From: a virus
DNA length: 32,031 bases
Strand: one strand, 5' to 3'
IMG/VR virus record: IMGVR_UViG_3300021964_000286
Span: 1 to 32,031 of that record
The position numbers and the translations under genes were made by a program. The stretch's first letter is position 1. Every line of letters starts with the position of its first letter. Below, piece after piece: positions 1 to 32,031 of the stretch. A model generated the notes under the pieces. The model was not told the DNA's origin and did not search any database. It saw nothing but the letters and a program-made list of their open reading frames with translations.

Positions 1-83
1 TGACATCCAGGTTTTTTTATATTTTTAAATATAATGAATATGCTTGCTAAGAGCATTATCGATATGATTAAACCTTCGGTCAT
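1..83 (-). CDS. Small membrane protein, partial (cut by window edge)
   Basis: An ATG at 83-81 overlaps the stop codon of the upstream gene in the classic ATGA arrangement (4-bp overlap), which suggests translational coupling. The frame stays open to the window edge. The 27 visible codons start MTEGLIISIMLLASIFIIFK and give one strong hydrophobic segment (about residues 4-19) followed by lysines, so an N-terminal membrane anchor is likely. The C-terminal part lies outside the window. Function is unknown. The call rests on the overlap geometry and the uninterrupted frame. Confidence 0.5.
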   Translation of the reverse strand, partial: MTEGLIISIMLLASIFIIFKNIKKPGC

Positions 84-367
84 AGTTTATAAATTTTAAG
101 AGTCAAATCACCTGTTCCTTTAATTAACCTATGATAAGTCTCTTTAGGTATAAATAGTTTGTTTTTCTGTAATGTACGTGGTATATCGTTATCTAATTGA
201 AATTTCCAATCAGTACCGTGTATAGGTTCTATATACCTATCTTCTTTATCTCTATGCCATACGAATTCAAATGAGGGAGTATTTTCTAAGAACTCTCTTA
301 TTATATAACCGTTTTCCTGTTTTTCAGAATACGGTCTACCAGTAACCTGAGAAGTTTGATGATCCAC
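80..367 (-). CDS. Small conserved phage protein, cupin-like motif
   Basis: A 95-residue protein whose C-terminal two thirds carry FVWHRDKEDRYIE, a WKFQLDNDIP stretch and an IPKETYHRLIKGTGDL stretch. From memory, this 'WHRD.EDR ... W.FQ.D ... IPK..YHR.IKG' pattern recurs in short proteins of T4-like marine phages; the spaced histidines and predicted beta strands look cupin-like. No catalytic role is established. The start is a GTG at 367 lying inside the end of the upstream gene (32-bp overlap). A start further in, near the IIREFLE stretch, would remove most of the overlap but offers no ATG, so the exact start is uncertain. The next gene starts inside its stop codon. Confidence 0.6.
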   Translation of the reverse strand: MDHQTSQVTGRPYSEKQENGYIIREFLENTPSFEFVWHRDKEDRYIEPIHGTDWKFQLDNDIPRTLQKNKLFIPKETYHRLIKGTGDLTLKIYKL

Positions 368-1121
368 CTAGTGATTTCCAATAACGGCCTATATTACAAG
401 ACCAATAACCTGCTTTTGTTTTATCTTTCTTTTGAGCACATTTATGACGTGCTGCAAATGAAGCTCTTGCTCCTTTTTGTTTAAACTTAACTGAAAGACC
501 AGTATCACCAAATGATACTTTTTTTACATTTCCTTTTTTTGATTTAACATAGACGTAGAATTTTTTACTTCCACCTCTTTTAGGTTTGTTAAGTGCGACT
601 TTTTTTCCTCTATATTCTGCTTCTGGAATATAATCAACTGATGCTTTTAGCATTTCAAAACCATTGTAGTCAAAACTTTCGTTTTGAAGACTGACTGCTT
701 TTCTTAGTTTGTCCATGTTTATGTTACCTCCTATAGATTCAACTAATTCTTTGATCATTTCATAATCAATCATTTCATCTATGGAAGCTGCTTCATCGAT
801 TAGGTCATCATTTTCGATCATTTGATCGATAAGAGCACCTATTTCAAATAAAGGATTATAATTAGGAGATACCATAGGTAAATCTAAAGGTACTCTCATA
901 CCATTGTATTCAGCATATTCTCCAATATCAGTAGTCTCTAATAACTCTTGATCTACTTCACTTAACTCAATATCACCGTTTCTAACGGCTTCTCTTGCTT
1001 CGGCAAATAATTGTATAAATGCCTCAGAGTTATAACGGTAGACATGCTCGTGTAATGAGAGACCATTGTCTAAGTGGTATTGTAGTGATGGGTATCCTAC
1101 TACTTCTCTTAATTTAATCAT
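336..1121 (-). CDS. Conserved T4-like phage protein with basic Cys/Trp C-terminal domain
   Basis: A 261-residue protein in two parts. Residues 1-175 are acidic and helical, with a conserved-looking ETTDIGEYAEYNGMRVPLD segment (about 62-80). Residues 176-250 form a basic domain beginning KPKRGGSKKFYVYVK, then KKVSFGD, a FAARHKC stretch (about 222-228) and GYWSCNIGRYW (238-248). I recall this 'KKF.VYVK ... KKVSFGD ... F.ARH.C ... YWSC' domain in several T4-like marine phage proteins, where the paired Cys and His could bind metal or nucleic acid; its function is not established. The start ATG follows an A-rich leader with no Shine-Dalgarno. The protein may be virion- or head-associated, but nothing in the sequence decides this. 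Confidence 0.65.
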   Translation of the reverse strand: MIKLREVVGYPSLQYHLDNGLSLHEHVYRYNSEAFIQLFAEAREAVRNGDIELSEVDQELLETTDIGEYAEYNGMRVPLDLPMVSPNYNPLFEIGALIDQMIENDDLIDEAASIDEMIDYEMIKELVESIGGNINMDKLRKAVSLQNESFDYNGFEMLKASVDYIPEAEYRGKKVALNKPKRGGSKKFYVYVKSKKGNVKKVSFGDTGLSVKFKQKGARASFAARHKCAQKKDKTKAGYWSCNIGRYWKSLGGSSNFSGYW

Positions 1122-1124
1122 AAT

Positions 1125-1394
1125 TTATTTTTTTTCTTTTAATACGTTAGGATTTATAAATGATGAGCCATCTTTTTTATACATCTTAAATGCTGCTACA
1201 ATTTGATCCTGGAGGTTTTCATCTTTTAAATCAGTAATAATTTCTGCAAATCTATCTGGTCCTATGTTATTAACTAATTTTAAAAGTATTTCTCTTGATA
1301 CTCCTTTTTCTTCATTAACTCCATATGTGATACAAGGTGTTTGTCCACATCCGCAGTTCTTTTCTTCCTTAAGTATTATCTGACTCAGTTTCAT
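1125..1394 (-). CDS. Hypothetical small protein
   Basis: An 89-residue protein that I do not recognise. It opens MKLSQIILKEEKNCGCGQTPC, where a CGC...C cluster (residues 14-21) could bind metal. The remainder is a predicted helical segment (LLKLVNNIGPDRFAEIITDL, 38-57) with a Lys-rich tail. The N-terminus (MKL.Q.I.KE) resembles that of the structural-region protein at 23361-23834 (MKLDQLRKIIREE), so a shared assembly or targeting leader is possible but unproven. It overlaps the preceding nuclease-like gene by 26 bp and is followed three bases later by the next gene, consistent with one co-transcribed unit. Confidence 0.6.
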   Translation of the reverse strand: MKLSQIILKEEKNCGCGQTPCITYGVNEEKGVSREILLKLVNNIGPDRFAEIITDLKDENLQDQIVAAFKMYKKDGSSFINPNVLKEKK

Positions 1395-1800
1395 AGTTAA
1401 AATCTTTTCGGTAAAACTTGGCTAATATATTATCATTAATGTATTCTCCGTGCTCAAGTACCTCTTTTATAAATAGGTATTTACACTCAAAATATGTTAG
1501 AAGCTTTTTTGTAGGTACAAACTGTAAGATTTCTCTTGAAAACTCTTCTTGTTTACCTTCTTTTAAAAGCTGTTTAATAGTTTGATGTGAACCGTAATAG
1601 GTTTTCCAATCAGATTCTTTAACTACTTTTCTTTTTCTTTTTTGACCTTTGAGTGGAGGTAACTTTCTATTAAATTGAAGTACTTTTTTACCTAAGTATT
1701 TATCACCGGTTGGATTATGAATCACTTCATAGATAAAACCAAATGTATTTTTAGGCATTTCTTCTATGCTCTCTATAACTTTTCCTTTATGTAACCACAT
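1369..1800 (-). CDS. GIY-YIG-like endonuclease candidate
   Basis: A 143-residue protein with a degenerate GIY-YIG core: GFIYEVIHNPTGDKYLGKK (residues 21-39) supplies the two Tyr/Gly elements. It is followed by a basic block (KGQKRKRKVVKESDWKTYYGS, 51-71) and a helix with ECKYLF (105-110), whose Glu would be the metal ligand. Similar short proteins with 'SDWKTYYGS' and 'NILGKFYR'-like endings are scattered through T4-like phages; they are usually annotated as putative endonucleases, and their physiological role (homing, repair or host DNA attack) is unknown. It starts directly after the oxygenase gene with no gap. Family membership is moderately supported; activity is inference. Confidence 0.6.
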   Translation of the reverse strand: MWLHKGKVIESIEEMPKNTFGFIYEVIHNPTGDKYLGKKVLQFNRKLPPLKGQKRKRKVVKESDWKTYYGSHQTIKQLLKEGKQEEFSREILQFVPTKKLLTYFECKYLFIKEVLEHGEYINDNILAKFYRKDFNYETESDNT

Positions 1801-2349
1801 TTAATCCCTATAAAAACCCGAGACTTGCATTGTAAATTTATCTTTTTGACCAGCATTTGCTGAAAGATGTAGTACTGAACTGTCCCATAGCCAAGCTTCC
1901 CCTGCTTTCCAATCAACAGAAGTTTTCCATTTATTGTTTTCGTGAATGTCTTGGTACTGAATCATATGACCTATTTTCCAGTCTTCAAGGTACATATTTA
2001 ATCTAACTTTTGTTCTCTTGTCGTCCGGGTATAATTTTTTAAATTTAAAGAATGTATCTCTATGTAGTGTTATTACGTTGCCAGGAGGTTGCATAATAGT
2101 AGATATTGTTTTAATCTCCATGTTTAATTTATCTTCCCATCCTTCAAATATTTTGTCTTCCGGATCATACCAAAGCTGCTGTATAACAGTGTTGTTTTCA
2201 TCATAAGAGTACCCATCACCGTATTCTGTGTATAAATCGTTCTGCTCTACTCTTTGGTACGAGAGACACGATCCTTTATGTGCGTTATAGTCCTGATTAG
2301 GTGGAAGAAAATAACTGTAGTCAAAATCTAATTTAATTTTTTCTAACAT
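1801..2349 (-). CDS. 2OG-Fe(II) oxygenase, single domain
   Basis: A 182-residue enzyme of the 2-oxoglutarate/Fe(II) dioxygenase fold. The iron triad is visible: LHRDTF gives H96 and D98, and SSVLHLSANAG gives H161. K171 in the following DKFTMQVSGF segment is a candidate 2OG-binding base. The PPGNVITLHRD and EDWKIGHMIQ stretches match a family common in marine T4-like phages. The substrate is unknown. In cellular proteins this fold hydroxylates amino-acid side chains, and in this window the gene closes an operon of a prolyl hydroxylase and glycosyltransferases (six bases after the fucosyltransferase-like gene). A role in modifying the same polypeptide or glycan is reasonable inference; nucleic-acid demethylation is the main alternative. 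Confidence 0.8.
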   Translation of the reverse strand: MLEKIKLDFDYSYFLPPNQDYNAHKGSCLSYQRVEQNDLYTEYGDGYSYDENNTVIQQLWYDPEDKIFEGWEDKLNMEIKTISTIMQPPGNVITLHRDTFFKFKKLYPDDKRTKVRLNMYLEDWKIGHMIQYQDIHENNKWKTSVDWKAGEAWLWDSSVLHLSANAGQKDKFTMQVSGFYRD

Positions 2350-2355
2350 ACTTTT

Positions 2356-3411
2356 TTATTTATTATAGAAATAGTCTTTTATAGCATCTAAGTGCTCTTT
2401 ACTATAAATATACACTCTTATGTCTTTTCCTATTGCTAAGTGTTCTTTCTCTGTTAGTAGGGTATGCAGCTTAGTATATTCTTTCTGGTAATAACCTATA
2501 TCGTCAACTTGAAGGTTTGGTTTATAGTAAAGTTTTTCAGTATTTTTTTTTCTAATTTCTAATGACTGTGGGCTATGACTATGGTAGTGCCATGGTTCCC
2601 AAAACGGTAAATCAAATTGGTGTACATCGATGTTGGGGTTAAGAAGTATCGAATATGTGGAAACGTTAGACTGTTGTCTAATAAGTAAATCACATCTTGA
2701 TAATAAAATAGACTCTATTAAAACTTGCTCACCGTAATCAATATTATCTTCATTAAAGATAGTTTCGTGTAAAGCTACTTTTTCAAAACTGATATCTAAT
2801 CTAGTACTAGAATAAAAAATTATTTTACTTTTAAATTTTTCTTGAAGTCTATTAATTACAAATAAATTGTCAGTAGCTACAAATACTCTACCGTAGTCAG
2901 TTAGTTTGTTTTCGATAAGTTTTTCAAAATAACTTATTGGTAGATTGGGTCTTCCTTTGTCAAAAAAACTATCAGTACCTCTTATATGTATACCTACTAC
3001 TTTACCTTCAAAATGCTTCTGTATAAAATTTTCTACTTTTTTTAAAATATGCGGTCTAACTTTTAAATAGTTTTTAACCGTGTTAGAATGTATTTTTAAT
3101 TCTTCAACTGATTTTTGATATATGTGCAGGCTATGGTCGTATGGTGCACCTACTAGTTCCATTCTAAATAGAAGATTAGGAGCTGGTTGGGGCTGTATAA
3201 AATACCTATCCCAAGGATTAGTTTGAAAATATTTATCTTCTATACTATGAAACCCAGTAATTTTACCAGAAAGGTCCATATAAGGTTGAACATCCTCATC
3301 CGGTATGTAATTTCTAAGTTCTTCTACCATTACTATATACTGTAATATTAATGAGTGTAATGCTCGTCTATGTCCTGATGGTGCAAACCTAGCTAAATTT
3401 CCTATATCCAT
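2356..3411 (-). CDS. Fucosyltransferase-like GT-B glycosyltransferase
   Basis: A 351-residue protein with the signature of the NodZ / O-fucosyltransferase superfamily. VVGIHIRGTD (138-147) provides the H-x-R-x-x-D motif that binds the GDP-sugar phosphates; NPWDRYF (65-71) resembles the conserved 'W.YFF' segment; FVATDN (177-182) and LLSRCDLLIRQQSNVSTYS (236-254) match the C-terminal Rossmann part. The classic N-terminal GGLGNR loop is not evident, so the acceptor half is divergent. The expected reaction is transfer of fucose, or another GDP-sugar, to a glycan or Ser/Thr. It lies one base after the carbamoyltransferase and six before the oxygenase. The C-terminal 90 residues (after WEPWHYHSHSP) are unrecognised. 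Sugar specificity cannot be read from sequence. Confidence 0.75.
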   Translation of the reverse strand: MDIGNLARFAPSGHRRALHSLILQYIVMVEELRNYIPDEDVQPYMDLSGKITGFHSIEDKYFQTNPWDRYFIQPQPAPNLLFRMELVGAPYDHSLHIYQKSVEELKIHSNTVKNYLKVRPHILKKVENFIQKHFEGKVVGIHIRGTDSFFDKGRPNLPISYFEKLIENKLTDYGRVFVATDNLFVINRLQEKFKSKIIFYSSTRLDISFEKVALHETIFNEDNIDYGEQVLIESILLSRCDLLIRQQSNVSTYSILLNPNIDVHQFDLPFWEPWHYHSHSPQSLEIRKKNTEKLYYKPNLQVDDIGYYQKEYTKLHTLLTEKEHLAIGKDIRVYIYSKEHLDAIKDYFYNK

Positions 3412-3412
3412 T

Positions 3413-4975
3413 TTATTTTTTTATATAATATTTTTCTAACACTAACCCGTCGAGCCTAGTATTCTCTAACAGGTAAAAAGCATCTCTATATGTGTTTAAT
3501 ATAGGCTTACCTGCTACATTAAAAGATGTATTTAAAAGTACTCCAATACCTGTCTTTTCATCTAGCTTCGTTAACAGTTCATAAAGGTATTCATTTTGTC
3601 CCTGAGTAACTGTCTGCACTCTAGCAGTATCATCTACATGAGTTATAGGTTTTAATTTATCTTTATATTCCGGTCTAACTTTAGGAGAAAATGACATCCA
3701 TCTTGATTCTTGATTAAATTCAAAAAACTTATTTACGTCTTCTAATCTAACTACCGGAGCAAAAGGTCTATAGTACTCTCTATTTTTTACTTTTTCGTTC
3801 AATATACCTTTCATATCTTCAATGCCGGGGTAACATATTATACTTCTATTACCTAAAGCTCTAGGACCTATCTCAGAACCTTCATTTACTATTCCTATAA
3901 TACTACCTTTTAATAAATCTTCGATTAGTCTATCTGTATCTATAGAAGCATTAGTATTATAAAGGTGTTCTGATAATGTCTGTTTATCCCATACCTCTGG
4001 TCCTTTATATGTTACGTCTACCTGTTCTGAAGGTTGTAGATAGTGTAGCATAAACCCTAAAGAAAGTCCGCAATCATTTGGATTGGGAGGTACAAATGTT
4101 TTTATTTGGTTGTTAACAGCTGTGTTATTAAGTATATTTAATGCACAACCACCAGTCAGAATTAGATTATTGTTTGCTATTTCTCTAATATGAGTAGTAG
4201 TGTTCATAAAAATATCCTCAAATACATGTTGGGATGTTCTTACTATATTTTTTTCTAATTCACCGGAAAGTTCGTCTGGGAGTTTTAGTTTATCTTTTAG
4301 GTATTTATAATTTTCATATCTTGTTTGTTTAGTCATATGGTGTCCTTTGTAGTATTCTTGCAGTACATCAACGTACTCTTCTACTACTTCACCATACCCG
4401 GCTAGCCCCATTAATTTACCGGCATACACTAAATAAGCATTTAACCAAGTATCTTTTCTTATTGAATTACAATGGTGTCCTATTTCAGCATACTTTTCTC
4501 CTATATTGTAATCGTAGTTCTTATCAATAAGTTTAAGTCCATTTTTTCTATTACAGCTATAGTAATTATAACAGCCATCATTACCTCCTCCATCAAACGA
4601 TATTATAATAGCATCATACAGATCTGATTGATAAAATGCACCTGCTGCGTGTCCTTCTTGGTGAAATACCTCTATTAATTTTTCAGCACTAAAATATTTT
4701 AAGATACCTTTTTCAGAATCTAACAATCTAGAAAGTGCTCTTATATCATCTTGATTTGCAATTAAATTTAAATACCTTGTGGCTTTATACTTAATTTTAA
4801 AATACTGTAATATTCTTGAAATTACTTCTAAAGGTTCATAAGCAGGTATATACCATAAAAGTCCGGCATTTTTAGTATTTGTAAAACGTTCTATTTCTAC
4901 TATTTCTAAAACTTGACCATTTTTAGCTAATGTTATAGAAGCATTGTGACCTGTATATATAGCTATGTTAAACAT
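3413..4975 (-). CDS. NodU/TobZ-family O-carbamoyltransferase
   Basis: A complete 520-residue carbamoyltransferase. The N-terminal Kae1-like domain begins with YTGHNAS and VEIERFTN (26-33) and carries FHQEGHAAGAFY (104-115), with the metal-binding histidines H105 and H109. SFDGGGNDG (126-134), LTGGCALN (273-280) and PNDCGLSLG (299-307) are the ATP/carbamoyl-adenylate region. The YrdC-like C-terminal signature EIGPRALGNRSI (368-379) and YYRPFAP (401-407) is intact. The family makes carbamoyl-adenylate from carbamoyl phosphate and ATP and carbamoylates hydroxyls of sugars and antibiotics. Phage members have also been reported to carbamoylate 5-hydroxymethylcytosine in DNA. Its position between glycosyltransferases (8-bp overlap upstream, one-base gap downstream) favours a glycan acceptor; DNA remains the alternative. 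Confidence 0.93.
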   Translation of the reverse strand: MFNIAIYTGHNASITLAKNGQVLEIVEIERFTNTKNAGLLWYIPAYEPLEVISRILQYFKIKYKATRYLNLIANQDDIRALSRLLDSEKGILKYFSAEKLIEVFHQEGHAAGAFYQSDLYDAIIISFDGGGNDGCYNYYSCNRKNGLKLIDKNYDYNIGEKYAEIGHHCNSIRKDTWLNAYLVYAGKLMGLAGYGEVVEEYVDVLQEYYKGHHMTKQTRYENYKYLKDKLKLPDELSGELEKNIVRTSQHVFEDIFMNTTTHIREIANNNLILTGGCALNILNNTAVNNQIKTFVPPNPNDCGLSLGFMLHYLQPSEQVDVTYKGPEVWDKQTLSEHLYNTNASIDTDRLIEDLLKGSIIGIVNEGSEIGPRALGNRSIICYPGIEDMKGILNEKVKNREYYRPFAPVVRLEDVNKFFEFNQESRWMSFSPKVRPEYKDKLKPITHVDDTARVQTVTQGQNEYLYELLTKLDEKTGIGVLLNTSFNVAGKPILNTYRDAFYLLENTRLDGLVLEKYYIKK

Positions 4976-5897
4976 TAAGTACTTTACAGTTTTTAATATC
5001 TATATTAGCAAAATTCTCATAATCTGCTAATGTACGTTTCGAGCCTAAACCGTAGCTACCTAAATCTTCTTCAAATACTAACTTTTTTAATCTCTCCATA
5101 GCAACACTTGAATGTTTATGTACAACTTCTTCTGTGTTAGTATTATAGTGTTTATCCGGTGTTTTTGGATGAGCTCTATGCCATGCAATAATTTGACTAG
5201 GTGTATAAATATCATATCCGTGAGTATAAGATCTTATAGCTAAAGCAAATTCTTCTCCTGTGTAATAGTGTAGTGGGTCTTGTTCTACTTCCTTAACCCA
5301 TTTACCTGAGCTAAATATAAATCCTCCGTATAGTACCTTTATATTTACAGGTCTAAAATTAGTGTCTTGTATATTGTTATAACCTCCGTACACAGGCCAG
5401 TATTGGTGAGATATACTACTTATAATAGGAATATTTAATTTAGATATATCATCTAAGTAGTCCAAGCTTAAGTCTATACCTTTTTCATCGTCTCTTGAGT
5501 AACAGGGCGGTAAAAAAGATATTAATGGCTTTTCTACACCCGCCTCCTTTAAATCTTTATAGTCTTTTATAACTATTTCATCCCATCCTTTTATAAATCT
5601 AGAATGAGAGTCAACTTGTAGTGAAAATTTTTCTCCATTATAATTTTGTTGTGCTATATTTCTAGCCCAGCAACCTCCTTTTGAATCTTTATAGTAATAT
5701 TTATCTACTACTATGTTATACTTTTTAACTAAATCATCTACACAATGTTCATTAGTCTTATCTATGTCATTATATTGTAGGCAAATTGAAAACAGTAAAT
5801 TATCTGGGTGTTTAGCTTTGTTTATACAGTCTAGTATAGTGTGTCTAATCTCGTAATCTATATAGCTAGCTATAGCTACAAATATAGTGTTCTTCAT
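4968..5897 (-). CDS. GT60-type polypeptide GlcNAc-transferase-like enzyme
   Basis: A 309-residue GT-A enzyme matching the Skp1/mucin GlcNAc-transferase family (CAZy GT60) from memory. It has the N-terminal TIFVAIASYID (4-14), CWARN (76-80), SLQVDSHSRF..GWD (92-106) with D96-S97-H98 as the DxH metal motif, LYGGFIFSSG (189-198), a TGEEFALAIRSYTHGYD stretch (213-229) and IIAWHRAH (236-243). Characterised members put GlcNAc on hydroxyproline of Dictyostelium Skp1 or on Thr of trypanosome mucins. Here the likely acceptors are hydroxylated Pro or Thr in the proline-rich virion proteins (inference). The start overlaps the stop of the large glycosyltransferase by 4 bp (ATGA). The C-terminus of that upstream protein is a second copy of the same domain, so a duplication or fission occurred in this lineage. 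Confidence 0.82.
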   Translation of the reverse strand: MKNTIFVAIASYIDYEIRHTILDCINKAKHPDNLLFSICLQYNDIDKTNEHCVDDLVKKYNIVVDKYYYKDSKGGCWARNIAQQNYNGEKFSLQVDSHSRFIKGWDEIVIKDYKDLKEAGVEKPLISFLPPCYSRDDEKGIDLSLDYLDDISKLNIPIISSISHQYWPVYGGYNNIQDTNFRPVNIKVLYGGFIFSSGKWVKEVEQDPLHYYTGEEFALAIRSYTHGYDIYTPSQIIAWHRAHPKTPDKHYNTNTEEVVHKHSSVAMERLKKLVFEEDLGSYGLGSKRTLADYENFANIDIKNCKVLNV

Positions 5898-8608
5898 AGC
5901 TTGAGCTTAATTTTAAAATATTCTTCTAAATCTTGCAAAGTCCTCTCATGTCCTTCTTCCATTATAGCGTCATTAAGCAGTTTAACAGAATTATCAGTAT
6001 TATTTAAATTAGTATTATGCTCCCTGTAAGGTGTGTTCGTATCAGAGGTCTTATAATTATAGTTATGCCAAACTACTGCTTCAGAGCATGTCCTTAAATT
6101 CCACCCTTTTAAGTAGCTTATAAATGTTTGGAAATCCTCTTCTCCGGAAAATCTTATAGAATTAGGTAGTCTAACCTCTTTTGTCCAGTATGATCTAGTA
6201 AACAAAAATCCAGCAGCACACCATTCAGTCTTAAAAGGTGTCATTTCTTTATGTGAGGGATAATTACCAGCTTTACATCTGTTATCGGTTTCAGAGTCTG
6301 GGTATAAAAACTTATTAATTCTAAGCGGTGCATTATAAGGTAGCTCAAGATACTTTTCTTCATCATCAGGTACGTGGTACTCATTTGGATACGTTGTAAG
6401 TATGACTTTAGGTTCTTCTATAGAGTTGTACTGGTTTATTAGAATTATATCCCAATTTTTTTTAAATCTAGAATGAGAATCTATCTGTAGGAAATAAGGT
6501 TCATTATTAATTAAATCTTTAATTTTATTTCGTGCATCTACTACACCTGATGCATCTTCTTTTTTAGTAAATATAATTTTAAGATTTTTATAATTAAGCT
6601 GTTTTAATTTTTCGTACGTAGATTCCGTATCTTGTAAGTTTACACAAACAGTTAATCTATTTGGGTTAGACACATATTTATATAAACTTTTTAAAGTATT
6701 GAATATTTCTGAGTCACTATAGCTTGCTATAGATACAAAAATTCTACTCTTATCAACGCTCCATACATTTAAAAACTCTCTTCCCCAACCTCCGTATATT
6801 TGCTGTGTTTCTTCAAACATTTTATCATTTTTTTGACTATACGGTTCTGTGGTTATTAAATATCTAGTATCTGCAATGTCATTCATATACCCTCTCAATC
6901 TATATACATAAGATGATAAAGTAGAAAGTTTTGTACCGATAAAGCTTTTACTTCTAGAACATATTAGTTTTTCAATTATAGGGATCCAATTATTCTGTAT
7001 ATCTACGTATGGGTATTTACTAACTATATCATCGTAAAAGTGTACCTCATATTTTTCTATTAACGGTTTAAAAAATTCTTTATCTTGATGATCAGTAGCT
7101 ATATATAGTTTAGAACCATTAGGAACTTGATCTTTTATGTTTTCATAAATAGTTTCACATGGTATATGTAAGTCTTTATATTGGAAATCGTTTCTTCTTA
7201 CATGAATTGAATAATACTCTTGATCTCCTAACTCGTTTATAAACAACCAGCTAATATCAAAAATAATATTTTTAAATCTTAAATGATTACACACTAACTC
7301 TTTTAACTGCTCTATCTGTTTAGTATAAAGTATCTGGTAGAAATTCCCTAATAGGTTTTTGTCAAAATAGACATACCTGTTGTCAATTTCATCAAACATA
7401 TTAATATATTTTCTACCTTTTAAGAATTTTTGAGGAGGCGCTAAAGGTTCAAAATTATAAACTAAATTATCCGTAGGGGTATCAAATACTTGACAGATTT
7501 CTTTTATTTCATTAAACTTTTCTACTTTATTTTCTATTTTTGCAAATTCATCGTAGTCTAACCATTTAATACCTAAATCATTAAAATCAAAGAAGTCTTC
7601 TAAACTACATTCTCCTTCTAGTAAATAATAGGACTGTTTAGTAGGAATCACTAATGTTCTATTTAAAAGATAACTTATACAGGCCGCTAATTCAAAAGAC
7701 ATTCTTATATTATTGAATCCACCTGGCCATTTTTCAAATAGTATATACCCATCGTCACCGGTATAAAATTTAAAAATATGCTCTGAGTTTGTCTGTATAT
7801 AGTACCTGTAATTAGTTCTTTCTTGATCTATATTCGAAAGAAGCATATTATCAAATAAATTTCTAGATCTTGAACATTCTATAACTTCGTTTGGATTAAA
7901 AGTATAGTCTTGTTTAAAAAATATTTTATCCCCTTCTATTGTATCTATTTGATTAGGGTAGTGAATAATAGAAGCTAGGTTCTTAGACTCATCTTTATTC
8001 CAGGCTGTGCATCTACCTAGATTTTCTATGTACTCTATATCTATATTATGCTCAACTGCAGCATCATCTAATCCGTACATTTCTGAAATCCATTCTCTTG
8101 TGTCTTTCCTATACTTGATGCATTTTTCTTTATATGTGTCAACAAACTTTACTAAGGTACTAAACTTCAACGCAAATGGGTACATAAAAGCTTTTCTCTC
8201 GGAATCCCTGTAAGCATCAATCCATTCTTGAGCTATAATTTGATTTTCATTAGGGAATAAATTTATAGGCTCCAAAAATATCATATCAGGATCTAGAAAT
8301 AGTAGAGTATCGTCAGGGTTAAATTCTCTATTATCTGTAAGCCATTTTATAGCTTCATACTTGTTGGGGATTCCACCCCACCATTCTCCTTCATTAATTT
8401 CCCATTCTTTTGCCCAGTCGGGTAGTTCGTGTATTTCTATAGAGGGGTCAAAATTAAAGTCTGTAGTTTCTCCGGCGTGGTTAATATCGTCAGATAAGAG
8501 AAGTATAAGTTTACCTTCCTGGTTGGTCTTAAGCATAGACCAGTATAAACACCTAATCTGCCATTCTTGATACTTGCATTTGCTAGTACTTACAACTATA
8601 TAGTCCAT
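5894..8608 (-). CDS. Three-domain glycosyltransferase (HPAT/SGT1-like + O-FucT-like + GT60-like)
   Basis: A 904-residue fusion. Domain 1 (about 1-235) resembles the plant/algal HPAT/SGT1 group that attaches arabinose to hydroxyproline or galactose to Ser in extensins: KYQEWQIRCLYW (12-23), GGIPNKYEAIKWL (78-90), LLFLDPDMIF (102-111, D106-P-D108) and REWISEMYGL (171-180). Domain 2 (about 270-590) resembles O-fucosyltransferases: GGFNNIRMSFELA (296-308), NRTLVIP (316-322), IHVRRND (468-474) and GTKLSTLSS with LRGY (558-574). Domain 3 (about 620-904) is GT60-like: FVSIASYSD, FLQIDSHSRF (706-715), GEEDFQTFI (822-830) and VVWHNY. All three appear intact. It lies two bases after the hydroxylase gene. 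Building successive sugars on one polypeptide site is inferred from the domain content; individual donor sugars cannot be assigned. Confidence 0.82.
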   Translation of the reverse strand: MDYIVVSTSKCKYQEWQIRCLYWSMLKTNQEGKLILLLSDDINHAGETTDFNFDPSIEIHELPDWAKEWEINEGEWWGGIPNKYEAIKWLTDNREFNPDDTLLFLDPDMIFLEPINLFPNENQIIAQEWIDAYRDSERKAFMYPFALKFSTLVKFVDTYKEKCIKYRKDTREWISEMYGLDDAAVEHNIDIEYIENLGRCTAWNKDESKNLASIIHYPNQIDTIEGDKIFFKQDYTFNPNEVIECSRSRNLFDNMLLSNIDQERTNYRYYIQTNSEHIFKFYTGDDGYILFEKWPGGFNNIRMSFELAACISYLLNRTLVIPTKQSYYLLEGECSLEDFFDFNDLGIKWLDYDEFAKIENKVEKFNEIKEICQVFDTPTDNLVYNFEPLAPPQKFLKGRKYINMFDEIDNRYVYFDKNLLGNFYQILYTKQIEQLKELVCNHLRFKNIIFDISWLFINELGDQEYYSIHVRRNDFQYKDLHIPCETIYENIKDQVPNGSKLYIATDHQDKEFFKPLIEKYEVHFYDDIVSKYPYVDIQNNWIPIIEKLICSRSKSFIGTKLSTLSSYVYRLRGYMNDIADTRYLITTEPYSQKNDKMFEETQQIYGGWGREFLNVWSVDKSRIFVSIASYSDSEIFNTLKSLYKYVSNPNRLTVCVNLQDTESTYEKLKQLNYKNLKIIFTKKEDASGVVDARNKIKDLINNEPYFLQIDSHSRFKKNWDIILINQYNSIEEPKVILTTYPNEYHVPDDEEKYLELPYNAPLRINKFLYPDSETDNRCKAGNYPSHKEMTPFKTEWCAAGFLFTRSYWTKEVRLPNSIRFSGEEDFQTFISYLKGWNLRTCSEAVVWHNYNYKTSDTNTPYREHNTNLNNTDNSVKLLNDAIMEEGHERTLQDLEEYFKIKLKL

Positions 8609-8610
8609 AC

Positions 8611-9843
8611 TTAATCCGGTTGGTATATGTAGTCTGCTAATCTATAATGAGTGTAGAAATTTCTGAAGTAATTACCTTTAAATGGAGTAGGTCTACCGTG
8701 CATACATGTTGCTGATTCGTAGAGTATAATTTCTCCTATCTCAGCATAAACTTGGTGCCAGTCACCGTTATGATCTTGGAATTCAAGCGGCCAGTCGTTA
8801 GGTACTCCTTTTGTTTGATTGCAACCACAATCAAGATCTTTATCTACAATAATAATACTAGATACGTGATGTGTTTCAAGTCTATCTGTATGGTTTATTA
8901 ATGTAGCATCTTTATTATACGATCTTATACCGTATAACGCTGCAGGTTCAATATTTAACCCGCCGCAGAATTCTTGATGAATAGGTTTTAGCTCTTGTAA
9001 AAGTAAATCCCTTATACTAGTTAAACCATCAAAAGACATCATCTCTGCAGGAATTTCACCTCCGTCTAATATTTCTCTACCTACACCTTGTTCAGGTACA
9101 GGGCTATTTTTAAGTAGTCTGTATGCGTCTTGAATAATACCCCATGCAGTTGGTGGACAAGTAGTGACTTTAAAACCTAACTCAGTTATTTTTGGAAGGT
9201 CTTCTTTTGATCTATATGTAATTAAATTTTTAGACCTGTTATCTTTATTTTGCCAGTACTCACCTGAAAGTCTAGTATCTTCTGCTGGTTGCCATTTATT
9301 CTCTCTCCACCAGGAAGTAATGATATACTTTTTACCGTTTAAAACCTCTGTTCCTTCGTGTAAAGAGTTTGGTTGTAATTCCCCGTTTTCTATATCGTCC
9401 CAAACTACCGCCATCCCTGTCTTAGGTTTAACTGTTTTACCCAAGTTAGGAAAACTAGTTGCTCCTCCTTCCATATCGTCATTTAAAAATACCATCAATG
9501 TATTTGTCCTATTTCCTGATGCTAAGCAGTGGTTGTAATAAGAATCTCCTTCAAAGTAGTCAGTATGTGCTTTAAAATACTGTCCTGGTTCGTACAACTG
9601 TCCTTGAAGATCTTCTCCTTTTTCTATATCTAAATCTAAATATGCTGCTATTTTATTTTTTAATTTTTCAACAACTTTATCATCAGAAGAAAAAGTACAT
9701 GTAGAAGAAGTGCGGAAATCTGATTCTGTAGATTTTGTTCTGTCCGTACCTGCTACTTGTGATCTAACGTGATTTTTATCTATGAGATCTATAATATACT
9801 TACAGTCTTTTTTTGAAACAAAATTTTCTATTAAAGTAATCAT
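8611..9843 (-). CDS. Double-domain prolyl-4-hydroxylase-like 2OG-Fe(II) oxygenase
   Basis: A 410-residue protein with two oxygenase domains. Domain 1 (about 1-182) is a textbook prolyl-4-hydroxylase: FRTSST near the start, QLYEPGQYFKAHTDYF (82-97; H93, D95), LMVFLNDDMEGGATSFP (116-132), SLHEGTEV (160-167; H162) and KKYIITSWW with K172 for 2OG. Domain 2 (about 225-402) is a divergent copy with INHTDRLETHHVS (316-328; H318, D320), ESATCMHGRP (376-385; H382) and R394 in YFRNFYTHYR. The expected reaction is hydroxylation of peptidyl proline with O2 and 2OG. It is first in the operon, just behind a promoter at 9858-9886 and directly before the large glycosyltransferase. The proline-rich virion proteins 5-8 kb upstream are the obvious substrate candidates (inference). 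Confidence 0.88.
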   Translation of the reverse strand: MITLIENFVSKKDCKYIIDLIDKNHVRSQVAGTDRTKSTESDFRTSSTCTFSSDDKVVEKLKNKIAAYLDLDIEKGEDLQGQLYEPGQYFKAHTDYFEGDSYYNHCLASGNRTNTLMVFLNDDMEGGATSFPNLGKTVKPKTGMAVVWDDIENGELQPNSLHEGTEVLNGKKYIITSWWRENKWQPAEDTRLSGEYWQNKDNRSKNLITYRSKEDLPKITELGFKVTTCPPTAWGIIQDAYRLLKNSPVPEQGVGREILDGGEIPAEMMSFDGLTSIRDLLLQELKPIHQEFCGGLNIEPAALYGIRSYNKDATLINHTDRLETHHVSSIIIVDKDLDCGCNQTKGVPNDWPLEFQDHNGDWHQVYAEIGEIILYESATCMHGRPTPFKGNYFRNFYTHYRLADYIYQPD

Positions 9844-9857
9844 AACAGTTTTTTATT

Positions 9858-9886
9858 AATATACGAAAAAATATTAAATAGTACAA
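9858..9886 (-). promoter_or_regulatory. Bacteroidota-type promoter of the modification operon
   Basis: On the minus strand a TTG (9886-9884) is followed after exactly 20 nt by TATATTAA (9863-9856), preceded by TTCG. Two other promoters in this window (30167-30195 and 31962-31990) share GTTG(G)TA, the 20-nt spacer and TTCGTATATT. The layout fits the Bacteroidota -33 TTG / -7 TAnnTTTG consensus. The start codon of the hydroxylase lies 14 nt further on, implying a very short leader. The -33 box sits in the hairpin of the terminator that ends the tail operon, so the two signals overlap. Confidence 0.6.
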
Positions 9887-9892
9887 CTATTT
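9864..9892 (-). terminator. Intrinsic terminator of the tail-fibre operon
   Basis: Minus-strand sequence AAATAGT-TGT-ACTATTT (9892-9876) forms a perfect 7-bp stem with a 3-nt loop, followed by AATATTTTTT (9875-9866), a U-tract in RNA. It overlaps the stop codon of the S74 fibre gene and would end the long structural transcript. The stem is A/T-rich, so the strength is uncertain. Confidence 0.6.
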
Positions 9893-10708
9893 ACTTTCTA
9901 ATTTTTCTACTCTTTCTAATAATTCTTTATTAGATTGAATAAGTAGTGCTACTAATTTGTCATACTTAACAGCTTTATAACCATTTTTTCTAGTAATAAC
10001 TAATTCTGGTAAAACTTTTTCTACTTCTTGCGCTATAACTCCTATATCATGTCCTTCGTTAGAATGTATATCTTCTCTAGGTATCCAATTAAACTCTACT
10101 CCTTGTATCTTTTTTAATTTGTCCGTAGCGTTTAATATAGGTTTTATATCCGCTTTCAATCTTTCATCTGAAGAGTAGTAAGCTGTTATATCACCTGTTG
10201 CTCTAATTTCTCCAGATACCCCAGATGGAGATGTTCCGATACCTAAACAGTGGGACTGTAAATGGCTTGTAAATTGAGATGTACCGGTTCCTAATACGGT
10301 TAATAGTCCGTCTATTTCTGCACTACCTGTTAGTATAAGCGATCCTGTTATGTTTTGAGAACCTGAAAATATATTACTACCAGTTGTAGCATGGTCAGCG
10401 TTAGAACCAGATAGTACTCCTAATGTATTTATATAATTTAATACTCCACCTGTAAATTGAGAGTCGCTTGTATTAAGTGTTAAGGCCCTACTTGTAGTTA
10501 TATCTCCTCCGCCTGTTACTCCTCCTGTACCTGTTATACTTACAGCTGAATGGTCAATATGTTCATTAACTACAAAATTTGTAGTAGCATCATGGTCTAC
10601 TTGAGATGATCCGCTTAAAGTAGTAGTGAGTCCATAGAATCCTAAAGATGCTGTAACTGACCCAGTTACTATTAAAGAACCAGAAAATTCAGAGTAGTTT
10701 CTAGACAT
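9887..10708 (-). CDS. Tail fibre protein with S74 intramolecular chaperone
   Basis: A 273-residue fibre protein. Residues 1-175 are low-complexity beta-type fibre sequence rich in TGS/SGS steps (LTGSAEIDGLL, SGSQNITGS). Residues 176-273 are a peptidase S74 / endosialidase-type chaperone: SSDERLKADIKPI (179-191) with the self-cleavage Ser180-Asp181, FNWIPRED, GHDIGVIAQEVEKVLPE (219-235), YKAVKYDKLVALLIQSNKEL and a C-terminal coiled coil. In the family this domain trimerises the fibre and then cleaves itself off. Being the last structural gene before the terminator and having the chaperone make it a likely distal or short fibre. Its ATG overlaps the stop of the preceding fibre gene (TAATG). Confidence 0.9.
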   Translation of the reverse strand: MSRNYSEFSGSLIVTGSVTASLGFYGLTTTLSGSSQVDHDATTNFVVNEHIDHSAVSITGTGGVTGGGDITTSRALTLNTSDSQFTGGVLNYINTLGVLSGSNADHATTGSNIFSGSQNITGSLILTGSAEIDGLLTVLGTGTSQFTSHLQSHCLGIGTSPSGVSGEIRATGDITAYYSSDERLKADIKPILNATDKLKKIQGVEFNWIPREDIHSNEGHDIGVIAQEVEKVLPELVITRKNGYKAVKYDKLVALLIQSNKELLERVEKLESK

Positions 10709-11430
10709 TACGATGTTCTAATTTGTATAAAGTTTCCGTTTCTATATAAACCTCCTAAAGGTATTCCTCCGGCTGCTGCTGCAGTGTCGTCTGCAAAATT
10801 TAAACTTTGAGATACTTCTGTTAATATTATATACCCGTCTGTGATAGTTACTGATGTGCTTCCAGAGTTAGTAAGAGTTGTATTACCTGTTAACGTAGAA
10901 TCTCCTGTTACATTTAAAGTTCCTACCTGATTTATACTACCTGTAACAGATAGGCTACCAGAAACTCCAGTTGAACCGGTTATAGAATGGTTTAAAGAGT
11001 TATTATTACCTATTTTAGTTCTTCCTGTAATTTCAACCGATCCAGTAAATTCATGTTTATCTGATGCTTCGTCACCGAATATATTACTACCTGATGTAAG
11101 CGTAATAGAGGAACTTACTATATTTGTAACCAGCTCTGTTGCTGTTAAAGTACCGTCTACTGTGAGGTTCCCTGTCATATTACTAGATCCTGATACAACA
11201 AATGTTCCAGTTACTGTTCCTGTTGAACCAGACTCAGAATATAAAGTTAAGGTCGATCCTGTATTTATGGTCATTGAATGAGTTACCGCTGTAAAGCTTC
11301 CTGTGCCGTAAGAAAATAAACTTATACTAGTACCGCTTATTGAGCTTGAATTATATAGCTCTGCAAAGTTAGTATCTAGCTCGTTATAACTTAACTCAAC
11401 TCCTTTTGTATTTCTTAATGTTATTCCCAT
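10708..11430 (-). CDS. Tail fibre-like virion protein (TGS repeats)
   Basis: A 240-residue protein. The N-terminus (MGITLRNTKGVELSYNELD, residues 1-19, continuing TNF) is a motif frequent at the start of fibre proteins in T4-like marine phages and may be the attachment peptide. The middle is repetitive TGS/SGS beta sequence (SGSSNMTGNLTVDGTLTATEL, TGSVEITG, TGSTGVSGSLSVTGS). The C-terminus ends GGIPLGGLYRNGNFIQIRTS, a tip-like segment seen in structural proteins that begin with 'A..GGVP.GGLYR.G'. There is no chaperone domain here; the next gene carries one. The two genes share a 1-bp stop/start overlap, so they are probably made in fixed ratio and may assemble together. Confidence 0.8.
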   Translation of the reverse strand: MGITLRNTKGVELSYNELDTNFAELYNSSSISGTSISLFSYGTGSFTAVTHSMTINTGSTLTLYSESGSTGTVTGTFVVSGSSNMTGNLTVDGTLTATELVTNIVSSSITLTSGSNIFGDEASDKHEFTGSVEITGRTKIGNNNSLNHSITGSTGVSGSLSVTGSINQVGTLNVTGDSTLTGNTTLTNSGSTSVTITDGYIILTEVSQSLNFADDTAAAAGGIPLGGLYRNGNFIQIRTS

Positions 11431-11431
11431 T

Positions 11432-12325
11432 TTATATATCCAATTTAATTTGTATTGTTGTTTCTGTATTTCTAGATTTAGGTAATGGTTTTCCTAATTT
11501 TGCTACTGCTATTAATTCGTTACTGTCGTTGTATAGTCCAACTGTTGTAATGTACGGTTGAAAACCTGAACCAGTAACGTTGTTTTTCAAACTATTATCA
11601 CTACCTGTTAATGCTGAAGGATTTTGAGTAAAGTTAAACTCGTTGTCTGACAGTCTTACAGTGTAGTTATATGTATAAATAGGTACGTTTGATTTCCAGT
11701 TTACTTCTTGAAGAGTATCATCGTCGTAGTTTATACTTGTATGGTGATCGGTAACTATTATCTGTCCGTGGGGATAAATAACTGTACCTCCAACAGAACC
11801 TGAAATGCTGTTTTTTCTTAAAATTCCTTCCCCATCGTCAAATAGCTTATTACCCGTCGCTATGTAACCTGGGCTTGCATAGCTTGCTGATACATATACG
11901 ACTTTTTTTCCTATAGTTAGAGACCCTGGTTCTATGTGTGTACCGAATTTATTTCTCGGTATTGAATATACAGTAGCTCTATCACCTAAAGATCTAGACC
12001 CGGTGTTTAAACTAGAATCTAAATACGTATAGTAACTACTTGATTGTTCCAGTAATCCTGAACCGCTAGTGTAGGGTCTGAAGTAGAGCTGTGCTAAACT
12101 GTTATATACTAATCGTCTGTGGTACTTACTATCAGAAGAACTACTTGTTGGTCCTCCAAATAGGTCTAAATTCTGAGGGTAGTATTCGGATGTAGAGCTT
12201 GTTACTGCTTGGTAATGACGTATACCTTGTCTGGTAAGGCTGCCACTTGCAACATTCCAACTCTTTTTAGCTGTATACGATGTAACGTATACGTCTTGTT
12301 GATTTAAATTTTTCCAAGCTCCCAT
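11432..12325 (-). CDS. Virion structural protein, paralogue of the next upstream gene
   Basis: A 297-residue protein with no enzyme motif. Its last ~80 residues (YTVRLSDNEFNFTQNPS ... ITTVGLYNDSNELIAVAKLGKPLP ... TIQIKLDI) align by eye with those of the protein encoded at 12329-13363 (FVRARNSEFNYSTNPS ... ITSVGLYNDNNDLLGIAKLSRPL ... RVKLDY). The N-termini also match weakly (LNQQD and LDQED, each followed by a Trp). The two genes are therefore tandem duplicates. This domain is familiar from uncultured T4-like marine phages as a structural protein near the baseplate and fibres, but its exact position in the particle is not known. Confidence 0.8.
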   Translation of the reverse strand: MGAWKNLNQQDVYVTSYTAKKSWNVASGSLTRQGIRHYQAVTSSTSEYYPQNLDLFGGPTSSSSDSKYHRRLVYNSLAQLYFRPYTSGSGLLEQSSSYYTYLDSSLNTGSRSLGDRATVYSIPRNKFGTHIEPGSLTIGKKVVYVSASYASPGYIATGNKLFDDGEGILRKNSISGSVGGTVIYPHGQIIVTDHHTSINYDDDTLQEVNWKSNVPIYTYNYTVRLSDNEFNFTQNPSALTGSDNSLKNNVTGSGFQPYITTVGLYNDSNELIAVAKLGKPLPKSRNTETTIQIKLDI

Positions 12326-12328
12326 TCA

Positions 12329-13363
12329 TTAATAATCAAGCTTCACTCTAATTAATGCTTCTTTTGTAAAATCTTTAAGTAACGGTCTAGATAATTTTGC
12401 AATACCTAATAGATCGTTATTATCGTTATAGAGTCCTACAGAGGTAATATACCCTTGAGGTGTATCAATCATAACGTTGTGTCTTAATTCACCTGAACCT
12501 GTTATATTAGAAGGGTTAGTTGAGTAGTTAAACTCACTGTTTCTAGCTCTTACAAAAATATAGTTCGACGATACTGTTTCCTCTGATCTTAAAGTAAAGT
12601 TATTACCTGTATCTATAGCGTTAAATGCTTTAGTAGTATTAACACCGTTTGATACGATAGAAGTAGAAGTACCTAAGCTTATTCCTCCACTTACAGGTGC
12701 TAGATCTAATGCATCACCATTTAGTAGTATAACTCCAATATCTGGTAAAAATTTACCATATGATCCAGATACTACATTATATCCATTAATACCGTCTAAT
12801 CCGTTATTAGTAGTTACTCTTACTCCTCCGCTACTAGCACTCACTAATTCAAACTCTCTTCCTGAATCTCCGTAAGTAACGGTAGTTACGTAGTTACTGT
12901 TGTCTGTCAGGCTCATAGTACCTGCTGTAGTAGCTAAAGTTAAAAGTAGAGAGCCTGGTAAAAGTTTTTCTTTAAACCTAGCTCTTTCTACAGAAATAGC
13001 ATATACAGATTTAACAGTAGTACCTGCAAAACTTAAGTTAGTTTCTTCAGTACCGTTAATAAGGTTTCTAAATTGTTTGTATACTACCTGTGAAGGTGCA
13101 TATCCAGTTACTCCGGGATTAAATGGTATTGAACCACTACCGTTTAGGTTTCCGTACGCAAGTGAAAACTGTATATCAGCTGATGCTGTTTGTGCAAAAT
13201 TGTCTTTGTACACATTAAAATAATAATCACCGCTAGTTCTTGAAACTTGTGCTGATGATGTAAAAAATGAAATAAGAGTAGTCTTATTATTCGACCACGC
13301 TGGTGCTGTAATTGAATCAGCACTTATCACTATATCTTCTTGATCTAATCTTTTGAATGACAT
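12329..13363 (-). CDS. Virion structural protein, paralogue of the next downstream gene
   Basis: A 344-residue protein. The N-terminus is MSFKRLDQEDIVISADSI. The middle has a LLPGSLLLTL segment followed by loop-rich beta sequence. The C-terminal ~80 residues form the 'NSEFNYS.NPS ... YITSVGLYNDNNDLLGIAKLSRPL ... VKLDY' module shared with the downstream gene. The KLLPGSLLLTL step corresponds to HIEPGSLTIGK in the paralogue, so similarity runs through most of the length. It is probably a baseplate-periphery or fibre-network protein, by neighbourhood and memory of homologues in marine T4-like phages. The gap to the paralogue is three bases. Confidence 0.8.
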   Translation of the reverse strand: MSFKRLDQEDIVISADSITAPAWSNNKTTLISFFTSSAQVSRTSGDYYFNVYKDNFAQTASADIQFSLAYGNLNGSGSIPFNPGVTGYAPSQVVYKQFRNLINGTEETNLSFAGTTVKSVYAISVERARFKEKLLPGSLLLTLATTAGTMSLTDNSNYVTTVTYGDSGREFELVSASSGGVRVTTNNGLDGINGYNVVSGSYGKFLPDIGVILLNGDALDLAPVSGGISLGTSTSIVSNGVNTTKAFNAIDTGNNFTLRSEETVSSNYIFVRARNSEFNYSTNPSNITGSGELRHNVMIDTPQGYITSVGLYNDNNDLLGIAKLSRPLLKDFTKEALIRVKLDY

Positions 13364-13365
13364 GA

Positions 13366-14025
13366 TTAATTATTTACTTTGATTATAGTTACTGGTATGT
13401 TTACCCTTGCACCTGAATCTCTACCTATCAACGTTACTGTTGTCTGTAATTGAGTTCTGGATCCAAATAAAGTATTAACTGTTGTAGCGGTAAGGTTAAC
13501 AGAAGTACCGATTACTGTTTTAGAAACGTTAGTTCCTATAGTAGTTGTACTATTTAACCTTTCTGCTTCTTCAGTATTTACACCAACACCTGTAAAGCTA
13601 GACAATACTCTTACATCAGCAATAGTTGCTGTATATCCGCCGGCTTCATAAGTTGAAGTTGCTCCTAAATAATTCAGCGTTTGAGGAGTGATTGCAAGAG
13701 ATGCTCCTTGTTTTAATCTAATTGCTGAATACCCTGCTTCTAATAAAGGTAGTTTTGATGTACCTCTAGGCAGTGTTGAAAGCTTATATTTCATTATCTG
13801 ATTTTCATCAGGAAAAGCTTCTAGCAAAGGCATATTTTCTATAGCCTCGCCGTAAAACGCCGATCCAGATGGATGTGATGTATTGTATAGTGTATAATCA
13901 ATTTCATCGTCCGAAAGGGCAAATTGAGTAATTTTGAAAGAGCCATCTCCTCTTGCCAAGAGCTCTCTTCCTTTCTTTGTTAAGATCGCGTCGACTGTTA
14001 CGACAGCATTATTTAAATATCCCAT
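13366..14025 (-). CDS. Conserved virion structural protein
   Basis: A 219-residue protein. The N-terminal half contains TVDAILTKKGRELLARGDGSF (10-30), FALSDDEIDY, NTSHPSGSAFYGEAIENMPLLEAFPDE and MKYKLSTLP. This pattern is strongly conserved in structural proteins of T4-like marine phages as I remember them. The C-terminal half is beta-rich and Thr-rich with no identified motif. Its precise role in the tail is unknown; it lies between the fibre-type and baseplate-type genes. The 38-bp gap upstream (14026-14063) is A/T-only sequence without a clear promoter; the start follows AAAGAATAAAATT, a Shine-Dalgarno-free leader. Confidence 0.8.
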   Translation of the reverse strand: MGYLNNAVVTVDAILTKKGRELLARGDGSFKITQFALSDDEIDYTLYNTSHPSGSAFYGEAIENMPLLEAFPDENQIMKYKLSTLPRGTSKLPLLEAGYSAIRLKQGASLAITPQTLNYLGATSTYEAGGYTATIADVRVLSSFTGVGVNTEEAERLNSTTTIGTNVSKTVIGTSVNLTATTVNTLFGSRTQLQTTVTLIGRDSGARVNIPVTIIKVNN

Positions 14026-14063
14026 AATTTTATTCTTTTATATAAATATATTAATTTAATGTT

Positions 14064-14924
14064 TTATATTGTACATTGTGTAATAGATCCTACTACTATA
14101 CCGTTTATGTTAGTTTCTATTATTTGTTGATTGTCTTTTATCCAAATTTTCTTATCAGGTATTGGTAAAATTTTGTTACCTTCAAATTCAAATATTTTAG
14201 AGTTTACTGTAGGTGTCTCACTATCATTACTCGATCCTGTAGGTATTGTGAATAAATACTCCTCTATACTTCTATCGTCTAATGATTGAGAACATATAAA
14301 ATTATTTGATGCAGAATTTAAATATTCAGCACCGTCAAAAACTTTACCTGCTATTAACGGTTCAACACCGTAGTCCTCTACTGTTGTTTCTGATCCTTCA
14401 TACCTGCTTCTTAAAATTCCTTTAGAAGTATAATTAGAATCTGGTACTTGTGCATATACTGCTGATTCTGAAATTATATTATTATAGTTGTTAGGTATAA
14501 TATATTGTGATGATCTATCTACCTCGTATATATACCCACTAGTTCTATTCTCATTAGCGTTTGAAATTAGTACGTCAAATTCACTATTATTAAATCCTAT
14601 AAGGTTAGGACCTGGTATCAGTGTAGTGTCGTAGAAGTCTACTGATGTTACGGTTGAACCTATAGGTATAGAAAAATTACTTATATCGTAGTTAAAAAAA
14701 TTAGGTTTTTGATTTGTAGACAAAACACTAGTTGCATAAGTAACGTTATTAATAGTAAATGCAAAACTAGTTACATTCTGTAATACTGTGTATAGATTTG
14801 AATTTTGTCCGCTAGTAACATTTATATTTACTTCTCTAACAGTCCACACGCTACCTGTACTGTAGTATATTAGTGATAGTGCTCTATCACCTGGGTTAAA
14901 ATTTGGAAAATCTGCTAGTCTCAT
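14064..14924 (-). CDS. Virion structural protein, unrecognised family
   Basis: A 286-residue protein rich in Asn, Ser and Ile with predicted beta strands throughout and no enzymatic motif. The N-terminal part (RLADFPNFNPGDRALSLIYY) and the central SEFDVLISNANENRTSGYIYEVDR segment, followed by SKGILRSRYEGSE, resemble repeat-poor structural proteins of T4-like phages, but I cannot place it with certainty. Context (all neighbours are virion proteins, gaps of only a few bases) makes a tail or fibre component likely. It is immediately downstream of the first proline-rich protein, seven bases after it, and should be expressed in the same transcript. Confidence 0.7.
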   Translation of the reverse strand: MRLADFPNFNPGDRALSLIYYSTGSVWTVREVNINVTSGQNSNLYTVLQNVTSFAFTINNVTYATSVLSTNQKPNFFNYDISNFSIPIGSTVTSVDFYDTTLIPGPNLIGFNNSEFDVLISNANENRTSGYIYEVDRSSQYIIPNNYNNIISESAVYAQVPDSNYTSKGILRSRYEGSETTVEDYGVEPLIAGKVFDGAEYLNSASNNFICSQSLDDRSIEEYLFTIPTGSSNDSETPTVNSKIFEFEGNKILPIPDKKIWIKDNQQIIETNINGIVVGSITQCTI

Positions 14925-14930
14925 ATTTTA

Positions 14931-15926
14931 TTATTCACATTCACTTGTTATTACTGCTGTACAAGTACTTGCACCTCCCTGTTTCACACCGTTTATAAAT
15001 GTGTAGAACACTGATGTATCAAACTCAGCAGTTACATATTTTGTTCCGCTCATTAATGTTGAACAGCCTAAACCGGTATAGTATCTAGTAGCCGAAGCTA
15101 AGCTAGAAGCATTAAAGTACCCTGCTTTAGCAGTATACTGTGGGGAACCACAACAACCGTAAGGTGCTGTTGTATCTTGGTATACGCTTATACTGTGGCA
15201 CGGTGTTACCGGAGCAGGTGTTGGACTCGGTGTTGGCGATAGTGTCGGACTAGGAGTAGGTGCAGGAGTTGTTGGTGCTTCTGTAGGTGAAGGAGTAGGT
15301 GCATCAGTTGGACTAGGAGTAGGTGCATCAGTTGGACTAGGAGTAGGTGCATCAGTCGGTGATGGGGTAGGTGCATCAGTTGGGCTAGGAGTAGGTGCAG
15401 GAGTTGCTGGTGCTGGTGTTCCTGTTGTTGGAGCTGGTGTTGGTGCATCAGTCGGTGATGGGGTAGGTGCAGCAGTTGTTGGTGCATCAGTTGGACTAGG
15501 TGTAGGTGCATCAGTAGGAGAAGGTGTTGGTGCTGAAGTAGGTGAAGGAGTTGTTGGTGCACTAGTCGGACTAGGTGTAGGTGCATTTGTCGGACTAGGT
15601 GTTGGTGCTGGAGTAGGTGAAGGAGTTGGACTAGGTGTTGGTGCTGGAGTAGGTGCAGGAGTAGGTACTATTAAGATCCAGTTTGCATTTACAGATGAAC
15701 CAGAACATTCGCCATTTTCAACTATAAACCTTGTAGTTGTAATATTATCATTATCGAAAGTAAGATTTACACAGTTTGCCAAAGAAGAGCTAGTAATCCC
15801 TGTAGCCGGTAGTCCGTTGCTTGTGAAAGTAGCAGACCCAGAAGGAGGCACAGCAGTAAACGTAGATCCAGAGTTAAGATCTATTCCTAGTGAACCGCTA
15901 AAGCAAAATTTTATATCTTGTGGCAT
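14931..15926 (-). CDS. Proline-rich (AP/SP/TP repeat) virion protein
   Basis: A 331-residue protein in three parts. Residues 1-87 form a small beta domain with Cys at 8, 52 and 74. Residues 88-242 are an almost uninterrupted X-Pro tract (X = Ala, Ser, Thr) built from an 8-residue unit DAPTPSPT and variants. Residues 243-331 form a Cys-rich terminal domain ([51 protein letters not shown]) resembling tip domains of phage adhesins. The tract should form an extended polyproline-II rod holding the tip away from the tail. Ala-Pro, Ser-Pro and Thr-Pro dipeptides are the glycosylation motif of plant arabinogalactan proteins, and hydroxylase and glycosyltransferase genes follow downstream, so the tract is a candidate substrate (inference). 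The start ATG is fixed by the reading frame and a 23-bp gap. Confidence 0.85.
15201..15665 (-). repeat. Tandem repeats encoding DAPTPSPT units
   Basis: Direct repeats inside the coding sequence. The main unit is 24 bp (8 residues), for example two adjacent identical copies of gttggactaggagtagg-type sequence between 15306 and 15354, then variants with synonymous changes. Shorter 12-bp PTPA/PTPS steps flank it. Related units occur in the neighbouring gene at 16595-17083, so slippage and recombination within and between the genes should alter the rod length. Confidence 0.85.
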
Positions 15927-15949
15927 TATTTATAAATACTGTTTTTCAA

Positions 15950-17764
15950 TTATATTGGAATTTTTGGTGCAGGAGTAGCTGGAGCAGGAGTTGGTGCAGC
16001 AGGAGCCGGTGTAGGAGAAGGTGTTGGTGCTGGAGTACCTTGACAATCTTCACAGCTAGTGTATGAAGTAAATGAAGTATAAAGTCCATCTACACCTGAG
16101 CCGGCAGCACTATCATACGTGAAACATACTGCTCCGGATTTTAACACGTTAGGGAATGTAGTACCAACAGTACCGTAAACATCTAACAAGTTGCTTGGAT
16201 CATCACAATCTAGATATCTTGCATAGTCAAAAGATACCGGTGATGGTGTAGGTGCATCTGTAGGTGCAGGAGTTGTTGGTGCACTAGTAGTTAATGGTGC
16301 AGGAGTTGGCGGTTGAGTAGCTACTGGTGCAGGAGTTGGACTTGGTGTAGGTGAAGTTGTAGGTGCAGGAGTTGCTAATGTACAATCATCATTATCAGTA
16401 CAACTTGAACCTAGTGAAGAAATTGTTAATCCAGATGCTAGATCTACTGGTAACGCTCTAGCACATACTCTATCTGCATCCCCGAACGCTATAGAAACCG
16501 GTGATATTGTTGCTCCGTCCGAACATCTTACGTAACTATACGTTCCTGTAGGATCTGCTCCTTCATTAGTTATTAAGTAACAGTTACAGGTATGCGTAGG
16601 TGCAGGAGTTGTTGGTGCAGGAGTTGGTGCAGGAGTTGGTGCTCCTGATGGTGCAGGAGTTGGTGCAGGAGTTGGTGCTCCTGATGGTGCAGGAGTTGGT
16701 GCTGCTGATGGTGCAGGAGTTGGTGCTCCTGATGGTGCAGGAGTTGGTGCAGGAGTTGGTGCTCCTGATGGTGCAGGAGTTGGTGCTTCTGATGGTGCAG
16801 GAGTTGTTGGTGCAGGAGTTGGTGCATCAGTTGGTGATGGGGTAGGTGCTCCTGATGGTGCAGGAGTTGGTGCATCTGTAGGTGAAGGAGTTGGTGCATC
16901 AGTTGGTGCAGGAGTTGTTGGTGCATCAGTTGGACTTGGTGTAGGTGCATCAGTTGGACTTGGTGTAGGTGCATCTGTAGGTGAAGGAGTTGGTGCATCG
17001 GTTGGACTTGGTGTAGGTGCAGGTGTAGTTACTGGTGCAGGAGTTGGCGATGGAGTTGGTGCTGTAGTAGGTGCTGGTGTAGGTACTGATTCGTTTGATG
17101 CGCTAATTGCAAAATGACAAAAGAATGATTGCTCTATTAATAAGTAGTTATATAATGTGTTCCCTGTTTCATCATATTTAAAAGCATTAGATACGTTTAA
17201 TTCACCACTTGACAGTTTCATTTCACTACCAGAAAACTCTCCATCGTATTTAGGTTCTTCTTGATTGTGATATGTATACGTTGCAAGCCCGTCTGGTGTA
17301 ATAACAGATTCACTATACGCTGTTGAATAGTTTGTAGAAGAGCCAAAAGTTCCTCCATCGCTTCCTGATCTACTACCGCTATCAATAGATCCTGTAATAG
17401 TTATATCTCCTACAAATTGCTGTTTTACAGCACTATAATTTGTTGTATCAGTCAACACTAACGATCCTGATATGTTATCATATTCGCTACTTTTTATAGA
17501 TACCTGTGTTGTCTTATTTCTTTCTAAAAGGTGGGGCTTGATAATTATACCTGAACTCATATTAGTTCTGGCAGGTACAAAATCTTGAACACTTTTATAC
17601 AGTACATTATCGTAAAACTTCATTATTCTTGTGAAGTCTTGTAGATCATTAGAACCAGTAAGTATAATACCCAAGATAGCTTCCGACGAGGAAACTAGTT
17701 CAGCATAGCTACTTGAATGGGCATACCCAGGGTCCCCTATGTATTGATCTAAATTATAAGCCAT
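15950..17764 (-). CDS. Large proline-rich multi-linker virion protein
   Basis: A 604-residue protein. Residues 1-225 are a structural domain (NLDQYIGDP, FTRIMKFYDNVLYKSVQDFVPAR at 45-66, SSGIIIKPHLLERNK at 70-84) that, as I recall, is normally the C-terminal part of the preceding structural protein in related phages. Three proline-rich linkers follow (228-390, 465-509, 577-600) with two Cys-containing mini-domains between them: 391-464 (CNCYLITNE ... YVRCSDG ... CTDNDDC) and 511-576 (YLDCDDP ... AVCFTYD ... CEDCQG). The first linker switches from DAPTPSPT units to SGAPTPAP units. The layout is anchor, rod, mini-domain, rod, mini-domain, rod, as expected for a filament displaying binding modules. 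It is a candidate target for the prolyl hydroxylase and glycosyltransferases (inference). The ATG overlaps the upstream gene by 11 bp. Confidence 0.85.
   Translation of the reverse strand: MAYNLDQYIGDPGYAHSSSYAELVSSSEAILGIILTGSNDLQDFTRIMKFYDNVLYKSVQDFVPARTNMSSGIIIKPHLLERNKTTQVSIKSSEYDNISGSLVLTDTTNYSAVKQQFVGDITITGSIDSGSRSGSDGGTFGSSTNYSTAYSESVITPDGLATYTYHNQEEPKYDGEFSGSEMKLSSGELNVSNAFKYDETGNTLYNYLLIEQSFFCHFAISASNESVPTPAPTTAPTPSPTPAPVTTPAPTPSPTDAPTPSPTDAPTPSPTDAPTPSPTDAPTTPAPTDAPTPSPTDAPTPAPSGAPTPSPTDAPTPAPTTPAPSEAPTPAPSGAPTPAPTPAPSGAPTPAPSAAPTPAPSGAPTPAPTPAPSGAPTPAPTPAPTTPAPTHTCNCYLITNEGADPTGTYSYVRCSDGATISPVSIAFGDADRVCARALPVDLASGLTISSLGSSCTDNDDCTLATPAPTTSPTPSPTPAPVATQPPTPAPLTTSAPTTPAPTDAPTPSPVSFDYARYLDCDDPSNLLDVYGTVGTTFPNVLKSGAVCFTYDSAAGSGVDGLYTSFTSYTSCEDCQGTPAPTPSPTPAPAAPTPAPATPAPKIPI
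16595..17083 (-). repeat. Tandem repeats encoding DAPTPSPT and SGAPTPAP units
   Basis: A dense array of 12-, 24- and 36-bp direct repeats in the first proline-rich linker. On the plus strand the recurring words are ggtgcaggagttggtgc and ggtgctcctgatggtgcagg. The promoter-proximal half encodes Asp-containing units (DAPTPSPT); the distal half encodes Gly/Ser units ([20 protein letters not shown]). Smaller proline tracts follow at 16238-16372 and 15965-16036. Confidence 0.85.
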
Positions 17765-19697
17765 TTAAGTGTTCTATTATTTTTTTATTTAACACATCTG
17801 TAGGTGAATATCCTACTTCTACATTATTATGGTCGTGTGTGTATTTATTATTTCTTTTGTTTATAGAGACATATTTTGATAGTGTGTTACCTTGTACATA
17901 ACTGCCTGTATCATCAATTCTAATACTTCCTAGAGAAGAAGTAGTAGTTGTCAAAGTCCCTATATTAACACTGTTTAGTGAGTTGTTTGCTGCTCCTGTT
18001 CTAATAACAAGATTAGATCCTGATTGTATACTGTTAAGGCTTGGAACTCCAAAACAGTTTACTAACGTTCTTAAGCTTTTTTCAGTACCTTTGCTTTTCA
18101 GTAGCATAGGTAAGTTATGGTATATCCTCTTATAGACTTCTTGAGTATACTGTAGTTCCGGGGTTGAATTATTACTAGCACTTATAGCTGTTGAAATATT
18201 TTCACTCCCTGTATTAAATAACTCTCCTGTAAATATTCTAAATAAGTCGTTTGTAGATCTGGTGTTAGTATATAACTTTACTCCGAAGTTAGCTAATACG
18301 TTCTGAACTAAATCTTTTGAAATACCTTTGTCTAGCCTGTTATCAGCATTGTACTTATCAGTTACTGCTTTAGAGTAAATCCATAGATTATCAAACTGCT
18401 GTCCTATTAGATGTACAAATAACCTAAAAGGATCATTATTGGAATCATCTGCTATATAACTAGGCACAGTGTCATATAATTGATTAACGTTAGCACTATC
18501 ATAACTCGAAGCTGAAATTATTTTATTGTCATACCAAGAACTAGTAACTGACCCTGTTGCATTTAAGTACGGTCTTACACTATTCTGTTTTGGCCATGAT
18601 GTAGATCCGCTTTCATAAAAAAGGTGTCTATCGTAATGATCAAAGTTATCTATAATTTTATCTACTAGTACTTTGTACTGTTCTCTACTGCCTGATATTC
18701 CTCCTTCTACATTTGAACCGCTTTCAAATTTATCTATTGAATTCTGATAGACTGTAATAAGGTTAAGTTTTTTTTGAAAGTTTTTCAATCTCTCTTCTAT
18801 TGAACTATAATGTACAAAGTCTGAGAATGTGTTATAATCTATACTTAGGTTTGCACTTAATTCAGAAACGTTTGATTTTAGCTCTCTATATGAATTTGTA
18901 TTACCAAATCCAAAAAGTTCATTGTAGTTAAAGTATTCTGAGGGTGTGTTATTAAGGTTACTTTCATAATTGCTTTCAAAATTAGGTCCTTTAAGTCTAG
19001 GAACGTTAAGATCATCTGCTGTTATTAAAGTCTGTATTTCATATGCTACGCTATCAGAAATAGTTTGCTCTATAGTAAGAAAGTCTTTGACGCTATACTG
19101 CGGGGGTAAAGGTTCGTATAGCTTTACTACTACAGTTTTAAACTCTTTAAAGTCTTGAGTTTTGATATTTACACCGGTAATTAACTTATTATCTTTAAAA
19201 TTTAATTTAAAGTCATTATAATAGTCTTGAGCGTTTAAACTGTTTTGTACTTTAGAAGTATATTCAACAATACTTCCATTATTTATTTTTGTTGTTAGTA
19301 GTCTCAGTTCAGTTCTATCTGGTGATATTTCGTTTATGTAGAACTCTACCGGTAATCCGGAGTCGCTATACAGATCATCGGTGAAGTTATATGCAAGTAT
19401 TATGCCTCCATTAGAATAACTGTTTTTCAAAGCATCTTGCACTGGATCTACAATTACTTCTGATGAGCCATTAGATGCAGCTTTAGATGATACCTGTAAG
19501 TTTGTTGTAGCTGTATAGTTGTATATAGAGTCAAGGAGTACTTTATCTGTAGAGTAAATGTGTAACTCTATTTTGTTCTCTTGGAGTTTAATCAGATTGT
19601 TAATACTAAATTGCTCTATAACAGAAGAATCTTCTGAAGATATTCTATCTAGACCTATTGGATCAACAGGATGTATATTATAGTTAATTTGCGGCAT
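17754..19697 (-). CDS. Large baseplate/fibre-attachment structural protein
   Basis: A 647-residue virion protein. It has an early segment INYNIHPVDPIGLDRI, a middle region with KNFQKKLNLITVYQNSIDKFE (possible coiled coil), DNFDHYDRHLFYESGS and a conserved-looking PFRLFVHLIGQQFDNLWIY, then YKRIYHNLPMLLKSKGTEKSLRTLVNCFGVP (near 530-560). That last pattern recurs in baseplate-linked structural proteins of T4-like marine phages and is reminiscent of gpI-type tail proteins. It ends VEVGYSPTDVLNKKIIEHLNGL, and homologues I remember continue at this point into the IGDP domain that here starts the next gene, so this protein appears split. The assignment to a specific T4 gene is not possible by eye. 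Confidence 0.8.
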   Translation of the reverse strand: MPQINYNIHPVDPIGLDRISSEDSSVIEQFSINNLIKLQENKIELHIYSTDKVLLDSIYNYTATTNLQVSSKAASNGSSEVIVDPVQDALKNSYSNGGIILAYNFTDDLYSDSGLPVEFYINEISPDRTELRLLTTKINNGSIVEYTSKVQNSLNAQDYYNDFKLNFKDNKLITGVNIKTQDFKEFKTVVVKLYEPLPPQYSVKDFLTIEQTISDSVAYEIQTLITADDLNVPRLKGPNFESNYESNLNNTPSEYFNYNELFGFGNTNSYRELKSNVSELSANLSIDYNTFSDFVHYSSIEERLKNFQKKLNLITVYQNSIDKFESGSNVEGGISGSREQYKVLVDKIIDNFDHYDRHLFYESGSTSWPKQNSVRPYLNATGSVTSSWYDNKIISASSYDSANVNQLYDTVPSYIADDSNNDPFRLFVHLIGQQFDNLWIYSKAVTDKYNADNRLDKGISKDLVQNVLANFGVKLYTNTRSTNDLFRIFTGELFNTGSENISTAISASNNSTPELQYTQEVYKRIYHNLPMLLKSKGTEKSLRTLVNCFGVPSLNSIQSGSNLVIRTGAANNSLNSVNIGTLTTTTSSLGSIRIDDTGSYVQGNTLSKYVSINKRNNKYTHDHNNVEVGYSPTDVLNKKIIEHLNGL

Positions 19698-20034
19698 TTT
19701 CTATAGACTCAGTTTGTACTTCAATTAACTGCTGGTTTGTTAATAACAATTGCTCTCTTAGTTGAGCTATTTCATCTAATAAAGGTTGTATGTCTTCAAG
19801 ATCAGATGTAAATTCAACTAGCTTAGAGCTTTCTTGAATAATGTATCTGTGTGAATTAACATCGCCTTCTACAGGTATTTCAAAATATAGTTTATTATAT
19901 AGACGAAAAAGCTCTTCTACTGTATCGTTATCTATTTCAATAACAGGCTCAGTAAAAGTGCTAAACTCAGTATCTACTGCTTTATTAAAATCGTCTTTTT
20001 TATAGACTGTTTTTTTTATCTGTACATTAGCCAT
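19684..20034 (-). CDS. Conserved small structural protein with C-terminal coiled coil
   Basis: A 116-residue protein starting MANVQIKKTVYKKDDFNKAVD, with FRLYNKLYFEIPVEGDVNSH (43-62) in the middle and a long helix, DIQPLLDEIAQLREQLLLTNQQL (81-103), that looks like a coiled coil. This small protein is regularly found between the gp6-type and large structural genes in T4-like marine phages as far as I recall; its function is not known. It may oligomerise in the baseplate. A TATAAATA sequence on the coding strand lies 28 nt upstream of the start. It overlaps both neighbours by a few bases (8 and 14 bp). Confidence 0.75.
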   Translation of the reverse strand: MANVQIKKTVYKKDDFNKAVDTEFSTFTEPVIEIDNDTVEELFRLYNKLYFEIPVEGDVNSHRYIIQESSKLVEFTSDLEDIQPLLDEIAQLREQLLLTNQQLIEVQTESIENAAN

Positions 20035-21145
20035 TTCTTACTACTTTAAATGTACTATCATTATTTATAACTGCTGTAGTACCGTCTAGTTGAGTCTTAA
20101 TTAACACTCTATAAAACCTCTCTGGTTGTAAACCGTCCATATATAGATCAAAGTACGGTCCGGTACTATCACAAGATATTTTTGTAAAATCGTTATCAAA
20201 ATTAATTACCATCTCTTCAGTAAATTCATCCCTTAGCCCCCAATACGATTGAGAAGGTAATGCGTAATTTGTTTTATAAATAGAGCCTGTGGTAAATGTT
20301 CTGGTAGGGTATTTGGGTCTAGCTAGTATTCTGAATCTTTGTTTGTCAATATCCGGGTAACTGCCTTTATTATTAGTTAAGTCTATTACTGCATTAGTAG
20401 TATCTAATACAGAAAGACTGCCTGTTACGTATGAACTATCATCCCATTTAATATCTAAAGTAGGGGGGTATATTGTGTTGGTGTCTGCACTGTAGTACTT
20501 ATGTCTAATAGATGAGGTAGTGTTAAATTCGTAAGAGTCATCTAATTTTAAAATAAACCCGTTGTTTGTTATAGATCCTGTATAGTGTAGTAGTACACCG
20601 TTTGTAACATCTACATTTAAATCTATATTGTCGTTTAACTCAAATGATTGAGAAGTATGTAAGCTATATCCGTTAGAACCTGTGTACCAGTTTCCTCCTC
20701 CTAAATGAGTAGAGTTATAAGAGCCTGTTATATTTGCAGGCATACTTAATGTATTATGTGGAAGTGTCCAAGATTTTGTATTTTGGGCTCCTGCGTATCT
20801 CCATGTACATCCAGACTTATCGTATGGTTCATCTCCATATTTTCCAACTCCTCCATCCCAGTATTCATATATAGGGTAGGCATGTACTGAATGTGATGCT
20901 GGTGTTTCGTATGCTGATGCTAGTTTTAAATTTATACTAGCACTAAAGTTAGTGTTCCCTATCTTGTTGTTAATAACATTAGCAATTTCCGTATCTTTAA
21001 AATGTAATAGTATTCTTGATGCTTGTCCTACTTCTAATACAGGGTAGCCTCCTAGCTCTATCATTTCATCGTATCCAGCATTTGCTATAGGTACTTCAGT
21101 GAATATGTAATTGTCTTTGTCGGGAAATAATTTATATACTGCCAT
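20027..21145 (-). CDS. Baseplate-region structural protein
   Basis: A 372-residue protein opening MAVYKLFPDKDNYIFTE, followed by VLEVGQASRILLHFKDTEI, an opening typical of a structural protein family of T4-like marine phages. The rest is beta-rich, with aromatic loops (YPIYEYWDGGVGKYGDEP, WRYAGAQN, GGGNWYTGS) and a C-terminal FDLYMDGLQPERFYRVLIKTQLDG. The layout (LHF strand, WDDSSYVTGSL) recalls DNRLRE-like jelly-roll domains of surface proteins, though I would not assert this. It sits directly after gp6 with a one-base gap; by position it could occupy the role of T4 gp8 or gp7, but the sequence does not show that. Confidence 0.75.
   Translation of the reverse strand: MAVYKLFPDKDNYIFTEVPIANAGYDEMIELGGYPVLEVGQASRILLHFKDTEIANVINNKIGNTNFSASINLKLASAYETPASHSVHAYPIYEYWDGGVGKYGDEPYDKSGCTWRYAGAQNTKSWTLPHNTLSMPANITGSYNSTHLGGGNWYTGSNGYSLHTSQSFELNDNIDLNVDVTNGVLLHYTGSITNNGFILKLDDSYEFNTTSSIRHKYYSADTNTIYPPTLDIKWDDSSYVTGSLSVLDTTNAVIDLTNNKGSYPDIDKQRFRILARPKYPTRTFTTGSIYKTNYALPSQSYWGLRDEFTEEMVINFDNDFTKISCDSTGPYFDLYMDGLQPERFYRVLIKTQLDGTTAVINNDSTFKVVRNG
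20062..20069 (-). promoter_or_regulatory. Possible T4-type late promoter
   Basis: The minus strand reads TATAAATA at 20069-20062, the exact T4 late promoter consensus, 28 nt before the start codon at 20034 and inside the end of the upstream gene. A gp55-like sigma factor is encoded in this window. In an A/T-rich genome the octamer can arise by chance, so the call is tentative. Confidence 0.3.
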
Positions 21146-21146
21146 T

Positions 21147-22949
21147 TTATAATGTTGTTATTCTTCCTTTTATGTCAACGTTAGGGTACTTTACTTCAAA
21201 AATACAAGGATCATATGATGGGTAGATAACATTATCTCTAGTAGCACCTTTTATGTCGTATCCGTATTGTGAGTATTCTCCTCCGTTTTTATTAATAACT
21301 TCAACTTTTTGAACTGTCTGTACGCCGGGTACTTTATCTAACTCTCTAAATAAATCAGAAAGGTTAATAGTTTGATTTATACTTCTTTTTTGTATTTTAA
21401 AGTAATTTTGTAATTTTATGTTACAAGCCAATAAGACATCCCTACTTACATAATTAGGTCTCATAATTATTTCATACTCTACTCCAATATTAACTATAAA
21501 AGCATCTTTAAGTATTACGCTGTCTGTTAACATTATATAGTCTCCAAGATAGGTTTTTAAGTTGTTTTTCATAGTACTGGTAGCATTAGTAAGCTTACCG
21601 TTATTATCATAAGCTAAAACATAAAGAGCTACTGATAAAGGATTATTATCTTTTATTGATGTTGTATCTATATTAGAATTAACTAATTGGTCTTGAGTAG
21701 CAAAAGCTTTGGCTACACTACCGTATTTAGCAGGTAGTGCTAGGGCTCTTACTGTATAATCCTGTAAGGTTACTGCTCTACCTTGCTCATTAAATGCTCT
21801 CAAAGAATTTTCTCTTAATTCATCTACAGTGTCCCCATCTCTACCACCTTCTGCAGGTTTTAAGTTATTTACTGTTACATTACCAGAGTTTGCTCCGGAT
21901 ATAGTAACAACATTTGTTACAGTGTTAGCAGGTACATTTGCGCTTACACCTCCTCCTTTTAGGTATCTTACTGTTAAATTAGATGTTGGGGCTATACCGT
22001 ATGCCTTACTGTATAAAAAGTTAGATGGATCATAAGCATGGTTTAATCTACTTATACCTTGGTTTGTAGCACTTCCTACGTTTGTTGCATCTGGTAGTAT
22101 TTCTGAATCGTCACTGTCTAAAGTACCGGTTCCGAACTGTACTTGTAAGTCTCCGTTAGATAAAAACCTTGTTACGAACCTTCTAGGCACTTTTCTTAAA
22201 GTAAGTACATACGGTGCTAGATTAGAATCAGAACTACTATTAGTGCTATCGGTGTATACAGTGTCTTGTCCTAGAAATGGCACTTCGTACCATACGTTAC
22301 CATCTGCATCTGTTATATCTAATATTCCTACTATTTTTGAATTTGATATTGTAATAGTTTTAAATTTCTCTACAGTGTTGATTGTAAAAGTTTCTGTTGC
22401 TATTTCAGCAGAAAACCCTTTGACGGTTTTTACTAGTTTATACTGAGAAGGATTATTGCTTATATCTAAAGTATTTATTGTAACCTCAGTCGGATCAAAA
22501 GAGCTAGAGTAGGTAAAGTCTACCGGTTTGTCAATAAAGAAAGATGTTTGAGAAAAATCTGTAGATTTAAAAATTGCATTGGCATCTACTGTTGCTGCAG
22601 TAGTCCAGTCTGGGTTGTAATTTCCATCTACTCCTATTAGTTGAGTTAATGTTAATTCTACTTCAGATACTCCTGTTACTTTCGGCCTATACCCCATTGA
22701 GTACGCTAGGTTAAATAAGTTTTTTGGATCTTTAGCGTGTGTTAAAAATGTTTCTTGTAATTGTGTATCTTGGTAAAATGATAGAACATCTCCTACATAA
22801 GAGGCCATTTCAATAAACATCATACCAGGTGAACTTACAGAAAAGTCATTGTAAGTGTCTGGAAAGTAATTTTTTGCATGCTCTATAAGCTGTGATCTAA
22901 AATCAGAAAAGTCTTTATTGATATATTTTATGTCTCTATTTTCTGCCAT
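21147..22949 (-). CDS. gp6: Baseplate wedge subunit gp6-like (baseplate J family)
   Basis: A 600-residue homologue of T4 gp6, the subunit that builds the inner ring of the contractile baseplate. The N-terminus YINKDFSDFRSQLIEHAKNY, then FPDTYNDFSVSSPGMMFIEMASYVGDVLSFYQD and LFNLAYSMGYRP, is diagnostic of the phage gp6 family. The central region has the baseplate J features ARPAEGGRDGDTVDELRENSL-type sequence (here LKPAEGGRDGDTVDELREN) and LQDYTVRALALPAKYGSVAKA. The C-terminus contains LSDLFRELDKVPGVQTVQKVEV. The length is close to that of T4 gp6. Its ATG overlaps the stop of gp25 by one base, keeping the gp25-gp6 order of T4-like phages. Confidence 0.93.
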   Translation of the reverse strand: MAENRDIKYINKDFSDFRSQLIEHAKNYFPDTYNDFSVSSPGMMFIEMASYVGDVLSFYQDTQLQETFLTHAKDPKNLFNLAYSMGYRPKVTGVSEVELTLTQLIGVDGNYNPDWTTAATVDANAIFKSTDFSQTSFFIDKPVDFTYSSSFDPTEVTINTLDISNNPSQYKLVKTVKGFSAEIATETFTINTVEKFKTITISNSKIVGILDITDADGNVWYEVPFLGQDTVYTDSTNSSSDSNLAPYVLTLRKVPRRFVTRFLSNGDLQVQFGTGTLDSDDSEILPDATNVGSATNQGISRLNHAYDPSNFLYSKAYGIAPTSNLTVRYLKGGGVSANVPANTVTNVVTISGANSGNVTVNNLKPAEGGRDGDTVDELRENSLRAFNEQGRAVTLQDYTVRALALPAKYGSVAKAFATQDQLVNSNIDTTSIKDNNPLSVALYVLAYDNNGKLTNATSTMKNNLKTYLGDYIMLTDSVILKDAFIVNIGVEYEIIMRPNYVSRDVLLACNIKLQNYFKIQKRSINQTINLSDLFRELDKVPGVQTVQKVEVINKNGGEYSQYGYDIKGATRDNVIYPSYDPCIFEVKYPNVDIKGRITTL

Positions 22950-23359
22950 TATGCTTCTATGTTAATTAAAATTTCATCTTCTATATTACTATCAGCAATA
23001 GCGTACTTTAAAAAGAATACTATAGCATTAGTATCTGGGTCTGATGCAAGCTGTATTTGTGTAGGAACCACTCTAGGGAAATATACTCTTAAATCTTCTT
23101 CTACTATATTTTCTAAATCTGCTAACGCTTCTTCTGTTATATTTTCAAATAACTGTTTTCTTATATTAGAGCCAAATCCAGGATTTAAAAATCTCTCTCC
23201 TTTATTAGTCAAAAAGTAGTTTAGTAGGTTAGCTTTTAATGCATCTTTTGTAACAAACGTAGAATTAAATACACCGGTACCAGAAAAGGGAAGGTCAATG
23301 CCTATAGCTTTTCTAGGTTGTAAATCTAATGGGTTTATTCTCTTTACGTTAAATGCCAT
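22949..23359 (-). CDS. gp25: Baseplate wedge protein gp25-like
   Basis: A 136-residue member of the GPW/gp25 family, which forms part of the inner baseplate wedge and nucleates the tail sheath in T4. It has the family's characteristic pieces: NPLDLQPRKAIGIDLPF, FNSTFVTKDALKANLLNYFLTNKGERFLNPGFGSNIRKQLFE and a final strand AIVFFLKYAI. The length matches T4 gp25 closely. It is followed by gp6 with a 1-bp stop/start overlap and preceded by the helical protein at 23361-23834 with a single-base gap. Confidence 0.93.
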   Translation of the reverse strand: MAFNVKRINPLDLQPRKAIGIDLPFSGTGVFNSTFVTKDALKANLLNYFLTNKGERFLNPGFGSNIRKQLFENITEEALADLENIVEEDLRVYFPRVVPTQIQLASDPDTNAIVFFLKYAIADSNIEDEILINIEA

Positions 23360-23360
23360 T

Positions 23361-23834
23361 TTATCTTAATTTTGCTTTATCTTTTTCATTAGCTGCATCT
23401 AAAATACTTTTAGCTCTACCTACAAAATCTAATTGAGATATGTCTATTCCTGGTTGCGCCCCTGTCATTCCCATACTAGCTGCTGCTGAAGAGGCAAAGT
23501 TAGGTTTTTTAACCATGCTTGAATTTCCAGCTATTACCTGTTGGTACTCTTCACCAGTCATTGATTGTTTTGTCATCTCTAACATTGACTGTATATTCTT
23601 ATTATTAGAGAACTTTATGTTGGTTGCTTTTGGTTTTTGATTAGTAAGCATTTCATCTAAAGTTGCACTCTTACCTATAGACCATTTCTTTTTTTGACCT
23701 TTAGGTACTTCTTTCATACCACCACTTGGTGTGCTGGCTGCTTTTACTGCTTCGTTAAGGATGTCTTGTAACTCCTCCTTGACCGCAGCTCTTACTTCTT
23801 CTCGTATGATTTTTCTTAATTGATCGAGTTTCAT
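23361..23834 (-). CDS. Conserved helical protein of the baseplate gene cluster
   Basis: A 157-residue protein. Residues 1-33 (MKLDQLRKIIREEVRAAVKE, then ELQDILNEAVKAA) form a strongly amphipathic charged helix, a leader common to several proteins of marine T4-like phages. The middle is basic (KEVPKGQKKKWSIGKSATLDEML), and the C-terminal part carries SMTGEEYQQVIAGNSSMV and a small-residue stretch FASSAAASMGM. It is not similar to any T4 baseplate protein that I can name. Placement between the spike/hub genes and gp25 suggests a baseplate or assembly role. Start: ATG directly after TATATAT. Confidence 0.7.
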   Translation of the reverse strand: MKLDQLRKIIREEVRAAVKEELQDILNEAVKAASTPSGGMKEVPKGQKKKWSIGKSATLDEMLTNQKPKATNIKFSNNKNIQSMLEMTKQSMTGEEYQQVIAGNSSMVKKPNFASSAAASMGMTGAQPGIDISQLDFVGRAKSILDAANEKDKAKLR

Positions 23835-23851
23835 ATATATAAATAGTTAGG

Positions 23852-25117
23852 TTATGGAAGTTGGTTGTCTATTCTAAATTTTAATTCTTTTTTTAGTATT
23901 TCTTCAGAACTAGAAAAAGAATACGGCCCTTTTAAAACTGCTACTCCTCTTCTATCTAATGCTATAGCTCTTCTCCTTGGGGCTATAGATGGTGAGTCAG
24001 GGTCGTTTTCAATTCTTATGGTGTACTGTGTATTTCTAGCGTTAGTGTACGTTTCATCTGAAGTTCCTGTATTATTGTCTAAACCTGTTCCTTCGTATAC
24101 TTTGTCTCTATCTTCTTTACTAAGTCCTATACTATCTACGTCACTAAGTCCTGTACTATCTGCGTTACTAAGTCCTGTACTGTCTGCGTTACTAAGTCCT
24201 GTACTGCCTACGTCGCCTAAGAACCTATCCCAGTATTGCCCTATACCAGGCGGACCTGCTATACCGTCAGCTGTTGATGTGTGATCAGTGTTACACTTGT
24301 ACTTTAAAGTTTTATATGTAATAATATCGTCTACAGAATAGTCAACACCTACACCCCATAGTCCTCTATCTCTACCCCCGCTACTACCTGCACCGGTATT
24401 GTTTCCTGCTCCGAAAAATGCTTCGTTCACATCTTGTTCCAGAGTAGTTGTATGCTCTTCACCGTCGTTAAGTTTTCTTCTGAAGCTACCGGCAAATAAA
24501 TTTCTATTAGATAAATCGTTAGGGTCTAATAGTCTTGGATCTATTACCCTGGCTCTTTGATCGTCTGGTGCGTCTGGGTTATTTACACAGTGGTCTACTA
24601 ACCTGTCTAATTGTTTAAGTCTGTCTATTAAAGGGTCAAATATACCCTGTGTTGAAGATAGTACATCATTAATTGAGACTACATCATCTTCAAGTACCTC
24701 TACCATCTTTCTTGTAAATACAAGTAGGTTAGATTGGGCCTGTATTACCCCAACCGGTACAGATACTATAACTCCCCCATAAGGAGGCGGTATACCTATA
24801 GTTGACGGTAGCGGTAAGTGGGATAGTATCTCTACTATAACTTTACCTGCTCCTATAGCTGGTTCTAAAGTTTGAGGTATTGTATTAAACTTCTGTATCT
24901 TTTGGTCAAAGCTGTTAGCAAGAGTTTCAATAGATTGTTTTTGCTTTATAATTCTATTTAAAGTCTCTGGTGGTGGACACTTTCTAAGTAGTTCGTTTAT
25001 TATAGCGTTTAGCTTATCGTTGGCGTATCTGTAAATAGCAGCTTCTATTCGTCCCATTTGTGATGCTACGAAAGTTACTAAGTTACTTTTAAAATCTTTT
25101 AATAAAGCGTGTGGCAT
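23852..25117 (-). CDS. Baseplate structural protein with inserted chitin-binding-like module
   Basis: A 421-residue protein. Residues 1-200 are conserved-type structural sequence (LLKDFKSNLVTFVASQMGRIEAAIYRYA, LRKCPPPETLNRIIKQKQSI, LPLPSTIGIPPPYGGVIVSVPVG). Residues 252-299 look like a CBM5/12 chitin-binding module: RGLWGVGVDYSVDDIITYK, LKYKCNTDHTS and PGIGQYWDRF show the W..G..Y..GD.V.Y....Y.C...H.S......W spacing. Residues 304-335 are four imperfect copies of an 8-residue repeat (DSTGLSNA). The C-terminus (RRRAIALDRRGVAVLKGPYSFSSS) is again family-like. The module and repeat look like an insertion into a structural core, giving a surface sugar-binding function (inference). It overlaps the spike gene's stop by one base. 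Confidence 0.75.
   Translation of the reverse strand: MPHALLKDFKSNLVTFVASQMGRIEAAIYRYANDKLNAIINELLRKCPPPETLNRIIKQKQSIETLANSFDQKIQKFNTIPQTLEPAIGAGKVIVEILSHLPLPSTIGIPPPYGGVIVSVPVGVIQAQSNLLVFTRKMVEVLEDDVVSINDVLSSTQGIFDPLIDRLKQLDRLVDHCVNNPDAPDDQRARVIDPRLLDPNDLSNRNLFAGSFRRKLNDGEEHTTTLEQDVNEAFFGAGNNTGAGSSGGRDRGLWGVGVDYSVDDIITYKTLKYKCNTDHTSTADGIAGPPGIGQYWDRFLGDVGSTGLSNADSTGLSNADSTGLSDVDSIGLSKEDRDKVYEGTGLDNNTGTSDETYTNARNTQYTIRIENDPDSPSIAPRRRAIALDRRGVAVLKGPYSFSSSEEILKKELKFRIDNQLP
24113..24208 (-). repeat. Four imperfect 24-bp tandem repeats (DSTGLSNA)
   Basis: On the plus strand the unit is approximately actaagtcctgtactatctg plus cgtt, repeated at 24-bp spacing, with copies diverging at the outer ends (SIGLSKED, STGLSDVD). 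It encodes a hydrophilic Ser/Thr/Asp linker right after the chitin-binding-like module, typical of a flexible spacer that expands by slippage. Confidence 0.8.
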
Positions 25118-26277
25118 TATTCAGTAAATACTTTTCTTGATTTCAATATAGATTTACCTCCAGGGTTAATCTGCGACATAAGGCTATCTGTTACTGATTC
25201 TAATACAAATCCTTCTACGTTTAGTTTTGGTATAGGTTTCATATCTACAGTTTTAGCTTTTTGCATAGCCTTTGCTACTCTTTTTAATTCTTCTAATAGT
25301 TGGTTTAACCATCCTTCTAGAGAGTCTCCGAGTATTACGGGCTGTAGTTCTTTCTTTGCTCTACCTCCTAAATATACTTTTTCTGCATCTAATCCTACAG
25401 AAGTTTCTGCGTCTATACCTGCTTCTTTAGCAGTAACACTAAATATGTTTTCTGTTGACATATTTATATCTTCTTCTTTTGCGTTAAAAAACAATCTACC
25501 TGCATTTACTACTACTTGAGTACCTTTATATTGATCTGATCTTACAGGTGCGTTTACTAAAGCTTCATACTTATCTCTAACTTGTTCTAATGGAACTCTA
25601 TGATCAGATGTCATATAGATAGAAGAATAATCTTCATTGACGTTTTCTATAATATGCTGTAATCCGTCTCCTACATCTTCTTGACCGTTGGATAAAATTG
25701 TTAGAGGTAATCCATTATTTGAATCATCTGTTAATATGCCCTTATCAGATTTATACCCAGACATTCTAATCGACTGTCCTTGTCTTCCTTCAACTAGTAT
25801 ATCACCAGGAAAAGGTTGCATCGGGTTTATATCTTTTAACTCTTCTACATTTTCACCTAAATCTAAAGTATCGTCATCTTTAGACGGTGAAGCATTATGA
25901 TTAGGAGCATTCCACAGTCCTACTATTTGAGTATAGTACTGTTTTTCTGCAATCCTTTTAGAACTCTCTTCTTTTATTTCTTTTGTTGGTGCTGATTGTA
26001 TTAGTACTAATTCGTTTAGCAGAGGAAAAACTCTTATAGTATTGTTGAGAGGAAATGCAGCAGGTAGCTGTTTAGTATCGTCGTAGTTATAATTTCTTCC
26101 AACTACCTCGTACTTAATTACACCGATAGCATTCTCACCGCCATATTTTTCAGCCTCTTCATGGCTAGTATCTAAAATTATATCTTTAACTCTAGCTTGT
26201 AGAAAAGTCTCTTGATTAATATTATTAGTAGAATCGGTAGAACTGTTGCCTGCTTGAGGATTTTTCTTATTACTCAT
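25117..26277 (-). CDS. gp5: Baseplate central spike protein, gp5-like
   Basis: A 386-residue protein resembling the gp5/VgrG spike of contractile tails, without a lysozyme domain. Residues ~25-100 fit the N-terminal OB-fold (FLQARVKDIILDTSHEEAEK, IGVIKYEVVGR, FPLLNELVLIQSAP). MQPFPGDILVEGRQGQSIRMSG (153-174) is the conserved junction in gp5-like proteins of marine T4-like phages. The Gly/Asn-rich stretches further on (STENIFSVTAKEAGIDAE, VYLGGRAKKEL) resemble the repeats forming the triangular beta-helix. The protein would sit at the tip of the tail tube. The absent lysozyme domain means cell-wall digestion must be supplied elsewhere. It overlaps the preceding gene by 8 bp. Confidence 0.75.
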   Translation of the reverse strand: MSNKKNPQAGNSSTDSTNNINQETFLQARVKDIILDTSHEEAEKYGGENAIGVIKYEVVGRNYNYDDTKQLPAAFPLNNTIRVFPLLNELVLIQSAPTKEIKEESSKRIAEKQYYTQIVGLWNAPNHNASPSKDDDTLDLGENVEELKDINPMQPFPGDILVEGRQGQSIRMSGYKSDKGILTDDSNNGLPLTILSNGQEDVGDGLQHIIENVNEDYSSIYMTSDHRVPLEQVRDKYEALVNAPVRSDQYKGTQVVVNAGRLFFNAKEEDINMSTENIFSVTAKEAGIDAETSVGLDAEKVYLGGRAKKELQPVILGDSLEGWLNQLLEELKRVAKAMQKAKTVDMKPIPKLNVEGFVLESVTDSLMSQINPGGKSILKSRKVFTE

Positions 26278-26641
26278 CTTCAGTTTCTTCCTTATTCTCT
26301 ACCTCTTCTATATTTTCTTCTAATTCTTCTTGCTCTTCTAATAGATCTTGAAGTTCTGATAGGTCAAACATTCCATCTCCTTCTCCTTTTGATGCTGCTG
26401 TTTCTATACGTTGAATTACCGTCGCTAACTTAATCAAATGTTCGTCATTCTTTACACCTATCTCCATATATTCTTTAATCATAGGAACGATAAGAGTAGC
26501 GTCTCCAATGTTTTCTATTAGAGGTTTTAATTCACCTATAAGGGCTTTTACTTGCCCTCTAGTACTTGTTGAATTATCGTGAATTTCTGAGAAGAGATCT
26601 GATAATGTTTTTCCTTTAAATATTTCTTTATCTAAGCTCAT
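26270..26641 (-). CDS. Conserved small acidic tail-cluster protein
   Basis: A 123-residue protein: MSLDKEIFKGKTLSDLFSEI, RGQVKALIGELKPLIENIGDATLIVPMIKEYMEIGVKNDEHLIKLATVIQRIE (about 29-81), then a nearly pure Glu/Asp tail (from residue 96). The first 80 residues are the conserved part seen beside the gp5-like gene in many uncultured marine T4-like phages as I recall. It is all-helical, and no function is known to me; a hub-assembly or chaperone role would suit the acidic tail and position. The ATG follows a 25-bp gap with no evident promoter on this strand. Confidence 0.75.
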   Translation of the reverse strand: MSLDKEIFKGKTLSDLFSEIHDNSTSTRGQVKALIGELKPLIENIGDATLIVPMIKEYMEIGVKNDEHLIKLATVIQRIETAASKGEGDGMFDLSELQDLLEEQEELEENIEEVENKEETEDE

Positions 26642-26666
26642 AATATTTTCTTTATTATAAATAGAC

Positions 26667-27371
26667 TTAGACGTTGTTCTGGGAAAGTAAACCTTGGTCG
26701 TAGAGTTTTTGATAGTTTTCTTTAAAGTCTTCTTTAAGGACCGTTATCACTTTTGTAAGTTGAGGTGTTTCGCAGTCGGTCATTTCTCTTATATAGATGT
26801 AGAGAGCTTTTTTCTTAAAAATATCCAGATCGTGTCTTGTTCTAAATAGGGTTAATACAGCATCTGCGATTTGTATATCAGTATCTTTTATAAACATGTC
26901 ATCTATCTTCATGTAGATTGAATCTATCCAGGCGTTCATAAAGTTACTTAGAGTCCTACCTGATGGTGAGTCTAAGTCTAGGTCTTGATCATAGCTCTCC
27001 TCTATATCGTCAAAGGATCCTATCTGTTTTAATTTCTTATAGTTCTTATTGTTGTAGTTTATTAGCCATCTTTTAACTATCGTACCAAAATAAGAGTATG
27101 CTTTTGCTCCATTAGTAGGATCAAACTTCATTATCTTTTCTTCATACAGCATAGATACGATCTCATGCTTCAAATCCTCTATTTTATCTACATCTGTGTA
27201 ATAAAACTTAAAGGTATGTATGATATTCTCTGCTAGCTTGTAGAAAGGGTAGTAAATGTGTTCAGAAAATATTTTATTTCTGTATTCTTTATCTACTGAT
27301 GTGTTATATTTTACTATGTATTCTTCTGTCTCGGTTGTAAAGTAGTTAGCTTTCGATTTCTTCCTTGCCAT
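26667..27371 (-). CDS. gp55: Late-transcription sigma factor, gp55-like
   Basis: A 234-residue protein with the sigma region 2 signature: DKIEDLKHEIVSMLYEEKI (62-80) and KFDPTNGAKAYSYFGTIVKRWLINYN (82-107), the 'FDP..G.KA.SYF..I...WL' pattern of phage gp55-like factors. The tail (TPQLTKVITVLKEDFKENYQ) has no region 4 helix-turn-helix, as in T4 gp55, which works with the sliding clamp and a TATAAATA element instead of a -35 box. It should switch host RNA polymerase to the late tail genes that follow. It starts within the end of the upstream membrane-protein gene (26-bp overlap). Confidence 0.8.
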   Translation of the reverse strand: MARKKSKANYFTTETEEYIVKYNTSVDKEYRNKIFSEHIYYPFYKLAENIIHTFKFYYTDVDKIEDLKHEIVSMLYEEKIMKFDPTNGAKAYSYFGTIVKRWLINYNNKNYKKLKQIGSFDDIEESYDQDLDLDSPSGRTLSNFMNAWIDSIYMKIDDMFIKDTDIQIADAVLTLFRTRHDLDIFKKKALYIYIREMTDCETPQLTKVITVLKEDFKENYQKLYDQGLLSQNNV

Positions 27372-27666
27372 AATTTTCGGGGAGCATATATGTGTTTAGC
27401 TCGTCTTGTACGTATTTCATTTGGTTAAAAAATTCACCAACTTCGTCGTCACTCTGAAAGACCCCCTTTTCATCGAGATTTTGTAGGTGTTGCTTACCTT
27501 TACCTACTGCATCGGAAATGTTTTGAAGATATCTGGTTTGATCTTGTACTACATCTTCGTACTTCTCCACTTTAATCATTAGGTTTCTTAGAATATAGAA
27601 CATTATTCCCAAGGAACCAACTAAAACTGCAATAATTATGTTGTAAGTCGTAAAAATTTCTGTCAT
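27346..27666 (-). CDS. Single-pass membrane protein with coiled coil
   Basis: A 106-residue protein. Residues 7-28 (TYNIIIAVLVGSLGIMFYIL) form one transmembrane helix near the N-terminus, followed by basic residues and a long helical region (KVEKYEDVVQDQTRYLQNISDAV). It ends with a conserved-looking LDEKGVFQSDDEVGEFFNQMK, then LPENYGKEE. This C-terminal motif recurs in small proteins next to the late sigma gene in related phages, from memory. The topology is probably N-out/C-in by the positive-inside rule. Function is unknown. Start ATG overlaps the stop of the HD gene by one base. Confidence 0.7.
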   Translation of the reverse strand: MTEIFTTYNIIIAVLVGSLGIMFYILRNLMIKVEKYEDVVQDQTRYLQNISDAVGKGKQHLQNLDEKGVFQSDDEVGEFFNQMKYVQDELNTYMLPENYGKEEIES

Positions 27667-28400
27667 TATAAGTTTTTTAGTGTATCTGCAAGTCCTTTTG
27701 AAGAATTCACCGTTCTACCGGTGGTTGACTTGCTTTTTTGCGTTTTAGGAGTTGAAGAACCGCCGTTTCTCTTCCACATATCGTATTCTACCTTAGAGGC
27801 AAGGAAGTCGGCAGCGTGTAACACGGAGACTATTGATGTTTTTTGTCTGGATGACTCAACATTACTAAAAAAGTAGGCTTCATTAGCTTTATCGAACACA
27901 CCATCGTGTAGTCTGATGCCTAGCCACTCTTTTTGGTTAACCTCAATGCCAAACCTCTGTAATATAAACAGTGATCGGTCTGGTATGAGCATGAAATCTA
28001 AGTCTGGGTTGTAGGTATACATCTCTGATAGCTTGTCTTGACGCCATTTATCAGTCTGAGGTATGTAGTTAGGCCTGTCTCCATCACCTATCTTACCTAA
28101 ATCGTGGAACAGAGCGGCAAAAACAAGTTCTTCTTCGGTGTAATCTATTGTTCCACCCATTTCTTGATATAACCTGGACTGTTTTACCGCATATTCCACT
28201 ACCCTATTGACATGATCAACGTAACCACCTGCGAATGCATTGTGAAACCAAGATCTACCACTAGCCGGAGCCATTACGTAAGTGTCCTCAAGGTGTTTTA
28301 ACATACCTAGAACTTTTTCCTTACGGTCTCCAATGTAAGTATCAATAATCTTAAGATGTTTTTGATAATTTTTTGATATAATCTCCGCTGATAATGCCAT
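27666..28400 (-). CDS. HD-domain phosphohydrolase
   Basis: A 244-residue HD-superfamily protein. The metal ligands are visible: GGYVDHVNRV (H63), ALFHDLGKIGD (H99-D100), GIRLHDG (H165-D166) and VLHAADFLAS (H195 and D198). The FHNAFAGGYVDHV to LFHDLGK arrangement resembles YhaM-like 3'-5' exoribonuclease/HD nucleotidase domains without the OB part. The C-terminal 35 residues are Ser/Thr/Lys-rich and probably disordered. In T4-like marine phages a similar gene lies upstream of gp55, suggesting nucleotide or RNA turnover during infection, or removal of a signal nucleotide used in host defence; neither is shown by the sequence. It is first in the long structural transcript. Confidence 0.85.
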   Translation of the reverse strand: MALSAEIISKNYQKHLKIIDTYIGDRKEKVLGMLKHLEDTYVMAPASGRSWFHNAFAGGYVDHVNRVVEYAVKQSRLYQEMGGTIDYTEEELVFAALFHDLGKIGDGDRPNYIPQTDKWRQDKLSEMYTYNPDLDFMLIPDRSLFILQRFGIEVNQKEWLGIRLHDGVFDKANEAYFFSNVESSRQKTSIVSVLHAADFLASKVEYDMWKRNGGSSTPKTQKSKSTTGRTVNSSKGLADTLKNL

Positions 28401-28451
28401 ATTAGATTAATTTTATAATTTACTATATATATTTATATACTTATATATTAT

Positions 28452-28459
28452 TATTTATA
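28452..28459 (-). promoter_or_regulatory. T4-type late promoter candidate before the tail transcript
   Basis: TATAAATA on the minus strand at 28459-28452, the T4 late consensus, 51 nt upstream of the HD gene's start and within a 119-bp gap (28401-28519) that is otherwise nearly pure A/T. It is placed to drive the entire 28.4-9.9 kb structural operon with the gp55-like factor. A chance match cannot be excluded in such A/T-rich DNA. Confidence 0.45.
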
Positions 28460-28519
28460 CTTTTATATATATTTTATTAATATATAAATTAAGATAATGA
28501 TTTTTCTTCAAAGAATCAA

Positions 28520-29146
28520 CTATTTTACAATAAATTTTTCGGAAAACCTTTGTAATTTTGAATTCATACCCGCATCCCAAAAGACTTCCATGTAAATAGT
28601 GACGGTATCCCCTATCATTTGAGGAGGAAATGGTCCAACTATACGTTTTGACTTAAGATTTTCTCCGTTATCCGAAAAATATACCGAGGTACTCTGAACA
28701 ACATTTAATTCTATACCTGCAAACTGTGTTAAAACTATTTCATTTACGTTAACTGGTATCATAGCCCCCGCTGAACTGTAGTTCCCGGTGAATGGATTAT
28801 AGGTAGGATTAGAATAAACTAGAGAATCTCCTAATACCCACGTAGTATTACTATCAAACTCTGCCGAAACTACTCCTATCCCATTGTAGTGGTAGTATGG
28901 ATCTACTTTTGACGCTATTGCATCAAGGTGAAAGTAAGGTAAATACTCTCTAGTCCAATCTAACTCCACATGGTAGTACCCATTTTGATCCTTAACCGAT
29001 GGAAACATCATTTGAGCATCACATCCACCCGGGCAAGTATCGGGAGTGAGAGGGGTTTTGGTGCAGGCGTGTGTAAAAACAATTAATAACAGCACGACCG
29101 CCGCGCGAAACGCGCGCAAGTTGCCCAGCGATTTATTCATCATCAT
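28520..29146 (-). CDS. Phage-encoded lipoprotein
   Basis: A 208-residue protein with a lipoprotein signal: basic N-region (NLRAFRAA), hydrophobic core VVLLLIVF and lipobox THAC with Cys28 (the -3 residue is Thr, not the usual Leu). After the Cys comes TKTPLTPDTCPGGCDAQM, then a soluble beta-rich domain (residues ~50-208; PYYHYNGIGVVSAEFD, NPTYNPFTGNYSSAGAMIPVNVNEIVL) that resembles small Bacteroidota lipoproteins but that I cannot name. It would be tethered to a host membrane, where phage lipoproteins often block superinfection (inference). The first ~60 bp are much richer in G+C than the surroundings and contain a GCGCG-TTT-CGCGC hairpin. Three consecutive ATGs make the start uncertain by up to two codons. 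Confidence 0.75.
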   Translation of the reverse strand: MMMNKSLGNLRAFRAAVVLLLIVFTHACTKTPLTPDTCPGGCDAQMMFPSVKDQNGYYHVELDWTREYLPYFHLDAIASKVDPYYHYNGIGVVSAEFDSNTTWVLGDSLVYSNPTYNPFTGNYSSAGAMIPVNVNEIVLTQFAGIELNVVQSTSVYFSDNGENLKSKRIVGPFPPQMIGDTVTIYMEVFWDAGMNSKLQRFSEKFIVK

Positions 29147-29636
29147 TCATTTTATAAGGTTCACCTATTCTTTCTACGACAGCTTTAGCTTCATTTACAG
29201 ATACATTAAAGAACTCTTTATTCTTATTTACTCTAAAACCGCTATCCTCTAAATACTTATGTACTTGCTTTTCTACATCATGTGCATTGAAGCATGGAAA
29301 AGCCCATTCAACGACGAAGTCCATTGCCACACCCGTACCGGAGTTTATTTGTTTAACCCTTTCAGACGGTTTATTCTTAGTAAAGCCAATCTTACATAGA
29401 CCAGGCATAGTAGGATTTGTTAGTACATATACCCATTGACTTCCAACCATCCCTTTCGGTATCTGGATCTTCTTAGGTCTATTAGTGTAATAAGTCACAT
29501 CTTCATAGCCTTCAGCGTTCATCTGAGGATCAGTAGAAGGTGTTATTGTGAAATATACAGCAGGTGCATCAGTTAGGTCGTCATCGACTTTGATTAGACC
29601 TTGAGCATATTCTTCAGTTATTCTTTTTAACCCCAT
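29133..29636 (-). CDS. T5orf172-type GIY-YIG family protein
   Basis: A 167-residue protein. Residues ~66-155 match the T5orf172/MUG113 branch of the GIY-YIG superfamily: WVYVLTNPTMPGLCKIGFTK (68-87), RVKQINSGTGV (93-103), FPCFNAHDVEKQVHKYLED (113-131; Glu122 the likely metal ligand) and KEFFNVSVNEA (140-150). The N-terminal 60 residues are unrecognised. Such domains occur in phages as probable nucleases, and the role here is unknown. It overlaps the upstream peptidase-like gene by 10 bp and the lipoprotein gene by 14 bp, so the three genes form one transcription unit from the promoter at 30167-30195. Confidence 0.8.
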   Translation of the reverse strand: MGLKRITEEYAQGLIKVDDDLTDAPAVYFTITPSTDPQMNAEGYEDVTYYTNRPKKIQIPKGMVGSQWVYVLTNPTMPGLCKIGFTKNKPSERVKQINSGTGVAMDFVVEWAFPCFNAHDVEKQVHKYLEDSGFRVNKNKEFFNVSVNEAKAVVERIGEPYKMNDDE

Positions 29637-30139
29637 AATTGTAATTGTTTTCCATATAAGTTAGGCTTTACTATTTTATAGGCACCATCTACCTTACGAG
29701 TAGGTCTAAACTCTTCACCTTTATTATCTACCAGCTTTCCATCTATAAGAGCAAAAGCATGTTTACTTACAGTCACTATATAGTTACCCTTTGGGTTATC
29801 CTTAATGAAAGATTTAACAGTCTTCTTTCTCTTAATATACTCACCATGTAACTTATATGTATTAGTTATCCTATCAGTACCTAATATGTTAACTGAATAT
29901 TTAATACTACCTACTTTAAGGCCTTTATCCTCTGCTATAAGCATTCTAGATACTATATTAGTATTATCAACACCTTTCTTAGACTCTCTTTTGAACTTAG
30001 TTCTAACTACTTCATGAGTAGTATCATAATCCTGTTCTGTCGCCGCAGCTAATGCTCTAACGAAACAATCATTATTTTCCTTTTTTGCAATTTTACTTGA
30101 AGTAATCCCCTTAATAGAGGATGAATTTAAATTTACCAT
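29627..30139 (-). CDS. Papain-like cysteine peptidase candidate
   Basis: A 170-residue protein with the arrangement of small phage papain/C39-like peptidases: ENNDCFVRALAAATEQDY (21-38) gives Cys25 at the N-end of a helix, and NYIVTVSKHAFALIDGKLVDNKG (119-141) gives His127 followed by a strand and Asp138 or Asn139. The region between (RESKKGVDNTNIVSRML, GLKVGSIKYSVNILG) is unassigned. Similar 'DC..RALA ... GHA.A..DG...D' proteins are frequent in large phage genomes and uncharacterised. The target could be a host defence or regulatory protein, but nothing shows it. It is the first gene behind the promoter at 30167-30195 with a 27-nt leader. Confidence 0.6.
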   Translation of the reverse strand: MVNLNSSSIKGITSSKIAKKENNDCFVRALAAATEQDYDTTHEVVRTKFKRESKKGVDNTNIVSRMLIAEDKGLKVGSIKYSVNILGTDRITNTYKLHGEYIKRKKTVKSFIKDNPKGNYIVTVSKHAFALIDGKLVDNKGEEFRPTRKVDGAYKIVKPNLYGKQLQLWG

Positions 30140-30166
30140 AACCTTTTTTACTTTTATTTATACTTA

Positions 30167-30195
30167 AATATACGAACTTTCCGGCAGACTACCAA
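30167..30195 (-). promoter_or_regulatory. Bacteroidota-type early promoter (copy 2)
   Basis: Minus strand: GTTGGTA (30196-30190) with TTG at 30195-30193, a 20-nt spacer, then TATATTTA (30172-30165) inside a 20-bp block (30176-30157) identical to one at 31971-31952. A TATAAATA octamer (30162-30155) overlaps its downstream end. The start codon at 30139 follows. Identity of both boxes and spacer with a second copy 1.8 kb away indicates a selected promoter. Confidence 0.65.
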
Positions 30196-30639
30196 CTATA
30201 TAAGTAGTTTTTTTTCGGGAAATTCGGGTGCTTCTAGTAGTAGATCTTGAAACTTCTTAATAATAAAGCATTTCTCATACTCCTCTATACCTTCAAAAAA
30301 TTTTCTTAAGTTATCTAAACCTAAAAATACACTGCCCTTATCAAAAGACTCTCCAATCCTGTATATAGATTCAACAGTTAGGTTATTTATTCTTGTGAGA
30401 TATGAATAAAGCTTATTGAAGTATTTATACTGAACCATATTTTTAACCTTTTCATACTCTTTAGGATACTGCTTTTTGTACATTGCATCCATAATATGGT
30501 AATTCTCCATACCTCTGAGTACCATACCCATAAGTACATACGGGTTATCTAGAGCAGCTTCTACTCCATGCTCTTTATACACCGCTTCATCTCCTTGTTC
30601 GAAGATAGAAAATAAGGTATGTGGGTCTAATGGCTGCAT
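30196..30639 (-). CDS. Hypothetical phage protein
   Basis: A protein of about 147 residues from the ATG at 30639 (MQPLDPHTLFSIFEQGDEA...). A TTG start at 30681 would add 14 residues; I prefer the ATG. It is helical, with LDNPYVLMGMVLRGMENYHIMDAMYKKQYP in the first half and LGLDNLRKFFEGIEEYEKCFIIKKFQDLLLEAPEFPEKK at the end. I recognise no domain. The last codon abuts the -33 box of the promoter that drives the next gene. No clear promoter is visible for it in the 125-bp gap upstream. Confidence 0.6.
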   Translation of the reverse strand: MQPLDPHTLFSIFEQGDEAVYKEHGVEAALDNPYVLMGMVLRGMENYHIMDAMYKKQYPKEYEKVKNMVQYKYFNKLYSYLTRINNLTVESIYRIGESFDKGSVFLGLDNLRKFFEGIEEYEKCFIIKKFQDLLLEAPEFPEKKLLI

Positions 30640-30764
30640 TGTTAATAAATAGGTAATCCCTATATAAGGAAAATTTGCCAAAATTTTTTCCCCGTATTTA
30701 GTAGGATATTAACAAAAAAGTTCTTATATTATAATAAAGGCAAGAGCTGATAATTATATATAGC

Positions 30765-30917
30765 ATGTATATACTTATTAGATTTCTATCTTGGTTTAAG
30801 CATCATATGGATGAAACTCAAATATCAATGTTTGGGCAAAGAGTTCATATCAGTAGCATCATTATAATAGGTGCCTATATATGCTTCAGTGTTTATTGTT
30901 ATATATACATCATATGA
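30765..30917 (+). CDS. Small membrane protein, first gene of a plus-strand micro-operon
   Basis: A 50-residue protein, MYILIRFLSWFKHHMDETQI then SMFGQRVHISSIIIIGAYICFSVYCYIYII, with a C-terminal transmembrane helix (about 31-50). Its TGA overlaps the ATG of the next gene (ATGA), which supports both start and translation. Function unknown. The 83-bp gap before it holds A/T-rich sequence with a TATATTATAAT stretch that could be a -10 box. Confidence 0.5.
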   Translation: MYILIRFLSWFKHHMDETQISMFGQRVHISSIIIIGAYICFSVYCYIYII

Positions 30918-31219
30918 TTGATCATTTAAAAAAGAATTTAGGTTGGTATGTTATGATACCTTCATTATATCTAGCTTTTGCTGGAGAGTCTGAGATATGG
31001 CTTGTTATCTTTGTAGTACTCCTTAAGATGCCACCATTCGATCTAGTGGGTAGATATGAAGAATGGCTATCTAAAAAGATGAAGGTTAAAGAGAGAGGAG
31101 AAAAGCTAAAGGCTAATATAGCTAAAAGACCTAAATGGCAAAGATGGCTATATGTACTGTTTGTTATACTATTAATTATACTGTGGGTGTTATATGTACC
31201 TGAATGTGAGTTATGTTAA
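30914..31219 (+). CDS. Two-TM membrane protein with basic cytoplasmic loop
   Basis: A 101-residue protein starting at the ATG in the ATGA overlap at 30914 (MIDHLKKNLGWYVMIPSLYL); an ATG 33 bp earlier is possible but would lie deep in the previous gene. Hydrophobic segments at about 10-37 (MIPSLYLAFAG...IWLVIFVVLLKMP) and 76-95 (WLYVLFVILLIILWVLYV) flank a strongly basic loop (KKMKVKERGEKLKANIAKRPKWQRW). A two-TM hairpin with the loop inside is predicted. Small membrane proteins like this in phages can be holins, superinfection-exclusion or membrane-remodelling factors. The loop charge is compatible with a holin, but no endolysin lies nearby, so no function is assigned. Confidence 0.6.
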   Translation: MIDHLKKNLGWYVMIPSLYLAFAGESEIWLVIFVVLLKMPPFDLVGRYEEWLSKKMKVKERGEKLKANIAKRPKWQRWLYVLFVILLIILWVLYVPECELC

Positions 31220-31326
31220 AGAGATTCTTTAGAGTTTATCTATTCCCTATATTCATACTACTACCTATTATATTAGGATTCTTGATTCTGTTAGGGTATC
31301 TTGTTAAATTTATATTCAATATATAA
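31213..31326 (+). CDS. 37-residue membrane peptide
   Basis: ATG at 31213 overlaps the previous gene's end by 7 bp; stop TAA at 31324-31326. The peptide MLKRFFRVYLFPIFILLPII plus LGFLILLGYLVKFIFNI has a basic N-terminus and one long hydrophobic helix. Its tight overlap with the previous gene argues that it is translated. Function unknown. Confidence 0.45.
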   Translation: MLKRFFRVYLFPIFILLPIILGFLILLGYLVKFIFNI

Positions 31327-31333
31327 ATATATA

Positions 31334-31496
31334 TTACTATACCTTGAAATCTAGCAGCTATAGATTACCGAGTTTAGCCGAAGCGTTATAGTGTACCACC
31401 CGTTAGGGAACTATACCGTCAGTGTTATATAAGGGTGATATCAGACTACCATAAGGCGGACGGCCATATGTACAAATCTATCTATAGATTATTTTT
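31334..31496. ncRNA. Structured non-coding region between converging genes (candidate RNA)
   Basis: About 160 bp with no ORF and more G+C than its surroundings. Plus-strand folds seen by eye: hairpin AATCTA...TAGATT (31348-31366); TATAGT (31387-31392) pairing with ACTATA (31410-31415) around an inner CCC-GTTA-GGG hairpin; CCGTC (31416-31420) pairing with GACGG (31459-31463); a second AATCTA-TCTA-TAGATT hairpin (31475-31490). TACTATACC at the start could pair with TATAGTG instead of the downstream ACTATACC, giving two mutually exclusive helices. No tRNA, known ribozyme or riboswitch match could be made. Confidence 0.35.
31475..31496 (+). terminator. Terminator of the plus-strand micro-operon
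   Basis: AATCTA (31475-31480), loop TCTA, TAGATT (31485-31490) then ATTTTT: a 6-bp stem and U-run on the plus strand, lying over the stop codon of the converging minus-strand gene. Confidence 0.4.
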
Positions 31497-31699
31497 GATA
31501 GGGTATCATAATGACACATCAAGTCAATATATGTATTGGTATCTATTTTGTAGGCTGGTTTAATAAGATCATTACCCACCTTATGATCATGCATCTTAAT
31601 TACATCATCTGGTTCTATCCTCTCCACTATCCTTTTGGGTAGATAGTCTAGTAGCTCCTCTCTCATATCTGCTACTACAAGTTTAAGATGTTCTTTCAT
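31478..31699 (-). CDS. Hypothetical small protein
   Basis: A 73-residue protein: MKEHLKLVVADMREELLDYL, then PKRIVERIEPDDVIKMHDHKVGNDLIKPAYKID and a C-terminal YIDLMCHYDTLSKIIYR. It looks like a compact helical protein; no domain recognised. Its ATG overlaps the stop of the upstream gene by 4 bp (ATGA), so the two are translationally coupled and probably act together. It converges with the plus-strand micro-operon. Confidence 0.55.
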   Translation of the reverse strand: MKEHLKLVVADMREELLDYLPKRIVERIEPDDVIKMHDHKVGNDLIKPAYKIDTNTYIDLMCHYDTLSKIIYR

Positions 31700-31941
31700 A
31701 GTGCTGATTCAACTCTCTGGATTAGTTTCTTAAATGATTGCTTTAACTCTACCGGTACCTCCTTGATTGTCTCTATAGCCGACCCCACTCCATAATACCA
31801 ATACCCGTCAAATAAACCATACAACATATTGAGTAAGGCCTTATTAGATGCCGGAACCTGTAGGATTACATCCAATACAAGCTTGTTATCTAAGGAAGTA
31901 AAGAGGGAATGTCTGTTGAATCTACCGTGTTGATGTATCAT
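31696..31941 (-). CDS. Hypothetical small protein, first gene behind an early promoter
   Basis: An 81-residue protein (MIHQHGRFNRHSLFTSLDNK..., ...ETIKEVPVELKQSFKKLIQRVESAL). It has a hydrophobic, aromatic middle (MLYGLFDGYWYYGVG) and an amphipathic C-terminal helix; no family recognised. It starts 20 nt after the TATATT box of the promoter at 31962-31990, through a leader ending AAAGGTT that is nearly identical to that of the peptidase-like gene at 30139. It is probably expressed early. Confidence 0.55.
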   Translation of the reverse strand: MIHQHGRFNRHSLFTSLDNKLVLDVILQVPASNKALLNMLYGLFDGYWYYGVGSAIETIKEVPVELKQSFKKLIQRVESAL

Positions 31942-31961
31942 AACCTTTATTTTTATACTTA

Positions 31962-31990
31962 AATATACGAAAATATACTGGAAGTACCAA
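31962..31990 (-). promoter_or_regulatory. Bacteroidota-type early promoter (copy 1)
   Basis: Minus strand: GTTGGTA (31991-31985) with TTG at 31990-31988, a 20-nt spacer, then TATATTTA (31967-31960). The 20-bp block 31971-31952 is identical to 30176-30157, and the distance between the two boxes is identical in both copies while the intervening bases differ. This fits the Bacteroidota -33/-7 promoter. Confidence 0.65.
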
Positions 31991-32031
31991 CGGTTTTAGG
32001 GGTTATTTTTGTTTCATATAGAGAAAAAAGA

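Follow-up and report, generated by a model that had tools for sequence, protein, structure and literature searches.

A phage gene cassette pairing a prolyl 4-hydroxylase with a three-domain glycosyltransferase protein: probable hydroxyproline-dependent O-glycosylation of tail proteins

The window analysed here is the whole 32,031-nucleotide stretch of IMG/VR virus record IMGVR_UViG_3300021964_000286, and its minus strand carries the following genes and domains.

1801-2349, minus strand: 182-aa protein with weak 2OG-oxygenase-like similarity only, kept with the cassette in many contigs
2356-3411, minus strand: 351-aa protein, weakly similar to NodZ/FUT8
3413-4975, minus strand: 520-aa NodU/CmcH-type O-carbamoyltransferase, a conserved cassette partner
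4968-5897, minus strand: second GT60 protein, 309 aa, with an ATGA start/stop overlap with the 904-aa reading frame at 5894-5897
5894-8608, minus strand: 904-aa glycosyltransferase protein
5897-6763, minus strand: its GT60 'GlcNAc' (PF11397) domain, aa 616-904, D-x-H (710/712) invariant, structural match to polypeptide GalNAc-transferases
6764-7813, minus strand: its O-FucT (PF10250) domain, aa 266-615, GGFNNIR and H-x-R-R invariant, structural match to POFUT2
7814-8608, minus strand: its HPAT-like (PF23452) glycosyltransferase domain, aa 1-265, DPDM at aa 106-109 invariant
8611-9843, minus strand: 410-aa two-domain 2OG-Fe(II) oxygenase, an N-terminal prolyl 4-hydroxylase (P4H) domain followed by a second domain
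14931-15926, minus strand: 331-aa X-Pro repeat protein (24 TP, 21 AP, 17 SP), a proposed acceptor
15950-17764, minus strand: 604-aa tail protein with X-Pro repeats (43 AP, 36 TP, 12 SP), a proposed acceptor

The original prediction of a single 904-aa protein at 5894-8608, made without stating a strand, agrees with an intact minus-strand reading frame that opens with ATG, the plus strand across the same interval being rich in stops. The motifs it quoted are all present, namely KYQEWQ (aa 12-17), DPDMIF (106-111) and REWISEMYG (171-179) in the HPAT-like domain, GGFNN (296-300), HVRRND (469-474) and LRGY (571-574) in the O-FucT domain, and DSHSRF (710-715) and GEED (822-825) in the GT60 domain. 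Key residues had been said to be kept, and indeed the catalytic-type motifs are invariant or nearly so among 22 homologues, including the DxD-type DPDM of the HPAT-like domain and D710 and H712 of the GT60 D-x-H metal motif (both 22/22).

The GT60, O-FucT and HPAT families are known chiefly from eukaryotic protein O-glycosylation. Enzymes of GT95 transfer L-arabinofuranose, and those of GT96 galactose, onto hydroxyproline or serine; protein O-fucosyltransferases (GT65/GT68) use GDP-fucose as donor and a protein as acceptor; and GT60 polypeptide/Hyp GlcNAc-transferases move GlcNAc from UDP-GlcNAc onto Thr/Ser or hydroxyproline. That three such eukaryote-like domains are joined here held on both Pfam and structure for two of them. 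Pfam placed GT60 'GlcNAc' at aa 663-854 (PF11397, 4.5e-35) and O-FucT at aa 288-575 (PF10250, 4.7e-24), and structure searches with a model of the protein (pLDDT 86) matched the O-FucT domain to POFUT2, with its GT-B fold (Z about 20, 20% identity, 281-283 residues), and the GT60 domain to polypeptide GalNAc-T (Z about 22). An LPS glycosyltransferase reading was not adopted; placement in unrelated bacterial LPS families, named in the original prediction as the outcome that would count against it, did not occur for either domain.

The first domain is a putative HPAT-family member through its sequence profile only, and in this copy it lies near the Pfam threshold. PF23452 matched aa 4-218 of the whole protein at 6.7e-5 (22.8 bits, slightly below the 23.9-bit cut-off) and the isolated domain at 1.4e-6 (28.3 bits, above it). 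The same profile matched 22 of 23 homologous domains, with a best value of 1.5e-12, and none of the 23 had a comparably strong match to any other glycosyltransferase family. Its fold match was glycogenin (Z 16.5), which says GT-A fold only; the structural list for the whole model consists mostly of O-FucT and GT60 matches, so that a missing HPAT fold match there is uninformative. Searching the PDB with the HPAT profile gave no relevant match, and HPAT is thus without a solved relative by sequence. An NCBIfam search returned nothing for the glycosyltransferase protein or the P4H, and tblastn against phage records found weak single-domain relatives only. The three-domain architecture was nevertheless found again in many other contigs and is therefore neither chance nor an assembly artefact.

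A three-domain account fits the protein in the window and is incomplete for its close relatives, in four of which (L002-L005) the second GT60, a separate reading frame here, forms an in-frame fourth domain of the chain, giving a protein of 1205-1206 aa. The end of the cassette also varies: a weakly sulfotransferase-like gene replaces the NodZ/FUT8-like gene in L002 and L003, and L004 and L005 lack the NodZ/FUT8-like gene. The original prediction covered neither the adjoining P4H and second GT60 nor the carbamoyltransferase and X-Pro tail proteins.

Both sequence and structure assign the oxygenase directly upstream to the prolyl 4-hydroxylase family, and it probably hydroxylates proline. The metal motifs of both its domains are conserved among 89 homologues: the P4H domain (about 9274-9843) keeps the H93, D95 and H162 triad (HxD...H) and the 2OG-binding K172 in 89/89, and the second domain (about 8614-9231) retains H-x-D...H. 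By sequence, the P4H domain matched only prolyl hydroxylases in the PDB, and in structure it came closest to the P4H of Chlamydomonas bound to (Ser-Pro)5 (32% identity; Z 27.4; 1.2 A over 182 residues), Phe90 aligning with the Tyr that precedes HxD in Cr-P4H-1. Prolyl-hydroxylase-like 2OG oxygenases are widespread among marine phages. Such proteins have been confirmed as oxygenases, with the target not assigned (PMC12774648), and DNA repair has been suggested for phage members (PMC2984593).

The association of P4H with HPAT extends well beyond this phage. Of the 18 phage contig clusters that reach far enough upstream, 16 have a P4H immediately before HPAT, a count that includes L030, where the genes overlap, and L038, which was obtained through a P4H query. 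As evidence against a fixed link, L122 and L133 have the glycosyltransferase protein and no recognised P4H. The pairing recurs, in other arrangements, in each of the four bacterial loci for which sufficient sequence exists (L228, L229, L231, L242). Two Myxococcota loci encode P4H and HPAT in separate genes, next to a PT-repeat protein with a Tat signal; such proteins with Tat-like signals are present in L229 and L231, and one was subsequently sought in L242 and found at the corresponding place. HPAT occurred in one of 395 genomes in a Bacteroidota sample and two of 379 in a Myxococcota sample, each count including the sample's own centre genome, indicating that cells seldom carry the cassette.

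The two repeat proteins lie about 5 kb upstream of the P4H, with five other genes between, a separation that speaks against the link. The N-terminus of the 604-aa protein is homologous to a segment found after the 647-aa tail protein within larger single proteins of relatives. Across contig clusters, Pro-repeat proteins accompanied 34/38 with P4H and 11/42 without it, under a repeat definition loosened after the exceptions had been inspected and among contigs that were obtained with cassette queries and are phylogenetically non-independent; the original definition, which missed PP-containing repeats such as those of L038, gave 24/36 versus 7/42. A backbone-controlled test gave 4/4 versus 9/35 (p 0.009) and rests on four close relatives. 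Exceptions exist in both directions: four related phages (L155, L166, L173, L180) have X-Pro repeats on contigs where a P4H was not found, and L118 has the cassette with no Pro-rich reading frame within 10 kb.

Parts of this arrangement resemble known systems. As in plant and algal Hyp O-glycosylation (P4H with HPAT/GT95 and SGT1/GT96), the cassette has a Chlamydomonas (Ser-Pro)n-type P4H and an HPAT-family domain, and its X-Pro repeat proteins resemble AGP/extensin modules; unlike that system, the phage enzymes are cytosolic, place several glycosyltransferases on one chain and add O-FucT, GT60 and a carbamoyltransferase. In the Skp1 pathway of Dictyostelium and Toxoplasma, a cytosolic P4H is followed by a GT60-type pp-alpha-GlcNAcT, with downstream glycosyltransferases fused (PMC8724618). 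The cassette shares that order of enzyme types and the gathering of glycosyltransferase steps on one polypeptide, whereas its likely target is a repeat tail protein and not Skp1, HPAT and O-FucT-type domains are added, and it has no known oxygen-sensing link. The O-FucT domain shares with POFUT2 (GT68) its fold and the conserved R-R and G-G-F-N motifs, but it is fused to other glycosyltransferases and no thrombospondin-repeat acceptor is known here. Synechococcus phage S-SCSM1 likewise has an O-FucT with 2OG oxygenases and a carbamoyltransferase on its flanks and GDP-fucose pathway genes nearby; it differs in that its O-FucT is single-domain (26.6% identity), the region shows no fusion to HPAT or GT60, and a Pro-rich repeat reading frame was not seen in the 25 kb examined.

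The neighbouring P4H, X-Pro tail proteins, second GT60 and carbamoyltransferase supply a likely acceptor for the glycosyltransferase protein, and together they suggest that this phage probably equips its own tail with plant-style sugar chains. We thus consider it probable that the window holds a cassette for hydroxyproline-dependent O-glycosylation of the phage's own tail proteins. Sequence and structure establish the domain identities, the conserved catalytic-type motifs, the P4H-glycosyltransferase linkage and the nearby repeat proteins; from these we infer the acceptor, the action of HPAT or GT60 on hydroxyproline, the donors, the order of action and the benefit. In the host cytoplasm, the P4H would act on the tail proteins at 14931-17764, hydroxylating proline within their (T/A/S)-P repeats. 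Sugars would then be placed on hydroxyproline and/or neighbouring Thr/Ser, and extended, by the HPAT-O-FucT-GT60 protein together with the second GT60 (4968-5897), the O-FucT domain possibly using GDP-L-Fuc or GDP-L-Gal. Processive building of a short glycan by the single polypeptide, as first proposed, would be a further possibility. Decoration of the glycan would fall to the carbamoyltransferase and to the variable genes at the end of the cassette, NodZ-like or sulfotransferase-like. Perhaps the result is a tail that is rigid, protease-resistant or antigenically variable.

The repeats could instead be glycosylated on Thr/Ser in a mucin-like manner, with the P4H serving chain stiffness only and the glycan not on hydroxyproline. 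Thr/Ser protein glycosyltransferases do occur among GT60 and O-FucT relatives, mucin GalNAc-Ts are structurally close to the GT60 domain, L153 and L154 have two GT60s beside an SP/AP-rich protein with no P4H nearby, and many phages (for example, L041, L043 and L045) have P4H and X-Pro repeats with no recognised glycosyltransferase. We nonetheless regard this as rather unlikely, as the P4H keeps its place next to the HPAT-containing protein across phages and also in bacteria where the two are separate genes, while plant HPAT enzymes (PMC8012813) and the GT60-type enzyme of Dictyostelium (PMC8724618) act on hydroxyproline.

Two further readings separate the enzymes from the tail repeats. Phage glycosyltransferases commonly alter host surface glycans, and those here might do so or make a free glycan, for receptor masking or superinfection exclusion, with the P4H and repeat proteins as unrelated neighbours. 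The variable last genes would suit this, since surface-glycan loci vary likewise; the lack of a predicted membrane anchor or lipid-acceptor glycosyltransferase family in the cassette, the protein-glycosyltransferase fold matches of O-FucT and GT60, and the conserved P4H pairing make it improbable. DNA hypermodification, in which the oxygenase would hydroxylate a base for glycosyltransferases and carbamoyltransferase to decorate, is very improbable indeed. Phage DNA can carry cytosine modified by a carbamoyltransferase of a related kind (PMC8670742), and a weak TAGT match (E 0.063) overlaps the GT60 domain, yet the oxygenase is a prolyl 4-hydroxylase family member on both sequence and structural evidence and probably not of the TET/JBP kind, the GT60 and O-FucT domains match protein glycosyltransferases, and the cassette sits among tail-fibre genes. 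Tet_JBP (PF12851) was absent from the Pfam matches of the window oxygenase. A search of 12 cassette-bearing records gave no Tet_JBP either, and its control gave no signal.

Returning to hydroxyproline-dependent glycosylation of the tail, our searches of the open-access literature turned up no account of hydroxyproline being glycosylated in phages or in bacteria, and to our knowledge Hyp-O-glycosylation has so far been eukaryotic. It is tempting to speculate, on what we judge an evenly balanced case, that phages and a few Bacteroidota and Myxococcota hold a complete cytosolic pathway of this kind outside eukaryotes. In phages it would take the form of a modular single chain with three to five glycosyltransferase domains, building an AGP/extensin-like glycan on X-Pro tail repeats, and in Myxococcota it would be leader-guided (HPAT fused to PqqD) and act on a Tat-exported PT-repeat protein. 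If so, bacterial viruses and rare bacteria would join plants, algae and protists in having hydroxyproline O-glycosylation, and soluble cytosolic enzymes would be at hand for AGP- or mucin-like glycoproteins in E. coli. Phage prolyl-hydroxylase-like oxygenases would gain a testable target, the X-Pro tail repeats, and a purpose in making glycosylation sites, and the cassette would bear on the origin of the protein glycosyltransferases of the HPAT, O-FucT and GT60 kinds in eukaryotes.

Minus-strand positions 5894-8608 encode the 904-aa glycosyltransferase (GT) protein; the plus strand is non-coding there, and the protein contains every motif quoted in the original prediction of three fused, eukaryote-like GT domains.

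Pfam domains of the GT protein
aa 4-218, minus strand: HPAT
aa 288-575, minus strand: O-FucT
aa 663-854, minus strand: GT60

Queried with the full-length protein, HPAT scores 22.8 bits against a Pfam cut-off of 23.9, a marginal match; the domain queried alone exceeds the cut-off. Of 23 homologous domains, 22 match the HPAT profile, the best at 1.5e-12. DPDM (HPAT), GGFNNIR and H-x-R-R (O-FucT), and D-x-H (GT60) are invariant in 22 homologues. Profile and motif together assign HPAT, O-FucT, GT60 and the neighboring prolyl 4-hydroxylase (P4H) to their families at the sequence level. Structure searches, Foldseek among them, used a model built on a 22-sequence alignment (mean pLDDT 86). The predicted O-FucT domain resembles POFUT2 (20% identity over 281-283 residues, Z about 20). 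For GT60, the matches are polypeptide GalNAc-transferases, which superpose over 257-260 residues at an rmsd of about 3 Å (Z about 22). Because of these matches, placement in unrelated lipopolysaccharide GT families, the outcome set against the original prediction, is not seen for these two domains; the HPAT assignment comes from its sequence profile, and its model matches glycogenin over 223 residues (Z 16.5), which indicates only that the fold is GT-A.

The GT gene lies in a one-strand series with tail genes.

Genes of the neighborhood in order of transcription
15950-17764, minus: X-Pro repeat protein, 604 aa
14931-15926, minus: second X-Pro repeat protein
between the repeat proteins and the fibre, minus: conserved tail proteins
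9887-10708, minus: S74-domain fibre
8611-9843, minus: two-domain 2OG oxygenase
5894-8608, minus: GT protein
4968-5897, minus: second GT60
3413-4975, minus: carbamoyltransferase
2356-3411, minus: weak NodZ/FUT8-like protein
last, minus: 182-aa protein

The 604-aa repeat protein is probably a virion component, since the part homologous to its start runs on from the 647-aa tail protein in relatives. In the window, the genes of these two proteins share 11 bases (17754-17764), each reading them in its own frame, and L153 and L202 (viral contigs) have a single continuous protein; the break may be either a natural split with a coupled start or a frameshift. Judged by the baseplate protein, the closest isolate is Flavobacterium phage immuto (57.7%), the equivalent region of which has the same tail genes without the oxygenase, GTs or X-Pro repeats. 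Elsewhere are a 24-bp tandem repeat (24108-24205) coding an LSNADSTG-type repeat within an ORF (23852-25117), and an AT-rich intergenic tandem repeat (28424-28485).

PDB sequence matches of the oxygenase N-terminal domain are exclusively P4Hs, and its model (pLDDT 93) resembles Chlamydomonas P4H-1 with bound (Ser-Pro)5 (1.2 Å, 182 residues, Z 27.4, 32% identity). H93, D95, H162 and K172 are present in 89/89 homologues, and the C-terminal domain keeps H-x-D...H (H318 and H382 in 89/89, D320 in 86/89). Because Phe90 replaces the Tyr preceding HxD in the algal enzyme, substrate preference may differ.

Scanning viral contigs with the HPAT, P4H and O-FucT parts and tabulating architectures revealed many contigs with P4H, then HPAT-FucT-GT60(-GT60), then carbamoyltransferase; as this order occurs among differing tail genes, the cassette travels from phage to phage. 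Close relatives carry the second GT60 as part of the GT protein (1205-1206 aa), and the L137 GT protein has a fifth, PLOD-type GT domain. P4H is immediately upstream of the HPAT ORF in 16 of the 18 contig clusters whose upstream sequence spans 1.6 kb or more, a count comprising 15 found by script plus L030, missed for a few-base overlap, and including L038, itself fetched through P4H. The two exceptions, L122 and L133, have an epimerase in this position.

NAD-dependent sugar-nucleotide epimerases
L122 8209-9186: in the P4H place, by the HPAT-FucT-GT60 protein
L133 8209-9186: in the P4H place, by the HPAT-FucT-GT60 protein
L229 (bacterial) 6959-7942: adjoining or near the HPAT-FucT-GT60 protein

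Their top NCBIfam match is GDP-L-fucose synthase, well under its cut-off. PLOD-type GT domains, familiar from collagen hydroxylysine glycosylation, occur in or beside the cassette (L228 5859-8681, L229 2399-4252, L137 C-terminus). In L153 (12990-15781), two GT60 proteins adjoin an SP/AP-rich tail protein with P4H absent nearby, possibly a version independent of hydroxyproline. In L041, L043 and L045, a two-domain P4H adjoins strongly X-Pro-repeat proteins, with a GT recognised in none; could these be hydroxylation-only versions?

In contig clusters 12 kb or longer, Pro-repeat proteins occur in 34/38 with P4H versus 11/42 without (p 6e-9, and p <=4e-5 under each of four thresholds tried), by a repeat definition loosened after exceptions had been inspected; the initial definition gave 24/36 versus 7/42 (p 8e-6). 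These p-values overstate independence because cassette queries fetched the contigs and the contigs share ancestry. Among phages fetched via an unrelated tail gene, repeats occur in 4/4 with P4H, all close relatives, versus 9/35 without (p 0.009). Genuine cases of X-Pro repeats in contigs lacking P4H occur; two repeat phages from that set, L160 and L227, encode single-domain oxygenases of the P4H type at another place in the contig.

We propose that P4H probably hydroxylates the X-Pro repeats, and that the multi-domain GT protein would likely glycosylate the repeats of these hydroxylated proteins. Attachment of the sugar to hydroxyproline, rather than to Thr/Ser only, is somewhat favored, and the glycan would then be carbamoylated. 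In Synechococcus phage S-SCSM1, GDP-fucose pathway genes adjoin O-FucT, which hints at GDP-sugars as donors. Processive assembly by the GT protein, as originally suggested, is a hypothesis; the Skp1 pathway (PMC8724618), in which GTs are likewise fused in one protein, offers a precedent for that arrangement but not for processivity. Hydroxyproline glycosylation was not reported from phages or bacteria in the open-access literature searched; in its working, the cassette most resembles Hyp-O-glycosylation of plants and algae (PMC8012813) and the Skp1 pathway of the cytosol (PMC8724618).

Cellular versions are rare, with four matches in 84,980 genomes. In L228 (Saprospiraceae MAG) and L229 (Bacteroidetes single-cell genome), a GT protein of 1516-1533 aa comes after P4H, and P4H, O-FucT and HPAT are separate, adjoining genes in L231 (Myxococcota MAG). 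In the fourth, L230, HPAT lies at the contig end, and a radical-SAM/PqqD/SPASM protein adjoins it. A phylum search added L242 (Myxococcota G713 contig 431), in which P4H adjoins an HPAT-PqqD fusion (5124-6257, minus; PqqD 6.6e-15). PqqD is a peptide-recognition domain of RiPP pathways, and this fusion, with the L230 neighbor, suggests that modification of the PT-repeat protein in Myxococcota may be leader-guided. PT-repeat proteins with Tat-like signals, assessed by eye, are present in the L229 and L231 clusters and, truncated by the contig end, in L242, where one was sought at the matching position after L229 and L231. Tat export of a protein modified beforehand would suit cytosolic enzymes. 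The best indication of a functional association is that the same enzymes, in unfused and cellular form, are linked with a PT-repeat protein.
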